Origin: Jiangella aurantiaca
GTDB lineage: Bacteria; Actinomycetota; Actinomycetes; Jiangellales; Jiangellaceae
Assembly: GCF_004349105.1 (NCBI RefSeq)
Contig: NZ_SMLB01000002.1
Coordinates: forward strand, 62,001 to 126,000
Length of the DNA stretch: 64,000 nucleotides
Reading direction: 5' to 3'
The notes beneath the pieces are model-generated. The model worked only from the letters and a program-made list of their open reading frames with translations, had not been told where the DNA came from and ran no database searches. Positions 1 to 64,000 of the stretch are shown piece after piece. Positions within the stretch are counted from its first letter, which is position 1; each line of letters opens with the position of its first letter. Both the position numbers and the translations under genes were made by a program.

Positions 1-642
1 GGACCGCAGAGCCGCCAGGTAGCCGTCGTACCTGCTGTGCCGGTGCGCATGCGGCGGGAACTGGCCGATGAACGCGATGCGCCGATGCCCCTGCGACACG
101 AGGTACTCGACCGCACCGCGGCAGGCGTCGGATGCGTTGCTGCTGACGACGTCGATGCCGTCCCTGGCCGGCTCGTCCGCCACGAGCACCACGGCGATGC
201 CGAGGCCGACGAGTCCGGTCAGCGCCTCGTTGGTGGCTCGGGTACCGGGCACGATGACCACGCCGTCGGCCAGCCGTCGGCGCAGCTGCTGCACGACGGC
301 CGACCGCTCGTCCACGACGTCGCTCACGGTGATGACCAGCGCGTAACCGTGCGCCGCCATGGCGTCCTGCAGCTCCGTGGCCAGCTCGTCGAAGTACGGG
401 ACGCCGAGCCGTGGCAGCACCAGGCAGACTCGCTCGGTGCGCCGCCGGCGCAGCGCTCGTGCCGACTGGTCGGGCACGTAGTCGAGGGCGCGCACAGCCT
501 CGAGGATCCGCTGCCTGGTCTCGTCACGGACCCGGCTGTCGCCGGACCTGCGGCCGCTGAGCACATACGACACGGTCGCCTTCGAGACGCCGGCCAGTCG
601 GGCGACGTCCGCGGCAGTTGCCGCACGACGAGCCTCAGCCAT
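1..642 (-). CDS. LacI-family transcriptional regulator (C-terminus cut by window edge)
   Basis: The reading frame opens with ATG at 642 on the minus strand and is still open at position 1, so about 214 codons are visible out of a usual 330-350. The first 60 residues form a LacI helix-turn-helix: TAADVARLAGVSKATVSYVL, then the hinge helix ending near SARALRRRRTERVC. The periplasmic-binding-protein-like ligand domain follows. The protein closely resembles the divergent neighbour at 774-1802; both share the RALRRRRTE.VCLV segment after the hinge and the ADG.VI stretch, so they look like paralogues from a duplication. It probably represses its own promoter through the inverted repeat just upstream of its ATG. 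The ligand is unknown, a sugar by family. Confidence 0.93.
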   Translation of the reverse strand, partial: MAEARRAATAADVARLAGVSKATVSYVLSGRRSGDSRVRDETRQRILEAVRALDYVPDQSARALRRRRTERVCLVLPRLGVPYFDELATELQDAMAAHGYALVITVSDVVDERSAVVQQLRRRLADGVVIVPGTRATNEALTGLVGLGIAVVLVADEPARDGIDVVSSNASDACRGAVEYLVSQGHRRIAFIGQFPPHAHRHSRYDGYLAALRS

Positions 643-646
643 AGCT

Positions 647-662
647 GGTTACTCGGTTAACC
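647..662. promoter_or_regulatory. Putative LacI-type operator next to the leftward lacI-like gene
   Basis: The sequence GGTTACTCGGTTAACC is a 16-nt inverted repeat with arms GGTTA/TAACC and a 6-nt spacer, 4 nt upstream of the ATG of the leftward LacI gene. It has the same 5+6+5 layout as the repeat at 758-773 in front of the paralogous regulator. A role as operator is inferred from position, symmetry and that match. Confidence 0.5.
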
Positions 663-736
663 ATCAGCATGGCCATGAACCATAGATCCACACACGTCCA
701 TGGTCAAGAGCTGCGACATTTACTCGACAGACCCCC

Positions 737-773
737 TTGACCGAAACGGGGTTCTGCGCTTAAACGTATAAGC
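737..773 (+). promoter_or_regulatory. Putative promoter and LacI-type operator abutting the start codon
   Basis: GCTTAAACGTATAAGC at 758-773 is an inverted repeat (arms GCTTA/TAAGC) that ends directly against the ATG at 774. A TTGACC box lies at 737-742, and TAAACG at 761-766 is at 18-bp spacing. No Shine-Dalgarno precedes the ATG, so a leaderless transcript starting at or near the ATG is plausible. A repressor bound here would cover the -10 region. This is inference from sequence only. Confidence 0.45.
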
Positions 774-1802
774 ATGCCGCGACGGAAGCAGCCGACGTCC
801 CATGACGTCGCCGCACTCGCCGGTGTGTCGGTGGCCACCGTTTCCTACGTCATGAACGGCCGCACCGACCGCCGGATCCCGGTCGAGACGCGCGACAAGG
901 TGCTCGACGCGGCCCGGCGGCTCTCGTACGCGCCGAACCGGTCGGCGCGCAGCTTGCGCCGCCGGCGCACCGAGCAGGTGTGCCTCGTCGTGGGGTCCAT
1001 CGGCGTGCCGGCCTACGACCAGCTCGCCCGGGACATCCATGCCCGCGCCGACGAGGCGGGCTACGGCGTCGTCACGATCGTCGTCGACTCGCGAGCGCGC
1101 GCGGAGAAGGCGATCGACCTGTTGCAGCAGCGCATCGCCGACGGCGCCGTCATCGCGCCGGACGTCGGGTACCTGACCGAGTCCGACCTGACCGGGCTGG
1201 CACGCAGCGGCCTGCCGCTGGTCGTGATGAGCAACACCGCGACCCCGGACGGGTTCGACGTCGTGCGGGCGCCGGAGACCGCCGCCTGCGCGGCGGCCTT
1301 CGATCACCTCTTCGGCACCGGCCGGCGGCGGGTGGCGTTCCTCAGCCACCTGCACGAGTTCGAGGCCGCCGACACCCATCCCTCCGAGCGCCTGGCCGCG
1401 TACTTCGACGCACTGGAGCGGCACGGCGTCGTCAGGGACGACGGCATCATCGTCCCCGGTGCCAACGACCGTGTCACCGCGTACCAGCGAGTGGCCGAGC
1501 TGCTCGCCCGGCCGGACCGGCCGGACGCGATCTTCGCCGCGTCAGGCCGCGGTGCCATCAGCGCCATCTGGGCGGCGCGCGACGCCCAGCTCGCCGTTCC
1601 GGACGACGTCGCGGTCGTCGGTGCCGGCAACCTGCCGGAGAGCCTCATCACGCGCCCGACCCTCAGCACCGTCGGGCCGTCCGCCGCCGACGACTTCACC
1701 GAGGTCGCCCGCCTGCTGTTCGAGCGCATCTCTGCCGGGGTGCCGGCCGAGGGACGCGTGATCAGCGACCCGTGGTCCTTCCATCCCCGCGGTTCCACCT
1801 GA
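774..1802 (+). CDS. LacI-family transcriptional regulator of the sulfatase/sugar-import operon
   Basis: This 342-residue protein is of full LacI length. Residues 1-62 hold the helix-turn-helix and hinge (TSHDVAALAGVSVATVSYVM ... RSARSLRRRRTE). Residues about 65-340 are the type-I periplasmic-binding-protein-like effector domain used for sugar sensing. It is paralogous to the divergent gene ending at 642. The next gene, a sugar-binding lipoprotein, starts 37 nt downstream on the same strand, so the regulator probably heads and controls the operon 774-6381. No ribosome-binding site is visible before the ATG; a leaderless start is the simplest reading. Effector unknown; the sulfatase at the end of the operon hints at a sulfated sugar. 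Confidence 0.95.
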   Translation: MPRRKQPTSHDVAALAGVSVATVSYVMNGRTDRRIPVETRDKVLDAARRLSYAPNRSARSLRRRRTEQVCLVVGSIGVPAYDQLARDIHARADEAGYGVVTIVVDSRARAEKAIDLLQQRIADGAVIAPDVGYLTESDLTGLARSGLPLVVMSNTATPDGFDVVRAPETAACAAAFDHLFGTGRRRVAFLSHLHEFEAADTHPSERLAAYFDALERHGVVRDDGIIVPGANDRVTAYQRVAELLARPDRPDAIFAASGRGAISAIWAARDAQLAVPDDVAVVGAGNLPESLITRPTLSTVGPSAADDFTEVARLLFERISAGVPAEGRVISDPWSFHPRGST

Positions 1803-1839
1803 GTTCGACCAGGACCGCAGCCCGAGAGGAGCAACGTCA

Positions 1840-3156
1840 ATGGCGACACCACACCCGACTCGACGTCAACTGCTGCGCTGGACCGGAGCCGGTGCGATGG
1901 CCGGCCTGGCCGCGCCGTGGCTCAGCAGCTGCGCCGGCGCGCCCGAGGACGACGCGTCGACCGGAGCGTCCGGAGGATCCGGTGGAGGGGGCGGCGGCGA
2001 TCTCACCGTCTACTGGAACGCCGGTCACGCCTATGCGGCGTACGACAAGGTGATCGCCGAGTTCCAGGAGGAACACGGCGTCACCGTGAACATGCAGAAG
2101 TACCAGTGGGACGACCTGCGCACTAGGCTGCTGTCCGACCTGGCGTCCGGGAATCCGCCGGACCTCGTCGAGGAATCCGGCGGCTGGGTCCAGGAGTTCG
2201 CGACGACCGGCGACGCGCTGTCGCTGCAGGAGTACGTCGACGCCGACGGTGAGGAGATGGGCTTCCCCGAAGACTGGCAGCCGAAGACCATCTCGCGCAA
2301 TTCCTACGAGGGTGAGGTCTACGGTATCCAGCTGCACCTGACCTGCACGATGCTGCTCTACAACCGGGCCATGCTCGACGCGGCCGGCGTCGAGGTCCCC
2401 ACCACCTGGGACGACTTCCTCGACGCGGCAACCCGGCTGACCGGGGACGGCGTGTATGGCTTCGCGCTGAACCAGGACCGCAGCTACAGCTGGCCGTGGC
2501 TGCTGCAGAACGGCGTGCGGTACTACGACCCGGACGGCGGCGATCTGCTGGTACCGCGCGACAAGGCGATCGAGGCGCTGCAGTTCCAGGCCGACCTGGT
2601 CCACCGGCACCAGGTCGCGCCGGTGCCGACGCCCGGCACCGACTACTCCGGGCCGCAGAAGCTGCTGTCCGCCGGGCGGGCCGCGATGATCCTGACCGGG
2701 CCGTGGGACCTGGCGCCGATCCAGCAGACCAGCCCCGACTTGAACCTGGGCGTAGCGCCGGCGCTGGCGAACGACGTCCAGGCGACGGTGCAGGCCGGCA
2801 CCAGCGTCTTCATCCCGAGGAAGGCCAAGAACCCGGACCTGGCGTGGGATTTCATCAAACGCATCACTGCGCTCGACGTCGAGAAGGCCGCCACCGAGGA
2901 GGCCGGGATGCTCATGCCGCGGCTGTCGTGGGCCGAGGATCCCGTGGTGCAGGAGAACGAGCGCTACGCGGCCTTCGCGGAGGGCTTCGCCTACGCGGTC
3001 GACTACACAGAGGACCTCCGGCTGACCGGCAAGAGCGGTGAGATCAACGAGCAGCTGTACAACACGCTCTACCAGGACGTCGTGATGAACAACACCCCGG
3101 CCGAGACGGCGGTCGACACGTTCGTCACCGAGGCCCGAAAGGTGCTGGACGCTTGA
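1840..3156 (+). CDS. ABC transporter sugar-binding lipoprotein (family 1 extracellular solute-binding)
   Basis: A 438-residue extracellular binding protein of the SBP family 1 (MalE/UgpB-like) type, expected to be lipid-anchored outside the membrane and to deliver a sugar to the two permeases that follow. The N-terminus carries a twin-arginine motif (RRQLLRW, residues 8-14) and a lipobox with cysteine 31 (WLSSC), so export by Tat followed by lipidation is likely. A glycine-rich linker follows at about residues 40-55. The body shows the family pattern of an extended binding fold with aromatic-rich stretches. The start codon has a GAGAGGAGC ribosome-binding site at about 1823-1832. The next gene overlaps its stop by one base. 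No ATPase gene is present, so a shared MsiK-type ATPase elsewhere would be needed. Confidence 0.94.
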   Translation: MATPHPTRRQLLRWTGAGAMAGLAAPWLSSCAGAPEDDASTGASGGSGGGGGGDLTVYWNAGHAYAAYDKVIAEFQEEHGVTVNMQKYQWDDLRTRLLSDLASGNPPDLVEESGGWVQEFATTGDALSLQEYVDADGEEMGFPEDWQPKTISRNSYEGEVYGIQLHLTCTMLLYNRAMLDAAGVEVPTTWDDFLDAATRLTGDGVYGFALNQDRSYSWPWLLQNGVRYYDPDGGDLLVPRDKAIEALQFQADLVHRHQVAPVPTPGTDYSGPQKLLSAGRAAMILTGPWDLAPIQQTSPDLNLGVAPALANDVQATVQAGTSVFIPRKAKNPDLAWDFIKRITALDVEKAATEEAGMLMPRLSWAEDPVVQENERYAAFAEGFAYAVDYTEDLRLTGKSGEINEQLYNTLYQDVVMNNTPAETAVDTFVTEARKVLDA

Positions 3157-4091
3157 TGAGCGCGGCGACGACGACGGCGCCGTCGCCGTCCGAAGCTCCG
3201 CCGCTGCGGCCACGCGGCCCGTTCCGGCGGTCGCTGAACCGGCGGTACGTGATCACGGCGTATCTGTTCCTGTTGCCGGCGTTCGCGTTCTTCGGGCTGA
3301 TGTTCTATCTGCCGATCGGCAACGTCATCGCGAACTCGTTCAACACCGGGCCGCAGGCCGACGTCTACGCGGGACTGGAGAACTACCGCCGGGCCCTCGA
3401 CGACAGTGCCGTGCACAACTCCTTCACCGTCACCGTGGTCTTCGGTGCCGCGACGACCATAGGCGCCATCGTGCTGGGTCTGGGACTGGCGATGGTGCTC
3501 AACCAACGCCTGCGCGGCCGAGTGGTGTTCCGGGCTATGCTGCTGGTGCCGTACCTGACCTCGGTGGCGATCATCGGCCTGCTGTGGCGCAACATCCTCG
3601 ACCCGCAACTGGGCATCCTGAACCGGGTGCTCAGCGACCTCGGCCTGCCGACGCAGACCTGGCTGAACACCCACCCCTTGGCGACGATCATCGCCGTCAC
3701 GTTGTGGATGAACGTCGGCTACACCATGGTGCTGTTCCTGGCGGGACTCCAGGGCATCCCGGAGGAGTTCTACGAGGCCGCGACGGTGGACGGCGCCGGG
3801 CCGTGGCAACGGTTCTGGCGGATCACGCTGCCGCTGCTGACGCCGACGACGCTGTTCGTGTCGGTCATGGCGGTGATCAGCGGGCTGCAGGCGTTCGGGC
3901 AGGCGTACATCATCACCGGCGGCGGCCCGGCGGACCGGACCGATCTGTACATCTTCCACGTCTTCAACGTCGCCTTCACCTCGCGTGACTTCGGCTACGC
4001 ATCGGCGCTGTCGTTCCTGCTGTTCCTGGTCATCGTGCTCTTCACGGTGGTCCAGCTGCGCCTCGGACGCAGAGGCGAGGTGCAGTACTGA
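3156..4091 (+). CDS. Sugar ABC transporter permease (MalF/UgpA type)
   Basis: An inner-membrane permease of about 311 residues with roughly six transmembrane helices; the first is at about residues 32-55 (ITAYLFLLPAFAFFGLMFYL). The EAA loop that contacts the ATPase is clear (EEFYEAATVDGAGPWQRFWR, then ITLPLL). The ATG at 3156 overlaps the preceding TGA by one base (TGATG). A TTG one codon earlier would give only one extra residue and is less likely. It forms the heterodimeric channel with the next gene, whose start again overlaps by one base. Substrate not determinable from sequence. Confidence 0.94.
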   Translation: MSAATTTAPSPSEAPPLRPRGPFRRSLNRRYVITAYLFLLPAFAFFGLMFYLPIGNVIANSFNTGPQADVYAGLENYRRALDDSAVHNSFTVTVVFGAATTIGAIVLGLGLAMVLNQRLRGRVVFRAMLLVPYLTSVAIIGLLWRNILDPQLGILNRVLSDLGLPTQTWLNTHPLATIIAVTLWMNVGYTMVLFLAGLQGIPEEFYEAATVDGAGPWQRFWRITLPLLTPTTLFVSVMAVISGLQAFGQAYIITGGGPADRTDLYIFHVFNVAFTSRDFGYASALSFLLFLVIVLFTVVQLRLGRRGEVQY

Positions 4092-4918
4092 TGCACATCC
4101 GACCTGTCTCGCCGGCCCGTGTGGCCGGCTACGCACTGCTGACCGTGGTGTGTGCCCTGACCGTGGTGCCACTGCTGTACATGGGCACGCTGTCGTTGCA
4201 GACGGAGGCGGAGACGCTGGCAGCCGACCCGGTGCTGTGGCCGGAGTCGCCGCAGTTCGGCAACTACGTCGAGCTCTTCGAACGCGCGCCGTTCGGCAAC
4301 TTCATCGTCAACAGCCTGATCGTGGCCGGCGGCATCACCGTCGCACACCTGGTCTTCGATCCGCTGGTGGGCTACGTGTTCGCGAAGTTCCGGTTCCCGC
4401 TGCGCAACACGCTGTTCGTGGCCTTGCTGGCGACGTTGATGATCCCGCTGTTCGTCCGGATGATCCCGCTCTACGTGATGATGTCGAACCTGGGCTGGCT
4501 GAACAGCTACCAGGCACTGATCGTGCCGTTCCTCATGGACGCGTTCGGCATCTTCCTCATGCGTCAGTTCATCCAGCCGATTCCCGACGACCTCATCCAG
4601 GCCGCCCGCATCGACGGCGCCTCGGAGCTGCGCATCTATGCCCGGGTGATCCTCCCCCAGGTCAAGCCGGCGCTGGCGGTGCTGGGCCTGTTCACGTTCG
4701 TCTTCCAGTGGAACGAGTTCCTGTGGCCACTGGTGGCAACCACGACGGAGGAGATGCGCACCATCCCGGTCGGCCTCACCCTGTTCAATCAGGAGTACTT
4801 CACCTTGTGGCACCTCACAGCGGCCGGATCGGTCATCCTGTTCGTGCCCACGGTGCTGCTGTTCCTGTTCAGTCAGCGCTACTTCGTCCGCGGCATCACC
4901 CTCAGCGGCCTGAAGTGA
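4091..4918 (+). CDS. Sugar ABC transporter permease (MalG/UgpE type)
   Basis: A 275-residue partner permease. The N-terminal helix lies at about residues 13-33 and the EAA loop reads IPDDLIQAARIDGASELRIY followed by ARVILPQVKP. The C-terminus ends soon after the last helix, as is typical of the MalG side. Its ATG shares a base with the stop of the upstream permease, so the two are translationally coupled. The sulfatase gene starts 32 nt downstream on the same strand, which ties import to desulfation. Confidence 0.94.
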   Translation: MHIRPVSPARVAGYALLTVVCALTVVPLLYMGTLSLQTEAETLAADPVLWPESPQFGNYVELFERAPFGNFIVNSLIVAGGITVAHLVFDPLVGYVFAKFRFPLRNTLFVALLATLMIPLFVRMIPLYVMMSNLGWLNSYQALIVPFLMDAFGIFLMRQFIQPIPDDLIQAARIDGASELRIYARVILPQVKPALAVLGLFTFVFQWNEFLWPLVATTTEEMRTIPVGLTLFNQEYFTLWHLTAAGSVILFVPTVLLFLFSQRYFVRGITLSGLK

Positions 4919-4950
4919 CCGTCGATCCCTCGAAGGGAGCACCAGATCGT

Positions 4951-6381
4951 ATGGCGCAGGAACCTCCCGGGCATCCGAACGTCGTCGTCGTCTTCACGGA
5001 CCAGCAGCGCTGGGATTCGACCGGCGTCCACGGCAACCCGCTGGACCTCACCCCGGTGTTCGACCGGATGGCCGCCCACGGGACCCATGTGGCGCAGGCG
5101 TTCGCCGCGAATCCGGTTTGTGCGCCGGCCCGGGCGGCCATCCAGACCGGCCGGTACGGCACGACCAACGGCGTGTTCCGCAACGCGATCCCGCTGCCCG
5201 GCGACGCCCGCACCCTGGCGCACCACTTCCGTGACGCCGGATATCGCACCGGCTACATCGGCAAGTGGCATCTGGCGGACACAGAGCCGGTGCCACCGGA
5301 GCAGCGTGGTGGCTACGAGCACTGGCTGGGCGCCAACCTGCTCGAGTTCACCTCCGACGCGTATCGCACCGTGGTGTTCGACGGCGATGGCGACCCGGTC
5401 CTGGTGCCGGGTTTCCGCTCCGACGCACTGTTCGACGCAGCCGTGCGGTTCGTCGGCGACTGCACGGGCGTGGGCGACCCGGCCGGGCAGCGGCAACCGT
5501 TCTTCCTGTTCCTCTCGCTCATCGAGCCGCATCACCAGAACGAGATCGACGCCTTTCCGGCCCCCGAGGGTTATGCCGAGCGCTACCAGGGCCGTTGGAT
5601 GCCGCCGGACCTCGCGGCCCTGTCGGTGCCCGGCGGCACGGCGCACCAGCACATCGGCGGATACTGGGGACAGATTCGCCGGGTGGACGAGGGGCTCGGC
5701 CGGCTGCTGGACGCATTGCGCAGCCTCGACGTGTTCGACGACACCATCGTCGTGTTCACCTCCGATCACGGCTGTCACTTCAAGACGCGCAACACCGAGT
5801 ACAAGCGGTCGTGCCATGACGCCTCGATCCGGGTACCACTGGCCCTGCGCGGCCCCGGCTTCGACGGCGGCGGAACGGTCACGCGACCGGTGAGCGGCGT
5901 CGACCTGGCACCGACGCTGCTGCACGCCGCCGGCCTGCCCGTGCCGGAGCAGATGCAGGGGCGGTCGTTCCTGCCGCTGCTCCGCGATCCCGGCACGGAG
6001 TGGCCCGACGACGTGTTCGTGCAGGTGAGCGAGTCGGAGGTCGGCCGGGTCCTGCGCACGTCGCGGTGGAAGTACTACGTCGCCGCACCGGGTGCCGACC
6101 CGTGGCGTGACGCGGCCGCCGACCGCTATGTCGAGTCCGCGCTCTACGATCTGACCCACGACCCGTACGAGCTGGTCAACCTGGCCGGCGTCGAGTCACA
6201 TCGCGAAGTGGCCGACGAGCTTCGGCAACGCCTGGCCGACCGGATGGTGGAGGCCGGCGAGGGCAAGCCGCTCATCGAGCCGGCCCCGGTCGTCGCGACC
6301 ACCGGGCAGCGGCGGGTCGACCCGGCCGTGCGGACGTCGTCGTTGCGGCCCACACGCCTGGGCCACCAGCCTCCGCAGTAG
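4951..6381 (+). CDS. Sulfatase (arylsulfatase/glycan sulfatase family, FGly type)
   Basis: A 476-residue member of the type I sulfatase/alkaline phosphatase superfamily, hydrolysing sulfate esters. The metal-binding start of the fold is FTDQQR (D17, Q18). The maturation motif is C57-A-P-A-R61 followed by AAIQTGR; C57 would be converted to formylglycine by a formylglycine-generating enzyme encoded elsewhere. The GKWH motif of the family is at about residue 108 and a second metal site is in FTSDHGCHF. No signal peptide is present, so the enzyme probably acts inside the cell on an imported sulfated sugar. The start ATG was chosen because it has GAAGGGAG at 4932-4939 and begins the conserved fold; a longer in-frame opening overlaps the permease and has no coding character. 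It may act on sulfated mono- or oligosaccharides. Confidence 0.92.
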   Translation: MAQEPPGHPNVVVVFTDQQRWDSTGVHGNPLDLTPVFDRMAAHGTHVAQAFAANPVCAPARAAIQTGRYGTTNGVFRNAIPLPGDARTLAHHFRDAGYRTGYIGKWHLADTEPVPPEQRGGYEHWLGANLLEFTSDAYRTVVFDGDGDPVLVPGFRSDALFDAAVRFVGDCTGVGDPAGQRQPFFLFLSLIEPHHQNEIDAFPAPEGYAERYQGRWMPPDLAALSVPGGTAHQHIGGYWGQIRRVDEGLGRLLDALRSLDVFDDTIVVFTSDHGCHFKTRNTEYKRSCHDASIRVPLALRGPGFDGGGTVTRPVSGVDLAPTLLHAAGLPVPEQMQGRSFLPLLRDPGTEWPDDVFVQVSESEVGRVLRTSRWKYYVAAPGADPWRDAAADRYVESALYDLTHDPYELVNLAGVESHREVADELRQRLADRMVEAGEGKPLIEPAPVVATTGQRRVDPAVRTSSLRPTRLGHQPPQ

Positions 6382-6410
6382 TCCGCCGCCGCCCGTAACG
6401 CGCGGCCTGG

Positions 6411-7181
6411 CTAATCGAGGTGACGACGAGCGGCGACGATCCAGGCGCGAGCATCGAGCAGCACGCCCTGCGGGGTCGCGTGCGCGGCGAGCCGCGCGCC
6501 CAGGCGCTCCCGGGCGCGCGGGCGCTCGGTCCCGGCCAGCCGCCCGAGAGCGTCCTGCGGTGCCTTCAACTGCAACACCGCCTCGAGCGCCGCGCCCACG
6601 TCTGCGCCGTACCAGACCGGCGCCCCGACGCCGGAGAACTCGACCTCGCCGAATCCCGCCGACTCGAGCAGCGAGCGCGTCGAGTCGCGATCGGCGAGAG
6701 AGAACGCGCTGTCGTCTCCGGGCACCGCATCCGCGCCGCCCAGGATGGCCTCGATCGGTGCGCCCGCCCACTCGTTGACGTTGCGCTCCCGCCAGACCAT
6801 CATCACCAAGCGCCCGCCGGGTCTGGTCGCCCGGGCGAGATTGGTGAACGCCGCCATGGGATCGGCGAAGAACATCGTCCCGAATCGGCTCATCACCAGG
6901 TCGAATTCGTCATCGGGGAACGGATGCGCCTGCGCGTCGGCGACTTCGAACGCCACGTTGCGCAGCCTTTCCGCCTCGGCGATGTCGCGCGCTTCGTCGA
7001 TCCGCGCCGGCGAGACATCGACCCCCAGCACGCGGCCCTCCGCCGCGATCCTGGCGGCGTCGCGCGTCGTACGACCGCTGCCACAACCGACGTCGAGCAC
7101 CCGGTCCCCTCGCCCGATGCCGAGCGCCGCACGGAACGGCGGGTCGAGATGACGCAGTTCGGCATCGTAGTCGAAGGCCAC
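6411..7181 (-). CDS. Class I SAM-dependent methyltransferase
   Basis: A 256-residue Rossmann-fold methyltransferase of the UbiE/Methyltransf_11 type. Motif I is VLDVGCGSGRTT at about residues 29-40, the acidic residue at the end of strand 2 is in GVDVSPARI, and the DLVMSRFGTMFFADP segment carries the post-II motif. The protein most resembles small-molecule methyltransferases with a C-terminal helical cap. It converges on the sulfatase gene with only 29 nt between stops and lies next to the TetR/MFS efflux pair, but no shared function is evident. Substrate unknown. Confidence 0.9.
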   Translation of the reverse strand: MAFDYDAELRHLDPPFRAALGIGRGDRVLDVGCGSGRTTRDAARIAAEGRVLGVDVSPARIDEARDIAEAERLRNVAFEVADAQAHPFPDDEFDLVMSRFGTMFFADPMAAFTNLARATRPGGRLVMMVWRERNVNEWAGAPIEAILGGADAVPGDDSAFSLADRDSTRSLLESAGFGEVEFSGVGAPVWYGADVGAALEAVLQLKAPQDALGRLAGTERPRARERLGARLAAHATPQGVLLDARAWIVAARRHLD

Positions 7182-7351
7182 GACGCCGACGCTAATGGGT
7201 GAGTGGTGCGTCGAGCCGCCAGGCCCGCAGATCAGCCGGGGCTTGCAGCGCGGCCGCCATCGCGCACAGGCACAGCCGGTCGGCGTCCATCCTTCTGGGC
7301 CGTACCGCCGATCTCGCCCGAAACGGCCCGTTTTCGCCGCGGGCAGGCCCG

Positions 7352-7942
7352 TCAGGCGTCACCACGCTCGTCGGCGAGGTGCTCGATCCAGAGCCGGAGC
7401 TGTCGAGCCTGATCCGTGACCACGGTGGGATCCTGAAGCGCGTTCGCGAGCAGCGCGGCGCCCTGATAGCCGGCCACCAATGTCATGGCGAGGCTCTGTG
7501 CATCTTCCCGACCGAGCAACCGGAACTGTTCGTACGCCCAGTCGATCTGCAAGGACATGAGCACCGACGCCGCCTTCTCCATACCGTCGCGGCGCTTGTC
7601 GAGCTGTGCGCACAGCCCGCCATGCGGGCACCCATGGCTGGCGACCATGTCAGCCTGCTGTGCGAACTGGTGAGTGAAGGCGACGAGCCGCTCCGGCGCC
7701 GTGGGGTGCTGATCGAGGGCACGAAGCCGCGTCCGGATCTCCTCGGCCTGCGCGTCGATCACGGCACGGATGATGTCGTCCTTGGCCTTGAAGTAGTAGT
7801 AGACGTTGCCGAGGGGAACCTCGGCGGCATGCGCGATATCGGCGAGGGTCGTCCGCTCCACGCCCTGATGGTGGAACAGCTCCCTGGCGCTGGCGACGAG
7901 TCGTTCGCGCTTGCCGGCACGAGCGATGACTGAGTTAGTCAT
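7352..7942 (-). CDS. TetR-family transcriptional regulator of the adjacent efflux pump
   Basis: A 196-residue TetR repressor. The N-terminal helix-turn-helix is RERLVASARELFHHQGVERT followed by TLADIAHAAEVPLGNVYYYF (to about residue 53). The C-terminal ligand domain (about 80-190) includes a cysteine- and glycine-containing SHGCPHGGLC stretch near residues 103-112 that is seen in TetR_C_11-like members. The gene is followed downstream in the same orientation by nothing obvious, while the MFS pump lies upstream in its own unit. A palindrome before the pump gene and a weaker copy with the same spacing across this gene's own start codon imply repression of both. The inducer is probably a toxic compound exported by the pump. 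Confidence 0.93.
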   Translation of the reverse strand: MTNSVIARAGKRERLVASARELFHHQGVERTTLADIAHAAEVPLGNVYYYFKAKDDIIRAVIDAQAEEIRTRLRALDQHPTAPERLVAFTHQFAQQADMVASHGCPHGGLCAQLDKRRDGMEKAASVLMSLQIDWAYEQFRLLGREDAQSLAMTLVAGYQGAALLANALQDPTVVTDQARQLRLWIEHLADERGDA

Positions 7943-7952
7943 CCCACTAGAT
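7933..7952. promoter_or_regulatory. Candidate TetR autoregulatory operator over the tetR start codon
   Basis: The left half AGTTAGT (7933-7939) is identical to the left half of the palindrome at 9517-9536, the 6-nt spacer has the same length, and the right half ACTAGAT matches ACTAACT at 5 of 7 positions. The site covers the regulator's ATG (7942-7940). A different inverted repeat, GATGACT/AGTCATC at 7925-7943, overlaps it. Autorepression is inferred. Confidence 0.45.
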
Positions 7953-7999
7953 TAGCTGACTCGCCTCGTGAGGACCGGCTCAGAATGATCGGCCGGCCG

Positions 8000-8036
8000 G
8001 CGGTGGCGGGTGCCGCCAGACAGCATCCGCCACCGC
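8000..8036 (-). terminator. Putative terminator of the MFS gene
   Basis: A 10-bp perfect stem, GCGGTGGCGG (8000-8009) with CCGCCACCGC (8027-8036), and a 17-nt loop, begins 5 nt after the stop of the minus-strand MFS gene. There is no T-run, as is usual in GC-rich genomes. It would separate the pump transcript from tetR. Confidence 0.5.
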
Positions 8037-8041
8037 GACCA

Positions 8042-9496
8042 TCAGTCGTCGGCCTGCTCGGCGACGGGCACGAGCGGCGGGTGATCGGGGCCGAGCGCAG
8101 GCGGTCGCCGGAGCAGGAGGAGCGCGGACACGACACCGACGCCGGCAAGGACCACGCAGGCCAGGAACCCGGCCTGATGGCCTTCGACGACCGCGCCGAG
8201 CGGATCGCCGCCGCCGGCGATCACGTCGTTGGTACGCGAGACCGCAACCGTCGACACGATGGCCGTCCCGACGGCCGCGCCGATCTGGAACGTGGTGTTG
8301 CTCAGCCCCGACGCCAGTCCCGCTTCGCGCTCGTCGACGCCGGCCAAGGCGGCGATCGAGCAGGTGACGAACGTCAGACCAACGCCGAGGCCGCAGATGA
8401 GCAGGCCGAGGAAGATGTCGCCGAAATAGCTGCCACCGGCCGACACCTGGGTGAGGTAGAGGCATCCGATACCCAGCAGGGCCAGGCCCGCGGTGGCGAC
8501 GACCCGGAAACCGATCTTGAGCACCAGACCCTGGCCGGCGATGGCGGCGACCGTGACCGCAAGCGGGAACACGATCGAGGTGAGACCGAACTTGACGGCC
8601 GAGTAGCCGAGCACCTGCTGGGCATACAGGGTGAGGATGAACGGCATCCCGAAGCCGATGGTGGAGAACAGCAGCATCGTCACGTTCGCACCGACCAACG
8701 TCCACGACCGCAGAATCCGCAACGGGAGCAATGGCGCCGCCACCCGAGACTCGACCACCGCGAACAGGACGAACAACACCGCCGACCCGACCAGCAGGCC
8801 AACCGTCTGCGGGTCGCCCCATCCGGCCTCCGGCGCCTCCACGACGCCGTACACCAGCAGCACCAGCGCCGCCGTCGCCGCGAGGGCTCCCAGCGGGTCA
8901 AAGCCACGACGCTGTTCCACGGCGCGGCTCTCGCGCAGCAACCGCGGCGCCAGCGCCAGAGCCGTGGCCCCGATGGGAAGATTGATCAGGAAGATCCACT
9001 CCCAGCTGATGTCGGTGAGCGGGCCACCGATCAGCCAACCGGCCGTCCCGCCGACCCCGCCCAGCGCGCCCCAGATGCCCAGCGCCTTGTTCCGCTCCGG
9101 GCCCTCCGCGAACGTCGTCGTCACGATCGACAACGCCGTCGGCGTCAAGACCGCGGCACCCACCCCCTGGAACGCACGCGCGACGATCAGCGCCGCCGGC
9201 GACCACGCAAGGGCGCACAGCAACGACGCCACCGTGAACAACGCCAGTCCGATCATGAACATCCGGCGCCGTCCTACCAGGTCGGCCGATCGGCCACCGA
9301 GCAGCAGCAATCCGCCGAAGGTCAGCGCATATGCGCTCAGCACCCACTGCAGATCCCGTGGTGCGAAGCCGAGATCCGTCTCGATCGAGGGCAACGCGAC
9401 GACCACGATCGCCGAATCCAGGATCACCATGAAGAACGCGCCGCACAGTAGCGCCAGTGCCTTCCAGCGGCGCGGATCGGGCACGACCTGGACCAT
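8042..9496 (-). CDS. MFS multidrug efflux transporter, DHA2 (EmrB/QacA) type
   Basis: A 484-residue integral membrane protein with the hydrophobicity pattern of a 14-helix drug:H+ antiporter. Visible family motifs are the D-I-A-V-V-type first helix (DSAIVVVALPSIETDLG), motif A in GGRSADLVGRRRMF at about residues 66-79, and motif C-like GVGAAVLTPTALSIV near 110-125. It probably exports a hydrophobic toxic compound by proton antiport. The ATG at 9496 lies 20 nt inside a strong 20-nt palindrome (9517-9536), the likely TetR operator, so expression is expected to be derepressed by a ligand of the adjacent TetR protein. Confidence 0.93.
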   Translation of the reverse strand: MVQVVPDPRRWKALALLCGAFFMVILDSAIVVVALPSIETDLGFAPRDLQWVLSAYALTFGGLLLLGGRSADLVGRRRMFMIGLALFTVASLLCALAWSPAALIVARAFQGVGAAVLTPTALSIVTTTFAEGPERNKALGIWGALGGVGGTAGWLIGGPLTDISWEWIFLINLPIGATALALAPRLLRESRAVEQRRGFDPLGALAATAALVLLVYGVVEAPEAGWGDPQTVGLLVGSAVLFVLFAVVESRVAAPLLPLRILRSWTLVGANVTMLLFSTIGFGMPFILTLYAQQVLGYSAVKFGLTSIVFPLAVTVAAIAGQGLVLKIGFRVVATAGLALLGIGCLYLTQVSAGGSYFGDIFLGLLICGLGVGLTFVTCSIAALAGVDEREAGLASGLSNTTFQIGAAVGTAIVSTVAVSRTNDVIAGGGDPLGAVVEGHQAGFLACVVLAGVGVVSALLLLRRPPALGPDHPPLVPVAEQADD

Positions 9497-9516
9497 GAGA
9501 CACTCCGAAAGCTCGT

Positions 9517-9536
9517 AGTTAGTTGGACAACTAACT
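9517..9536. promoter_or_regulatory. TetR-type operator upstream of the MFS gene
   Basis: AGTTAGTTGGACAACTAACT is a palindrome with two perfect 9-nt arms around a central GA, 20 nt upstream of the pump start codon. The only TetR gene nearby carries a degenerate copy of the same site over its own start. Both position and symmetry fit a TetR dimer site. Confidence 0.7.
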
Positions 9537-9589
9537 CACCATGGCATCGGAGCACCGCACAAGCTCTGTTCACCAGGAGCTGAAGGAGC

Positions 9590-9609
9590 CGGCAGCGTGC
9601 CAGCTGCCG
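9590..9609 (-). terminator. Weak hairpin after the lacI-like gene, possible terminator
   Basis: CGGCAGC (9590-9596) pairs with GCTGCCG (9603-9609) over a 6-nt loop, 84 nt past the stop of the minus-strand LacI gene. The stem is short and has no T-run. The rest of 9537-9692 shows no gene or clear signal. Confidence 0.25.
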
Positions 9610-9692
9610 CGCGGGCGGTCATGGGGATTCGCCCAGCGACGACCACGGCCGTCGATCACCGGCGCCTCATGACGGCGACCCGTGGCCCGCGC

Positions 9693-10754
9693 TCATGCGG
9701 GCGGCGGTGCGGTCGAATCACGCACCACGAGCTCGTGTCCGGCCACGCGTCGACGTGGTCGCGCAGCCGGTTCCTTCAACGCCAGCTCGAGTGCCAGAGC
9801 CCCCATCTCCGTCATCGGCAGCCGCACGGTGGTCAGCGACGGAGCCAGGTCCTGAGCCACCGCGACGTCGTCGAATCCGGCTACCGAGATCCGGCCCGGG
9901 ACGGCGATCCCATGGGAGCGGAAGACCGACAGGATCCCGATCGCCATGTCGTCGTTGAGAGCGAGCACCGCGGTCACGCCCGGGTGCTCGGCGAGGATCG
10001 TCTCGGCGGCTTCCTTCCCGCCTGCGCGGGTGAACTCCGCCTCTACCTGCGGCACCGTCGTGAAGTCCAGGCCGGCTGCGCCGAACGCCTCGGCGACCCC
10101 GCTGATCCGGTCCGCGATCGTGGTCAGCGCCCGCGAGCCGGTGGCGATCGCCAGCCGCCGGTGCCCCAGGGCGAGGAGGTGCTCGGCGATCGCCCGGCCA
10201 CCCGCGGCGTTCTCGGGCAGCACCGCGTCGACACCCAGATGATGCCGGCCGATCACGGCGACGCGGCCGCCCGCCGCACGGTAGGCCTGGAGCTCCGCCT
10301 TGGCGGCAGCTTCCAGCCGCGCGTCCAGGAATCCCGAGCCGGCGATGACGATCGCGCCCACGCGGCTCGCGACCAGGGTGCGGATCTGGTCGAGCTCGCG
10401 CCTCGGGTCGCGACCGGTGTGACAGATCTGGACCATGAGCCCTTCCCGGGCGCCGACCCGCAGCACACCACTGGCGATCTCGGTGAAGTACGGGTCACCG
10501 ATCTCGCGCACGACCAGCCCCACCGACCGGGACGTGCCGGCCGCGAGACTGCGGGCGTGGAGGTTGGCGACGTACCCCATACGCTTGGCCACCTCGCGCA
10601 CCCGCTCGGCCAGCGGCTCACTGACGCCGGACGCTCCGGACAAGCTCCGCGAGGCCGTCGCGATCGAGACGCCCGCGTGCTCGGCGACGTCCTGCAGGCG
10701 CAACGTCGTCCGCCGCTTGGCCACGCTCGCTCCTTCGCCTGTCGCCTGCGCCAT
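9693..10754 (-). CDS. LacI-family regulator of the first Liv-type importer
   Basis: A 353-residue LacI regulator. The helix-turn-helix is LRLQDVAEHAGVSIATASRS (about residues 18-38), followed by the hinge LHARSLAAGTS and a full sugar-binding-like effector domain ending in HELVVRDST. A GTG about 10 codons in could be an alternative start, removing a non-conserved extension. The gene diverges from the Liv-type binding protein at 10871, with a tandem AAGCGCTT operator between them, so it likely represses both directions. LacI control of a branched-chain-amino-acid-type importer suggests the import substrate is sugar-like rather than an amino acid. Confidence 0.93.
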   Translation of the reverse strand: MAQATGEGASVAKRRTTLRLQDVAEHAGVSIATASRSLSGASGVSEPLAERVREVAKRMGYVANLHARSLAAGTSRSVGLVVREIGDPYFTEIASGVLRVGAREGLMVQICHTGRDPRRELDQIRTLVASRVGAIVIAGSGFLDARLEAAAKAELQAYRAAGGRVAVIGRHHLGVDAVLPENAAGGRAIAEHLLALGHRRLAIATGSRALTTIADRISGVAEAFGAAGLDFTTVPQVEAEFTRAGGKEAAETILAEHPGVTAVLALNDDMAIGILSVFRSHGIAVPGRISVAGFDDVAVAQDLAPSLTTVRLPMTEMGALALELALKEPAARPRRRVAGHELVVRDSTAPPPA

Positions 10755-10807
10755 CCAGGGGCATATGTGAGCCTTGCCACAATCGAATCTCCGCCCCTAG
10801 GCTAACG

Positions 10808-10831
10808 GAAAGCGCTTACGAAAGCGCTTAC
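10808..10831. promoter_or_regulatory. Tandem LacI-type operators between divergent genes
   Basis: The 12-mer GAAAGCGCTTAC occurs twice back to back (10808-10819 and 10820-10831). Each copy contains the palindrome AAGCGCTT (10810-10817, 10822-10829), the centre typical of LacI/CcpA-class operators. The array sits 53 nt upstream of the LacI ATG and 39 nt upstream of the binding-protein ATG. Confidence 0.7.
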
Positions 10832-10870
10832 CAACCCGGGTACGACTTGTTCAGTTCAACGAGGAGCGAC

Positions 10871-12100
10871 ATGACCGTCCCCAACGGCCTTCGCATCACC
10901 GCTCTCGCCGCCGCCAGCTGCCTGGCGCTCACGGCTTGTATCAGCGGCGACGACCAGGGCACGGACGCCGAAGGCGGCGACGACACCATCAGGATCGGCA
11001 TCTCTCTGCCGTTGACCGGCGACTTCGCGGAGCCGGGCAAGGGTGTGCAGCAGGGCTATGAGGCCTGGGCGGCGTACACGAACGAGAACGGCGGCCTGCT
11101 CGGCCGGGACGTCGAGCTGACGATCCTGGACGACCAGTCGAACGCGGACCGGGTCGCCGCAGACTACGAGAGGCTGATCAACGAGGACGGCGTCGACCTG
11201 GTCTTCGGGCCGTTCTCGACCCGCCTCGTGATCCCCGCCGCGCAGGTCGCGCAGGACTACGGCTTCCTGTTCGTCGAGCCCGCCGGCGCCGCGCCCGAGG
11301 TGTTCAGCCAGGGTTTCGACAACCTCTTCTACGCGGCTCCCGCCGTCGCCGACGACCACTACAACCACCTTGCCGACGCGATCGAGGCGATGCCCGCGGC
11401 CGAGCGACCCCAGACCGCCGCCTACGCGGCCATGGACGATCCGTTCGCGATGGGGACCGCCTACGGCCTCAAGGCGCGCCTGGAAGCGATGGGCGTCACG
11501 ACCGTGGCCGACGAGGTCTATCCGCCGAACACCACCGACTTCAGCAGCATCGCGGCGACGATCGCCAGCAGCGACGCCGACATCATGGTCGGCGGGTCGC
11601 AGTACCAGGACGCGGTCAATCTGATCCTCGCGCTCCAGCAGCTGGACTACCAGCCACGGATGGCGGCGTTCTCGACCGCACCGACCAACCCGGAGTTCCC
11701 CGAGGCGATCGGCGAGAAGACCGAGGGCATCCTGTCCCCGACCGGCTACACCCCGGAGGCGGACTACCCCTCCAACCAGGAGTTCGTCGAGTTCTACACC
11801 GAGGAGTACGGCACCGCGCCGGGTGAGGATCAGGCCAACGCGTGGACGACCGGCCAGGTCGTCGCCGCCGCGGTCGAGGCCGTCGGGTGTGCCGACCCCG
11901 AGCCCGACTGCCAGCAGCAGCTCATCGACTGGCTGCACGAGAACGAGGTCGAGACCGTCGTCGGCCCGCTCAGCTGGGACGCCGACGGCCGCCCGGAGGG
12001 CGCCCACCTGATCCAGCAATACGTCGACGGCCAGATCCGGATCGTCCTCCCGGAGGATGCGGCCGAAGCCGAGTTGATCGTCGAGAAGCCGGCGTGGTGA
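10871..12100 (+). CDS. Liv-type ABC transporter substrate-binding lipoprotein
   Basis: A 409-residue type I periplasmic-binding protein of the Peripla_BP_6 (LivJ-like) family. A signal peptide ends in the lipobox LALTAC with cysteine 23. The mature protein begins IRIGISLPLTGDFAEPGK, the family's opening strand, and continues with ELTILDDQSNADR and the VFGPFSTR segment that precedes the ligand site. The ATG at 10871 was preferred over an upstream alternative at 10847 because GAGGAG lies at 10861-10866. It leads five co-directional transporter genes. Family members bind branched-chain amino acids, amides, urea or aromatic and sugar-derived acids; the LacI control and downstream GSDH protein favour a carbohydrate-derived ligand, which is inference. 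Confidence 0.93.
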   Translation: MTVPNGLRITALAAASCLALTACISGDDQGTDAEGGDDTIRIGISLPLTGDFAEPGKGVQQGYEAWAAYTNENGGLLGRDVELTILDDQSNADRVAADYERLINEDGVDLVFGPFSTRLVIPAAQVAQDYGFLFVEPAGAAPEVFSQGFDNLFYAAPAVADDHYNHLADAIEAMPAAERPQTAAYAAMDDPFAMGTAYGLKARLEAMGVTTVADEVYPPNTTDFSSIAATIASSDADIMVGGSQYQDAVNLILALQQLDYQPRMAAFSTAPTNPEFPEAIGEKTEGILSPTGYTPEADYPSNQEFVEFYTEEYGTAPGEDQANAWTTGQVVAAAVEAVGCADPEPDCQQQLIDWLHENEVETVVGPLSWDADGRPEGAHLIQQYVDGQIRIVLPEDAAEAELIVEKPAW

Positions 12101-12143
12101 ACGCCACCGGCGGACACCACCAGCCCCGAAAGGTCTGACCGGC

Positions 12144-13022
12144 ATGTCGTTGTTCGTGCAGAGCCTGGTGCTCGGCGTCCTGCTGGGAGGGCTCTACGCC
12201 CTCCTGGCGGCCGGCCTCACGCTCTACTTCGGCGTGATGCGCGTGGTGATGATCGCCCACTCGGCGTTCCTCATCCTGGCCGCCTACCTCGCCTGGGTGT
12301 TCACCCGGGAGACCGGCCTCGACCCCCTGCTGTCCATGGTCGGCACGGTGCCGCTCTTCTTCGTCGTCGGCGTCGCCATCCAGCGGTTGCTGATGGCCCG
12401 CCTCCGGCCGGCCACGCTGACGATGATGTCGGTGCTGCTGACGTTCTCGATCGCGCTGGTCATCGAGGGCATGCTCGGCTGGCTCTTCACCGGCACGCAG
12501 CGCCGGGTCCGGCTGCCCTACGGTGGCGCCGACTTCGAGGCGGCCGGCGCCAACGTGGCGGTGGTCAAGCTGATCGCGTTCGTGCTGGCCGCGCTGTCGC
12601 TGCTGGCGCTGTACCTGTTGCTGACGCGCACCCGCTTCGGTCAGGCGCTGCGGGCGACGATCCAGCACCCCGAGGCCGCCCGTCTGGTGGGGATTGACAC
12701 CGATCGCACCGCCGGTTACGGCTTCGGCATCGGGCTGGCGACGGCGGCGATCGGCGGGACCGCGCTGGCGCTGGACTCCACGATCTACCCGTCGCTGCAC
12801 TGGCACTGGATCGGGCCCCTGATGGCGATCATCGTGGTGGGTGGCCTGGGCAGCATCCCGGGCGCCGCGATCGCCGCGATGATCCTCGGCATAGGGCAGG
12901 CCCTGCTCCAGATCCCGCTCAATACCACGTGGGCGCAGACGATCTTCTACGTGGCGCTCTTCGTCACCCTCATGGTCCGCCCGCAGGGATTCTTCGGAGG
13001 TCGTCTTGCCCAGCGCTTCTGA
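12144..13022 (+). CDS. Liv-type ABC transporter permease (LivH-like)
   Basis: A 292-residue inner-membrane permease with the LivH signature in the first helices (LVLGVLLGGLYALLAAGLTL, then YFGVMRVVMIAHSAF) and the conserved GGLGSIPGAAIAAMILG near residue 235. About eight transmembrane segments are visible. It pairs with the LivM-like product of the next gene, whose start lies inside this gene's 3' end. Confidence 0.93.
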   Translation: MSLFVQSLVLGVLLGGLYALLAAGLTLYFGVMRVVMIAHSAFLILAAYLAWVFTRETGLDPLLSMVGTVPLFFVVGVAIQRLLMARLRPATLTMMSVLLTFSIALVIEGMLGWLFTGTQRRVRLPYGGADFEAAGANVAVVKLIAFVLAALSLLALYLLLTRTRFGQALRATIQHPEAARLVGIDTDRTAGYGFGIGLATAAIGGTALALDSTIYPSLHWHWIGPLMAIIVVGGLGSIPGAAIAAMILGIGQALLQIPLNTTWAQTIFYVALFVTLMVRPQGFFGGRLAQRF

Positions 13023-14079
13023 CCGGACCCGCGGGTCGGGCCTGACCACCGCACTCAAGATCGTCGGGATCCTCGCCCTCGCCGCCGCGGTGCTGTCGTT
13101 CCCCTCCTTCGCCGCCAACCCCTTCATCCTGTCGGTGGGCGTCGTGATCATGAGCTACGCCGTCCTCGCGACCGGGTGGAACTTCGTCGGCGGGTTCACC
13201 GGCTACATGTCGCTCGGCCACGCGGCCTACTCCGGCCTCGGGGGCTACGCCACCGCGCTACTGATCATCGAGTCCGGGATCAACCCCTGGCTGGCGCTGG
13301 TCCTCGGCGCACTGCTCACCGCGGTGATCGCCGTGCCGGTGGGCATCGCCAGCCTGCGCGTGCGCGGAGCGTCGTTCGTCATCGTCTCGATCGCCTTCGT
13401 GCTGATCCTGCAGCTGGTCTTCCAGTCGTGGGGCGAGTTCACCGGCGGGTCGAACGGACTGAGGGTGCCGCGGCCGTTCGGTCCCGACGTGCTCCGTCCC
13501 GAACAGCACGAGCGCTTCTTCTACCTCCACGCCGCGGTGCTGGCGATCGCCCTCCTCACCTGGTGGCTGATCGACCGGTCGCGGTTCGGCATCGGGCTCA
13601 AGGCGATCCGCGAGGACGAGGACAAGGCGCAGGCGCTCGGCATCCCGACGTTCAACTACAAGCTCGTGGCGTTCGTCGTCTCCGCGTTCTTCACCGCGGT
13701 CGGCGGCGGGCTCTACGCGCTGTGGTTCGGCTTCCTCGACCCGATCTTCCAGTTCTCCATCCTCATCGGCTCGTACATGGTGCTGATGAGTCTGCTGGGC
13801 GGCATCCGCAGCCTGTTCGGGCCGATGCTCGGAGCCCTGGTCGTCGGCTACTCCGTCGAGTTCTTCAAGAACGAGTACGGCGACACCCAGTTCCACCTCG
13901 TCGCCACCGGGCTCCTGCTCGGACTGGTCGTGCTGTTCATGCCCGACGGCGTCCTCCCGGCCCTCGCGGCGCTGCTGCGGCGGTTCCGCCCGCAGGAGTC
14001 GTCCATCCGCGAGGTCACCCAGGCCGAGCTCGCCGAGCAGCGGAACTCCGACCCGATCACGCAGGGGGCGAAGCGATGA
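13006..14079 (+). CDS. Liv-type ABC transporter permease (LivM-like)
   Basis: A 357-residue LivM-type permease: helices from about residue 15, the family motif NFVGGFTGYMSLGHAAYSGLGGY around 63-85, and GGIRSLFGPMLGALVVGYSV near 265-285. The start is a TTG at 13006, 17 nt before the previous stop; a GGAGG at 12996-13000 inside the upstream gene supports it. The C-terminal tail is hydrophilic. Its stop overlaps the ATG of the ATPase gene, indicating translational coupling. Confidence 0.92.
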   Translation: MPSASDRTRGSGLTTALKIVGILALAAAVLSFPSFAANPFILSVGVVIMSYAVLATGWNFVGGFTGYMSLGHAAYSGLGGYATALLIIESGINPWLALVLGALLTAVIAVPVGIASLRVRGASFVIVSIAFVLILQLVFQSWGEFTGGSNGLRVPRPFGPDVLRPEQHERFFYLHAAVLAIALLTWWLIDRSRFGIGLKAIREDEDKAQALGIPTFNYKLVAFVVSAFFTAVGGGLYALWFGFLDPIFQFSILIGSYMVLMSLLGGIRSLFGPMLGALVVGYSVEFFKNEYGDTQFHLVATGLLLGLVVLFMPDGVLPALAALLRRFRPQESSIREVTQAELAEQRNSDPITQGAKR

Positions 14080-14852
14080 CCGCGCTCCACGAGCAAGGCG
14101 CCGGCCAGCAGGAATCGGTACGGATCGGCCTCGCCGCCACGGGCTTGTCGAAGGCGTTCGGCGGTGTCCGGGCCGTCCACGACGCCACCGTGGCGTTCCA
14201 CCACGGCAAGATCAACGCCCTGATCGGCCCCAACGGCTCGGGGAAGACGACGTTCTTCAACTGCGTGACTGGAATGATCAAGCCCGACAGCGGGACCGTG
14301 ACCTACTACGGCGCCGACATCACCGGGAAGGCACCGCACCGGATCGCCCGCGCCGGCGTCGGACGCAGCTTCCAGCTGTGCCGGATCTTCCCCCGGATGA
14401 CCGCACTGGAGAACGTGCTGGCGGCCGTCCGTCCGCCGAGCAAGACCCGCCTGCTCGCCTCCGCCCACCACCACGGCGATGTCGCGCGGGCCCGGGAGCT
14501 GCTCTCCCGCGTCGGCATCGAACACCTCGAGGGCGCCGAGGCGCGCGCCCTGTCCTACGGGCAGCAGAAGCTGCTCGAGCTCGCGGGCGTGCTGATGGCC
14601 GACCCGGACACGATCATGCTCGACGAGCCGGCCGGCGGCGTGAACCCGGCCCTCATCGAGCGGATCGCCGGGCTGGTCCGCTCGCTCAACGCCGAGGGCA
14701 AGACGTTCATCGTGGTCGAGCACAACATGGAGCTGGTCATGAGTCTCTCCGACCACGTGGTCGTCTTCGACCGCGGCAGCCAGATCAGCGAAGGCCCGCC
14801 TTCAGTGGTCCAGAACGACCCCCGAGTCCTGGAGGCCTACCTTGGCGTCTGA
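14076..14852 (+). CDS. Liv-type ABC transporter ATP-binding protein (LivG-like)
   Basis: A 258-residue cytoplasmic ATPase. Walker A is GPNGSGKT (about residues 49-56), followed by the LivG-specific GVGRSFQLCRIFPRMTALEN, the signature LSYGQQK, Walker B TIMLDEPAGGVNP and the switch histidine in VVEHNM. LSYGQQK replaces the canonical LSGGQ, a common variant in LivG. The ATG at 14076 overlaps the upstream TGA (ATGA). It would drive import through the LivH/LivM-like pair together with the next gene's product. Confidence 0.93.
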   Translation: MTALHEQGAGQQESVRIGLAATGLSKAFGGVRAVHDATVAFHHGKINALIGPNGSGKTTFFNCVTGMIKPDSGTVTYYGADITGKAPHRIARAGVGRSFQLCRIFPRMTALENVLAAVRPPSKTRLLASAHHHGDVARARELLSRVGIEHLEGAEARALSYGQQKLLELAGVLMADPDTIMLDEPAGGVNPALIERIAGLVRSLNAEGKTFIVVEHNMELVMSLSDHVVVFDRGSQISEGPPSVVQNDPRVLEAYLGV

Positions 14853-15591
14853 CTACCTGCTCGAGCTCGACGACATCGAGGCGGGCTACGGGCGCGCCGC
14901 CCTGGTGCTGCGCGGCCTGACCGTGAAGGTCCCCGCGGGGTCGGTCGTGTGCCTGGTCGGACCCAACGGCGCCGGCAAGTCCACCGTCCTCAAGGTCGCC
15001 AGCGGCATGCTCGCGCCTCGCTCCGGCACGATCCGCGTCTGCGGCGACGACGTGACCGGCTTCGGACCGCAACAGATGCTGACCGCTGGTCTCTCCCACG
15101 TGCTCCAAGGACACAGCGTGTTCCGGGAGATGACCGTCGAGGAGAACGTCCTGCTGGGCGCCTACACGATCCGCGACCGCGCCGCGATCGCCGAGCGGGT
15201 CGGCTTCGTCAAGGAGCTGTTCCCCGTCGTCGGCGACCGGTGGAAGGCGCTGGCCGGAGCGCTGTCCGGCGGCGAGCAGAAGCAGGTCGAGTTCGCCCGC
15301 TCGCTGATGGTCAGCCCGCGGGTGGTGCTGCTCGACGAACCGTCGATGGGCCTCGACCCCAGGGCGACGGCGTCCGTCTTCGAGCAGGTGATCCGGATGC
15401 GTGACGCGGGCACCGCCGTCCTGCTCGTCGAGCAGAACGCGCGCCGCGCGCTCGAGACCGCCGACCTCGGCTGCGTGCTGGACCTCGGCCGGGTCCACAT
15501 CGACGGTCCCGCCTCCGAGCTGCTCAAGGACCCCCAGCTCGCCGAGCTGTACCTCGGCGGCCGGCCCGCCGCGGCACCACCCGCATCGTGA
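14842..15591 (+). CDS. Liv-type ABC transporter ATP-binding protein (LivF-like)
   Basis: A 249-residue ATPase with Walker A GPNGAGKS (about residues 39-46), the LivF-type GLSHVLQGHSVFREMTVEEN, the signature LSGGEQKQVEFARSL, Walker B VVLLDEPSMGLDP and the switch histidine replaced by glutamine in LLVEQNA, as usual in LivF. The start is TTG at 14842 with GGAGG at 14831-14835 inside the upstream gene, the same start arrangement as the LivM-like gene. It completes a five-gene importer. Confidence 0.93.
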   Translation: MASDYLLELDDIEAGYGRAALVLRGLTVKVPAGSVVCLVGPNGAGKSTVLKVASGMLAPRSGTIRVCGDDVTGFGPQQMLTAGLSHVLQGHSVFREMTVEENVLLGAYTIRDRAAIAERVGFVKELFPVVGDRWKALAGALSGGEQKQVEFARSLMVSPRVVLLDEPSMGLDPRATASVFEQVIRMRDAGTAVLLVEQNARRALETADLGCVLDLGRVHIDGPASELLKDPQLAELYLGGRPAAAPPAS

Positions 15592-15608
15592 CGCACGGAG
15601 GCCGGACG

Positions 15609-15657
15609 CCGACCGCGAAGGTCCCAGGCGGCGGCGAGTCCCACAACGGAAAGGAAA
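15609..15657 (+). repeat. 49-nt element, copy 1 (after livF-like gene)
   Basis: This segment, 17 nt after the livF-like stop, matches a 48-nt segment at 25431-25478 (minus strand) at all but about four positions; its core is GGTCCCAGGCGGCGGCGAG at about 15620-15638. Both copies are in sense orientation within a Liv-type importer operon. It lies 85 nt upstream of the GSDH-LamG gene. It may be a cis-acting RNA or a dispersed repeat; no known riboswitch class was recognised. Confidence 0.6.
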
Positions 15658-15741
15658 CCAGCCCGGATCGGCTCGGCCGCACCCGCAAGTAGATCGCAGC
15701 AGTTGTTCCCATCCGCATCCGACAGTGAGGGACGAGGACCC

Positions 15742-18057
15742 ATGCGCAAATCACGTCGACGGCTCGCGGCTGTCACGGCCTTCGTGCTCGCAGCGGCGCT
15801 CACCCCGCTCTACCCGCCGGCCACGGCGGACACCCCCGACCCCGACGCCCCCATCACCGACCCGATCCCGCAGGCGGTCAAGCCGTCCACTCGCGGCCTG
15901 ATCCTGGAGGAGTACGCCCAGCTCCCCGCGTCCACGCCCAACGGGCCGGTCACGGACGTCCGGATCGGCTCGAGGCACAACCGGATCAACTACCTCGGCG
16001 AAGTGCCGGACGGCTCCGGCCGGATGTACGTGCCCGACCTCAACGGCCCGCTGTACCTCCTGCACGACGGCGAGCCCCAGCTCTACCTCGACATCGCGGC
16101 GCGCTATCCGCACTTCCTGTCCTGGCGCGGTCTCGGATCCGGGTTCGGGTTCGTGGCGTTCCATCCGGAGTTCGAGGACAACGGCACGTTCTACACCGTC
16201 CACTCCGAGACCCCCGACGCCCCTGGCGAGCTCACGTACCCGTCCCAGCCGCTGACCTCCTCCTCGGTGACGAGCGTGGTCACCGAGTGGATCGCCACCG
16301 ACCCCGCGGCCGACACGTTCAGCGGCACCAGCCGGGAGATCTTCCGGTTCCGCTTCGGGGGTCAGATCCACGCGATCCAGCAGATCGACTTCAACCCCCA
16401 CGCCCGGCCCGGCGACGAGGACTACGGGCTGCTCTACCTCGCCGTCGGCGACGGCGGCATCGGGGTGAACAGCGACGTGCCCCAGGACCTCACCACGCCG
16501 TCGGGCAAGATCCTCCGGATCGACCCGGCCGGGGCGAACGGCCCGAACGGCCAGTACGGCATCCCCTCGTCGAACCCGTTCGTCGGCGAGCCGGGCGCCA
16601 TCGGCGAGATCTACGCCGTCGGCATGCGCGACCCGCACCGGTTCAGCTGGGACAGCCGCAACCCCGACGACATGTACCTCGGGCACATCGGCCAGCGTGC
16701 CGTCGAGGCGGTCTACGCCGTCGACGCCGGGGACAACTTCGGGTGGCCGGTGATCGAGGGCCGCTACGCCTACCGCAACCAGACCCAGTGCTGGCTCTAC
16801 CCGATGACGGAGGAGATGAAGTCCGCCGGCTACGAGTACCCGGCGGCCTCCTACGATCACGAGAAGCCCGCCAACTGGCCGTGCAACTCCGACTCCGGAC
16901 ACGCGATCTCCGGCGGGTTCGTGCATCGCGGCGACCTTCGCGGCCTGTACGGCACCTACGTCTTCGGCGACCTGGTCGAGGGCCGCGTGTACTACAGCCA
17001 GATCACCGGACGTGCCGACGACACGGGCCACGACAACGACGTCTCGCGCGAGGCGCAGATCTACGAGCTCTCGCTCTACGACACCGACGGCACCCGGATG
17101 CGGATGACCGACTTCGTCGGCGACGGACGCGTCGACCTGCGCTTCGGCACGGACTCCGACCAGAACCTCTACCTGCTGGCGAAGGCCAACGGGATGATCT
17201 GGCGGGTCGTGGGCATGAAGTACGAGTCGATCCGTTCGGAGGTCGCCCCGTCGATCGCGGAGGACCTCGTCGCGTCGTACGACTTCGAGCACCCGTTCGC
17301 GGCCGACGACTCCTGGGAGGAGGATCAGGGATGGTCGCGCACGCTGATCAGGCTGGTCAACGGCGGTGAGGACATGCGGGTCGACGACGGCGCCTACCCG
17401 GGCAGCCACAACGCCCTGCAGCTGCACAGCGCCGCCGGGTCGCCGACCGGCCGGCCGTGGAAGGCGGGCGTGTACTCCGCGGACGCCGACGGAGTGGAGT
17501 CGCTGAGCCGCTTCAACGGCGCGGAGGGCATCACGGTGATGGGCTGGTTCAAGATGACCGGCCCGAACCCGACCCCCGGCTACAACGCGATCGGCCTCGC
17601 CGGCGTCCTGAGCGGCAACTCCGACGGCCACGGAGTCCGTGCCCTGCTGGAGCTGATCCAGGTCAACGGTGACCTGCGGCTCGTCGCCCTCGGCCGGCGG
17701 ATCGACACCGGCGCCTCGCAGACGTTCGCCGCGGAACAGGACTGGCGAGAACTGCTCCCCGAGGGCGAGTGGGTCCATCTGGCCGCGACGTTCGACTACA
17801 CGACCGGAGAGATGGCGCTCTACCGCAACGGGCAGCCGATCGAGGGCTTCTACACCAACGCCGGCGACCCGTGGCAGGTCGACGGGACGGGTACGTCGCC
17901 CACCAACCCCCGCGGCATCAAGATCGGCGGCTCCTATCCGCAGGACGGCACCGAGCGCAACCCCTGCAACTGCCGGATGGATGCCCTGATGTTCTTCGAC
18001 GACGACCTGGAGGCTGACGAGATCCTGACGCAGTACCGCCGGTTCCGCGGCAACTGA
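15742..18057 (+). CDS. Secreted GSDH-type (PQQ sugar dehydrogenase-like) protein with C-terminal LamG domain
   Basis: A 771-residue exported protein. A basic N-terminus and hydrophobic stretch (MRKSRRRLAAVTAFVLAAAL) form a signal peptide. Residues about 60-500 are a six-bladed beta-propeller of the glucose/sorbosone dehydrogenase family, with FHPEFEDNGTFYTVHSE, LLYLAVGDGG, GKILRIDPAG, and the MRDPHRFSWD and NFGWPVIEG repeats that typify it. Residues about 515-770 form a LamG/concanavalin-like domain (VMGWFKMTG ... ALMFFDDDLEADEI). GACGAGGA at 15731-15738 supports the ATG. It would oxidise or bind an extracellular sugar, with the propeller fold normally holding PQQ; whether this branch is a true dehydrogenase is uncertain. 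It follows the Liv-type importer and is terminated by the strong hairpin after its stop. Confidence 0.88.
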   Translation: MRKSRRRLAAVTAFVLAAALTPLYPPATADTPDPDAPITDPIPQAVKPSTRGLILEEYAQLPASTPNGPVTDVRIGSRHNRINYLGEVPDGSGRMYVPDLNGPLYLLHDGEPQLYLDIAARYPHFLSWRGLGSGFGFVAFHPEFEDNGTFYTVHSETPDAPGELTYPSQPLTSSSVTSVVTEWIATDPAADTFSGTSREIFRFRFGGQIHAIQQIDFNPHARPGDEDYGLLYLAVGDGGIGVNSDVPQDLTTPSGKILRIDPAGANGPNGQYGIPSSNPFVGEPGAIGEIYAVGMRDPHRFSWDSRNPDDMYLGHIGQRAVEAVYAVDAGDNFGWPVIEGRYAYRNQTQCWLYPMTEEMKSAGYEYPAASYDHEKPANWPCNSDSGHAISGGFVHRGDLRGLYGTYVFGDLVEGRVYYSQITGRADDTGHDNDVSREAQIYELSLYDTDGTRMRMTDFVGDGRVDLRFGTDSDQNLYLLAKANGMIWRVVGMKYESIRSEVAPSIAEDLVASYDFEHPFAADDSWEEDQGWSRTLIRLVNGGEDMRVDDGAYPGSHNALQLHSAAGSPTGRPWKAGVYSADADGVESLSRFNGAEGITVMGWFKMTGPNPTPGYNAIGLAGVLSGNSDGHGVRALLELIQVNGDLRLVALGRRIDTGASQTFAAEQDWRELLPEGEWVHLAATFDYTTGEMALYRNGQPIEGFYTNAGDPWQVDGTGTSPTNPRGIKIGGSYPQDGTERNPCNCRMDALMFFDDDLEADEILTQYRRFRGN

Positions 18058-18071
18058 CCGCCCGGACCACT

Positions 18072-18104
18072 GACACGGCCCCGCCAGGACGGCGGGGCCG
18101 TGTC
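18072..18104 (+). terminator. Strong hairpin terminator after the GSDH-LamG gene
   Basis: A perfect 14-bp stem, GACACGGCCCCGCC (18072-18085) with GGCGGGGCCGTGTC (18091-18104), encloses the loop AGGAC, 15 nt past the plus-strand stop. It also lies downstream of the converging minus-strand gene and could act in both directions. Confidence 0.8.
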
Positions 18105-18133
18105 GCGTTCTGCTGTCATCGACCGCTGCACGT

Positions 18134-18168
18134 GTCGGGGCCCGGCGCGTGGTGCGCCGGGCCCCGAC
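18134..18168 (-). terminator. Strong hairpin terminator for the converging minus-strand operon
   Basis: A perfect 15-bp stem, GTCGGGGCCCGGCGC (18134-18148) with GCGCCGGGCCCCGAC (18154-18168), encloses the loop GTGGT. It lies 50 nt past the stop of the long minus-strand gene, beside the terminator at 18072-18104. Confidence 0.75.
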
Positions 18169-18218
18169 CCTTGCTGACCGCGGCGGGGAGGAGAGTGCCC
18201 GCCGCGGCCATGTCCCCG

Positions 18219-21200
18219 TCAGCCGAGGGCGAAGGAGCCGCCGGACCTCCCGACGTCGCTCCGGGCGGCGGCCCGCTGGATGCTGCTCGCCTCGCGCCCG
18301 GTGATGACGCCGTCGGCCTGCAGCTGCTGGGTGACCTCGGTGACGTGCCGGAGGAACGCCCCTCGGCTGCTCCACGGCTGCTCGTCGAGGATGAGGTCGT
18401 TGATCGTCGTGCCGCTCGACACCGTCCGGTTCGCCACACCGCTGTCGATGCCCCCGACGATCACCATCGTGTCGGCGACGACGACGGTCGACTGCTGCCA
18501 GTCACCGACGTTGCCCGCCGCGTCGACGGACCGGTACTCGACCTCGTACACGGCTGCCGGATCGAGCGTGACCGGCCCCGAGTACACCGTGTGGTCGGCG
18601 TCGCCGGCCAGGCGGTAGTGCGTCTCGACGGCACCCGACGCCGCATCCGTGGCGGCGAGCGTCAGCGTCGCCGGCCCCAGGTAGACGTCGCCGTCGAGAT
18701 CGCCCTCGACCGTCGCAGTGGTCTCCGGCGCGGTCACGTCGACCGCGACCTCGACCGTGCCGGCCTCCGACGTTCCCGCGGCGTTGGTCGCGCGGTACGC
18801 GACCGTGTGCGTGCCGTCCTCGTCGAGCGTGACCGGCCCGGTGTAGGCCGTCCACTCCCCCTCGCCGACGCGGTACTCGATGTCGGCATCGGGATCGTCC
18901 GCGGACAGCGTCACCGTCACCGGCGTGACGTACCAGCCGTCCTGTCCGTCCGGCTCGGCCGGAGCCACGGTGGCCGACACGGTCGGCACCTGGACGCCCG
19001 GTCCGGCGTTGAGGTGCAGCCAGTTGACGTTCGCCTCGGCACCCGGGAACACCAGGTACAGCTGGGTGCTGCCCTCGGTCGGGGCGAGGTCGACGGTGAC
19101 GTCGGTCCAGTTGGCCACGGCAGGGTTGAGGACGATGGAGCCGTCGTTGCCCCGACCGGACGAGTCGGCGAGCGTGGGGCCGCCGGTTTCGTCGACGTCG
19201 TAGGCGACGACGTTGCCGCCTGCCTCGCCGGCCGGTCCGGCCATGAGCGCCTGGAGCTGTGCCTGAGTGAGAGCGCTGTCGAAGATGTGGAACTCGTCGA
19301 GCGTCGCGTTCAGGTACGGGTCCGCGGCGTACTGCGACCGGATCAGCCAGTTCTGGGTCGTCTCGCCGAGCTCGGCCGGGTTGAACGTCATGTTCGCGTT
19401 CGTCGCGACCGGAGCGCCGTCGAGCCACAGTGTTCCGGTGGTCCCGGACAGCGTCACCGCCACGTGGTGCCAGCCGGCGGGCAGCTCCTGGTTGTAAGTG
19501 ATCTGCTGCTCGGACGCACCCTGCGGCTTGATGGCGTAACGGAGCCCGGGAGCGCCGCCCGCGTTGGGCGTCAGGAACATGTTGACGCCCGTGCCCGACC
19601 CGAAGTCGAAGATCCGGGACCAGTCCTGGCCGGTGGCGGCGCGGTTGATCCAGGTGGCGATGGTGAAGTCGCCGGTCAGGTCGCTCACCACACCGACCGG
19701 AAGCTCCGCATACCGGTTCGCGCCACCGGAGTTGAACTGGACGGCGTTGCCGAACCCGTCCTTGCCCGGCACCCGGCCTATCTCCGTCGTGGCGGGCACC
19801 TCCGCCGTACCCAGCAGCGGACCGTCCGGTGCGTCGCGCCGCACCTCGACCGTCGTGTCGGCCAGCGCCGACACCCGCAGGTCCAGCGACTCGACACCGC
19901 CCAGGCTCACCGGGTCGTACGAGGCCCAGTCGCCGTCCGCGCCGCGCATCGTCTCGCCGCCGCCGAGCGGGTCGCTCCCCGGACCGGTGACGACGCCCGT
20001 GGACTCACTGAAGTGCTCGGCCTCCGTCCGGGCCGGCCGCAGCAGGTGACTGTTGCCGCCGGTGAGCGGCTGTGCGTCCGGGTGGTCGCCCTCGTCGGTG
20101 TAACTGGCGGTGACGATCACGGTGACGTTCTGGCCTTCGTGGCCGCTCTCGGGGTCGGTGAGGATCGTGCCCTCGCACCCGTTCTGCGACGCTCCCTGGT
20201 GCACGTGTACCGCGCCGCCGGTGTCGTGGTACACACCCTGCTGCACGGTCACGTCCGCGCAGTCGATGGTGCCATCGGCGGTGGAGCCGTCCTCGGCGTC
20301 CGTGACGGACACCCGGAACGGCACCTCGTCGCCCCACTCGAACACCTGACCGTGCGCAGGCAACTCGATGCTGACCTCCGGCTCGGTGTTGCCGACGGTG
20401 ATCGTCAGATTCGAGCTCGCGGAACGACCTGTGGTGTCGGTGACCACGAGTTGAGCGGTGTAGACCCCCGCCTCGGTGTAGGTGTGCGTCGGATTCGGCT
20501 CGGTGCTGGTGGCGCCGTCGCCGAACGACCACTCGAACGTGATCTCGTCGCCGTCGGCGTCGAACGTGCCCTCGGACGAGAACGTCACCTCGACCGGCGG
20601 CTGGCCGTTGTCCGGCGTGGCCGACGAATGAACGGTCGGGGTCCGGCCGTCCTTGACATAGCTGATCCGGTACAGGCCGGAGTCGGGGTTGACCCCACCG
20701 CCGCCGAAGTTGAACTCGTCTCCCCACTCGATCAGGTACAGATTGCCGTCGGGGCCGAACTCCATGTCGTGCGGCTTGCGCAGGCGCTGGCTGTCCTCGA
20801 ACCGGAAGCCGTAGAACTGCTCCCGGAGCGAGCCGTTGACGTAGTTGCCGTTGGCGTCGAGGTCCATCGTGGCGATGAAGTCGCGCTCCCACTCCATGAC
20901 GAACGGCTTGCCGTCGAAGAACGCGGGGAACCTGCCGTCCGCCGTCACGGCCGGGTCGAAGTGGTACGTGTCGCCGGCGTAGGCGGCGCGCCCGGTGCCG
21001 TAGGCCGAGCCGCCGGCGACCGGACCGCACGGAACCTCCGGGTACGGCGGCGGGGCCGTGTAGCCGCCCTGGCTGTTGCAGTACGGGTAGTAGACCGTCG
21101 GCAGTTGCTCGACGGGCGGCAGCCGGTCGATGCCGGTGTTGTTCGGCGAGTCGTTCACCGGCCCGCCGACGCAGTCGTACGGCTCACCGACCACGTTCGT

Positions 21201-22949
21201 GGCGAAGTCGAAGTGGCGGTAGGGCTGGCTGTTGACGATGCAGAACGGCCATCCGTAGTTGCTGGCCTCGTGCACCTGGGCCCAGTAGTCGTAGCCACGC
21301 GGGCCGCGGTTCGGGTCGACACCGCCGGCCGGGTTGGCGTCGGGGCCCACCAGACCGAAGGTGAGCACGCCGGTCTCCTGGTCGATGTCCAGGGTGAACG
21401 GGTTGCGCAGACCCATGACGTAGATCTCCGGCCGCCCCAGTGCGGGGTCGTAGACACCGCCGGGGAAGAGGTCGTCGTGCTCGCCGCTGGTGAAGAGGTT
21501 GTCGTCGGGCACGTCGAAGGTACTGCCCACACCCGGGGCGTCGTCGCTGGTGGCGTCCTCGATCGGGTTGATCCGCAGGATCTTGCCCCGCAGGTCGGCG
21601 GCGTTGCCGGACGACCGCGCCGCGTCCCACGGCTGGCGACCCGGCCGGTAGTCGAACGGGCCGAAGCCGCCCGACGCGAACGGGTTGGTGTCGTCGCCGG
21701 TGGAGATGTAGAGGTTGCCCTCGGCATCGAAGTCGAGGTGACCGCCGGTGTGGCAGCATTCGACCCGCTGGTGCGGGATCTCGAGCAGGACGACCTCGGA
21801 GTCCAGGTCGATCTGCTCGCTCAACGGGTCCAGGGTGAACCGCGAGACGTGCTGGACGCCGCCGGCGATCCCGTCGACGGTGCGCGACGCCGGGTCACTG
21901 TAGAACAGATAGAGGAAGTTGTTCTCCTCGAACGCCGGGTCCAGCGCGATGCCGATCAGGCCGTTCTCCTGGCCGCGGTAGACCGGGATCTGACCCGCCG
22001 TGGAGATCTGCTGGGTGTCCGGGTGGTAGACCTTCACCGCGCCGGCCAGCTCCGTGTAGAAGATGCGACCGTCTGACGCGATGTCGAGCTTCATCGGGTT
22101 CGCGGTGTTGTCATCCAGCGCGACCTTCTCGAAGGCGGCGGCGGTGGGAATGCCCTCGCGCGGCTCACCGCAGTCGCCCTCGGCAGTACCGGCCGCCCAT
22201 TCGATGGCCCAGCCGATGTGCTGCCGGAAGCCCGGGTCGGCGTAGTGGCTGGCCGAGTGCCCGAGGGCGGTGTAGAACGACCGGCCGCCGTCGTACACCG
22301 AGCACCAGGAGACCGGGTGGTCCGCGCCCATCTGGCCGCCGTTGTAGGTGGACTCGTCGACCGTCAGCAGGACCTTGACGCCTGCGGCACGAGGGTTCGC
22401 GGAGAAGTTGTAGAACTCGTCGCTCGGCCACTGGAACGAGCTTCCGAACTGCGCGGTGGCCGGATGGCCGGGATCCTCGACCTTCACCGTGGCTGACTGG
22501 ATGGGCGGGTGGTTGACGAAGAACGCACCACCGAACATGTCCTTCCACCACGGCCAGTTCGACTTGTCCGTGTTGGACGTGGAGTGCAGGCCGACGAAGC
22601 CGCCGCCGCGCTGGATGTAGCGCTCGAACGCGGTTCGCTGCGGCGTGGTCAAGGTGTTCTCGCCGTCGGTGTAGAACACCACCGCCTCGAACTCGCTCAG
22701 GCTCTCGTCGGTGAAGACCGACGCGTCCTGCGTCTCCGTCACCGTGAATCCGTGGTCCGCGCCCAGCGCCTGGACAGCGGCAAGCGCGGCCGGGATCGAG
22801 TCGTGCCGGAACCCGGTCGTCTTGTGGAAGAACAGGACCTCGTACCCGGCCTCGGGGGTGTGTGCGGAACTGGTGGCGATGCCGGGGAACAGCGCGGCCA
22901 GGAAGGCCGCCACCACCGTGAATGTGAGGTAACGATAAAGTCGTCGCAT
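18219..22949 (-). CDS. Large secreted ThuA-GSDH-PKD-CBM6/LamG-Ig-FIMAH multidomain protein
   Basis: A 1576-residue exported protein with signal peptide (residues 1-29, YLTFTVVAAFLAALFPGIAT). Domains in order: a ThuA-like class I glutamine-amidotransferase fold at about 33-255 (VLFFHKTTGFRHDSIPAAL, GGGFVGLHS); a GSDH-type beta-propeller at about 270-765 (GLIGIALDPAFEENNFLYLF, HTGGHLDFDAEGNLYISTGD); a PKD domain at about 770-870 (FEWSFGDGATSTEPNPTHTY); a CBM6-like jelly roll beginning at EAEHFSE near 976 and closing at LYLVFPGAEANVNWLHLN near 1300; a LamG domain nested between those parts (about 1060-1275); two Ig-like OmpL47/chitobiase-type repeats (about 1310-1495); and a C-terminal FIMAH-type helical domain. 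ThuA-GSDH fusions accompany keto-sugar and glycoside catabolism. It is the last gene of the minus-strand operon from 30280. The long opposite-strand open frame here is only a GC shadow. Confidence 0.88.
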   Translation of the reverse strand: MRRLYRYLTFTVVAAFLAALFPGIATSSAHTPEAGYEVLFFHKTTGFRHDSIPAALAAVQALGADHGFTVTETQDASVFTDESLSEFEAVVFYTDGENTLTTPQRTAFERYIQRGGGFVGLHSTSNTDKSNWPWWKDMFGGAFFVNHPPIQSATVKVEDPGHPATAQFGSSFQWPSDEFYNFSANPRAAGVKVLLTVDESTYNGGQMGADHPVSWCSVYDGGRSFYTALGHSASHYADPGFRQHIGWAIEWAAGTAEGDCGEPREGIPTAAAFEKVALDDNTANPMKLDIASDGRIFYTELAGAVKVYHPDTQQISTAGQIPVYRGQENGLIGIALDPAFEENNFLYLFYSDPASRTVDGIAGGVQHVSRFTLDPLSEQIDLDSEVVLLEIPHQRVECCHTGGHLDFDAEGNLYISTGDDTNPFASGGFGPFDYRPGRQPWDAARSSGNAADLRGKILRINPIEDATSDDAPGVGSTFDVPDDNLFTSGEHDDLFPGGVYDPALGRPEIYVMGLRNPFTLDIDQETGVLTFGLVGPDANPAGGVDPNRGPRGYDYWAQVHEASNYGWPFCIVNSQPYRHFDFATNVVGEPYDCVGGPVNDSPNNTGIDRLPPVEQLPTVYYPYCNSQGGYTAPPPYPEVPCGPVAGGSAYGTGRAAYAGDTYHFDPAVTADGRFPAFFDGKPFVMEWERDFIATMDLDANGNYVNGSLREQFYGFRFEDSQRLRKPHDMEFGPDGNLYLIEWGDEFNFGGGGVNPDSGLYRISYVKDGRTPTVHSSATPDNGQPPVEVTFSSEGTFDADGDEITFEWSFGDGATSTEPNPTHTYTEAGVYTAQLVVTDTTGRSASSNLTITVGNTEPEVSIELPAHGQVFEWGDEVPFRVSVTDAEDGSTADGTIDCADVTVQQGVYHDTGGAVHVHQGASQNGCEGTILTDPESGHEGQNVTVIVTASYTDEGDHPDAQPLTGGNSHLLRPARTEAEHFSESTGVVTGPGSDPLGGGETMRGADGDWASYDPVSLGGVESLDLRVSALADTTVEVRRDAPDGPLLGTAEVPATTEIGRVPGKDGFGNAVQFNSGGANRYAELPVGVVSDLTGDFTIATWINRAATGQDWSRIFDFGSGTGVNMFLTPNAGGAPGLRYAIKPQGASEQQITYNQELPAGWHHVAVTLSGTTGTLWLDGAPVATNANMTFNPAELGETTQNWLIRSQYAADPYLNATLDEFHIFDSALTQAQLQALMAGPAGEAGGNVVAYDVDETGGPTLADSSGRGNDGSIVLNPAVANWTDVTVDLAPTEGSTQLYLVFPGAEANVNWLHLNAGPGVQVPTVSATVAPAEPDGQDGWYVTPVTVTLSADDPDADIEYRVGEGEWTAYTGPVTLDEDGTHTVAYRATNAAGTSEAGTVEVAVDVTAPETTATVEGDLDGDVYLGPATLTLAATDAASGAVETHYRLAGDADHTVYSGPVTLDPAAVYEVEYRSVDAAGNVGDWQQSTVVVADTMVIVGGIDSGVANRTVSSGTTINDLILDEQPWSSRGAFLRHVTEVTQQLQADGVITGREASSIQRAAARSDVGRSGGSFALG

Positions 22950-23027
22950 TGACCTCTCACCGTCGCTTCGTTGCGGATGGGGACGGAAGGTCCGTCCGAG
23001 GTGAACAGCCCGACGTGCACGGATCGG

Positions 23028-23903
23028 TTAGGACACACCCCCTCCCCGCACGACCCCGGTGAGGAAGGCGAGCCCGTCGACGGCGATGGCATCCTGCGTC
23101 TTCGCCAACGGCCGCCAGATCGACGCCGCCGTCGCGATCGTCGCGTTGTCGCCGGTGAACGACTCGATCACGAGCGGTCCCCGGTAGCCGGCCGCGTCCA
23201 GGGCGGCGACGATGCCGGGCCAGTTCAGGTGATCCGCACCCGGCGCGCCACGGTCGTTCGCGCAGACCTGCACGTGCGCGATCCGGCCGGCGGCTCTCCG
23301 GATGGCCTCGGTGATGCTGCGTTCCTCGATGTTCATGTGGTAGACGTCCAGGCCCAGGCCACAGCCCGCGGCCGGGAGGCCGTCGAGCGCCTCCAGTGCC
23401 TGGTCGACTGTGTTGATCAGGCTGGTCTCGTAGCGGTTGAGGGGTTCGACGGCCAGGCTGACGCCGGCGTCCATCGCGTGCCGGACCACGGGCTCGAGGC
23501 TGTCGCGCAGCTGCTCGTAACAGCCACGTCGCTCCGCCTCGCCGATCCGCCACGTCCTTCCGACCGACGTGTAGATCGGCCCGGCGATCACCGGCGACGA
23601 GACCGCCGCCGCGAGGTCGACGACCCGGCGAAGGTAGTCGCGCGTCGACGCGATCGTCTCCCGGTCCGTGCTCACCAGCTCGCGACCCGGCCCCATGGCG
23701 ACGACGATGGTGGCCGACAGGCCGAGCGAGTCGAGCAGCGTCGCCGCTCGGCCCGGATCCCAGTCGCCCACGTTCTCGACCGGGAGCTCGATCACGTCGA
23801 AGCCCCACTCGCGGATCCGCGGCGCCAGCTCGGCCAGCCGCTGGTCGGTCAGCGGCGAGGTCCAGATCCAGGTGTTGGCCCCCAGCGCCCTCCTCGACGT
23901 CAT
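23028..23903 (-). CDS. Sugar phosphate isomerase/epimerase-like TIM barrel (ketose 3-epimerase type)
   Basis: A 291-residue AP endonuclease 2-like TIM barrel. By eye it matches the D-tagatose/D-psicose 3-epimerase family: metal ligands would be E153 (AVEPLNRYET), D186 (GLDVYHMNIEE), H210 (IAHVQVCAND) and E247 (VIESFTGDN), all present at the expected spacing. It probably moves a keto or epimerises C3 of a sugar in the cytoplasm. The ATG at 23903 overlaps the stop of the LivF-like gene (ATGA), so it is coupled to the importer; longer in-frame openings overlap that gene and are discarded. The Gfo/Idh/MocA enzyme and ThuA protein of the same operon fit an oxidation-epimerisation route for a sugar or glycoside. 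Confidence 0.9.
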   Translation of the reverse strand: MTSRRALGANTWIWTSPLTDQRLAELAPRIREWGFDVIELPVENVGDWDPGRAATLLDSLGLSATIVVAMGPGRELVSTDRETIASTRDYLRRVVDLAAAVSSPVIAGPIYTSVGRTWRIGEAERRGCYEQLRDSLEPVVRHAMDAGVSLAVEPLNRYETSLINTVDQALEALDGLPAAGCGLGLDVYHMNIEERSITEAIRRAAGRIAHVQVCANDRGAPGADHLNWPGIVAALDAAGYRGPLVIESFTGDNATIATAASIWRPLAKTQDAIAVDGLAFLTGVVRGGGVS

Positions 23904-24670
23904 GCGCGTTCTCCTTCCGTGTGCTGGTTTCCGGTGGCGATGCCGGCCGGTGCCGTAGAACCGACGCCGAGATAGCGGCGCTGGAGTTCGGGCCGATTCA
24001 GCAGCTCGTCGCCGGTGAACTCCGCCTCGATGCGACCGGAGACCATGACGAGCTGGCGGTCGGCCAGCCGCACCGCCGCCCTCAGGTTCTGCTCGACCAC
24101 GAGCACCGCCACACCCTCGGCCACCAGGTGATGGACGGCGTCGACGAGCACGTCGACGATCGTGGGAGCCAGCCCTTCGGAGGGTTCGTCCATCACGATC
24201 AGCGGTGCGTTCAGCAGGAGTGCCCTGCCGACGGCGAGCATCTGCTGCTCGCCGCCGGACAGATCGGCTCCGCCGTGTCGCCGGCGCTGCGCGAGCCGCG
24301 GGAACAGCTCGTAGACCGCGTCGGGTGTCCATCGTCTGCCCCGAGCGCGCCGGGCCAGCATGGAGAGGTGCTCGTCGACGGTGAGCGAGGGAAAGAGCCG
24401 TCGGCCCTGGGGGACGTAGGCGATGCCGGCGATGGCGATCGTCTCAGGAGCGAGCCCGTCGAGCCTCCGGCCGGCCAGCCGGACTTCGCCGCCCGACGGC
24501 CGCACGAATCCGACCAGCGCGTCGCAGAGCGTGGTCTTGCCCATGCCGTTGCGCCCCACGACGGCGACCGACTCGGCCCCCATGCTGAAGCTCAGACCGT
24601 CGAGAACCCGGGACGCTCCGTAGCCGGCGCGCAGATCGCGGACCTCGAGCAGTGCATCGTCCGGTGTCAT
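23900..24670 (-). CDS. Liv-type ABC transporter ATP-binding protein (LivF-like), second importer
   Basis: A 256-residue ATPase: Walker A GRNGMGKTT (about residues 37-45), signature DLSGGEQQMLAVGRALL, Walker B LIVMDEPSEGLAP and LVVEQNL, all in LivF form. Residues in the Walker A loop (GRNGMGK) are those often seen in LivF subfamilies. Its ATG overlaps the stop of the LivG-like gene by four bases and its own stop overlaps the epimerase start, showing a tightly coupled series. Confidence 0.93.
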   Translation of the reverse strand: MTPDDALLEVRDLRAGYGASRVLDGLSFSMGAESVAVVGRNGMGKTTLCDALVGFVRPSGGEVRLAGRRLDGLAPETIAIAGIAYVPQGRRLFPSLTVDEHLSMLARRARGRRWTPDAVYELFPRLAQRRRHGGADLSGGEQQMLAVGRALLLNAPLIVMDEPSEGLAPTIVDVLVDAVHHLVAEGVAVLVVEQNLRAAVRLADRQLVMVSGRIEAEFTGDELLNRPELQRRYLGVGSTAPAGIATGNQHTEGERA

Positions 24671-25416
24671 GCAGCCGCCTCCGTGCCGAGATAGATCCGG
24701 TGGACGTGCGGATCCGCACGAACCTGCTCGGGTGTTCCGGCCATGACCTGCTCGCCGTCCGCCATCACGACCACCCGCTGCGCGATCCGGAACGCGACGT
24801 CCATGTCGTGCTCGATCAACAGCAGGGTCAGCTGGTCGTCGAACGATTCGAGCAGTTCGATCAGCCGCTCCCGCTCCCCGCGGGAGAGGCCGGACGCCGG
24901 TTCGTCGAGCAGCATCACGTCCGGCCGCGTGGCGATCGCCATCGCCAGTTCGAGCTGCCGCCGCTGTCCGTGGGCGAGCTCACCCGCCACCACGTCGATC
25001 TGCCCGGACAGCCAGGTCCGGGCAGCGACCTCGGCGGCTTCGGCCCGCATCCCGCGATCGGCCCTGGACTGCCAGAGCGCCCGGTGCCGGCCGCTGTGAC
25101 CCGCGAGCGCGAGATAGATGTTCTCTCGCACCGTGAGGCCGGCGAACGCGCGTGCCTTCTGGTAGGTCCGCGCCAAACCAAGGCGTGGGCGCTGACGAGA
25201 CGGGCGGTAGGTGCAGTCCTGCCCTTTGATGACCACCGCACCGGTGGTCGGTGTGATGTCGCCGGCGATGACGTTGAACAGCGTGGTCTTGCCGGCTCCG
25301 TTCGGTCCGATGACGGCCACTCGCTCGCCCTGGGCGATGTCGAGATCGATACCGCGAAGGGCGCGCAGGCCTCCGAACGCCACCGTGACCGCGCTGACCT
25401 GGACGACGGGCGCCAT
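24667..25416 (-). CDS. Liv-type ABC transporter ATP-binding protein (LivG-like), second importer
   Basis: A 249-residue ATPase with Walker A GPNGAGKTT (about residues 37-45), the LivG-type LGLARTYQKARAFAGLTVRE, signature LAHGQRRQLELAMAI, Walker B VMLLDEPASGLS and switch histidine LIEHDMD. The ATG at 25416 was chosen because an unusually strong purine run, AAAGGAGGAGGA, lies just upstream (about 25421-25433 on the minus strand); upstream in-frame extensions cross the stop of the binding-protein gene. A 48-nt repeated element occupies most of the 70-nt gap before it. Confidence 0.93.
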   Translation of the reverse strand: MAPVVQVSAVTVAFGGLRALRGIDLDIAQGERVAVIGPNGAGKTTLFNVIAGDITPTTGAVVIKGQDCTYRPSRQRPRLGLARTYQKARAFAGLTVRENIYLALAGHSGRHRALWQSRADRGMRAEAAEVAARTWLSGQIDVVAGELAHGQRRQLELAMAIATRPDVMLLDEPASGLSRGERERLIELLESFDDQLTLLLIEHDMDVAFRIAQRVVVMADGEQVMAGTPEQVRADPHVHRIYLGTEAAA

Positions 25417-25430
25417 GGCGATCCTCCTCC

Positions 25431-25478
25431 TTTCCATTCCCTTGCGGGACTCGCCGCCGCCTGGGACCTCGCGGTCGG
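25431..25478 (-). repeat. 48-nt element, copy 2 (upstream of livG-like gene)
   Basis: This is nearly identical to 15609-15657 when read on the minus strand, with one 1-nt indel and about three substitutions. It fills the gap between the binding-protein stop (25487-25489) and the livG-like ribosome-binding site. The purine-rich end of the element (GGAATGGAAA) merges with that site, so it could affect translation of the ATPases. Confidence 0.6.
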
Positions 25479-25486
25479 CTTGGGGA

Positions 25487-26968
25487 CTAGCTCTGCGGGA
25501 CGCCGTCGACGACGGGGATGGCGTTGCCCTCCCACGGCAGGTCACGCTCCTCGCACGCCGGGAAGTCCCGGCCCGGCGAGGGCGTGTCGGGGCTGAACGT
25601 GCCGCCGAATGTCTGGTCGACGCCGGGCACGATGGCCACGGTCTCCTGGACGACTTCCCCGGACTCGTCGAGCACCAGGCGCGACAGGCCGACGTCGACG
25701 ACGCCGCTGCGGTTCTCGTCCAGGCTGATGTCGCCGTAGGGAAGGTCGAGGGTGAGTCCGGAGATCGCCTCGTGGAAGGCGTCGAGGTCGGACATGTCGC
25801 CGCCCACCGCATCCAGCGCCTCGACCAGCGCCACGCCGGCCGTGTAGTAGCCGTAGAAGAACCCGAACGCGGCAGCCACGGACGGCGGAGCGGGCTCGTT
25901 GCCGCTCAGCGCCCCGGGGATGGTCTCCCAGGTCTCGTCCGCGGCGGCCAGGTAATTTTCGATCTCCGGAGTCTGGACATCGCCGGGCAGGGTGGCGAAA
26001 CCACCGACGTAAGCACCGGCGATGTCGGGCCCGAGCGCTTGGGCGAGGCCGGGGTTGAAGAACAGGTTGCCCGCGTGCTGGTCGCCGGTGAGGTCGCCCT
26101 TGGCATTGACGAACGCCTCAAGTGACGCCTGGGTCCCGGTGCCGCCGACCGCCCAGAAGTACCCGTCGACCTCGTCCGGGTTCGGCAGTTGGGCGATGTA
26201 GGACGAGTAGTCCGTCGTGCCCAGCGGCGGGAAGACCCGGCTGGTGACCTCACCGCCGACGGCACAGAAGTCTGCGATGAAACCGGCCGCCGAGGTGTGG
26301 CCGAAGCTGTAGTCGTCGGCGATGACGGCGACGGTGTCCCAGCCCTCCTGGTTGTGCAGCAGGTCGCCGAGACCCGCGTTCCAGATCGCCCCGTCGCCGT
26401 AGAAGCGGAAGTAGTTCGGCGCCTGGACCTGCAGCGTCTGCTCCTGCGACCCGGAGATGCCGGCGAGGACGGTGAGCTCGGGGTTCGCCTTGGCGTACTC
26501 GGCGATCGCGATGCCCTCGTCACCGGAGAGCGGGCCGATGATCACATTGGCGCCGAGCTGCTCGACCAGGCGGCGCACCTCCTGCAGGATGCGGTCGGCG
26601 GTGTCGTCGCCACACCCGATGCCGACGAGCTCGATCGGGGTTCCGGCGACTTCTGCGCCGGTGAAGCCGTCGAGCGCGGTGGTCGACGAGCCCGGGGTCG
26701 CGCCGGCGAACTGGGTCATGGCCAGCGTCGCACCGCCGACGACATCCTCGTGGAAGCCGCCGAACGGGCCCTCGCACTGGCCCAGGATCCCCAGCCGGAC
26801 CCCGTCGCCGCCGGCGGGCGGCGAGCCGGTCCCGTCGCCGGCGACCGTCTCCTGGTCGGCGGGCAGGCCGGCCGATTCGTCGTCGCCGCCGCCGCAGCCC
26901 GCGGCCACCAGCGCCAGACCCGCCGTCATGGAGAGCGCCAGCGCCGTTCGTCGCTTCAGTCTGCTCAT
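25487..26968 (-). CDS. Liv-type ABC transporter substrate-binding lipoprotein, second importer
   Basis: A 493-residue Peripla_BP_6-family binding protein. The signal peptide runs MSRLKRRTALALSMTAGLAL and the lipobox ends at cysteine 25 (VAAGC). The mature part opens VRLGILGQCEGPFGGF, then has NVIIGPLSGDEGIAIAEYAK and ADDYSFGHTSAAGFIADFC, typical of the fold. It is longer than the average LivJ (about 400), with a 40-residue acidic/glycine linker and a long C-terminus. The ATG at 26968 overlaps the upstream permease stop (ATGA). Ligand not known; the sugar-modifying genes of the operon point away from amino acids. Confidence 0.93.
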   Translation of the reverse strand: MSRLKRRTALALSMTAGLALVAAGCGGGDDESAGLPADQETVAGDGTGSPPAGGDGVRLGILGQCEGPFGGFHEDVVGGATLAMTQFAGATPGSSTTALDGFTGAEVAGTPIELVGIGCGDDTADRILQEVRRLVEQLGANVIIGPLSGDEGIAIAEYAKANPELTVLAGISGSQEQTLQVQAPNYFRFYGDGAIWNAGLGDLLHNQEGWDTVAVIADDYSFGHTSAAGFIADFCAVGGEVTSRVFPPLGTTDYSSYIAQLPNPDEVDGYFWAVGGTGTQASLEAFVNAKGDLTGDQHAGNLFFNPGLAQALGPDIAGAYVGGFATLPGDVQTPEIENYLAAADETWETIPGALSGNEPAPPSVAAAFGFFYGYYTAGVALVEALDAVGGDMSDLDAFHEAISGLTLDLPYGDISLDENRSGVVDVGLSRLVLDESGEVVQETVAIVPGVDQTFGGTFSPDTPSPGRDFPACEERDLPWEGNAIPVVDGVPQS

Positions 26969-28038
26969 GATCGTGTTCCTCCGAGTTCCTTCTGAGTAGT
27001 CGTGTGCACAGGAAGCGATCCGCCGGTCGACGCAGTGGGCTCGGTCGCGGCGCGGCGCCGCAAGCGGCCGCGCAACCGCTGGACGATCCCCGTCAGGCCC
27101 TCCGGTGAGAGGACCATGATCGCCAGCACGATGACGCCGATGACGGTGTTGAACCGGGCCTCGGTGATGCCGATGCGGTCGACGAACGGCAGGTCGCGCA
27201 GGTAGGTGAAGACCAGGACGTAGACGAACGCCCCGAGCCAGGCGCCTTCCAGCGACGAGATGCCGCCGATGACGGCGATGATCAGCAGGATCAGCGTCGG
27301 CCCGATGGAGATCGACGCCGGGTCGATCTGGCCGTTCCACCACACGTTCAGCAGCCCTGCCAGCCCGGCAACGAACCCGGCCAGGGTGAACGCCAGCGTC
27401 CGGTGCAGGGGCACGTTGAACCCCAGTGACGCCATCCGGATCGGGTCGTCGCGGACGCCCTGGAGCGCCAGTCCGAAGGCTGTTCGCCGGATCGTCCGGA
27501 AGCCGGCATAGACCACCACGGAGAGCAGTAGTCCTGCGTAGTACAACCGGACCGGCGGTCCCAAGAGGTCCGGCCGCTGGATGCTCGTGATGCCGCCGGG
27601 TCCGGAGATCTCGACGATCTGGGCGAACACGAAGTAGCCGATGACCCCGTAGACCAGGGTGAGCATGAGGAAGTAGATGCCCGTGGTCCGGCTCGCGATC
27701 GCGCCGAGCAGGAACGCGGCCAGCGTCGTGACCAGGATCGCGAACCCGACGGCGGCCCACGGGTGCCAGCCGAGGTTCAGGCCGCGGGCGCCGCCGTCGA
27801 GGGCGGCGTTGCCGAACATGAACCCGGCGATCCCGAACATGAGGAGTTGCGCGAGCGAGGTCATGCCGCCGTACTTGGCCAGGAACACGATGGTCGCCGC
27901 GGCCAGGCCCAGGATCAGCGTCTGGGTCATGACGAAGTTGACGAAGAACGCCGTGGCCAGGCTGGGCAGCAGGACCAGGATGAGGACCAGGCCGGCAAGG
28001 GCGAGTGTCTCGCCGGTCAGGCGTTCACGCAGGTTCAT
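26965..28038 (-). CDS. Liv-type ABC transporter permease (LivM-like), second importer
   Basis: A 357-residue permease. The first hydrophobic segments start at about residue 10 (TLALAGLVLILVLLPSLATA) and the LivM motif is present in modified form as LAKYGGMTSLAQLLMFGIAGF. IGGISSLEGAWLGAFVYVLV near residues 265-285 is the conserved late loop. The hydrophilic tail after about residue 330 is of the length common in actinobacterial LivM. ATG at 28038 overlaps the upstream stop by four bases; longer in-frame starts lie inside livH and are rejected. Confidence 0.92.
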   Translation of the reverse strand: MNLRERLTGETLALAGLVLILVLLPSLATAFFVNFVMTQTLILGLAAATIVFLAKYGGMTSLAQLLMFGIAGFMFGNAALDGGARGLNLGWHPWAAVGFAILVTTLAAFLLGAIASRTTGIYFLMLTLVYGVIGYFVFAQIVEISGPGGITSIQRPDLLGPPVRLYYAGLLLSVVVYAGFRTIRRTAFGLALQGVRDDPIRMASLGFNVPLHRTLAFTLAGFVAGLAGLLNVWWNGQIDPASISIGPTLILLIIAVIGGISSLEGAWLGAFVYVLVFTYLRDLPFVDRIGITEARFNTVIGVIVLAIMVLSPEGLTGIVQRLRGRLRRRAATEPTASTGGSLPVHTTTQKELGGTRS

Positions 28039-29108
28039 GCCGGCCTCCCGAACAGTCCGTAGGGACGGATGGCCAGCACGAGCGCCAGGAGACCGAACGT
28101 CATGATGATCGCGTAGTAGGAGTACTGGCTGGGCAGATAGGCGGGCGAGAAGGCGACCACCGTGCCGTACAACAGCGAGCCGGCGGCGGCGCCCTTGAGA
28201 GAGCCGAGACCGCCGATGATCACGACCACGAGCGCGTTCAGCAGCCAGCTGCCGTCCGTTCCGGGGGCCGCGCCGGCGAACGACGCGCCGAGCACTCCGC
28301 CCACGCCGGCCAGGAACGACCCGACGAGGAAGGTGAGCGCGAACACCCGGCGGATGTTGATGCCCAGCCCGCGCACCATCTGCCGGTCGTCCACGCCGGC
28401 CCGGATGACGATGCCCACGCTGGTCCGGGTCAGCCACAGCCACAGCAGTACGCCGACCAGCACGGCGATGCCGAGCATGACGAGCCTGGTGACGGCGTAG
28501 CGCTCCCCCATGACCGAGAAGAAGTGCGTCACCGCACCCGGCCAGACCATCCGCTGTGCCAGCCCGCCGAACTCACGAAGCATCTGGTCGGCCAGCACGA
28601 CAGTGATGGCGAGCGTCAGCAGCGTCTGGCGCATCTCCTGACCCTCGTTCCACTGCAGGAACACCTGCTGGATCAGCAGACCGAGCACGGCCGCGACACC
28701 GGCGCCGGCCAGCAGAGGGACCAGCCAGTCGAGCAGACCCACGTCAGCCGGGTCGATGTTGCGGGACCGGCCCACCATGGCCTCCTGCACCCGGATGGCG
28801 ACGTAGGCGGCCAGCAGGAACAGCGACCCGTGCGCCATGTTCACCGTGCGCATCAGTCCGAAGATCAGCGTGAACCCGGACGCCGCGACGAACAGCAGGC
28901 CGGCGAAGGTCACACCGTCGAGGACCGTGACCAGGAACTTGCCGGGGTCGTCGACCGCAGCTCCGGCCGGCGTGCCGTCCGCGAGGAACAGCACCCACGC
29001 GGCGACGGCCACGGCGATGACGGCGGCGACCCAGACAGGGGGCCGGCGCAACTCCGTCAACCGGCGCCTCGAGGAACTCCGGTCCGCATCGATCAGGGCA
29101 GGCGTCAT
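28035..29108 (-). CDS. Liv-type ABC transporter permease (LivH-like), second importer
   Basis: A 357-residue permease with a 25-residue basic N-terminal extension before the first helix (VWVAAVIAVAVAAWVLFLAD). The family motif GFTLIFGLMRTVNMAHGSLF is near residues 80-100 and IGGLGSLKGAAAGSLLYGTV near 290-310. Between the first two helices lies an extracytoplasmic stretch (about 45-60) absent from short LivH proteins such as the one at 12144. It is the first transporter gene after the Gfo/Idh/MocA gene, 68 nt away. Confidence 0.92.
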   Translation of the reverse strand: MTPALIDADRSSSRRRLTELRRPPVWVAAVIAVAVAAWVLFLADGTPAGAAVDDPGKFLVTVLDGVTFAGLLFVAASGFTLIFGLMRTVNMAHGSLFLLAAYVAIRVQEAMVGRSRNIDPADVGLLDWLVPLLAGAGVAAVLGLLIQQVFLQWNEGQEMRQTLLTLAITVVLADQMLREFGGLAQRMVWPGAVTHFFSVMGERYAVTRLVMLGIAVLVGVLLWLWLTRTSVGIVIRAGVDDRQMVRGLGINIRRVFALTFLVGSFLAGVGGVLGASFAGAAPGTDGSWLLNALVVVIIGGLGSLKGAAAGSLLYGTVVAFSPAYLPSQYSYYAIIMTFGLLALVLAIRPYGLFGRPA

Positions 29109-29176
29109 CGGTACCTCCCACTGTTGAGCGCCGATCGGCGCGTGGTGTCGGACGACCTGGTGCGTGACGGCAGACG

Positions 29177-30280
29177 TCAGCTCGTGTAGTCCGGGATCGC
29201 CACCCGAGTGCCGCCGTTCATGGCCGACTCGTGGGCGCAGATCCCGACAGAGGTCCAGTTCGCGGCCGTGACTTCGTCGACGGCGGGCGCCCGGTCCTCG
29301 ATGATGCTGCGGACGAACTCGTGGGCCATGTGGGGGTGGGATCCGCCGTGACCGCTGCCCTGGGTGAACGAGAGGTGCTCGTTCTCGTCGTCATAGACGC
29401 CGCGGGTGGTGAACGGCGCGATCTCCGGAGGCAACCGGTGCGCAAAGTCCGGGATCTCGACGGACTTGGGAATCTCGCCGACGTGCAGGACGTGGCCCAA
29501 ACCCTGCGTCTGTTCCCATTCGAAACTCGCCAGCTCGCCGAAGACGGTGAAGCTCTCGACGTATTCGCGCGCCGTCTCGAACAGCGAGCGCGCGATCTCC
29601 GCACCGATGGGCGAGTCACGCAACGTGATGAGGGCGCTCTCCACCGCGAACGGCGACCCGTACTTCGCCGTGAGTTCGGGAGAGATGCGTCCTGAACCGA
29701 GACACACGACGCTCTCGGCCAGCGCGCCGGCCAATGACAGAACCGGGCTCACGGCATGGGTGGCGTAGTGCATGGGAGGGAGGCCCTCCCAGTACCCGGG
29801 CCAGCCGGCCATCTCCTGGTGATGTGCTCCGCGCAGGAACTGGATGCGACCCAGCGTCCCGTTCTCGACGAGGTCCTTGACGTGCAGGAACTCGCGGGAG
29901 TACACGACGGTCTCCATCATCATGTACTTCCTGCCGGACTCCCGGACTGCTGAGACGATCGACCGGCACTCCTCGAGAGTCGTGGCCATCGGCACGGTAC
30001 AGGCGACGTGCTTGCCCGCTCGAAGCGCGGCGATGGTGTGGCCGGCGTGGTCCGGGATCGGGGTGTTGATGTGCACCGCGTCGATGTCCGGATCCTCGAG
30101 CATCGCGGCGTAGTCCGTATATCGGCCCGGGACACCGAAACGGTCGGCCGTCTCGTTGAGCGCGGTCTCGGTCCGTTGGCACACGGCCACGAGTTCAGCG
30201 TCCGGATGGGCTTGGTAGATCGGCACGAACTCCGAGCCGAAACCCAATCCGGCGATGGCCATACGTACTCTCTGCGTCAT
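29177..30280 (-). CDS. Gfo/Idh/MocA-family NAD(P)-dependent oxidoreductase
   Basis: A 367-residue oxidoreductase. The Rossmann nucleotide site is AIAGLGFGSEF (about residues 8-18) and strand 2 ends in VAVCQR. The usual catalytic EKP segment is replaced by ACTVPMATT near residues 93-101, as in a subset of the family. HYATHAVSPVLSLAG around 180-195 occupies the place of the GxHxxD active-site segment. The ribosome-binding site is CAGGAGGTC (minus strand, about 30285-30293). It is the first gene of the minus-strand operon and diverges from the XylR-type activator across 85 nt, which probably controls it. It likely oxidises a sugar or sugar acid, or a keto-glycoside. Confidence 0.92.
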   Translation of the reverse strand: MTQRVRMAIAGLGFGSEFVPIYQAHPDAELVAVCQRTETALNETADRFGVPGRYTDYAAMLEDPDIDAVHINTPIPDHAGHTIAALRAGKHVACTVPMATTLEECRSIVSAVRESGRKYMMMETVVYSREFLHVKDLVENGTLGRIQFLRGAHHQEMAGWPGYWEGLPPMHYATHAVSPVLSLAGALAESVVCLGSGRISPELTAKYGSPFAVESALITLRDSPIGAEIARSLFETAREYVESFTVFGELASFEWEQTQGLGHVLHVGEIPKSVEIPDFAHRLPPEIAPFTTRGVYDDENEHLSFTQGSGHGGSHPHMAHEFVRSIIEDRAPAVDEVTAANWTSVGICAHESAMNGGTRVAIPDYTS

Positions 30281-30365
30281 CGTTGACCTCCTGTGTCGTG
30301 AAGGCTACGGAGGACACAACAGGGCAAACCATGCGCAATCCAGCATCAGACCTTAGATTTTTTAC

Positions 30366-31544
30366 ATGGTTGTCATGGGCACGCGGCACGTCGCACTGTT
30401 GGTCGAAACCTCGAACGCCTATGCCCGTGGGCTGCTCGTCGGGGTGAAGAAGTACGTCGGCGAGCACCCGCACTGGTCGCTCTACCTCGCCGAGCACAGC
30501 CGGCACGACACCGACTTCTCTTGGCTCGAAGGCTGGCACGGCGACGGCGTGCTGGCCCGCATCGAGAACGAGGGAACCGCCCGTTTCATCCGGCGGCTCG
30601 GCCTGCCGACGGTCGACCTCAGCGCTGCCCGGCTGGTCCCGGATCTCCCTGGCGTCGAGACCGACGACGGCACGATCGCCCGCTGGGCCGTCGGGCACTT
30701 CGCCGAGCGTGGCCTGCGGAACTTCGCCTTCTGCGGCGACGAGCGGTTCGCCTGGTCGGTGAAACGCAGCGAGTGGTTCGCCGGCCACGTCCGTCAACGC
30801 GGCGCGACGCCGCACGAGTTCCGGATGAAGCCGTCCGGCATGCTCGCCGCCGACCGTGAACGCCTCGCGGCCTGGCTGGGCGACCTGCCGAAGCCGGTCG
30901 GCGTCCTCGCCTGCTACGACATCGCCGGCCAGGAGGTCCTGGAGGCCTGCAAGATCGCCGGCCTCGCGGTGCCCGACGCCGTCGCGGTGATCGGGGTCGA
31001 CAACGACGAGCTGATCGGCAACCTCACGACACCCCCGCTGTCGAGCATCGAACCCAACACGACCGCGACCGGCTACCTGGCAGCCCATCTGCTCGATCTG
31101 ATGATGCAAGGGCACTCCCTCGAACCAGGCCTCAGGCTCATCGAGCCCACCCGCATCGTCGCCCGCCAGTCGTCCGACATCCTGGCCGTCGACGATCCGC
31201 TCGTCTCCGAGGCATTGCGGTTCATCCGCGCCCGGTCCGACCAGAACCTCGCCGTGAGCGCCGTGCTCCGGCACGTCGGGCTCTCACGGCGCGCACTGGA
31301 CCATCGGTTCGCCGCGACCCTGGGCCGGACAGTCCACGGCGAGATCATCAGGGTCCGCATGGGACACGTCGCCGAGTTGCTCTCCTCGACGGACTGGACG
31401 CTGCAGCAGATCGCGGAACGGCTGAACTTCAGCCACTCGGAGTACATGAGCGTCGTCTTCAAGAAGCACACGGGCCAGTCGCCGGGCCAGTACCGCAGGA
31501 CGGTGAACGGGTCGGTCGCGCGTCAGGCGTTCTGGCAGGCCTGA
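30366..31544 (+). CDS. XylR-type AraC-family regulator (PBP-like sensor plus AraC HTH)
   Basis: A 392-residue regulator with two parts. Residues about 1-275 form a LacI/periplasmic-binding-protein-like sensor (HVALLVETSNAYARGLLVGV, then GVLACYDIAGQEVLEACKIA and AVIGVDNDELIGNLTTPPLS). Residues about 285-385 are an AraC helix-turn-helix (VLRHVGLSRRALDHRF, then IAERLNFSHSEYMSVVFKKH). This is the E. coli XylR arrangement, in which sugar binding activates transcription; it is more familiar from proteobacteria and planctomycetes than from actinomycetes. It diverges from the Gfo/Idh-Liv operon, its likely target. No ribosome-binding site is visible and TTAGAT sits 7 nt before the ATG at 30353-30358, so a leaderless start is possible; a second ATG is at 30375. 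Confidence 0.92.
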   Translation: MVVMGTRHVALLVETSNAYARGLLVGVKKYVGEHPHWSLYLAEHSRHDTDFSWLEGWHGDGVLARIENEGTARFIRRLGLPTVDLSAARLVPDLPGVETDDGTIARWAVGHFAERGLRNFAFCGDERFAWSVKRSEWFAGHVRQRGATPHEFRMKPSGMLAADRERLAAWLGDLPKPVGVLACYDIAGQEVLEACKIAGLAVPDAVAVIGVDNDELIGNLTTPPLSSIEPNTTATGYLAAHLLDLMMQGHSLEPGLRLIEPTRIVARQSSDILAVDDPLVSEALRFIRARSDQNLAVSAVLRHVGLSRRALDHRFAATLGRTVHGEIIRVRMGHVAELLSSTDWTLQQIAERLNFSHSEYMSVVFKKHTGQSPGQYRRTVNGSVARQAFWQA

Positions 31545-31576
31545 CCGCGGTTGTCGATGGACGGAAGGAGGTCGGC

Positions 31577-31966
31577 GTGGTCGCTTCGCTCGGCTGCGGC
31601 GCCGGCCTTCTGTGCGTGGTGCAGATCGATCTGGTGCCCGATGACGAACCCACCGTGCGCCAGCTCGATGACGCCGTTGCCGGGGTCCTGGGCGAGGCGA
31701 CGGAGGCCGGGGCGCTGGACGAACCGCGGGCGTGCGCGTTCGTCCGGTGGACCATCGGGCTGAACGATGACCAGGCCGCGCAAGTGAGGCTCTCCTGCTG
31801 CTTCCGTGGGTCGACGCGTCAGGTTCGCCGGGTGAACGTGCGTCGGGGTCGTGGCGTTCGCCGTCCCCCTGCTGCCCCATTCTCTTGCCGCGACCGCGCG
31901 CCAAGACCGGGCAGCTATCAGGGGGACGGGGCGAGTCTGGGCACACCTCAAGGTGTACTGGCGTGA
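31577..31966 (+). CDS. Doubtful small ORF running into repeat sequence
   Basis: A GTG at 31577 has a very good ribosome-binding site (GGAAGGAGG, 31563-31571, 5-nt spacer). The first 80 or so codons have the G/C-rich third positions of a real gene and read VVASLGCGAGLLCVVQIDLV onward, with an acidic stretch resembling no family I recognise. From about 31851 the frame enters the inverted-repeat family described at 31851-31891, where codon use loses its pattern and the product becomes arginine/proline rich. The most likely reading is a small gene whose 3' end was replaced by repeat DNA, or a non-functional remnant. If real, its product is 129 residues. Confidence 0.3.
   Translation: MVASLGCGAGLLCVVQIDLVPDDEPTVRQLDDAVAGVLGEATEAGALDEPRACAFVRWTIGLNDDQAAQVRLSCCFRGSTRQVRRVNVRRGRGVRRPPAAPFSCRDRAPRPGSYQGDGASLGTPQGVLA
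31851..31891 (+). repeat. Inverted-repeat unit, left copy
   Basis: About 41 nt beginning GTGGCGTT and containing CGTCCCCCTGCTGCCC. Its reverse complement recurs at 32270-32311 with about 85 percent identity by eye. A partial inverted copy also lies close by: GGGCAG (31909-31914) and CAGGGGGACG (31919-31928) oppose CGTCCCCCTG and CTGCCC, making a local hairpin. The unit belongs to the repeat-rich island between 31545 and 32664. Confidence 0.6.
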
Positions 31967-32019
31967 TCCGGGTTCCACGGGGTTGGCCGTTCCAGCGTCC
32001 CGGGAACCCGCACTTCTCC

Positions 32020-32070
32020 GTGATCATCAACCTTCTGTACTGCTCCGACGACACAAAGGTTGATGATCAC
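32020..32070. repeat. Inverted repeat with 15-nt perfect arms
   Basis: GTGATCATCAACCTT (32020-32034) is the reverse complement of AAGGTTGATGATCAC (32056-32070), with a 21-nt loop. The lower A+T content in the arms and the TGATCA ends resemble the second inverted repeat at 32158-32216, which has the same loop length. No gene spans it. Confidence 0.7.
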
Positions 32071-32157
32071 CGGCGCCGGCAGGGATGCGAGCCGCCCCGG
32101 CGGGCAGCGCCTGGAATGACCTGCCCCCCATGGCCGGCTCACACCCCCCTCACCGAG

Positions 32158-32216
32158 TTGATCATGGAGAAGGTCGGGTTTCCCGCGACTCCAAAGGCGA
32201 CCTTCTCCATGATCAA
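32158..32216. repeat. Inverted repeat with 19-nt perfect arms
   Basis: TTGATCATGGAGAAGGTCG (32158-32176) is the reverse complement of CGACCTTCTCCATGATCAA (32198-32216); the loop is 21 nt. Arms share TGATCA and AAGGT with the repeat at 32020-32070. It may be a bidirectional terminator or a small dispersed palindromic element. Confidence 0.75.
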
Positions 32217-32269
32217 GCGTGCCGGTCGTCGTCGTCAACGTCAACGACGACCCATCGTCATCGACAACG

Positions 32270-32311
32270 GCGGCCAAGACAATCGGGCAGCAGGGGGACG
32301 ACCAACGCCAC
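32270..32311 (-). repeat. Inverted-repeat unit, right copy
   Basis: Reverse complement of the unit at 31851-31891; the shared core is GGGCAGCAGGGGGACG. The two copies bound a 380-nt segment containing both perfect palindromes (32020-32070 and 32158-32216). No transposase or target-site duplication was identified. The remainder of 31967-32664 holds no supported gene. Confidence 0.55.
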
Positions 32312-32466
32312 ACCCCCGGCCAGCGTGTCACGCGCTCGGCAGAACGCCGACCACCGGCAACGCGGCGCCACGGACGACACCGAACCACCCACCCGGGACG
32401 CCCTGGTCGTCGTCCACGCGGCGAGCGACAGCTGAGAAGGGCCCGCGGAAGCCTTGACCGGACGCG

Positions 32467-32480
32467 TGTGAGCGCTCACA
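32467..32480. promoter_or_regulatory. LacI-type operator (lac-ideal core) upstream of the secreted glycosidase
   Basis: TGTGAGCGCTCACA is a perfect 14-nt palindrome identical to the core of the symmetric lac operator. It lies 185 nt upstream of the glycosidase ATG. Because the binding site of LacI-family proteins with this recognition helix is well known, an operator role is plausible; the cognate regulator could be any LacI member in the genome. Confidence 0.6.
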
Positions 32481-32551
32481 ATGGGTCGCCGTAGCCCGGC
32501 ATTCCGGCCAACTCCGCACATCACAGAGGTCAGCCATTCCGGCCCAGTATT

Positions 32552-32567
32552 GTCGAACCGGTTCGAC
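32552..32567. promoter_or_regulatory. LacI-type operator shared with the downstream lacI-like gene
   Basis: GTCGAACCGGTTCGAC is a perfect 16-nt palindrome, 98 nt upstream of the glycosidase ATG. Its 12-nt core CGAACCGGTTCG recurs at 36395-36406, just before the LacI gene at 36425. Two copies flanking the same gene set imply a local regulon of that LacI protein. Confidence 0.7.
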
Positions 32568-32664
32568 GATCGGCCGGCCGGGGTGGCGGCGAGGAGGACA
32601 CCGCAGCAACACCGCAGGACCCATCGGCATCACCAACGCACGCGACGAATCAGGAGCAGCAACG

Positions 32665-35600
32665 ATGGTGCTTTCGAGAGCAACACGAGTGCGCGCCGCC
32701 GCGGCATCGGCCGCGCTCGCCACACTCGGCGCCGGTCTCACCGCCGGCGGCTTCGCAGCGCCGGCGGCAGCAGCCGATCTCCCGGCGCCCCTGGTCCGCT
32801 ACGAGTTCGACCCCGACGACCTGACCACCGGGGTCGTCACCGATTCCTCGGGCAACGGCCTGAACGCCACGCTCGTCAACGGCGCCAGCGCCACCCTGGT
32901 CGAGGGAGCCGACGGCGGCTCCGCCGTCGATCTTCCCGGCGGTGCGCCGACCTCCACCGGCGCCTACATCCAGCTCCCCCGGCAGATCCTCGCCGGCGCC
33001 ACCGACCTCACCGTCTCGACCCGCATCCGCTGGGACGGCACGCCCGCGTCGTGGCAGTGGATCTACGCACTCGGCACGAACACCACCCGGTACCTGTTCA
33101 GCACGCCCTACAACGGCGACGGCCGGCTGCGTACCGCTGTCACGACTGGTGGTGGCGGCGCGGAGGCGCAGGTCACGGGCACGGCAGCGCTGCCGGCCAA
33201 CACCTGGAAGACGCTCACGGTCACCCTCGACACCGCGGCGGACCGGATCACCACGTACCTCGACGGCGTCGCCGTCGGCTCGGCACCCACTACCATCGGC
33301 GCCGGCGACCTGCTGACCGCGAGCGCTACCTCAGCGGGGTTCATCGGCCGGTCGTTCTACCAGGACCCGCTGTTCGCCGGTGCGGTCGACGACTTCCGCG
33401 TCTACCGGGCCGCCCTGACCCCCGAGCAGGTGGCCGAGGACTTCGGCGGCACCCTGCCCACGCCTACCGGCATCGCGCAGACCTCGTTCGACGTGCGCAC
33501 GTCGATCGGCACGGCGCCGAGCCTCCCGGCGACCGTCCCGGCGACGTTCAGCGACGGCTACGCCCGCGCCCTCCCGGTGACCTGGGACGCCGTCGACCCC
33601 GAGGACTACGCCCAGCGAGGCTCCTTCACCGTCGGCGGCATCGCCGGCGGGTGGGCGGTGACCGCGACCGTCACCGTCGTCCGTGAAGGCGAACTGGTCA
33701 TCGACCTCGCCGAGGACACCGGCCCGTTCCACGGCGGCGCCTCCGGCACGCTCTACGGGCTGTACGGCCAGGACGTGCCGACCAACAACCTGATCGAGGG
33801 CATGAAGCTGCGCACCGTCTCCACCAAGGCACAGGACGGCCCCCAGCACCCCGGAGCGGACGCCCTCGAAGTGGTGAAACCGCTGGCCGACAGCACCGAC
33901 GGCGACGTGTACATCTACATGACCGACATCCACCGGGGCTTCCCCTACGAGTGGCCCGGCGCCACCCCCGAGCAGAAGCTCGACCTGTACATCGAAAAGA
34001 TCGAGAAGCAGGTCGACCAGGTGCTCCAGCTGCCGGAGGCGTACCAGGACAACATCGTGTTCGTGCCGTTCAACGAGCCCGAGGGCAACATGTTCGGCAC
34101 CGGCCAGTGGAGCTACAACCGGGTCAGCTGGCGCACCGACCCGACGCACTACTTCGCCGCCTGGGACGAGATCTACCGGCTGATCAAGGGCAGGATGCCG
34201 GACGCGCGCATCGCCGGGCCCAACACCAGCGTGCTGTACAACGAGGTCATCGGCTTCATGGAGCACACCATCGAAGCCGGCACCGTCCCCGACGTCGTGA
34301 CCTGGCACGAGCTCAGCCACCCGGAACAGGTGCGGACCAGCGTCGCCCGCTACCGCCAGTGGGAGCGGGAGTTCTTCGCCGGCACGCCCTACGAGGGCAC
34401 TGAGCTGCCGATCAACGTCAACGAGTACGCGTTCAACTACCACACGTCGGTGCCGGGCCAGATGATCCAGTGGATCTCGGCCATCGAGGAGTCCAAGGTG
34501 GACGCCGACATCGCCTACTGGAACATCGACGGCAACCTGTCCGACTCCGCCGTCCAGGCCAACCGCGGCAACGGCCAGTGGTGGCTGTTCAACGCCTACG
34601 CGTCCATGACCGGCCACACCGTCGAGGTCCGGCCGCCGTTCCCGGGCCGGAACTACACCCTGCAGGGCGTGGCCACGCTGGACGAGGAGAAGTCGCAGGC
34701 CAGGGCGCTGTTCGGCGGCGCCGCCGGCAATGGGTTCATCGAGTTCCAGAACGTTCCCGACGATCTCGGCGACGCGGTGCACGCGTGGATACGCGAGATC
34801 CCGTGGACCGGACAGATCGGCGACTCGGCCCAGCCGAAGATCGTCGACGAGCGGGTCGTCGAGGTGACCGACGACGGTACGGTCGCATTCGACTTCGGCG
34901 GCGACCTGCCGAAGCTCAGGGAGTCCTCGGCCTACGAGATCGTCCTCGCCCCCGCCGGCGACGGCGAGCCGACCGCCGTCCCGCCGACCGTGTGGGAGCA
35001 GACCTACGAGGCCGAGGACGCCGCACACACCGGCTCCGGCTACAGCCGCAACGGCCCCGAAGGATCGCCGTCCGACGTGTCGAAGTTCTACACCTCGGGC
35101 GGGTACAACGTCGGCGGCCTGCGGACCGGTTCGAACGTGACGCTGGACTTCACCGTCGACGTGCCGCAGGACGGCGTCTACGACCTCAGCGTCTTCGCCA
35201 ACTCCCTCAACACCTACGGCCTGGTCCAGGAGCAGGGCCCGACGAACGTGTTCCTGCGCGTCGACGGCGCCGCCGAACAGGAGCTCTTCCTTCCGCTGGG
35301 CTACAAGTGGGTGGTCTGGGACCACACCGACACCACGGTGGAGCTGACGGCCGGCACGCACACCATCACGCTGGCCGCGCGGAGCATCGACGGCACCGGG
35401 GCGACGGAGGGCGACGCGATCGTCGACCGGATCCATCTCTCGCTCGCCAACCCGGAGGCGACCAGCGACACCTACGAGGCGGAGCTGGCCGAGCTGGATG
35501 GTGCCCGAACCGTCTACGACGACCCGCGTCTGGAGCGGCGCGGCGCGTCCGGCTCCGGCGCGGCCGAGGTCCGGCCCGGCGACACCGCGACGTTCTGGGT

Positions 35601-36324
35601 GTATTCGGCCGATGACGCCGAGGCCACCTTGCGGCTGCGCGCGCTGGGCGGCGGGGTCGCCGATCTGGCGGTCAACGGCCGCGACGTGCTGCGCGTGGGG
35701 CCGACGACGTCCGCCGTGGCCGCCTCCCTGTCCGGCGGGATCAACAAGATCACCGTCACCGGCATCACGGGCGCCGCACTCGTCGACCGGCTCGAGGTCG
35801 TGCAAGCGACCGGCATGCTCGCCGAGCAGGTCTACGAGGCCGAGGACGCCACCACGGCCGGCACCGCCGCTGCGGCGGACTTCTCGCTGGCCAGCGGCGG
35901 CGCCGCCGTCACGGGCATCGGCGGCGAGCCGGGCAACGGCAACACCCTGACGTTCGAGGTGACCGCCCCCGCGGCCGGCACGTACGCCATGCGGGTGCGC
36001 TACTCCAACCCGGAGCAGTCGGTGGCCTCGCACTACAACCCCGACCCGCTCGCCCGTCGCGCCGACCTCACCGTCAACGGGTCGGACGCGGGCAGTGTGT
36101 CGTTCCCGCACTCGTTCCACCAGAACAACTTCTGGGAGCTCACCATCCCGGTGGAGCTGCGGAAGGGACAGAACACGGTCACGTTCGCGTCGGAGGAGAT
36201 GCCGAACTTCGACGGCGTGACCTATGCGTCGGACACGTGGCCGGGGATCCTGCTGCGCTCGCAGTACGCCCCCGTGATCGACAAGATCACCGTCGCACCG
36301 TTCAGCGGGCCGAGGCTGCGATGA
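32665..36324 (+). CDS. Secreted multimodular glycoside hydrolase (clan GH-A-like) with LamG and three CBM6/35-like modules
   Basis: A 1219-residue exported enzyme. Signal peptide: residues 1 to about 37 (ending AAPAAAAD). Then a LamG domain (about 40-270, RYEFDPDDLTTGVVTDSSGN), a Big_4-type Ig domain (about 275-345), and a TIM-barrel glycosidase (about 350-770). The catalytic pair of a GH-A retaining enzyme is visible: acid/base E471 in VPFNEPEGN and nucleophile E587 in NVNEYAFNY. Three C-terminal carbohydrate-binding modules start at YEAEDAAHTG (about 780), YEAELAELDG (about 936) and YEAEDATTAG (about 1056). It is closest in feel to GH39-like beta-xylosidases, but I cannot assign the GH family. 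AGGAG at 32652-32656 supports the ATG. Neighbouring GH31 and GH127 genes suggest a plant cell-wall or arabinoxylan/arabinogalactan-type substrate. Confidence 0.88.
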   Translation: MVLSRATRVRAAAASAALATLGAGLTAGGFAAPAAAADLPAPLVRYEFDPDDLTTGVVTDSSGNGLNATLVNGASATLVEGADGGSAVDLPGGAPTSTGAYIQLPRQILAGATDLTVSTRIRWDGTPASWQWIYALGTNTTRYLFSTPYNGDGRLRTAVTTGGGGAEAQVTGTAALPANTWKTLTVTLDTAADRITTYLDGVAVGSAPTTIGAGDLLTASATSAGFIGRSFYQDPLFAGAVDDFRVYRAALTPEQVAEDFGGTLPTPTGIAQTSFDVRTSIGTAPSLPATVPATFSDGYARALPVTWDAVDPEDYAQRGSFTVGGIAGGWAVTATVTVVREGELVIDLAEDTGPFHGGASGTLYGLYGQDVPTNNLIEGMKLRTVSTKAQDGPQHPGADALEVVKPLADSTDGDVYIYMTDIHRGFPYEWPGATPEQKLDLYIEKIEKQVDQVLQLPEAYQDNIVFVPFNEPEGNMFGTGQWSYNRVSWRTDPTHYFAAWDEIYRLIKGRMPDARIAGPNTSVLYNEVIGFMEHTIEAGTVPDVVTWHELSHPEQVRTSVARYRQWEREFFAGTPYEGTELPINVNEYAFNYHTSVPGQMIQWISAIEESKVDADIAYWNIDGNLSDSAVQANRGNGQWWLFNAYASMTGHTVEVRPPFPGRNYTLQGVATLDEEKSQARALFGGAAGNGFIEFQNVPDDLGDAVHAWIREIPWTGQIGDSAQPKIVDERVVEVTDDGTVAFDFGGDLPKLRESSAYEIVLAPAGDGEPTAVPPTVWEQTYEAEDAAHTGSGYSRNGPEGSPSDVSKFYTSGGYNVGGLRTGSNVTLDFTVDVPQDGVYDLSVFANSLNTYGLVQEQGPTNVFLRVDGAAEQELFLPLGYKWVVWDHTDTTVELTAGTHTITLAARSIDGTGATEGDAIVDRIHLSLANPEATSDTYEAELAELDGARTVYDDPRLERRGASGSGAAEVRPGDTATFWVYSADDAEATLRLRALGGGVADLAVNGRDVLRVGPTTSAVAASLSGGINKITVTGITGAALVDRLEVVQATGMLAEQVYEAEDATTAGTAAAADFSLASGGAAVTGIGGEPGNGNTLTFEVTAPAAGTYAMRVRYSNPEQSVASHYNPDPLARRADLTVNGSDAGSVSFPHSFHQNNFWELTIPVELRKGQNTVTFASEEMPNFDGVTYASDTWPGILLRSQYAPVIDKITVAPFSGPRLR

Positions 36325-36345
36325 CAGCGGCGAACTGACCGGGCT

Positions 36346-36380
36346 CCGGCGGCGCGCCGGCACATCCAGCGCGCCGCCGG
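36346..36380 (+). terminator. Putative terminator after the secreted glycosidase
   Basis: An 11-bp perfect stem, CCGGCGGCGCG (36346-36356) with CGCGCCGCCGG (36370-36380), and a 13-nt loop start 21 nt after the stop. No T-run follows. It would make the lacI-like gene at 36425 start a separate transcript, consistent with its own operator at 36395-36406. Confidence 0.55.
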
Positions 36381-36394
36381 GGACCGACAATCGT

Positions 36395-36406
36395 CGAACC
36401 GGTTCG
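36395..36406. promoter_or_regulatory. LacI-type operator before the lacI-like gene (autoregulation)
   Basis: CGAACCGGTTCG is a 12-nt perfect palindrome, preceded by TCGT, 18 nt upstream of the GTG at 36425. It equals the core of 32552-32567. The site leaves room for the ribosome-binding site between it and the start. Confidence 0.65.
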
Positions 36407-36424
36407 CAGATCTGAGGAGGAACA

Positions 36425-37444
36425 GTGGTCACGATCGGTGACGTCGCACGGGCGGCCGGGGTCTCCCGCAGCACGGCCTCGTACGCCCTGTCGGGCAAGC
36501 GGGCGATCTCCGCCGAGGTCCGGCAACGGGTGAACGACGCCGTTCTACGGCTCGGCTACACCCCGAACGCCGGCGCCCGCGCGCTGGCGACGTCGCAGAC
36601 CATGGTGATCGGGTTGCTGGCCCAGTTCCTCGAGGACGAGTTCGCCCCGGCGATGTTGGAGTACATGCTCGGCGTCTCCGACACCGCCCGCGAGCTCGGC
36701 TACGACACCCTGCTGGTCACCGACTCAGACGGGGCGAAGGCGCTGCGCCGCATCACCGACTCGCGCATGGTCGACGGCCTCGTGCTGCTCAACGTCGCCC
36801 AGGACGACGTCCGCCTCCCGGTGCTGCGCGCCGCACCACAGCCCGGTGCGCTGGTCGGGCTGCCCGGCGACTGCTCCGGCCTGGACGTCTTCGACCTCGA
36901 CTTCGAAGAAGCCGGCCGGATGATGGTCGACCACATGCACCGGCTGGGCCACCGCGAGCTGATCCTCGTGTCCCAGCCGGAGCACGTGGTCCAGCGCGGC
37001 GGCGCCTATGTCTGGCGGCTGCAGGACGCCGCGCTCCAGCAGGCCCGCCTGCGCGGCGTCACCCTGCACGCGGTGTACGGCGAATCGCGCCAGCCCGCGG
37101 TCGGCCGCTCCATGAACGCCCTGCTGGACGCCTATCCGTCCGCCACTGGGCTGCTGCTCAACAACGAGGCCGCCGCGGCGGCGCTCCCCACCGTCCTGCA
37201 TGACCGCGGGCTCACCGTGCCGCACGACCTGTCGGTCATCGGCCGGTACTCCGACGAGTTCGCCCGCGTCTTCTCCCTGCCGTACTCGTCCATCGAGAGC
37301 GCGCCTGACCGGCTCGGGCGGATGGCCGTCCGCCAGCTGGTCCGCCGCATCGAGTCCGAGGCCGGCAGAGCCGAGCCCTACGTCGTCCGGTTCGTCGCCC
37401 CGGAGTTGGTGGACCGGCAGAGCACGGCCGCCCCCCGAACCTGA
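36425..37444 (+). CDS. LacI-family regulator of the GH/GH31/GH127 utilisation cluster
   Basis: A 339-residue LacI regulator starting at GTG with GAGGAGGA at 36414-36421. The helix-turn-helix is VTIGDVARAAGVSRSTASYA (residues 2-21), the hinge is NAGARALATSQ, and the effector domain runs to about residue 330, ending FVAPELVDRQS. It is followed after 24 nt by the binding protein of an ABC importer and then by GH31 and GH127, all on the same strand, so it is the obvious local repressor. The inducer is probably a mono- or disaccharide released from the polysaccharide attacked by the upstream secreted enzyme. Confidence 0.94.
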   Translation: MVTIGDVARAAGVSRSTASYALSGKRAISAEVRQRVNDAVLRLGYTPNAGARALATSQTMVIGLLAQFLEDEFAPAMLEYMLGVSDTARELGYDTLLVTDSDGAKALRRITDSRMVDGLVLLNVAQDDVRLPVLRAAPQPGALVGLPGDCSGLDVFDLDFEEAGRMMVDHMHRLGHRELILVSQPEHVVQRGGAYVWRLQDAALQQARLRGVTLHAVYGESRQPAVGRSMNALLDAYPSATGLLLNNEAAAAALPTVLHDRGLTVPHDLSVIGRYSDEFARVFSLPYSSIESAPDRLGRMAVRQLVRRIESEAGRAEPYVVRFVAPELVDRQSTAAPRT

Positions 37445-37468
37445 TCCACCCATACAAGGAGGAACGCA

Positions 37469-38743
37469 GTGAAGCGTCTGACCAAGCCGGCGCGCGCCCA
37501 ATTCATGAGGTTGGGCGCGGCCGGATCCGCAATGCTCTTCGTCACCGCCATGGCGGCCTGCTCGTCGTCCGACGACGACGGAGGCAGCACCGAGGCCTCG
37601 AACGACACCTACACCTGGTGGGACCCGTATCCGCAGCACGACGAGGGCTCGGACTGGGCGCAGCGGGTCGCGGCCTGCGGCGACGAGGCCGGCGTCACCA
37701 TCGAGCGCACCGCCTACGACACCACGGCCCTGACGAACCAGGCGCTGCTGTCTGCCCAGGAGGGCACCGCGCCCGACATCATCCTGCTCGACAACCCTGC
37801 CGTCTCCACGCTGGCGGACACCGGCATGCTCACCACGATGGAGGAGTTCGGCTTCGACACCTCCGAGTTCGACGAGAACCTGCTGGCCGCCGGCGTCGTC
37901 GACGGTGACGCGTATGGCATCCCCATCGGCGCGAACACGCTGGCCATCTACTACAACCAGCAGATCCTCGACGCCGCCGGCGTGGACCCCGCGTCGATCA
38001 GCGACTGGGCCTCGCTCACCACGGCGCTGCAGCAGGTGACGGCGGCCGGGCACAAGGGCATCACGTTCGCCGGCATCGGCACGGAGGAAGGCTCGTTCCA
38101 GTTCCTGCCGTGGTTCTGGGGTGCCGGCGCGGACCTGCGCGATCTCGAGTCCGCCGAGGCGGCCGAGGCGCTGGCGTTGTGGACCGGCTGGCTGGAGGCG
38201 GGCTACGCACCCAACTCCGTCATCACGAACTCGCAGAACACCACCTGGGAGGAGTTCCTCACCGGCACCTTCGGGTTCGCGGTGAACGGCACCTGGCAGG
38301 TCAACAGCGCCGCCGAGGCCGGCTTCCCGACCGGGGTCATCTCCGTCCCGGGCGTCGACGGCGGCACGGCACCCACCCCGACCGGCGGTGAGTTCATCAC
38401 CGCGCCGGTCCAGGACGACGAGTCCCGCTACGACGTGACGACGCAGATCGTCGAGTGCATGACGACGCCCGAGGGTCTGGTCGAGACGGCGAACACGTTC
38501 GCGTACTACATTCCGCCGACCCAGGCCGGCCAGGAGGCGCTGCTGTCAGAGGATCCGAGCCTGCAGCCGTGGGTCGACGCCGTCCGTACCGCGAAGGGGC
38601 GGACCAGCGACGACCTGGGCACCGACTACCCGCTGATCTCCGAGGCGCTCTGGACGGCGGTCCAGAACGCGCTGAGCGGCTCGATGAGCCCTGAGGAAGC
38701 GCTCGCCGAGGCACAGGCGAACGCGGAGTCTGCGACCGAGTGA
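37469..38743 (+). CDS. ABC transporter sugar-binding lipoprotein
   Basis: A 424-residue SBP family 1 protein. The signal peptide ends with a lipobox at cysteine 31 (TAMAAC), followed by a short serine/aspartate linker. The mature sequence opens TYTWWDPYPQHDEGSDWAQR and contains the family segments QEGTAPDIILLDNP and GVVDGDAYGIPIGANTLAIY. Start is GTG at 37469 with AAGGAGGA at 37456-37463. It feeds two permeases immediately downstream; no ATPase gene is present in this operon. Confidence 0.93.
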   Translation: MKRLTKPARAQFMRLGAAGSAMLFVTAMAACSSSDDDGGSTEASNDTYTWWDPYPQHDEGSDWAQRVAACGDEAGVTIERTAYDTTALTNQALLSAQEGTAPDIILLDNPAVSTLADTGMLTTMEEFGFDTSEFDENLLAAGVVDGDAYGIPIGANTLAIYYNQQILDAAGVDPASISDWASLTTALQQVTAAGHKGITFAGIGTEEGSFQFLPWFWGAGADLRDLESAEAAEALALWTGWLEAGYAPNSVITNSQNTTWEEFLTGTFGFAVNGTWQVNSAAEAGFPTGVISVPGVDGGTAPTPTGGEFITAPVQDDESRYDVTTQIVECMTTPEGLVETANTFAYYIPPTQAGQEALLSEDPSLQPWVDAVRTAKGRTSDDLGTDYPLISEALWTAVQNALSGSMSPEEALAEAQANAESATE

Positions 38744-38747
38744 CGTC

Positions 38748-39722
38748 ATGCGCTCGACCATGAACAGCATCACGGCCGCGGAGGTGGCGGGGGCCGCAGC
38801 GCCCGCCACCACCGCGGGTGTTCCCCCGCCGCGACGCCGGATGTCCTCCACACGATGGGCGGCGCTGGCGTTCCTCGCGCCCCTGGCGGCGTACCTGGCG
38901 ATCTTCTACGCCTATCCGCTCTACCGGAACGTCGAGCTCAGCCTGCACGACTACACGCCGCGGGCGTTCGTCCAGGGCAACGCCGAGTTCCTCGGCCTGG
39001 ACAACTATGCGGACGTGGTCTCCTCCAGCATGTTCGGCCTCGCACTGCGCAACACCGCCCTGTTCGTGCTGATCTCCATCGTCGCGCAGTACGCCGTCGG
39101 CCTGGCGCTCGCGGTGTTCTTCCACCGCCGGTTCCGGCTGTCGGCGGTCCTCCGGGCGATGTTCCTGGTGCCCTGGCTGCTGCCGCTGATCGTGTCGGCA
39201 TCCACCTGGTCATGGATGCTCAACAGCGAGAACGGCATCGTCAACTCGGTGCTGGGAGCGTTCGGCATCGGCCAGATCAACTGGCTGACGTCTCCGGACT
39301 GGGCGCTGTGGTCGGTGATCATCGCCAACATCTGGCTGGGCATCCCGTTCAACCTGGTGATCCTCTACGCCGGCCTGCAGAACATCTCCGGCGACCTCTA
39401 CGAAGCCGCGGCGCTGGACGGAGCGAACGCCTGGCAGCGGTTCTGGCGGGTGACCTTCCCGTTGCTCCGCCCGGTGTCGGCGATCACCCTGCTGCTCGGC
39501 CTCATCTACACGCTCAAGGTGGTCGACGTCATCTGGATCATGACGACCGGCGGGCCGGGCAACGCCTCCCTCACACTGGCGGTCTGGTCGTACCGCGAGG
39601 CGTTCGGCACCGGGCAGCCCGACTTCTCCCCCGCGGCGGCAGTGGGCAACATGCTCATCGTCATCGCCCTGGCCGCCGGCTTCGTCTACCTGTACCTCCA
39701 GCGTCGTCAGGAGCGGACATGA
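38748..39722 (+). CDS. Sugar ABC transporter permease (MalF/UgpA type)
   Basis: A 324-residue permease with a 40-residue cytoplasmic N-terminus and about six transmembrane helices, the first at WAALAFLAPLAAYLAIFYAY. The EAA loop is SGDLYEAAALDGANAWQRFW followed by RVTFPLLRP. A second ATG at 38760 is an equally plausible start since neither has a strong ribosome-binding site. Its stop overlaps the ATG of the partner permease. Confidence 0.93.
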   Translation: MRSTMNSITAAEVAGAAAPATTAGVPPPRRRMSSTRWAALAFLAPLAAYLAIFYAYPLYRNVELSLHDYTPRAFVQGNAEFLGLDNYADVVSSSMFGLALRNTALFVLISIVAQYAVGLALAVFFHRRFRLSAVLRAMFLVPWLLPLIVSASTWSWMLNSENGIVNSVLGAFGIGQINWLTSPDWALWSVIIANIWLGIPFNLVILYAGLQNISGDLYEAAALDGANAWQRFWRVTFPLLRPVSAITLLLGLIYTLKVVDVIWIMTTGGPGNASLTLAVWSYREAFGTGQPDFSPAAAVGNMLIVIALAAGFVYLYLQRRQERT

Positions 39723-40540
39723 GCAGCCCCCGCCGCACCTGGTGGACGACTGCGATCGGCGTCGTCCTGACAGCGATCATGCTCTTCCCGGTCTACTGGA
39801 TGATCAACGTGTCGCTGACGAAGACGAGCGACATGCGGGCCGACCCACCCCACTGGTTCCCGTGGAACCCGACGTTCGAGGGCTACTCGGACGTCTTCAG
39901 CGACCAGCTGCCGGCACTGACCACGAGCATCCTCGTCGGTCTCGGCTGCGTCGCGCTCACGTTGACGATCTCCGCGCCCGCGGGCTTCGCTCTGGCACAG
40001 CTCCGCCCGCGCGGATCGGGTGCGCTGAGCTTCCTGCTGCTGGTGGCGCAGATGATCCCGAGTGTCGTCATGGCGATGGGGTTCTACGCCATCTACGTGC
40101 GGCTGGGCTGGCTGAACACGATCGGGGGCCTGATCATCGCCGACACCACCATCGCGGTGCCGTTCGGCGTGCTGCTGTTCACGGCGTTCATGTCCGGGAT
40201 TCCTCGCGAGCTGATCCAGGCGGCCAAGGTCGACGGGGCCGGGCACTGGCGGACGTTCCGGTCCGTCGTGCTGCCGGTGAGCCGCAACTCCGTGCTGACG
40301 GTCTCGCTGTTCGCGTTCCTGTGGGCGTGGTCGGACTTCATCTTCGCCTCCACGCTGAACCGCAACGGCGACCAGATCCCGATCACCCTGGGCATCTACG
40401 CCTACATCGGCAACAACACCACCCAGTGGAACTCCATCATGGCGACCGCCGTGGTCGCGTCCATCCCGGCCGCGGTGCTGCTCGTCGTCGCGCAGCGCTA
40501 CGTGGCCGGTGGCGTGACGGCCGGCGCCGTCAAGGACTGA
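39719..40540 (+). CDS. Sugar ABC transporter permease (MalG/UgpE type)
   Basis: A 273-residue permease starting at ATG 39719, which overlaps the upstream TGA (ATGA) and has AGGAG at 39709-39713. First helix TTAIGVVLTAIMLFPVYWMI; EAA loop IPRELIQAAKVDGAGHWRTF, then RSVVLPVSRN. A longer frame opening upstream lies within the partner permease and is rejected. It is followed after 20 nt by the GH31 gene, suggesting imported oligosaccharide is cleaved in the cytoplasm. Confidence 0.93.
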   Translation: MSSPRRTWWTTAIGVVLTAIMLFPVYWMINVSLTKTSDMRADPPHWFPWNPTFEGYSDVFSDQLPALTTSILVGLGCVALTLTISAPAGFALAQLRPRGSGALSFLLLVAQMIPSVVMAMGFYAIYVRLGWLNTIGGLIIADTTIAVPFGVLLFTAFMSGIPRELIQAAKVDGAGHWRTFRSVVLPVSRNSVLTVSLFAFLWAWSDFIFASTLNRNGDQIPITLGIYAYIGNNTTQWNSIMATAVVASIPAAVLLVVAQRYVAGGVTAGAVKD

Positions 40541-40560
40541 ACTCGAGGACACACACATCC

Positions 40561-42576
40561 ATGGTGACCTTCCACCCTTCCCCCACCACGCTGGAGATCC
40601 GGCACCGCCACGAGGTCCTGACCATCGAGGCGTGGGGCACCGACAGCGTGCGGGTGCGCGCGGCGCAGTATCGGATCCCATCGGAGAGCCACGGCGCGCT
40701 CGACGAGCCGCCCAAGGCGGACCCCCCGATGATCACGGTCGACGACGACAGCGCCCGGCTGGTGCACGGCGAGCTCACCGTCGACGTCCGGTTCGACCGG
40801 ACCGCCCCGTACCCGGATCCGCTGCTGACGTTCACCCGGACCAGCACCGGCGCGGAATTGCTCACCGAGAGCCGTGAGCACTTCTGGATGCCGGGCGCCC
40901 GGTACTTCCAAGGCAACCGCTCCGGCGCCTACGAGATCCACCAGCAGTTCGCCGCCTACCCGGGCGAGAAGCTGTTCGGCCTGGGCCAGCGCACGCACGG
41001 CCGGCTCGACCTCAAGGGCCTGGCGCTGGACCTGGCACAGCGCAACGGCGAGGTGTCGATCCCGTTCGTCCTGTCCGACCGGGGCTACGGCCTGCTGTGG
41101 AACGTCCCCGCCGTGGGCCGGGTGGAGTTCGCCGACTCGGGCACTCGCTGGGTCGCCGGCCAGGCTCGCGAGATCGACTACTGGTTCACCGCGGCGCCCA
41201 CGCCCGCCGAGATCATGGCCCGGTACGCCGACGCCACCGGCCACGTGCCCGAGCTGCCGGACTGGGCCAGCGGCTTCTGGCAGTCCAAGCTGCGCTACCG
41301 CACCCAGGACGAACTGCTCGCCGTCGCCCGCGAACACCGGCGCCGCGGACTGCCGCTGTCGGTGATCGTCGCCGATTACTTCCACTGGTCGGCCATGGGC
41401 GACTATCGGTTCGACCCGGCGGAGTGGCCGGACCCGGCGGCGATGGTCGCGGAGCTGCGCGAGCTCGGCGTCGAGCTCATGGTGTCCATCTGGCCGACGG
41501 TGTCGCCGTTGTCGGAGAACTTCGCCGACTTCCGCGACCGCGGCCTCCTCGTGGGTGCCGACCAGGGCGTCGAGGCGCACCAGACGATCCAGGACAAGGG
41601 CATGACGACACCGATGCCGGTGGCGTTCTACGACTCCACCAACCCGGAGACCCGCGACTACGTCTGGGAACTGGTGCGGCGCAACTACCTCGACCTGGGC
41701 ATCCGGGTGTTCTGGCTGGACGCGTGCGAGCCTGAGCTCAATCCCGCGCACCCCGGCAACCTCGCCTTCTGGGCCGGACCGGGGGCCGAGGTCGCCGGTG
41801 TCTATCCCCGGGACAACGCCAGGATGTTCGCCGAGGGCATGGCCGCCGCCGGCCAGGAGCCGACGGTGCTGCTGTGCCGGTCGGCGTGGGCCGGCGCGCA
41901 GAAGTACGGAGCGGCGGTGTGGTCCGGTGACATCCCGGCGACCTGGGAGTCGCTCCGGACGCAGGTCCGGGCCGGGCTCAACATCGCGGTCGCCGGCATC
42001 CCGTGGTGGACCACCGACATCGGAGGATTCCACGGCGGCGACGCCCGCGACCCCGGCTATCGCGAACTGATGATCCGCTGGTTCCAGTACGGGGTGTTCT
42101 GCCCGCTGTTCCGTCTGCACGGCGACCGCGAACCGCGCACCCCGACCTCGTACGCACAGACCGGCGGCCCGAACGAGGTGTGGTCCTACGGCGACGAGGC
42201 GTACGAGATCATCGCGGACCTGCTGCACTTGCGCGAACGGCTGCGCCCGTACATCCACGAGCAGATGCGCCTGGCCGCCGAGACCGGGCTGCCACCGATG
42301 CGGCCGTTGTTCATCGACTTCCCCGGCGACCGGCGCGCGTGGGAGGTGGCCGACCAGTTCCTGTTCGGGCCGGACATCCTCGTCGCGCCGGTCACGGCGC
42401 CGGGACAGCGCTCCCGCGACGTGTACCTGCCGGCCGGCGTGCGCTGGGTCGAGGTCAGCACCGGCGCCGTCCTCGAGGGTGGATCGACCGTCTCGGCCGA
42501 CGCGCCGCTGGACCGCATCCCCGTTTACACCAGAGAGGGCGCGGAGCTGCCGCTGCACATCGGAGCGGCCGCATGA
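40561..42576 (+). CDS. GH31 alpha-glycosidase (alpha-xylosidase/alpha-glucosidase type)
   Basis: A 671-residue cytoplasmic glycoside hydrolase of family GH31, with an N-terminal beta-sandwich (about 1-225), the TIM barrel (about 250-560) and a C-terminal beta domain. The catalytic nucleophile is D387 in FWLDACEPE, and the likely acid/base is D457 in VWSGDIPATWESL. The barrel opening reads WASGFWQSKLRYRTQDELLA. Overall length and the WLDACEPE motif resemble the YicI alpha-xylosidase branch more than secreted alpha-glucosidases. No signal peptide, so it acts on sugars imported by the preceding ABC system. The ATG follows GAGGAC; its stop overlaps the next gene start. Confidence 0.92.
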   Translation: MVTFHPSPTTLEIRHRHEVLTIEAWGTDSVRVRAAQYRIPSESHGALDEPPKADPPMITVDDDSARLVHGELTVDVRFDRTAPYPDPLLTFTRTSTGAELLTESREHFWMPGARYFQGNRSGAYEIHQQFAAYPGEKLFGLGQRTHGRLDLKGLALDLAQRNGEVSIPFVLSDRGYGLLWNVPAVGRVEFADSGTRWVAGQAREIDYWFTAAPTPAEIMARYADATGHVPELPDWASGFWQSKLRYRTQDELLAVAREHRRRGLPLSVIVADYFHWSAMGDYRFDPAEWPDPAAMVAELRELGVELMVSIWPTVSPLSENFADFRDRGLLVGADQGVEAHQTIQDKGMTTPMPVAFYDSTNPETRDYVWELVRRNYLDLGIRVFWLDACEPELNPAHPGNLAFWAGPGAEVAGVYPRDNARMFAEGMAAAGQEPTVLLCRSAWAGAQKYGAAVWSGDIPATWESLRTQVRAGLNIAVAGIPWWTTDIGGFHGGDARDPGYRELMIRWFQYGVFCPLFRLHGDREPRTPTSYAQTGGPNEVWSYGDEAYEIIADLLHLRERLRPYIHEQMRLAAETGLPPMRPLFIDFPGDRRAWEVADQFLFGPDILVAPVTAPGQRSRDVYLPAGVRWVEVSTGAVLEGGSTVSADAPLDRIPVYTREGAELPLHIGAAA

Positions 42577-44420
42577 CCGCCGCGCCGGTGACCAGCGACG
42601 ATACGGCCGGCGGCACACCGGTCCTGCCCGCGCGCGGCGCGCAGCGGCCGCTCGGCCTGCGCGAGGTCGAGGTGACCGGCGGGTTCTGGGAGGGGCTGCA
42701 GACCGTCAACGCGACCGCGACGCTGGAGCACTGCGAGCGATGGATGGAGCGGCTGGGCTGGCTGGCCAACTTCGACCGGGTCGCCGACGGCACCACCGGA
42801 CCGGACCGGCCGGGCTGGTCGTTCTCAGACTCGGAGGTCTACAAGCTGATCGAGGCGGCCGCGTGGGAGTACGGGCGCACCGGTGACCCGGCGGCCGACG
42901 CCCTCGTCCGCCGGCTGACCGCCCGGATCGCCCGCGCCCAGGATGCCGACGGCTACCTCAACACCTGCTATGGGCACGGCGGTCAGCAACCGCGGTACAG
43001 CGACCTGGAGAGCGGCCACGAGCTCTACAACACGGGCCACCTCCTGCAGGCGGCGGTCGCACGGCTGCGCACCACGGGCCCGGACGAGCTGGTCGACATC
43101 GCCCGGCGGGCCGCCGACCACGTCTGCGCGACGTTCGACGACTCCGGGTTGTGCGGGCATCCGGAGATCGAGGTCGGGCTGGCCGAGCTCGGTCGCGCGC
43201 TCGGTGACCTGCGGTTCGTCGAGCAGGCCCGACGGTTCCTCGACCGGCGCGGCCACGGCAGCCTGCGCGAGATCCCGCTCGGGCGCGCCTACTTCCAGGA
43301 CGACCAGCCGATCCGCGAGGCGACGGCGTTCCGCGGGCACGCCGTCCGCGCCCTGTATCTGGCCGCCGCCGCGGTGGACGTCGCCGTCGACCTCGGCGAC
43401 GACGAGCTGCTCGGCGCGATCGTCCGGCAGTGGGACCGAACGGTGGAACGGCGTACGTACATCACCGGCGGGATGGGCTCCCGGCACCAGGACGAGGGCT
43501 TCGGCGAGGACTGGGAGCTGCCGGCCGACCGCGCCTACTGCGAGACCTGCGCCGGCGTCGCGTCCGTGATGGTCGCCTGGCGCCTGTACCTCGCCACGGG
43601 CCACGTGAAGTACGCCGACCTCATCGAGCGGACCTTCTACAACGTCGTCGCGACCTCGCCGCGGTCGGACGGCCGGGCGTTCTTCTACGCCAACCCGCTG
43701 CACCAGCGCACCGCCGGTGGAGTCAGCGACGACGACGCCGTCAGCCCGCGGGCCGAGGGCGGCTCCAGGGCCGCATGGTTCGACGTGTCCTGCTGCCCGA
43801 CCAACCTGGCCCGGACGCTGGCCTCATGGCAGGCCTACGCCGCTTCGGCCGCCGAGCGGGAGCTGACCCTGTTGCAGTACGCGCCCACCCGGATCCGGAC
43901 CGTCCTGGGCGACGGCAGTGCAATAGCGATCGACGTCACGACGGCGTACCCCGCGGACGGCGCGGTCACGCTCCGGGTGACCGATGCTCCGGCGGGCGCG
44001 GTCGCGCTGCGGCTGCGGATCCCGTCGTGGGCGGCCGGCGCCGTCCTCGTGGAGGGCGGCCGCACCCGGGTCGTCGCGGCCGGGTTCGCGGTGGTCGACC
44101 GGTCGCTCGTCCCCGGTGAGGAGATCCAGCTGCTGCTGCCGACGACACCGCGCTTCACCTGGCCGGACCGCCGGATCGACGCTGTCCGCGCCTGTGTCGC
44201 CGTCGAGCGCGGCCCGCTCGTGCTGTGCGCGGAGTCGGTGGACCTGCCGCCGGGAGCGGTTCTCGACGACCTGCTCGTCGACCCGTCCGTCCCCCCGGTG
44301 GCGCGGTCCGACGCTGCCATGGTCCGTACGGTCGGCGGTGACGAGATCGAGCTCGTCCCCTATCATCGCTGGGCCGAGCGCGGAGCGTCCACCATGCGAG
44401 TGTGGCTGCCGGTGCACTGA
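42573..44420 (+). CDS. GH127 beta-L-arabinofuranosidase
   Basis: A 615-residue member of GH127 (DUF1680), which removes beta-L-arabinofuranose. An (alpha/alpha) barrel fills about residues 20-450 and beta-sandwich domains the rest. Active-site zinc ligands and catalytic residues of the characterised Bifidobacterium enzyme (E338, C340, C417, C418) correspond by eye to E324 and C326 (YCETCAG) and C407, C408 (VSCCPTN). There is no signal peptide. ATG at 42573 overlaps the stop of GH31 (ATGA), so the two are co-translated. Together with GH31 it suggests debranching of arabinose- and xylose-containing oligosaccharides inside the cell. Confidence 0.93.
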   Translation: MTAAPVTSDDTAGGTPVLPARGAQRPLGLREVEVTGGFWEGLQTVNATATLEHCERWMERLGWLANFDRVADGTTGPDRPGWSFSDSEVYKLIEAAAWEYGRTGDPAADALVRRLTARIARAQDADGYLNTCYGHGGQQPRYSDLESGHELYNTGHLLQAAVARLRTTGPDELVDIARRAADHVCATFDDSGLCGHPEIEVGLAELGRALGDLRFVEQARRFLDRRGHGSLREIPLGRAYFQDDQPIREATAFRGHAVRALYLAAAAVDVAVDLGDDELLGAIVRQWDRTVERRTYITGGMGSRHQDEGFGEDWELPADRAYCETCAGVASVMVAWRLYLATGHVKYADLIERTFYNVVATSPRSDGRAFFYANPLHQRTAGGVSDDDAVSPRAEGGSRAAWFDVSCCPTNLARTLASWQAYAASAAERELTLLQYAPTRIRTVLGDGSAIAIDVTTAYPADGAVTLRVTDAPAGAVALRLRIPSWAAGAVLVEGGRTRVVAAGFAVVDRSLVPGEEIQLLLPTTPRFTWPDRRIDAVRACVAVERGPLVLCAESVDLPPGAVLDDLLVDPSVPPVARSDAAMVRTVGGDEIELVPYHRWAERGASTMRVWLPVH

Positions 44421-44460
44421 CCCAGGCGCATCGAAGGCCACCACCGGCCAGCACGGATGT

Positions 44461-44730
44461 CAGTCGGTTGCGTACTGCGGGCGCCCGCCCGGCCGGTAGA
44501 CCTGGAGCGTGATGCCCTTCGGGAAGGCTCGCGACTCGACCAGGTCGAGCGCCATGTCCGGGCCGGCGTCGGGGAACAGCCGCGTGCCCTGGCCGACGAC
44601 CACCGGAGGTCGATGCCGAGACCAATCGTCACGAACTCGTCGACGGAGTCCACCGGGAGCCGGTAGGCACGGCGAGGCTCGCCCAGATGCCGCGTGCGAC
44701 GACGATCGTTGAGTGGCCCGCCTGGGCCGA
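44461..44730 (-). pseudogene. Remnant of a dihydrofolate-reductase-like (RibD C-terminal) gene
   Basis: On the minus strand the 3' part reads PPVVVGQGTRLFPDAGPDMA then LDLVESRAFPKGITLQVYRP, the C-terminus of the RibD_C/DHFR-like family. The preceding family segment (DSVDEFVTIGLG) is in a different frame, so a frameshift separates them near 44610, and the N-terminal two thirds of the gene are missing or unrecognisable. It therefore looks like a decayed fragment between two catabolic operons. 44421-44460 and 44731-44770 hold nothing further that I recognise. Confidence 0.6.
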
Positions 44731-44770
44731 TGGGTGTCGCCAGTCAGCGGAGGCTGTGGCGTGCCGGTGA

Positions 44771-45688
44771 TCATGAGCCGATCCGCGCGGACACCCATGC
44801 GTCGACCCGCGCGTGATCCCAGGCGCCGTCGGCGACGGCCACCTGGTACGCCCGGCGCGTGGTGGCGCCGGGCGCGAGCGCGAACGTCTCGTGGAAGGCC
44901 CATGACGGGTTGACGGCGGCGAACTCCGTGGCACGGACGAACCAAGTGCCCGGTACGTCCCGGTCGTCGACGAAAACCAGCGTCGAACTGCGGTCGACCT
45001 CGTCGTGGTGCCCGACGAACGCCAGCCAGGGCGCCTCCGTCGCGGCGGTGCCGCGGAACTCGTCGGCGTCGGCCTCACCTCGCGGACCGAGCACCTGGCC
45101 GCCGGTGAACGACCTCGGGCCCCGCCAGAACAGCCCGGCGTACCCGGCGTTCGGCCGGCCGTGGGTGGTGGGGCTGCCGAACACGAGCGGCTCGGCGGTC
45201 GCGTTCGTGATCTCCGACGTCCATGCCAGGGTCCAGCTGCCCGCTGCCTCGTCGACGTCGCCGAACACCAGCGCCCGGCGTTCCGTGCACAGCCGGTCGC
45301 CGGCCGCGGTGGTCCAGGTCAGGTCCTGCCGCACCCGTACCCGCGTGTCCTCGGCGGCGACGGCAACGTCGCCGTCCGGCCGCATCGCGCCGACGTTGTC
45401 CAGCCGCACGTAGCCACGGTCCGGGACGTACGTGTTGCCGCCCCACAGGTTGTGGCCGGAGACGTCGGTGGCGGTCAGCTGCAGGCCCTTGTGCCAGCGG
45501 TGGTCATGCGGGCGGTACCCGGTCACGACGTCGCCGGCGATCGTCCGCAGCGGATGCAGGTACGGCTTCGGTGCCTCGAAGGTGTCCGGGTCCGGCGCGT
45601 AGACGTACCGCGCGATCGGCACGTCGGCGAACGAAACGGTGACGTCGGCACCGTGCGCGTGGGTGACCTGAAGTCGTCGGTCGCTCAT
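44771..45688 (-). CDS. DUF6807 / PmoA-like protein
   Basis: A 305-residue beta-sandwich protein of the family named PmoA-like or DUF6807. The landmark segment is GYRPHDHRWHKGLQLTATDV near residues 58-77, with a second group FGSPTTHGRPNAGYAGLFWR near 170-190. Members occur beside Gfo/Idh/MocA enzymes and TIM-barrel epimerases in sugar catabolic clusters; the catalytic role is not settled to my knowledge. The name derives from annotation and does not imply methane oxidation. It is the last gene of the long minus-strand operon and its ATG overlaps the stop of the oxidoreductase gene by four bases. Confidence 0.85.
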   Translation of the reverse strand: MSDRRLQVTHAHGADVTVSFADVPIARYVYAPDPDTFEAPKPYLHPLRTIAGDVVTGYRPHDHRWHKGLQLTATDVSGHNLWGGNTYVPDRGYVRLDNVGAMRPDGDVAVAAEDTRVRVRQDLTWTTAAGDRLCTERRALVFGDVDEAAGSWTLAWTSEITNATAEPLVFGSPTTHGRPNAGYAGLFWRGPRSFTGGQVLGPRGEADADEFRGTAATEAPWLAFVGHHDEVDRSSTLVFVDDRDVPGTWFVRATEFAAVNPSWAFHETFALAPGATTRRAYQVAVADGAWDHARVDAWVSARIGS

Positions 45689-46785
45689 CGAGCGCCTCCC
45701 GGCCGGCCGTCGAGCCGGTGGTAGAAGGGGTCGTCGGGCGTGATCTGCCCGCGTTTGGTGACCTCACCGGTGATCGCGGACCGGTAGACGGCGGTGACCA
45801 GTTCCAGGGCGCCGCGTCCCCCGTCGCCGCTGGTCTCCGGGCGGCGGCCGGCCCGGAGATCGGCGAGGACGGCGCGCAGCTGCGCCAGGTGGCCGCTGCG
45901 GGTGTCCGGCAACGAGTTCGCCCACGTCGCGGCCGTTGCGTCGTCGACGCCGGGTGCGGGCGTCAGCGACCAGTCCGTGTTGCCGTGGTCGTAGAGGAAG
46001 TGCACCTCGATGGTCGCCCGCTCGGCGTCCACCCGGATGTGGCTGCGCTGGCGGGGCGACACGGCACTGGTGGTGACGGAGGCCAGGGCGCCGTTCTCGA
46101 ACCGGACAGCGGCCGCGCTCACGTCGCCGGTCTCGACGTCCCGGCCGGTCGACGCGGTCAACGCGGCCACCTCCTGCCAGGGACCGAGGAGCATCAGCAG
46201 CAGGTCGATCTGGTGGATGCCCAGCGCCATCAGCGGGCCGCCGTCGCCGGTGAACGATCCGCGCCACGACTCGGAGAAGTAGGCGTCGTCGCGAAACCAC
46301 GACGTGTCGCAGTGGGCGAACAGCGGCCGCCCCACCGCCCCCGACGACAGCAGCTCCCGCGCGTGCCGGGCGCCGGAGCCGAACCGCTGCTGGAACACGA
46401 TCGGAGCGTAGGGGCCGCCGTCCCGCTCGCCCGCCACCATGGCGTCGAACTGCGCCAGCGACAGCGTCGGCGGCTTCTCGCACCAGGCCCAGGCGCCGGA
46501 CTCCAGGACGGCGGCGACCTGGTCCCTGTGCAGGTGGGGTGGCGTGCACAGGACGACAAGTTCCGGATCCTCGTCGACGAGCATCCGGTCCAGGGCGGTA
46601 TAGCGCCCCGGGATGTCCCACGCGGAGGCGACCTGACCCAGGCGCTCCGGATCGACGTCGACCAGCGCGACGACCTCGGCGGCAGGCCCGACGTCGCGGA
46701 ACGCCGGGAGGTGCCGGAGGTCCGCGATGAGCCCGGCGCCGACGAGCGCGACCCGGATCGAATCCCCTGGTGTCGTCTCAGCCAC
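45685..46785 (-). CDS. Gfo/Idh/MocA-family NAD(P)-dependent oxidoreductase
   Basis: A 366-residue oxidoreductase: dinucleotide site VALVGAGLIADLRH (about residues 12-25), strand ending VALVDVD, catalytic CEKPPTLS near 100-107 and the GIHQIDLL active-site segment near 196-203. It oxidises a hydroxyl of a sugar or related polyol using NAD(P). It overlaps the 613-residue protein gene upstream by 8 nt and the DUF6807 gene downstream by 4 nt. The pairing with DUF6807 is a recurrent one. Not closely similar to the 29177 oxidoreductase: here the canonical EKP is retained. Confidence 0.93.
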   Translation of the reverse strand: MAETTPGDSIRVALVGAGLIADLRHLPAFRDVGPAAEVVALVDVDPERLGQVASAWDIPGRYTALDRMLVDEDPELVVLCTPPHLHRDQVAAVLESGAWAWCEKPPTLSLAQFDAMVAGERDGGPYAPIVFQQRFGSGARHARELLSSGAVGRPLFAHCDTSWFRDDAYFSESWRGSFTGDGGPLMALGIHQIDLLLMLLGPWQEVAALTASTGRDVETGDVSAAAVRFENGALASVTTSAVSPRQRSHIRVDAERATIEVHFLYDHGNTDWSLTPAPGVDDATAATWANSLPDTRSGHLAQLRAVLADLRAGRRPETSGDGGRGALELVTAVYRSAITGEVTKRGQITPDDPFYHRLDGRPGGAR

Positions 46786-48619
46786 GTGCTTCCGCCCTTT
46801 CTCGAGTGATCGGTACGCCGTCGACGAGCCCCTGGTACGTGGCGGCGTGGTCCTGGGTCGTGCCGACCGCGGTCCGGGCGCGCAGGTCCAGTCGTCGTCC
46901 CGGCGTCCACGTCAGCCGCACACAGTCGTCGGTCAGTCGTTCGAGCCGGGCTCGTGGTGTGGGCGCGTTCGTGGCAGCGTCGTCGACGTGCTCGACCACC
47001 GTGACCGTGCCGGCCGCCCACACCGCACCGGCGCGAGAGAGATCGACGTCCACCGGTTCCGGCGCGTCGAGGAGGTCGAGGTCGACGAGCAGCCGGCCGG
47101 CGTCGTCCACCCGGATCCGGCCCCGTGGCGGCTCGCTGCCGGCTGGCCGGCCGCCGAACTCCGCGCCCGAGAACCGCAGCACGACGGTCACGTCGCCACT
47201 GCGGACGGCCACCTCGTCGTCGAGCGTGAACCCCTCGCTGGGCCCGGCCACCCGGCCGCCGACGGTGACCACCGGATCGGCGAGGCGGCCGAACTCGATC
47301 GAGACCCGCAGCGACCGGAGGCGCGTGGGACCGGTGATCTCGTCCCGGACCACGTGGCGGTCGCCGCCTGGGCTGGCCAGGCCCACGTGCCAGAGGGCGT
47401 GCGGGCCGGACTGGACCGACGAGAACACACCGGAGACGAAGTCGTGGTCGTCCTTCGTCACCCGCAGCCGGGCGTACGACACGGGGTTCTGCCACAACGG
47501 GCCGTCGTCGCTCCGCCAGAAGCACAGGAGGTTGCGCCGCTGGAACCAGCTGTCGGCGTGGCTGACCGAGCCGAGCGTGGCCGCCGGGCCGAGCCAGGTG
47601 GTCCCGACGACATCCGGCGCGCCGGTCTCGAACAGCTCTCGGCGTTCGTCGATCACGCCCGGCCCGATGAGGGCCGCGACGACGGCCGGCGGCGGCTCCG
47701 GGCGGAGCACGACGGCGGAAGCGAGCCCGATCGCGTGGTAGGGCTGCCGGCTCCCGATGTCAGGGAGGGCGTCGAACGGCGCCCTGTAGCCGGTGGCCTG
47801 AGCGACGTACGCGTGGAGCGGCAGGTTGTCGGCCAGGTCGCTGGCATAGGCGCGCGACATCGGCCCGCCGAACTGGCCCGTAGCGGCGTGCCACCGGCTG
47901 ACCAGGTGGGTCCACAGCCGGTCATGGAGGATGCACGCCAGCTCCCGAGATCGGGCATCCGCGACGTACCGCAGGATCGCCGTCATCGCAGCGCACGTGA
48001 CCAGCCAGTACGTCGGGCTGTTGTACTCATGGATGCCGCGATGGTCGATCTCGGCAAAGAACCGCTCCATCCGGTCGCGTCCGTATGCCAGGAGCTCGTC
48101 GTCGGCGAGCAGCTCTCCCGCCGCGAGCGTCACGAACGTGCCCTTCGCCGCGATGTTGGTGTACGCCACGTGGACGTCGCGACGCCGGATCGCCGTGGCC
48201 GCGCGGTGTATCGCGCCGTGCACCTCGTCGAGCACGTCGGCCGGCAGTGCATCGCGATGCCGGACCGCCACATGCAGGAGCTCGTGCCCGATGAAGTCGG
48301 CCCAGTTGAGGTCCGGACGGCGCATCTGCGCCAGAGGCTCCTCGGCCACATAGCTCCAGACGCCGTAGGTCGGGGAAGTGGGATCGGCGTCTTGTGCACG
48401 GGCGACCCGCCGCAGGACTTCGGCCGCCGGGCCGCCCGTGCGGGACTCCAGGACCGCAAGGGCGTAGGCGGCGCTCTGCCGGAAGGGATGGACCCACATG
48501 TCGTCGAGCGCCGTATGAACGGAGTTGCCGTTCGGCGGAAGGCGCAGCAGCCGCTCGCCGGGGTCGTAATAGCGGTCGCCGGTCTGGCGGGCGTGAGTGA
48601 TCAGCCAGCTGTCGTCCAC
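46778..48619 (-). CDS. Unrecognised 613-residue protein, probable helical toroid plus beta-sandwich
   Basis: I do not recognise this family. The N-terminal 290 residues are rich in paired helices (for example QSAAYALAVLESRTGG and DVLDEVHGAIHRAATAIRR), with the aromatic segment HEYNSPTYWLVTCAAMTAIL near 205-224, in the style of (alpha/alpha) toroids found in polysaccharide lyases and glycosidases. The C-terminal half (about 330-613) looks like beta strands. An HELLH sequence at 112-116 resembles the HExxH zinc motif but lies in a helical-repeat context. No signal peptide or membrane helix. The ATG lies 19 nt inside the propeller gene and its stop overlaps the oxidoreductase gene, so it is part of the operon. 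A sugar-active enzyme is inferred. Confidence 0.75.
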   Translation of the reverse strand: MDDSWLITHARQTGDRYYDPGERLLRLPPNGNSVHTALDDMWVHPFRQSAAYALAVLESRTGGPAAEVLRRVARAQDADPTSPTYGVWSYVAEEPLAQMRRPDLNWADFIGHELLHVAVRHRDALPADVLDEVHGAIHRAATAIRRRDVHVAYTNIAAKGTFVTLAAGELLADDELLAYGRDRMERFFAEIDHRGIHEYNSPTYWLVTCAAMTAILRYVADARSRELACILHDRLWTHLVSRWHAATGQFGGPMSRAYASDLADNLPLHAYVAQATGYRAPFDALPDIGSRQPYHAIGLASAVVLRPEPPPAVVAALIGPGVIDERRELFETGAPDVVGTTWLGPAATLGSVSHADSWFQRRNLLCFWRSDDGPLWQNPVSYARLRVTKDDHDFVSGVFSSVQSGPHALWHVGLASPGGDRHVVRDEITGPTRLRSLRVSIEFGRLADPVVTVGGRVAGPSEGFTLDDEVAVRSGDVTVVLRFSGAEFGGRPAGSEPPRGRIRVDDAGRLLVDLDLLDAPEPVDVDLSRAGAVWAAGTVTVVEHVDDAATNAPTPRARLERLTDDCVRLTWTPGRRLDLRARTAVGTTQDHAATYQGLVDGVPITRERAEARG

Positions 48620-50283
48620 AACTCTCCCGAGGATGTGAGGAGAACGGTCGCGGCTCCTGATGCCGCGACGTCGGCCACCTGCGCGGCGTCGAAGCCGGCG
48701 ATGGGGTTCCAGGTCCTGCCGCTGTCGGCCGACTCGGCCAGCACCGTTTCAGTGAGGGCGAACAGCCGGCCGCCGGCGCCGATGAGTCTGCGCAGCCGGC
48801 CCGCCGGTCCGTCGCCGGGGCGCCACCCGCGCTCACTGCCGTACACCCATCGGCCGTCGAACGCGGCGGCCGGCGGGTCGAGGGACAGCTGCACCGACGG
48901 ACGCGGCGTAGGCACGCGTCCCGAATGCGACCATGGACCGTCGACGCGGCCGCGCCACAGGTCCACGGCAGCACCGGGGGCGTCGTACGTGGCGGCCAGG
49001 ACGGTATCGGCCCGGGCGGCGAGCGCGAGCACCGTCGCCGTTCCCCATGGCGACGATAGGTTCACCCAGGTGCGGCCACCGTCGGCGGAGCGGAGCAGCC
49101 GCGCACCGTCGGCGCTGGCCGCCCACCAGGATCCGTCCTCTGCCGGTGCGAGGACGTGGACGAAGCCGGCATCACCAGGTAGCACGTTCACCCATGAGCG
49201 TCCCGCGTCGGTCGACCGCGCGAGGCCCCCGGGACCCGCCGCGAGCACGACGCCGTGCGGCCCGGCGGTGACGACGGACACCGGCCGAGGCGCCGCGACC
49301 ATCGGCACGCCCGCGACACACCGCACGACTCCGGCCATCGGCCCGTAGGCGAGTACCTCTGCACCGGTCACGACCAGCCTGGACACGTCGTGGACCGGAG
49401 GCGCACCGCCGCGGGGCGACCACGTCCGCCCGTCGTCACCGCTCGACACGAGACCCGAGCCTGTCCCGGCGATCAGCTCTCCCCCGGCAGCGATGGCGAG
49501 CGTGAACACCGGCTCCCGGTGCGCGCTGTCCCAGGTCTCCCCGCCGTCGGCCGAGCGCAGGATGCCGGCGTCCGTCGCGACCACCACGACATCGCCGTTC
49601 GTCTCCAGCGCCGACGGCACGGCACGAGCCGGGAGCGGGCCGCGCCGGGTCCAGGCCCGCCCGCCGTCGGAGGACACCAGTACCTCCCCGGTCTCGGCGG
49701 CGGCCCAGGCGACGTCGCCGTGCACGGCGAGCGCTGTCACGCCCAGACCGCTGGTACCGGCCACCTGCCGCCAGGCTCGGCCGGCGTTGGGTGAGGCGTG
49801 GATGCCGTCGTCGGTGCCGGCGAGCACCATGTGGTCGTCGACGAACGCCAAGGCCGACACGTCGTGGCTGGCCAGGCCGAAGCCGGCCGGCGCCCAGGTC
49901 CGGCCGTCGTCGGCGCTGCGCAGCACTCCGCTGCCCAGCGTGCCGGCGAGCGTGTTCCCGCCTGCGGCCACCAGCGACGTGACCGGTGCCGCGACGCCGT
50001 GCACGACCGCCCGCCGCCAGGTCCGGCCCCCGTCGCTCGATCGGGCGATGCCGCTGGCACCACCGGCGAGCAACACGCTACCGGCCCGGACGACGCCGGC
50101 GACCGCGCCGATCCCCGGGTCGGCAGCCGTCCACGATCCGTCTGGCGCTCCGATCGCGACCCCGCCGGCGCCGCCCACGATCACGTCACCGCTCGCGTTC
50201 GCACTCGTGGCCGGCTCGGAGAGGACGGCGAGGACGGCCGCCGGCACGTGGGCATCGGCGAGCCGTCGCCAGGCGTTCGTCAT
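48601..50283 (-). CDS. Asp-box (BNR/Ycf48-like) beta-propeller protein without signal peptide
   Basis: A 560-residue protein built from Asp-box repeats: at least nine copies are visible, such as SSDGGRTWRR, SADDGRTWAP, SSDGGRAWTR, SADGGETWDS, STDAGRSWVN and SADSGRTWNP, spaced about 40 residues apart. This predicts one or two beta-propellers like those of sialidases, Ycf48 and sortilin. The N-terminus (MTNAWRRLADAHVPAAVLAV) has no convincing signal peptide, so the protein is expected in the cytoplasm, unusual for such repeats. Start ATG overlaps the stop of the chaperonin-like gene (ATGA), so the two are translationally coupled. Longer openings upstream overlap that gene. Enzymatic function cannot be assigned; a binding or scaffolding role is possible. 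Confidence 0.85.
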   Translation of the reverse strand: MTNAWRRLADAHVPAAVLAVLSEPATSANASGDVIVGGAGGVAIGAPDGSWTAADPGIGAVAGVVRAGSVLLAGGASGIARSSDGGRTWRRAVVHGVAAPVTSLVAAGGNTLAGTLGSGVLRSADDGRTWAPAGFGLASHDVSALAFVDDHMVLAGTDDGIHASPNAGRAWRQVAGTSGLGVTALAVHGDVAWAAAETGEVLVSSDGGRAWTRRGPLPARAVPSALETNGDVVVVATDAGILRSADGGETWDSAHREPVFTLAIAAGGELIAGTGSGLVSSGDDGRTWSPRGGAPPVHDVSRLVVTGAEVLAYGPMAGVVRCVAGVPMVAAPRPVSVVTAGPHGVVLAAGPGGLARSTDAGRSWVNVLPGDAGFVHVLAPAEDGSWWAASADGARLLRSADGGRTWVNLSSPWGTATVLALAARADTVLAATYDAPGAAVDLWRGRVDGPWSHSGRVPTPRPSVQLSLDPPAAAFDGRWVYGSERGWRPGDGPAGRLRRLIGAGGRLFALTETVLAESADSGRTWNPIAGFDAAQVADVAASGAATVLLTSSGELWTTAG

Positions 50284-51881
50284 GACGCCGCCCGTCTCCG
50301 CGCAGTGACCACGGCGGCGCTGCTCACGAGCGTCGCCGTGAGACTGCCGGCGGCCTCGACCGCCCCCGTCAGAACCCCGGCCGCGTCCAGGACGCCCGCC
50401 TTGGCCATCGGCGCGAACTCGCCCTGCTGGGCGTCGAATCCCCATCCCTGGCCGAGATCGGCGATTCGCGCCAGCGCCAGGTCTGGATGCGGTGCCTCGT
50501 GCCGGCTCCGGTAGTTGTCGACCAGCTGGCGCAGCGGCGCGCTCAGGGCCGTGGCCACGAGGTCGACGCCCCATGCCTCGTCGATGCCGGCACAGCCGGA
50601 ACGGGCGGCGCGGACGGCCTCGGCGCACTCGAGGAGGGCCACGCCGCCGCCCGGCACCGCCCCACCGCGCGCCGCCAGTTCGAGCACCCGCTGCGCCTTC
50701 GCGACGCGGTCCGCGCGCAACTGCCGTTCGCCCGCCGTGTATCCGCCGACGACGATCACCCCTTGGGCACCCGACAGGCGGGCGATCCGCATCCGGGCCG
50801 CCCGCCATTCGTCGGAGCCGCGTTCGATCGCCGCCGCCCGTCCGAGCAGCTGGCCGGCTCGCGCTTCGGCGCCGGCCGGCGTGCCCGCACCTCCGCTGAC
50901 GGTCACGTGCCGCCGGGTGAGAACGACGAGCCGGGCCCGCCCGCAGTCAGCCGGGCGGAGCGTTCGAGGCGGTCGCCCCAGGACGTCGCCGAGCACCGTA
51001 GCGCCGGTCAAGAGTGCGAGGTCGGCGATGTCATCTGGAACCTGCCGCTCGACCGAGGCCAGCCGCATCGGGATGATCGTCGATCGCGCCCTGTTGCCGA
51101 GCACGGCGGCCTTCGCCGCGCTCTCGATCCCGCGCACGACCAGCAGCAGCGGCCGCCGCGACGCCAGCGCGTGTTCCAGCGCCGGTACGACGTCCTCGAC
51201 CGCCGTGAGCGTTGCGTCCGCGACCACGATCTCCGGGTCCCGGAGCGCCACGTCTGTCGATCCGTCCGGCACCACCTCGCGGAACGCCGGCTTGGCGCGC
51301 CACCTCGCGCCGTCGACGTACCCGCGCTCGACACCGGGTGTGGAGCGTTCCTCGACGATCAAACCGGCCCGCTCGCCGAGCAGACCGAACAGCTCGGCGA
51401 GCACCTCGCTCACCTCGCTGTCGTGACACGCTCCGGCCGCGAGCCGGCGCAGGTCGTCGTCACTGCTGACGGCCGTGGCCGTGGCGGTGAGCGCCGCACT
51501 TGCCGCCGTCACGCCGCGTTCGATGCCACGACGCAGCGACACCGGATGTGCGCCGGCCACGACCAGCCGGCTCGCCTGGGCCACCATCGAGCGGGCCAGC
51601 ACCGCCACGGTCGCCGCGCCGTCGCCGTACCGTCGGCGGGTGGCCAGGCACGTGTCACGCAGGGCCATCACCCCGGCGTGCCCGCGCCGGTCGGGCAGGC
51701 CGGTGATCCGGCGGGCCAGCAGTCCGCCGTCCTCGACGACCTCCGGCAGCGCCCGGCCGCTGTCGAGGAGCACCGTGCCGGCGACCGGGCCGTAGGTGCG
51801 GGCCAGCACCGCACCCAGCGTCTCGACTCCGGCCGCGAGTGACGCGACGGCGGCCGCCCCGCCGTCCCGGAGCTCACGCAC
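50280..51881 (-). CDS. Divergent GroEL/Cpn60-like chaperonin homologue
   Basis: A 533-residue protein that aligns by eye with group I chaperonins over its length. Equatorial motifs: RTYGPVAGTVLLD (GroEL TLGPKGRNVVLD), VEDGGLLARRI with D51, YGDGAATVAVLARSMV with D87 at the GroEL D87 position, and AGAHPVSLRRGIERGV. Apical: PLLLVVRGIESAAKAAVLGN and IADLALLTGATVLGD. C-terminal: RMRIARLSG, VPGGGVALLE and GFDAQQGEFAPMAKAGVLDA. At GroEL D398, needed for ATP hydrolysis, this protein has K395. The start is GTG at 51881, overlapping the ATPase gene stop by 8 nt; it gives the normal chaperonin length. No groES accompanies it. It is coupled to the beta-propeller gene. It may assist assembly of a protein in this operon; that is inference. 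Confidence 0.88.
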   Translation of the reverse strand: MRELRDGGAAAVASLAAGVETLGAVLARTYGPVAGTVLLDSGRALPEVVEDGGLLARRITGLPDRRGHAGVMALRDTCLATRRRYGDGAATVAVLARSMVAQASRLVVAGAHPVSLRRGIERGVTAASAALTATATAVSSDDDLRRLAAGACHDSEVSEVLAELFGLLGERAGLIVEERSTPGVERGYVDGARWRAKPAFREVVPDGSTDVALRDPEIVVADATLTAVEDVVPALEHALASRRPLLLVVRGIESAAKAAVLGNRARSTIIPMRLASVERQVPDDIADLALLTGATVLGDVLGRPPRTLRPADCGRARLVVLTRRHVTVSGGAGTPAGAEARAGQLLGRAAAIERGSDEWRAARMRIARLSGAQGVIVVGGYTAGERQLRADRVAKAQRVLELAARGGAVPGGGVALLECAEAVRAARSGCAGIDEAWGVDLVATALSAPLRQLVDNYRSRHEAPHPDLALARIADLGQGWGFDAQQGEFAPMAKAGVLDAAGVLTGAVEAAGSLTATLVSSAAVVTARRRAAS

Positions 51882-52941
51882 GCGGGATCGCCTGCTCGGT
51901 GACCGGGTCGAAGAGATGAACGTGACCGTCGACGTCGAACGCCACCGGATCACCGGGTCCGATCGGCAGGTCGTCCTCGAGCACCGCCGTCACCTCGGTC
52001 CCGTCACCCGTGGTGAACCGGACGATCTGCTCGACGAAGCCCTCCTCGACGTCGACCACGGTTCCGGACAACGCCGCGGACGCGGTGTGTGCCGGCCGCA
52101 TCGACTCGGGCCGGAACCCGACGATGACCCGGCCGGATCCGGAGCGGGCGACCCGCTCGATCGGCACCTCGACGCCGGAGGCGCGGGCCACGCCGCCATC
52201 GAGCGCCGCCGGAACCAGGTTCATCGGCGGGCTGCCCACGAAACGCGCCACGAAGGTGTTCGCCGGCGCCGACAGCAGCTCGTCGGGCGTGCTGACCTGC
52301 TGCACCCGCCCATGCGACATCACCGCTACCAGGTCGGCCATGGCAAAGGCCTCGCTCTGGTCGTGGGTGACGTAGACACTGGGCCGCTTCTTCTCGCGGT
52401 GCACCGCGACGATGTCGCGCCGGGCGTGATGGCGCAGCTTCGGGTCGAGGTTGGACAGCGGTTCGTCGAACAGGTAGGCGTCGGCGTCCTTGACCATGGC
52501 CCTGGCCAGAGCCACTCGCTGCTGCTCGCCGCCGGACAGGTCCTGGGTCGACCGGCCCAGCATCTCGCCGAGGCCGAGCTTGCCGGCCGCCTCCACCACG
52601 CGCCGCTGGATCTCGTCCTTCGGCAGGCCGCCGCGAGACTCCAGGCCGTAGGCGATGTTGCCGCGGACGTCCATGGCCGGATACAGGCCGTAGTCCTGGA
52701 AGACCATGCCGAGGTTGCGCTGGCGCGGCGGCAGTGTATGGATCTCCCGTCCGTCGAGCAGGATCTGGCCGGCGTCCGGCCGCTCCAGCCCGCAGATCAG
52801 GCGCAGGAGGGTCGACTTCCCGCTGCCGGACGTGCCGAGGATGACGAAGAGCTCACCCGTGGCGACGGTGAAGCTGACGTCGTCGACCGCCTGATGACCG
52901 CCGAGCCGCTTCGAAACGCCCCGGACCTCGAGCTCACCCAT
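51874..52941 (-). CDS. MalK/UgpC-type ABC ATPase, third in the operon
   Basis: A 355-residue sugar ABC ATPase with TOBE-type C-terminal domain. Walker A GTSGSGKST (about residues 34-42), Q-loop FQDYGLYPAM, signature LSGGEQQRVALARAM, Walker B AYLFDEPLSNLD, switch VTHDQSEAFA. Residues about 235-355 form the OB/TOBE regulatory part, ending DVDGHVHLFDPVTEQAIPRA. Adjacent operon members are a DUF624-like membrane protein (8-nt overlap) and the chaperonin-like protein (8-nt overlap). Two further ATPases of the same class lie upstream in the operon, more than the one or two that the two permeases need. Confidence 0.93.
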   Translation of the reverse strand: MGELEVRGVSKRLGGHQAVDDVSFTVATGELFVILGTSGSGKSTLLRLICGLERPDAGQILLDGREIHTLPPRQRNLGMVFQDYGLYPAMDVRGNIAYGLESRGGLPKDEIQRRVVEAAGKLGLGEMLGRSTQDLSGGEQQRVALARAMVKDADAYLFDEPLSNLDPKLRHHARRDIVAVHREKKRPSVYVTHDQSEAFAMADLVAVMSHGRVQQVSTPDELLSAPANTFVARFVGSPPMNLVPAALDGGVARASGVEVPIERVARSGSGRVIVGFRPESMRPAHTASAALSGTVVDVEEGFVEQIVRFTTGDGTEVTAVLEDDLPIGPGDPVAFDVDGHVHLFDPVTEQAIPRA

Positions 52942-53620
52942 CCATGCCTCCCGCGTGATCGACCAGGTTCGTGTGGAGCAACCCCAGCACCGCCGGCACC
53001 GCCAGAGCCATGCCCGCGATCGTCAGCACACCGATGGCGACGAACACCAGCGTGACGAGGCCGACCCCCGCCGCCAGAGCCGGGGAGCGCCAGGCCAGCA
53101 GCAGCGATCCCCGCAGCACACCGACGGTGCTCGCGTCGGGCACCCGGGCCAGCAACGGACCCCAGAACATCGACGCCGTGAGCGCCAGCAGCGTCGCGAC
53201 CTGCGCCACCACCGCGGCGACGGGGTGCAGACCGGTCGCGAAGATCGCGGTCAGCACCAGCGCGGTGACGGCCCCGTACAGCGGGCCCAGGACGCGCAGG
53301 CTCGTCAGCCAGCTCGATCGCACCGCGTCGATCGCCGCGCGTACACCCACCTCGTCGCCGTCCAGGGCCGTGGCCGCGAGCCGGTACAGCGCACCGGTCG
53401 CGGGCACCACGGCCAGGCTCGACACGACGAACATGACCGCCCGCACCCCAGCCGGCAGCCCGGGCAGCGCGAACGCCGCCGCCGCCGGCGCCAGCGTGAC
53501 GGCCCAGGCAAGGCTCACCCCGACCATCCGCTCGACCTGCTCGCCGAACACCGCCAGGGCACCGATCACCGGCCCGCGGTGGTTCTCGCGGACGATGCCG
53601 GCGTCGTCGAAGAACGGCAT
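52934..53620 (-). CDS. DUF624 (YesL-like) membrane protein
   Basis: A 228-residue protein with about five or six hydrophobic helices (for example VSLAWAVTLAPAAAAFAL and LGPLYGAVTALVLTAIFATG). The PATGALYRLAATALDGDEVG stretch near residues 74-93 corresponds to the PATAALYY...G motif of DUF624/YesL proteins, which accompany sugar ABC importers in Bacillus and actinomycetes; function unknown. It sits between two ABC ATPase genes, overlapping the downstream one by 8 nt and 3 nt from the upstream one. Confidence 0.75.
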   Translation of the reverse strand: MPFFDDAGIVRENHRGPVIGALAVFGEQVERMVGVSLAWAVTLAPAAAAFALPGLPAGVRAVMFVVSSLAVVPATGALYRLAATALDGDEVGVRAAIDAVRSSWLTSLRVLGPLYGAVTALVLTAIFATGLHPVAAVVAQVATLLALTASMFWGPLLARVPDASTVGVLRGSLLLAWRSPALAAGVGLVTLVFVAIGVLTIAGMALAVPAVLGLLHTNLVDHAGGMDG

Positions 53621-53623
53621 GGC

Positions 53624-54757
53624 CTACGCAGCCCGCGCGTCCACGAGCACGGAGCGCTCGGTCACCGCGTCGAACAGGTGCACCTTTTCCAGGTCGACGG
53701 CGAGGGGCACCTCCTGGCCGACGAAGCGGTCCGGCAGCCGGGCGCCGAAGCTGGCGGCGACGTCGAGATCACCGGCCGGACCCGGCATCGTCGCGTAGAC
53801 CGTCGAGCCCGCCGTCGTCGGCTCGACCAGGTCGACCCGCGCCGTCATCGTGTTGTGCTCGCCGACCTCGAACGGCGCCTGCCGCGGCGGATGCAGGTCC
53901 TCGGGCCGGATTCCGGCGGTGATCGGCCCGCCCACGTGGCCGGCCAGGGCCCTTGCCCTGGACGGCGGCAACCGCAGCGAGAACGCCGGAGCCTCGAGCC
54001 ACACGTCCTCGACCTCGGCGCGCAGCGTGGCCTGGAACAGGTTGATGCTCGGGGTGCCGATGAAGTACGCCACGAACGTGCTGACCGGGTTCTCGTACAG
54101 CTCCCTGGGCGTGCCCACCTGCTCGATCCTCCCCGAGCGCATCACAGCCATCCTGTCGGCCATCGACATCGCCTCGGACTGGTCGTGCGTGACGTAGACC
54201 GTCGGCTTCCGCTGCCGCTGGTGCAGGGCGAGGATGTCCTCGCGGGCCTGGTGCCGAAGCTGGGCGTCGAGGTTGGACAGCGGTTCGTCGTACAGGTACG
54301 CCTGCGCGTCGCGCACCAGCGCCCGGGCGAGCGCCACCCGCTGCCGCTCGCCGCCGGACAACTGCCGCGGTTTGCGGCGCAGCAGGTGCTCGATCCGGAA
54401 CGTCGCCGCCGCGTCGGGCACTCTCTGCCTGATCACCGACGAGGCCAACCGCCGCGACCGCAGTCCGTAGGCGATGTTCTCGTGCACCGACAGGTGCGGG
54501 AAGATCGCGTAGTCCTGGAACACCATCGCGATGTCGCGGTCGCGTGGCCGGGTCTCGTTGACGACGACGGAGTTCATCCGCAGCTCGCCGTCGTCGATCG
54601 ACTCCAGGCCGGCGATCATCCGCAGCGTGGTGGTCTTGCCGCAGCCGGACGGACCGACCAGGACGAAGAACTCGCTCTCGCCCACCTCGAAGTCGACGCC
54701 GTCGACGGCGGCCTTGTCCCCGAACCGCTTGGTCAGCCGGGAGGCGGTGATGGTCAC
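53624..54757 (-). CDS. MalK/UgpC-type ABC ATPase, second in the operon
   Basis: A 377-residue ATPase: Walker A GPSGCGKTT (about residues 36-44), Q-loop FQDYAIFPHL, signature LSGGERQRVALARAL, Walker B AYLYDEPLSNLD, switch VTHDQSEAMS, then a C-terminal TOBE domain to VDLEKVHLFDAVTERSVLVD. The start has TTGAAGGAG on the minus strand at about 54765-54773. It follows the first ATPase gene after a 50-nt gap, the largest interior gap of the operon. Confidence 0.93.
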   Translation of the reverse strand: MTITASRLTKRFGDKAAVDGVDFEVGESEFFVLVGPSGCGKTTTLRMIAGLESIDDGELRMNSVVVNETRPRDRDIAMVFQDYAIFPHLSVHENIAYGLRSRRLASSVIRQRVPDAAATFRIEHLLRRKPRQLSGGERQRVALARALVRDAQAYLYDEPLSNLDAQLRHQAREDILALHQRQRKPTVYVTHDQSEAMSMADRMAVMRSGRIEQVGTPRELYENPVSTFVAYFIGTPSINLFQATLRAEVEDVWLEAPAFSLRLPPSRARALAGHVGGPITAGIRPEDLHPPRQAPFEVGEHNTMTARVDLVEPTTAGSTVYATMPGPAGDLDVAASFGARLPDRFVGQEVPLAVDLEKVHLFDAVTERSVLVDARAA

Positions 54758-54807
54758 GTCCTACTCCTTCAAGCCGTTTCAAAAGTCGGGTGGCCGGGAG
54801 AACACTG

Positions 54808-55929
54808 TCAGAAGAACTCGGGCGCTCCGGGCGTGTGCAGCGCGTGCTCGCCGTCGGCGGCGAAGAACGTGGCGGCCTCCCAGTCGGGCGTGAGCCACAG
54901 CACGTCGCCTGCGGTCCCGGCCGGCGCGACGACGGTCACCCGCGCACCCGACACCGTCCCGTGCGCCAGGGTCAGCCGCTCGGCGGGCACGGACTCGATG
55001 CGGTCGACGGCCATCCGGGCACCGCCGCCGGACTCCGCGCCGGCGAATCGCCAGGCCTCCGGCCGCACCCCGATCCGTACCGGGCCCGGCTCCAGCCGGT
55101 CCGCGAGCACGGCCGGGAGCGGCCAGGCGGCCTCGCCGAACCGGACCGTGCGATCGGCGACGGTCGCCGGCAGCACGGCCAGGGGGCGGCTGCCGAAGAA
55201 CGTGGCGACGAACAGGTTCACCGGCGAGTAGTACAGCTCGTCGAACGTGCCGATCTGGACCACCCGGCCGGCTCGCATCAGCGCGATCCGGTCCCCCATG
55301 AAGACCGCCTCCTGCTGGTCGTGCGTCACGAACATCGTCGTGATGCCGTACCGCTTGAGCAGCTTCGCCATCTCCATGCGCGTGCTCTCGCGCAGCTTCG
55401 CGTCGAGGTTGACGATCGGCTCGTCCATCAGGAACAGCGTGGGGTCGCGGACGATACAGCGAGCGATCGCCACCCGCTGCTGCTCGCCACCCGACAACGT
55501 GGTCGTCTGCTGCCCGAGCAGCAGCTCGAACCCGACGCCCATGATGTCGGCGATCTCCTTCGCCCGCGCCCGTGCCTCGTCCTCGGTGCGGCGGTGGACG
55601 TCGAAGTAGTACTTGAGGTTCCCGGCGCCCTTCATGGTCGGATACAGCGCGTAGTCCTGGAACACCATGCCGATGCCGCGGTCCTGCGGTGCGACGTCGG
55701 CGACGTCGTGCTCGTCGTAGTGGACGGTGCCGCAGTCGGCCGTCTCCAGGCCCGCGACCAGCCGCAGCAGCGTGCTCTTGCCGCAGCCGGACGGCCCGAC
55801 GACGCTGACCGTCTCGCCGTCGGCGATGTCGAGGCTGATGTGGTCCAGCGCCGGCGGCTCGTCCGAGGCGACCCGCAGGCTGCCCTCGCGCAGGTACCGC
55901 TTGGTGACGTCAGCCAGCCGGATCCTCAT
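54808..55929 (-). CDS. MalK/UgpC-type ABC ATPase, first in the operon
   Basis: A 373-residue ATPase: Walker A GPSGCGKST (about residues 44-52), Q-loop FQDYALYPTM, signature LSGGEQQRVAIARCI, Walker B LFLMDEPIVNLD (D-loop IVNLD in place of LSNLD), switch VTHDQQEAVF, with a shorter, divergent C-terminal domain. Because it directly follows the permease genes by 11 nt, it is the most probable engine of this importer; the other two may be paralogues with distinct roles. Confidence 0.93.
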   Translation of the reverse strand: MRIRLADVTKRYLREGSLRVASDEPPALDHISLDIADGETVSVVGPSGCGKSTLLRLVAGLETADCGTVHYDEHDVADVAPQDRGIGMVFQDYALYPTMKGAGNLKYYFDVHRRTEDEARARAKEIADIMGVGFELLLGQQTTTLSGGEQQRVAIARCIVRDPTLFLMDEPIVNLDAKLRESTRMEMAKLLKRYGITTMFVTHDQQEAVFMGDRIALMRAGRVVQIGTFDELYYSPVNLFVATFFGSRPLAVLPATVADRTVRFGEAAWPLPAVLADRLEPGPVRIGVRPEAWRFAGAESGGGARMAVDRIESVPAERLTLAHGTVSGARVTVVAPAGTAGDVLWLTPDWEAATFFAADGEHALHTPGAPEFF

Positions 55930-55940
55930 CTCTCACCCCC

Positions 55941-56960
55941 TTACTTCAGTCCGCGGATCTTGATACCACGCAGCAGGTACTCGCGGCAGACGAGGAACGC
56001 GATGAAGATCGGGATCGACTGCAGGATGGCCAGCACCATCATCCCGTTCCACGTCAGGCCGGAGTTGAGCAAGTCGCTCATCCCCTCCGCCTGGGCGGCC
56101 GCGCCGCCGCCCGTCGTGCCCTTCGTGCTCAGCCGGTCGATCAGCTGATAGGTCGCCACGGACATCGTCACCTTGTCCGGGCTCTGCAGTGTGACCAGCT
56201 GCCACAAGAAGTTGTCCCACACCGAGCCGAAGCTCATGTAGGCGGTGACCGCGAACACGGGCACCGCCATCGGCATCACGATGCGGCGGAAGATGTTCAG
56301 TTCCGAGCCGCCGTCGACGCGGGCGGCATTGATCACCGAGTCGGGGATGGTGTCGAAGAACCCTTTGAACAGCAGGAAGTTGAACGGCACGAAGATGGCC
56401 GGCAGGATCACCGCCCACGGTGTGTCCCACAGTCGCAGCGTGGGGAACTCCGAGTCGGTTCCCGGAATCGTCGGCGCGTCCGGCAACGTGAACGGGAAGT
56501 TGAGCGTGAGCAGGTACATCGGCACCAGCGTCACGACGAACGGCACCATCATCGTCCCGATGAAGAACAGGAACGACAGCCGCGCACTGCGCCCGCTCTG
56601 CAATTTGCTGTTGGCATAGGCCGCCAGCGCCGTCACCGGGAGTCCGAGCCCGACGGCGAGCAGGGTGATGAACGCCGAGTTGACGAAATAGACCCAGAAC
56701 GGCTCCTGCACCAGCTGGACGATCTCGGCGTTGTCGCCGATCTGCAGGACGAGCTTCCAGGCGTCCAGGGTGATCGCGGACGGGATGAAGGTCGGCGGCG
56801 TGCTGACCACCTCGGCGCCTGGCTTCAGCGAGGTGCTGACGATGTAGTAGAAGGGCAGCAGGTGCAGGAGCACGCCGAGGCCGAGGAACGCGGCGATGGC
56901 GGCGCGGCTGAGCCGGAGCTTCGGTTGCCGCATCCCGACCTTCGGGAGCAGGGCCGCCAT
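55941..56960 (-). CDS. Sugar ABC transporter permease (MalG/UgpE type)
   Basis: A 339-residue permease, longer than usual (about 275) because of a roughly 50-residue insertion between helices, with a QAEGMSDLLNSGLTW stretch near residue 290. First helix AIAAFLGLGVLLHLLPFYYI; EAA loop IPDSVINAARVDGGSELNIF, then RRIVMPMAVP. Start ATG at 56960 shares a base with the upstream permease stop. The C-terminus (EYLLRGIKIRGLK) matches the normal end of the MalG side. Confidence 0.92.
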   Translation of the reverse strand: MAALLPKVGMRQPKLRLSRAAIAAFLGLGVLLHLLPFYYIVSTSLKPGAEVVSTPPTFIPSAITLDAWKLVLQIGDNAEIVQLVQEPFWVYFVNSAFITLLAVGLGLPVTALAAYANSKLQSGRSARLSFLFFIGTMMVPFVVTLVPMYLLTLNFPFTLPDAPTIPGTDSEFPTLRLWDTPWAVILPAIFVPFNFLLFKGFFDTIPDSVINAARVDGGSELNIFRRIVMPMAVPVFAVTAYMSFGSVWDNFLWQLVTLQSPDKVTMSVATYQLIDRLSTKGTTGGGAAAQAEGMSDLLNSGLTWNGMMVLAILQSIPIFIAFLVCREYLLRGIKIRGLK

Positions 56961-57934
56961 CAGTGGTCACCCTTTCGTGTCACGAGCTCGCGCAGACTCC
57001 GTCGCGGCGGCGCGTCCGGATCCTCGCGAATCGCGAACCGCATGACGGCGACGACGAGCATGATCAGTGCGAACAGCAGAATCGACAACGCGGTCGCATC
57101 GGCGTACCGGAGCTGGTTCAAGATGTCGTAGACGTACATGACCGCCGTCCGGCTGGCCCCGCCAGGGCCTCCGTCGGTCATGAGCATCGGCCACTCGAAC
57201 TGCTGCAGGTTCCCGATGACCGCGAACATCAGCATCATCAGGATCACCGGCCGCATGCGGGGCAGCGAGATCGTCCAGATCTTGCGCCAGAAGCCCGCAC
57301 CCTCGATCTCGGCCGCCTCGTAGTACGAGGTCGGCACGCTCTGGAGCGTGGCCAGATAGATCAGGCCCGGCCCGTACAGCACCAACCCTGGAATGACCAG
57401 CCAGAACAACACCTGATCGCTGCTGTTGAGGAACGGCTGGCGGTCGAACCCGAGACCGGTCGCGATGCTCTGAAGCAACCCGTAGTCGGTGTTGTACACA
57501 TAGCGCCACAAGATCGCGGTGCCCACCGAGCTCAGCGGCAGGAACCAGAGGAGCATCATCCAGCGCATGGTCCGCCGCGGCATCTCCATGAGCAGGATGG
57601 CGACCAGGATCGGCACGACGAACGTCAGCACGATCGACAGGACCGCGAAGATGATCGAGACCCGGAACGCCTGCGCGACCAGCGGGTCGTTGATCATCCG
57701 CTCGTAGCTCTCGAAGCCGGTGAACGTGACGTCGCCACGCAGCCGCGCGTCGGTGAAGCTGAGGACGAAGGACGTGGCCAGCGGATACCAGCCCCACACG
57801 AGGTTCAGCAGCACGGCGGGGGCGAGGAAGATCCACAGCTGGCGACGCCGACGGCGCGAGCGGCTCGGCGTCGCCGGCGGCTGGGCACCGTCCTCGGCCG
57901 CGGTGGCGTCGGCGACGGCGGTGTCGGTGGTCAT
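56960..57934 (-). CDS. Sugar ABC transporter permease (MalF/UgpA type)
   Basis: A 324-residue permease whose ATG at 57934 starts MTTDTAVADATAAEDG, a hydrophilic 40-residue lead before the first helix (LWIFLAPAVLLNLVWGWYPL). The EAA loop is PTSYYEAAEIEGAGFWRKIW, then TISLPRMRP. A longer frame opens inside the binding-protein gene and is discarded. It begins 11 nt after that gene's stop. Confidence 0.92.
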   Translation of the reverse strand: MTTDTAVADATAAEDGAQPPATPSRSRRRRRQLWIFLAPAVLLNLVWGWYPLATSFVLSFTDARLRGDVTFTGFESYERMINDPLVAQAFRVSIIFAVLSIVLTFVVPILVAILLMEMPRRTMRWMMLLWFLPLSSVGTAILWRYVYNTDYGLLQSIATGLGFDRQPFLNSSDQVLFWLVIPGLVLYGPGLIYLATLQSVPTSYYEAAEIEGAGFWRKIWTISLPRMRPVILMMLMFAVIGNLQQFEWPMLMTDGGPGGASRTAVMYVYDILNQLRYADATALSILLFALIMLVVAVMRFAIREDPDAPPRRSLRELVTRKGDH

Positions 57935-57945
57935 GATCGCGCGCC

Positions 57946-59661
57946 TCAGCCCAGAGCCGGCCGGACGTGCTCCTCCAGCCACGGCTTGAACGTGTCCCGG
58001 TGGAAGTCCGGCGCGTTCTCCTCCCAGTGCGCCGAGAGCGCGTCGTAGTACTCGCTCGCTCCGGCCGCGAAGTCGTCCCACGACACGCTGGAGGAGAAGC
58101 TGGCCGCCTGCTGGTTGCGCACGTCGCTGAGGGTGTCCAGGTCCGCGGCGACGTCAGGTTCCGACGGCTCGTACCACCACTTCGACATGGCGTCGTTCAG
58201 GGCCTCGTCGCCAGGGCCGGGATTGGACTCGACCGGGACGAACCAGCCGGGATCGGGACGCTGGGTCAGCTCGGCGATCTCCTGCACCGAGGCGGCGATC
58301 TTCTCGCCCCAGCCCTCCGCTAGCGATCCCGGCAGGCCGTCGATGACCTCGGTGAACACCGGGTACGCACGGGCGCCCTGCCACACCGACCGCAGATCCT
58401 GTGCCGCGTCGTACTGCGCCTGGCCCCGGCTCACCTGGCCCTCGGTGTTCATGTACATGTGCAGGCTGAACGCCGCGACCAGCTCGTCGTCGCCGAGCTC
58501 GGGGTCGAAGGCGACGGACTGGAGGATGTTCTCGCACGAACTCGGGCTGGCGTGGCCGTTCAGTCCGGCCGGGAGCGCCACGATGCCGGTGACATCGTCC
58601 AGCGGAAGGCCGACGCTGTCGGACAGTGCGACCGGTCCGTCCTCGGCGTCCGGCCCCTGGAGGAGCATGTCGATCGAATTGATGTGCATGGCGATCTCGC
58701 CACGGTTGAAGGCGTGCCGCGGCGCCCACGGGTCGTCGCCGGTACCGATGTCGGCCAGCGCGGACTCGTCCTCGAAGATGATGCCGCGTAGGTTCGCGAC
58801 GGCCTCGGCATGGGAGTCGGCGTCGATGCCGTAGTCGTAGCGCCACCACCAGGGTCCGTCTGGGTTGGGCAGTCGCCCGAGCACGTCGGCGCCCTCCGCC
58901 GTCTTGAACGCGGCGTTCATCGGCGAGGTGCGCAGCATGATGCCCTTGCGGCCGTCGGCGGTCAGCGCCTTCGCCAGCGCCCGCAGGTCGGCCCACGTCC
59001 AGCCGAGCTGGGGCTGAGGCAGGCCGAGCTGGTCGACGAGGTCACGCCGGTAGTGCACGACCTCGCCGATGCTGAACGTCAGGGGCGCTCCGAAGTAGCG
59101 GCCGTCGATCGCCCAGTTGCGCTCCCAGACCAGACGCGCGGCGTCGGTCATCCTGCCGACGACGTCGAACGACGCCACGAGATCGGTGGTGTCGGCGGCG
59201 AGCTGCTGCGCGAAGGCCTGCTTGATGCCCTCGTTGTTCCACCCGCCGATGACGTTGGCGTAGTAGATGGCCGGCGCGGTGCCGCCGGCGATGGCCGTGA
59301 CCATCGCGTCCTTGTTCCAGACGTCGACGTTGGCGGCTTCGAGCTTCACGGCCGGGTTCTCGTCCAGCCATGCCTGCAGGGTGTCCGCGTAGATCTTGTT
59401 GGAGGGGTTCTCGGCTTGAGCCGTCTCGTCCGGGACGGCCTTGTACGGACCGGCGTCGCTGACCACCAGGGTGGCCTCGGCCAGTTCGGTCGGCAGCGGC
59501 TCGGGGCCGCCGCTGGGATCGTCGTCGTCCGCCGAACAGGCGGCCAGGCCGACGACGCCGGTTCCGACGATGCCGAGGGCCGCCGAGGCACGCAGGAAGG
59601 ACCGTCGCGTCACGATGGGGGCTGCGTTGCTGCCTGGAGCCCGGGGTGTCCGGATGGTCAT
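57946..59661 (-). CDS. ABC transporter sugar-binding lipoprotein, first gene of the twelve-gene operon
   Basis: A 571-residue SBP family 1 protein, unusually long for the family (400-450). The N-terminus has a twin-arginine motif (TRRSFLRA, residues 18-25) and a lipobox ending at cysteine 42 (VGLAAC), so Tat export and lipid anchoring are expected. Segments such as AIAGGTAPAIYYANVIGGWN and GRYFGAPLTFSIGEVVHY are family-like. The ATG at 59661 has GCGAGGAG upstream; the in-frame start at 59808 would add 49 residues in front of a clear signal region and is rejected. It starts the operon and faces the GH16 genes across 261 nt that contain two operator-like repeats. Confidence 0.92.
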   Translation of the reverse strand: MTIRTPRAPGSNAAPIVTRRSFLRASAALGIVGTGVVGLAACSADDDDPSGGPEPLPTELAEATLVVSDAGPYKAVPDETAQAENPSNKIYADTLQAWLDENPAVKLEAANVDVWNKDAMVTAIAGGTAPAIYYANVIGGWNNEGIKQAFAQQLAADTTDLVASFDVVGRMTDAARLVWERNWAIDGRYFGAPLTFSIGEVVHYRRDLVDQLGLPQPQLGWTWADLRALAKALTADGRKGIMLRTSPMNAAFKTAEGADVLGRLPNPDGPWWWRYDYGIDADSHAEAVANLRGIIFEDESALADIGTGDDPWAPRHAFNRGEIAMHINSIDMLLQGPDAEDGPVALSDSVGLPLDDVTGIVALPAGLNGHASPSSCENILQSVAFDPELGDDELVAAFSLHMYMNTEGQVSRGQAQYDAAQDLRSVWQGARAYPVFTEVIDGLPGSLAEGWGEKIAASVQEIAELTQRPDPGWFVPVESNPGPGDEALNDAMSKWWYEPSEPDVAADLDTLSDVRNQQAASFSSSVSWDDFAAGASEYYDALSAHWEENAPDFHRDTFKPWLEEHVRPALG

Positions 59662-59738
59662 AGGTACTCCTCGCTCCTCAATGAGCCGTAGGAATGATGC
59701 CAGGGAGACCGAGGCGTCTGCTTCGGCTACGAGACTTC

Positions 59739-59757
59739 CTTCAAGCCATAATTGAAG
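59739..59757. promoter_or_regulatory. Operator-like inverted repeat, copy 1
   Basis: CTTCAAGCCATAATTGAAG has 6-nt arms CTTCAA/TTGAAG and lies 77 nt upstream of the binding-protein ATG. It aligns with 59807-59825 at 14 of 19 positions, in the same orientation. Confidence 0.5.
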
Positions 59758-59806
59758 ACTCGTCGTTTCGGCGATGTCAAGAGTTTCCCCCTTGTTACAT
59801 CTCTTC

Positions 59807-59825
59807 ATTCAAGGCATAGTCGAAG
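59807..59825. promoter_or_regulatory. Operator-like inverted repeat, copy 2
   Basis: ATTCAAGGCATAGTCGAAG matches copy 1 and lies 97 nt upstream of the GH16 ATG. Together the two sites suit joint control of the divergent operons by one regulator, for example the ROK protein at 63202. Confidence 0.5.
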
Positions 59826-59922
59826 TCGCGCGTTCATCTCCCGGCAACCGGAGAGGAGGTCGCACACTACCCCGGCAGGTCATATCCGATCGATCCGCTG
59901 CGAACGGAAAGGGACTCGAGCC

Positions 59923-62391
59923 ATGCGACTCAGACTCGGCCTGGCTGCGACCGTGCTCGCCGCTCTGGCCGCCTCCGCACTCGTGACAGCTCCGTCATCC
60001 GCACAATCAGCACCGGCCGCCGCCCAGGAGAACCTCATCGTCAACGGGGACTTCGCCGAAGGCGTCGCACCCTGGACCGCCACCGCCGGCGTCGGACTGG
60101 AGGTCGTCGACGGCCAGTTGTGCGCGGCGATCCCCGGCGGCACGGCGTGGCCCGGCGAACTGATCGTCAACCAGGGTGACCTCGCCCTGACGGCCGGCGA
60201 GAACTACACGCTGACCTTCACCGCCCGGGCCAGCCGCACGCTGTACACCCAGCCCGTGGTCCGCTCCACCACCGCGGGCTCCGCCGACTTCGCCAAGCGC
60301 ATCCAGCTCACCACCACGGCCCAGACGCTCTCGTTCGTCTTCACGGCCAACGCCACCGGCACCGCCGGATACTTCCGGTTCAACGCCGGGGGTCATGCTC
60401 AGCCGTGGACCCTGTGCATGGACGACGTCTCGCTGACCGGTGGCGCGGGCGCGCCGCCACCCGACCTCGGCCCGGACTCGTTCGTCGACGAGTTCGACAC
60501 CGGCGTCGACAACGTGTTCTGGTACACCCCCGACGGGTACAACAACGGCTCGCATCAGAACTGCCAGTTCAACGCCGCGAACGTCGCGACCTCGAGCGGC
60601 GTCCTCACGTTGTCGCTCGACGACACCCCATACGGGGACCGAAGCTACTCGTGCGGCGCGATCCAGACCAGCGAGCGCTACGGCTACGGCACGTACGAGA
60701 CCCGGATGCAGGCCGGGCGGGCCAGCGGCACGAACTCGTCGCTGTTCAGCTACATCGGCCCGTACAACGGCTATCCGCACGACGAGATCGACTTCGAGGT
60801 GCTCGGCAAGGACCCCACCAACGTCGACCTCAACTCGTGGGTCAACGGGAGCAGCCGCGGGCCCTGGGTCAAGGACATCGGCTACGACACCAGCACGCAG
60901 TGGGTGGACTTCGCCTGGATCTGGGAACCGGACCGGCTGCGCTTCTACATCAACGGCCAGCTCGTCGAGGACGTCACCGACCCCGCGGACATCCCGACCA
61001 ACCGCCAGCAAGTCTTCACGATGATCTGGGGATCGGACACCCTTACCGGCTGGATGGGCGAGTTCGTCTACCCGGGCGCACCGGTCACCGCCGAGTACGA
61101 GTACGTCGCGTTCACCCGGGCCGGCGACGAGTGCCAGTTCGCGACGTCGGTCGCCTGCGACGTCGACGTCCCACCGGTGACCGACTCGTTCGTCGACGAC
61201 TTCGACACGCTGAACACGTCACGGTGGGCCGTGTCGCACGGCTGGAACAACGGCACCGTCATGAACTGCATCTGGGACCGCGCGCAGGTCGTCGCCAGCG
61301 GCGGCGCGCTCAACCTGTCGTTCGCGAAGAAGACCATCGGCGACCGCCAGTACGCGTGTTCCGAGGTCCAGCATCGCGAGAAGCTGGGCTACGGCGTGTA
61401 CGAGGCGCGGGTGAAGGGCGTTGCCGGATCCGGGTTGATGTCGTCGTTCTTCTCCTGGGTCGGCGCCGGTACCTCGTCGCCCGAAGAGGCGATCGACTTC
61501 ATCAAGCTGCTCGGCGTAGACACCGGCAGGGTCAAGTTCGACACCTGGATCAACGCGCAGACGCAAGCGGCCGTGTTCCGTGATCTGCCGGTACCGTTCG
61601 ACCAGGGGTACATCGACTACGGCGTGGACTGGTCGGCCACCAGGCTCGACTTCTACGTCAACGGTCAGCTCGTCTACTCGATCACCGATCCGGCCAAGAT
61701 CCCTGACCGGGAGACGAACATGTTCCTCAACATCTGGGGCAGCGAGACCACCCCGGAGATGGGGACGTTCGAGGACCCGGGCGGCACGGTGACGTTCCAG
61801 GTGGACCGGGTCGCCTACACCGCGCCGGGCGACGACTGCCAGTTCACCGGGTCCATCGCCTGCGCCTCCACCGCGCTGCTCACCGCCGACTTCGAGACCG
61901 GCACGACTACCGGCTGGACCACCGTCGGTGGTACCTGGAACACCACGCCCGACGAGGGCAGCCTGGTCTACCGGCAGACCAGCACGTCCGGCGAGGCGAT
62001 CGCCCACACCGGCGACGCGACGTGGCAGGACTACGCCGTCGAGCTACGGGCCAAGGTGAAGACGGCCAACGGGAACGCCGGCGTCCTGTTCCGCTACGCC
62101 GACGCCGGCAACTTCTACATGTACCGGCTGAACGCCTCGAGCCAGCGAGCAGAGCTGTACAAGCGAGTGGACGGAACCTTCACGTTGGTCGCAAGCCAGC
62201 CCATGACCGTCTATGTAGACCGGTTCTACGACCTGCGGGTGGAGATCACCGGCGAGCACGTCGACGCGTTCGTCGACGACATCCAGCGGATCAACTGGAC
62301 GAACCCGGTCGACCAGCTGAACGCCGGACGCATCGGCCTGCGCACGTACTCGTCCGGCGCGCACTTCGACGACATCGTCGTGAGCTCGTAG
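59923..62391 (+). CDS. Secreted tandem GH16-type protein with carbohydrate-binding domains
   Basis: An 822-residue exported protein. Signal peptide at residues 1 to about 27 (MRLRLGLAATVLAALAAS). A CBM4/9-like module (about 36-175, ENLIVNGDFAEGVAPWTATA) is followed by GH16 domain 1 (about 185-400) with the intact motif D-E288-I-D290-F-E292, GH16 domain 2 (about 420-640), and a C-terminal LamG/DUF1080-like module (about 645-822). In domain 2 the same stretch reads E-A523-I-D525-F-I527, so the nucleophile and acid/base glutamates are both lost; it is probably a binding module. Substrate class by family is beta-1,3- or mixed-linked glucan, or a galactan. An AAAGGGA at 59908-59914 precedes the ATG. 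Confidence 0.88.
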   Translation: MRLRLGLAATVLAALAASALVTAPSSAQSAPAAAQENLIVNGDFAEGVAPWTATAGVGLEVVDGQLCAAIPGGTAWPGELIVNQGDLALTAGENYTLTFTARASRTLYTQPVVRSTTAGSADFAKRIQLTTTAQTLSFVFTANATGTAGYFRFNAGGHAQPWTLCMDDVSLTGGAGAPPPDLGPDSFVDEFDTGVDNVFWYTPDGYNNGSHQNCQFNAANVATSSGVLTLSLDDTPYGDRSYSCGAIQTSERYGYGTYETRMQAGRASGTNSSLFSYIGPYNGYPHDEIDFEVLGKDPTNVDLNSWVNGSSRGPWVKDIGYDTSTQWVDFAWIWEPDRLRFYINGQLVEDVTDPADIPTNRQQVFTMIWGSDTLTGWMGEFVYPGAPVTAEYEYVAFTRAGDECQFATSVACDVDVPPVTDSFVDDFDTLNTSRWAVSHGWNNGTVMNCIWDRAQVVASGGALNLSFAKKTIGDRQYACSEVQHREKLGYGVYEARVKGVAGSGLMSSFFSWVGAGTSSPEEAIDFIKLLGVDTGRVKFDTWINAQTQAAVFRDLPVPFDQGYIDYGVDWSATRLDFYVNGQLVYSITDPAKIPDRETNMFLNIWGSETTPEMGTFEDPGGTVTFQVDRVAYTAPGDDCQFTGSIACASTALLTADFETGTTTGWTTVGGTWNTTPDEGSLVYRQTSTSGEAIAHTGDATWQDYAVELRAKVKTANGNAGVLFRYADAGNFYMYRLNASSQRAELYKRVDGTFTLVASQPMTVYVDRFYDLRVEITGEHVDAFVDDIQRINWTNPVDQLNAGRIGLRTYSSGAHFDDIVVSS

Positions 62392-62401
62392 CGAGGTGAC
62401 G

Positions 62402-63133
62402 ATGACCGCCGACCCCGACTGGAGCGACGAGTTCGACCAGGACGGCCTGCCCGACCCGAGCAGATGGAGCTACGCCGAGGGCGGGCACGGCTGGGGCAAC
62501 GACGAGCTCCAGTTCTACACCGAGAGCCGGCTCGACAACGCCCGAGTCGAGGATGGCCGGCTGGTCATCGAAGCGCATCGGGAGGACTGGCACGGCCGCC
62601 CGTTCACCTCTGCTCGGCTCGTCTCACGCGGCAAGGGTGACTGGCGGTACGGCCGCATCGAGGTGGTGGCCAGGTTGCCGCAGGGTCGCGGCACCTGGCC
62701 GGCCATCTGGATGCTGTCGTCGAACGCGGACCGCCGCTGGCCGCGCGATGGCGAGATCGACATCATGGAACACGTCGGCCACGACCCCGGCGTGATCCAC
62801 GCGAGCATCCACACCGCGGCCTACAACCACGTCGCGAAGACCCAGCGGACCGCCACCACGTCGGTACCGGACGCGCAGCAGACCTTCCACACCTACCGGC
62901 TGGACTGGGATCACGAGACGATCAGCTGCTCGGTCGACGACCGGACGTACTTCAGCTACGCGCGCGATCCGGGCGCCGGGGTCGCCGAATGGCCGTTCGA
63001 CTCCGAGTTCCATCTGATCCTCAACCTCGCCGTGGGCGGGTTCTGGGGCGGCGAGCAGGGCGTCGATGAGGCCGCCTTCCCGGCCCGCATGGAGGTCGAC
63101 TCGGTCCGCGTGTTCGGGCACAGGGACACGTGA
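62402..63133 (+). CDS. GH16 beta-glucanase-like enzyme lacking a signal peptide
   Basis: A 243-residue single-domain GH16 enzyme. Catalytic motif GEIDIMEHVG gives nucleophile E118, D120 and acid/base E123; the substrate-cleft strands WPAIWMLSSN and HASIHTAAYNH are conserved in laminarinase/lichenase subfamilies. The start has GCGAGG at 62391-62396 and the protein begins directly with the catalytic domain (DWSDEFDQDGLPDPSRW), so it lacks an export signal and should be cytoplasmic unless exported with a partner. It follows the secreted GH16 gene after 10 nt and is likely co-transcribed. Confidence 0.9.
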   Translation: MTADPDWSDEFDQDGLPDPSRWSYAEGGHGWGNDELQFYTESRLDNARVEDGRLVIEAHREDWHGRPFTSARLVSRGKGDWRYGRIEVVARLPQGRGTWPAIWMLSSNADRRWPRDGEIDIMEHVGHDPGVIHASIHTAAYNHVAKTQRTATTSVPDAQQTFHTYRLDWDHETISCSVDDRTYFSYARDPGAGVAEWPFDSEFHLILNLAVGGFWGGEQGVDEAAFPARMEVDSVRVFGHRDT

Positions 63134-63201
63134 AGCGTTCTTGCCCCGCGTTAGTTCATGACTTAGATTATGAGATGAATCAGTGCATTGGGGGAGGACA
63201 C

Positions 63202-64000
63202 ATGGCGCTCGGCTCCACGGTGAGAGACCTGCGCAGGAGCAACCGGGCGCGGGCCTTTCGCAGCATCGTCCTCGCCGGCGAGACCACCCGCGCGGAGATC
63301 GCAGCCAGCTGTGGCCTGTCCACCGCGACGATCACCAACGTCGTCACCGATCTCATCGCCGACGGGCTCGTCGAGGAGGTCGGCTCGGTGCCGTCGAACG
63401 GAGGACGGCCGATCGCCCGGCTCTCCCCCCGGCCCCAGGGCGCCTACCTGATCGGCGCCGACGTCGGCGAGAACGGCGTGTTGGTGGAGCTGTTCGACCT
63501 GTCGCTGTCCACCGTCGACCGGGTCTTCACTGAGCTCCCCACCAACGTCGCCTCGCCCGCCGACGTGGGCCGGTCGTTGACCGACGCCGTCGAGACGATC
63601 CTGGGCCGCCGCCCGGACATCCGCGACCGCGTGATGGGCATGGGACTCGGCGTGCCGGGCCTGGTCGAGCGGACCGATGGGCGCACGACCATCTACGCGC
63701 AGAACCTCGGGTGGGCACCGACGGACGTGAACGACCTGGTCACCATCCCGGACCTGCCGGTCCAGGCGGACAACGGCGCGAAGACGCTCACCATGGCCGA
63801 GCAGTGGTTCGGAGCCGCACGCGGGGTCGACGACTGCGTCGTCGTGCTGGTCGGCCGCGGCATCGGCGCCGGCATCATCAGCGACAGCCGGCTGCTGCGC
63901 GGCCGGGCCAGCAGCGCCGGCGAGTTCGGCCACACGAAGATCTCGGTCGGCGGCCCGGTGTGTTCATGCGGCGGACGGGGGTGCATCGAAGCCCATGCCG
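63202..64000 (+). CDS. ROK-family transcriptional regulator (C-terminus cut by window edge)
   Basis: At least 266 residues of a ROK regulator, usual length about 390. An N-terminal winged helix-turn-helix lies at about residues 16-75 (SIVLAGETTRAEIAASCGLS, then TATITNVVTDLIADGLVEEV). The ROK kinase-like fold follows (GADVGENGVLVELFDL, GLGVPGLVE, QADNGAKTLTMAE), ending at the window edge within the zinc-binding CSCGGRGCIEAHA. GGGGAGGA (63191-63198) precedes the ATG. A comparatively A+T-rich stretch at 63151-63180 includes TTCAT...ATGAA and may be its operator. Likely local regulator of the GH16 genes and the facing operon. Confidence 0.93.
   Translation, partial: MALGSTVRDLRRSNRARAFRSIVLAGETTRAEIAASCGLSTATITNVVTDLIADGLVEEVGSVPSNGGRPIARLSPRPQGAYLIGADVGENGVLVELFDLSLSTVDRVFTELPTNVASPADVGRSLTDAVETILGRRPDIRDRVMGMGLGVPGLVERTDGRTTIYAQNLGWAPTDVNDLVTIPDLPVQADNGAKTLTMAEQWFGAARGVDDCVVVLVGRGIGAGIISDSRLLRGRASSAGEFGHTKISVGGPVCSCGGRGCIEAHA

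Follow-up and report, generated by a model that had tools for sequence, protein, structure and literature searches.

The window analysed here, a stretch of 64,000 nt from Jiangella aurantiaca, contains two near-identical short elements on the sense strand, one in each of two regions encoding Liv-type transporters. The question raised by this arrangement is whether the elements are regulatory RNAs that control the transporter operons or copies of a dispersed repeat, and, in the latter case, by what means such a repeat could occupy the junctions between genes. The explanation favoured here, with a probability of roughly 0.8, is that both belong to a family of miniature, non-autonomous mobile repeats, about 60 bp long, which has spread in this genome and in most of the genus genomes examined.

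Two copies in the window and their gene setting

Genes matching the Pfam families Peripla_BP_6, BPD_transp_2 and ABC_tran are found in both regions, and a GSDH gene, likewise recognised through Pfam, follows copy 1. The binding-protein gene upstream of copy 2 is the Peripla_BP_6 member, while the livG-like gene downstream encodes an ATPase whose nearest named relatives are those of Jiangella endophytica and J. ureilytica, at 91-92% identity. Copy 1 begins approximately 14-16 nt downstream of the livF-like TGA (15589-15591), and copy 2 is flanked by the TAG of the binding-protein gene (25489-25487) and the ATG of the livG-like gene (25416-25414). The original prediction, that a near-identical element is present in both Liv-type operons, is borne out by an exact 23-nt core in two copies that both lie in the sense orientation; the boundaries it gave (15609-15657 and 25431-25478) are off by no more than a few bases, and the insert is about 60 nt long. 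The features of the two copies are as follows.

15606..15662 (+): element copy 1, in the gap from the livF-like stop to the GSDH gene; covariance-model score 68.2 bits
15620..15642 (+): core of 23 nt in copy 1, the same in copy 2 (exact match)
15659..15661 (+): right-end CAG of copy 1, from the sequence and the family statistics for the right-end YAG
25426..25481 (-): element copy 2, in the gap from the binding-protein stop to the livG-like start; covariance-model score 77.6 bits
25487..25490 (-): left-end CTAG of copy 2, which includes the TAG stop codon of the binding-protein gene, from the sequence
25453..25479 (-): predicted imperfect hairpin 1, with a stem of 8 bp, a bulged A and a loop of 10 nt, from the DNA fold of the consensus
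25438..25449 (-): predicted mini-hairpin 2 (TCCC, 4-nt loop, GGGA), from the DNA fold of the consensus and the sequence
25423..25435 (-): right-end purine tract resembling a Shine-Dalgarno sequence, directly before the livG-like start, from the sequence and the family anti-Shine-Dalgarno energies

The left end of copy 1 is without a CTAG. When up to three mismatches are allowed, the 23-nt core has two matches in the window, both of them exact, against a mean of 0.01 expected from 100 shuffles. These copies are also the only strong covariance-model matches in the window, the third-best scoring 13.9 bits.

One other feature of the window lies between the two copies, at 18132-22949, where an ORF of 1314 aa on the forward strand (18132-22076) overlaps almost fully with one of 1576 aa on the reverse strand (18219-22949); the forward frame has no Pfam match and the codon-usage caller favours the reverse frame.

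Family size and distribution

Across the 6.62 Mb genome the 23-nt core occurs 88 times with at most three mismatches (42 forward and 46 reverse), whereas the reversed-pattern control gives no match. A covariance model built from 84 aligned copies detects at least 134 copies at E <= 0.01, with 150 candidates scored, and the earlier suggestion of a dispersed repeat is thus upheld. Applied to 11 congeners, the same model gives 49, 29, 28, 20, 15, 14, 11, 2, 1, 0 and 0 matches (28 being the count for G002 and 11 that for G006), and the element is present in ten of the 12 Jiangella genomes; the search of the genome and its relatives that had been proposed at the outset therefore places the family in its own genome and in most of those examined from the genus. 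Outside Jiangella, 14 core matches are found in nine of 48 genomes, all with three mismatches, and the reversed-pattern control yields five in the same 48. Because these out-of-genus matches are near the control level, the family looks restricted to the genus at this sensitivity. In the titles and opening parts of abstracts of open-licence PMC articles, no description of such a repeat in Jiangella was found, and the accessible part of the J. gansuensis genome paper uses the word 'repeat' for CRISPR only.

The individual analyses below concern 122 distinct copies of the at least 134; these were reached via sequence patterns, such that copies with a decayed core are under-represented among them. 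Four of 90 loose matches were dropped, and two deviant copies (L011 and L194) were kept in the 122 but left out of the 84-copy alignment. The 84 aligned copies agree with their consensus at an average of 43 of 48 positions, and copies average only about 76% identity to one another. The core consensus of 32 distinct copies from relatives is the same as that of the 84, although the former were found with patterns made from the latter, which favours likeness. That the two sets share a core consensus despite the low pairwise identity suggests a star-shaped family centred on a master sequence that has been preserved, with copies that would drift independently after insertion. The description of the repeat as 'recent' is only partly sustained, in view of this average agreement of 43 of 48 with the consensus and of the occupation of some sites in sister species. 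At two loci, L160 and L288, copies are arranged head to tail as tandems, with a common AG junction and periods of approximately 60-61 nt.

Empty and occupied orthologous sites

At the locus of copy 2, the gap between TAG and ATG is 10 nt in L081 and L082 but 70 nt in the genome studied, corresponding to an insert of 60 nt by which the livG leader has been lengthened; CTAG or TTAG is present in these empty sites as well. A diverged element occupies the same place in L080, and none is found in the Euzebyaceae locus L083. L080 and L081 are two paralogous livG-type loci of J. endophytica, only one of which has the element before livG. At the locus of copy 1, G007 and G008 are without the element, and the nine remaining genomes of the genus yielded only matches of 65-68% identity for this locus.

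Of six further sites tried, five have empty relatives and the sixth (L200 site A) is not alignable with relatives. At L200 sites B and C the element is absent in the relatives compared, several of which hold other, unrelated inserts at site B. The three sites in L201 are each empty in the remaining relatives compared, but site 52197 is occupied also in G002 alone, site 52741 also in G008, and site 44797 also in G006 and, in diverged form, in G011. With at least one other carrier at three empty-site loci, the copies are in part not private to this genome. The insert measures 60 nt at 52197 (a span of 82 against 22), where the copy sits in a coding frame open on both sides, and 60 nt at 52741 (78 against 18 in eight loci); it is 59-60 nt at 44797 and at site B, where the anchors of the own and relative sequences are one base apart, and 57-58 nt at site C. 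Many copies, orthologous sites that are filled in some genomes and empty in others, and an insert that varies little, at 57-60 nt, are the features of a miniature dispersed mobile repeat, and it is this presence and absence among relatives that suggests the element has moved.

A separate observation was made at the L200 site near 11196, where L221, L225, L227 and L228 have different, unrelated inserts in the corresponding short convergent gap. These include a long palindrome in L221 and inserts of several hundred nt in L227 and L228, such that the gap resembles an insertion hot spot.

Anatomy and insertion footprint

The consensus consists of CTAG, 5-7 variable nt, GCCGACCGCGAGGTCCCAGGCGGCGGCGAGTCCCACAAGGGAAAGG, a few nt and YAG. 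CTAG is found within 12 nt to the left of GCCG in 44 of the 122 distinct copies, compared with 0-2 in nine of ten shifted control windows; the tenth, at +60, gives 13 and falls on the right end. YAG is present at the right end in 78 of the 122. Only about one third of copies have kept the CTAG, and several of the empty sites in relatives read CTGA. There are no terminal inverted repeats, as the ends CTAGCC... and ...AACCAG, compared by eye, match inversely only at CT/AG. The consensus is open in all six frames, and its sense strand is devoid of ATG, GTG and TTG.

In the orientation of the element, the empty state of site B reads ...GTCTAGCGGGC..., and the occupied state reads ...GTCTAA, followed by the element ending in ATCAG and then by CGGGC. 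In this footprint the left tetranucleotide keeps its position, and the right flank continues beyond YAG. The left CTAG and the right YAG have AG in common, and the empty sites fit either a duplication of 2 nt or none. On the favoured explanation, insertion occurs preferentially beside CTAG, often where this contains the TAG stop of the upstream gene, and because the flank resumes after the right-end YAG at several empty sites, the chemistry would seem to duplicate few target bases, if any.

Gene context and strand bias

Gene starts were taken from the authors' own codon-usage caller, according to which 43 of the 122 copies lie in the sense orientation between co-directional genes and 23 in the antisense orientation, with 26 in divergent gaps, 20 in convergent gaps, four inside genes and six having one flank uncalled. 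A looser first pass of the gene caller had placed 16 of 86 copies inside genes, as against the four of 122 in the stricter pass on the larger set. The left end contributes a TAG in 51 copies, which in 22 of these is the in-frame stop of the upstream coding frame.

Among co-directional gaps overall, the ratio of sense to antisense copies of 43:23 departs from equality (p = 0.019). It rises to 23:6 where the next start codon is within 20 nt (p = 0.002, this split having been chosen post hoc), and is 9:13 where the start is more than 20 nt away (p = 0.52). These last two ratios are based on copies with a callable start, namely 32 of the 43 sense and 19 of the 23 antisense copies, 11 and four being without one. 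The bias in tight gaps is stable at cut-offs of 5-30 nt and across three coding-score thresholds, whereas at 50 nt with the strictest threshold the ratio is 26:14 (p = 0.08). In 17 of the 32 sense copies the called start lies from -3 to +4 relative to the right end. The strand preference is real, but conditional on a nearby start codon.

The original prediction held that copies without preference for strand or neighbour would mark the element as an ordinary repeat. This applies to the neighbours, but not to the strand, given the sense excess in co-directional gaps and particularly in tight ones. Ten of the 31 genes downstream of sense copies were scanned and are mutually unrelated, none being Liv-type; they encode a beta-eliminating lyase, a type III pantothenate kinase, an ABC permease, two GFO/IDH/MocA oxidoreductases, an XdhC-like protein, a cyclopropane synthetase-like methyltransferase, a class-III aminotransferase and two weakly assigned proteins. 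The special significance originally attached to sense placement in two related operons is not supported by these neighbours, nor by the absence of both window copies from some relatives.

The right end carries AGGGAAAGGA, a Shine-Dalgarno-like tract. Paired with the 16S tail, the right end has a mean anti-Shine-Dalgarno duplex energy of -9.9 kcal/mol, against -3.9 kcal/mol for the reversed left end. When the 23 sense copies in tight gaps are set against the remaining 99 copies, their tract pairs somewhat more strongly, at -10.8 (one-sided p = 0.03). This tract may make sense insertion between genes tolerable. A sense copy would retain the upstream stop and offer the next gene a built-in tract, while an antisense copy would bring no such tract and could destroy the upstream stop. 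Antisense copies tight against a start codon are rare, probably through selection against them, as they could lose the stop and would provide no tract.

The competing account with the best prospects, although at rather less than even odds, is that stop-codon geometry alone generates the sense bias in tight gaps, antisense insertion at CTAG removing the upstream stop irrespective of any Shine-Dalgarno function in the element. The 22 of 51 left-end TAGs that serve as upstream stops accord with this, as do the divergent gaps, which lend the Shine-Dalgarno reading no support, there being no preference for the right end (starts within 20 nt at five of 16 right ends and eight of 17 left ends). Also against that reading, a cruder count places nearby starts at 34 of 52 right ends and 25 of 45 left ends. 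Geometry alone sits less easily with the limitation of the bias to gaps with a close start codon, and with the stronger anti-Shine-Dalgarno pairing of the tight sense copies.

Candidate mobilising enzymes

A search for the Y1/RAYT transposase (PF01797) found none in any of the 12 genus genomes, including that of the window, whereas the control search was positive in five of 14 control genomes. This weighs against the possibility that the mobile repeat is of the REP/PATE type, moved in trans by an HUH Y1 enzyme (RAYT or IS200/IS605 TnpA) that has since been lost or become too diverged, which is considered unlikely. Such an enzyme would be compatible with a left CTAG near an imperfect hairpin, with the lack of terminal inverted repeats, with the footprint of a retained left CTAG and a right-end YAG followed by the original flank, and with the sense-strand DNA-fold z of -2.15. 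However, the CTAG is 5-7 nt from the hairpin, compared with 0-2 nt in the REPs collected in PMC6006769, and that survey, in the part available, describes the Y1 enzymes of the Actinobacteridae in its sample as belonging to the IS200 subclass only.

Less probable again is that the element is the passenger of a recombinase acting at the common AG/CT dinucleotide, for instance a bridge-RNA enzyme of the IS110 type or one of the serine recombinases. The common junction ending in AG of the tandem copies at L160 and L288 is suggestive of this, and the footprint fits a 2-nt common core, that of IS621 being CT. Against it, IS110 genes are found in eight of the 12 genomes but not in G002 or G006, which have 28 and 11 copies of the element, and at 18 of 20 IS110 loci the element ends match no better than one shuffle each, to within one mismatch. 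Nor does the covariance model detect an element at E <= 0.01 in these 20 loci, the best match scoring 16.7 bits (E = 0.05). On these grounds IS110 is not supported as the carrier. At L374 and L381, neighbouring IS110 loci of G009, the left 18 nt match with three mismatches against six and five when shuffled; this likeness is probably due to chance, there being no covariance-model element at either.

Spread via plasmids or phages is also not supported, with one partial plasmid match of 28 nt and none in phages, and viral contigs contain no exact 20-nt match. Among the half-pattern matches read in the own genome there is no longer parental element or half-element, and those read that were not core matches are full elements that have diverged; the reading covered the loci of 30 of 53 and 30 of 84 of these matches, together with some further loci. 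The family is a tiny repeat that has spread without a detectable transposase of the usual REP kind, and it offers several pairs of empty and occupied sites from which to search for the enzyme.

Secondary structure and the riboswitch hypothesis

As single-stranded DNA, the consensus is predicted to fold into a hairpin of 8 bp that contains a bulged A, and a mini-hairpin of 4 bp, with z of -2.15 for the sense and -1.30 for the antisense strand; the window copies folded as RNA are unremarkable (z of -1.68 to +0.08). Covariance modelling, which had been put forward as a check on the element, reveals no compensation in the predicted stems. Over 12 pairs in the 84 copies, 89.5% of cells are paired compared with 89.6% in shuffles, and two-sided changes affect one cell (2.4 in shuffles) and one pair (2.0 in shuffles), while RNAalifold predicts no pairs. 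The fold may serve movement of the master, with no sign of its upkeep in resident copies. The comparison with Rfam, also proposed originally, returns nothing in the window that reaches the gathering score; around copy 1 the only match is at chance level (E = 3).

That the element is a riboswitch or other cis-regulatory RNA controlling Liv-type branched-chain transporter operons, as two sense copies with a conserved core in two Liv-type regions might suggest, is extremely improbable in view of the 86 further core matches elsewhere in the genome, the unrelated genes downstream, the empty orthologous loci, the lack of compensatory stem changes and of an Rfam match, and a predicted loop about as conserved as the stems, albeit that the selection pattern covers most of the loop. 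Because copies are dispersed genome-wide, sites are empty in relatives, the stems show no compensation and Rfam gives no match, a miniature mobile repeat is preferred over a riboswitch. There is no sign of a ligand-binding or Liv-specific function, and a false regulatory lead is thereby removed.

Comparison with known repeats

The Jiangella element behaves like other miniature dispersed repeats and, of the defining features looked for, lacks one or more from each of three known types, namely REP/RAYT systems, classical MITEs and mycobacterial interspersed repetitive units (MIRUs). A more specific characterisation can be offered tentatively, as something short of an even bet: a lineage-specific stop-to-start cassette of 60 nt, targeted to CTAG stops, equipped with its own Shine-Dalgarno sequence at the opposite end, moved by an enzyme other than HUH Y1 and able to colonise operon junctions with little harm.

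MIRUs, in the accessible portion of PMC12548453, are likewise short, apparently mobile actinobacterial repeats at gene junctions that spare the expression of the next gene, and carry an ORF that is coupled to the start downstream at -4 nt. On that description, the element is set apart by keeping or providing a left TAG stop and a right Shine-Dalgarno-like tract; an internal ORF overlapping the next start is not found, the left end often being TAG and the consensus having no start codon. In sparing the next gene, the element may resemble MIRUs by analogy. If the Shine-Dalgarno reading is true, it would represent a second route, beside coupling of the MIRU type, by which mobile DNA can lie between operon genes without silencing them.

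The resemblance to REPs and REPINs, as far as the excerpts of PMC3733652 and PMC6006769 describe these, lies in small imperfect palindromes at high copy number, mostly extragenic but with some copies inside genes, near a conserved tetranucleotide. The tetranucleotide of the element is, however, CTAG rather than GT[AG]G, and is not at the foot of the palindrome, as the GTAG of REPs is, but 5-7 nt off the stem; on the same descriptions the second mini-hairpin is a further difference, as is the Y1 gene not found in the 12 genus genomes.

Like classical MITEs, the element is short, non-coding, dispersed and polymorphic in its presence between relatives. It differs from them in having no terminal inverted repeats, no longer parental element among the matches read, and no clear full target duplication, because its right end is mostly YCAG and not CTAG.

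A final comparison can be made with the Rickettsia palindromic element (RPE). As described for RPEs in the available part of PMC3733652, in-frame coding insertion appears tolerable for the element, the 60 nt of which amount to 20 codons at one site; relative to that description of RPEs, it differs in lying inside genes in only four of 122 copies by the authors' own caller.
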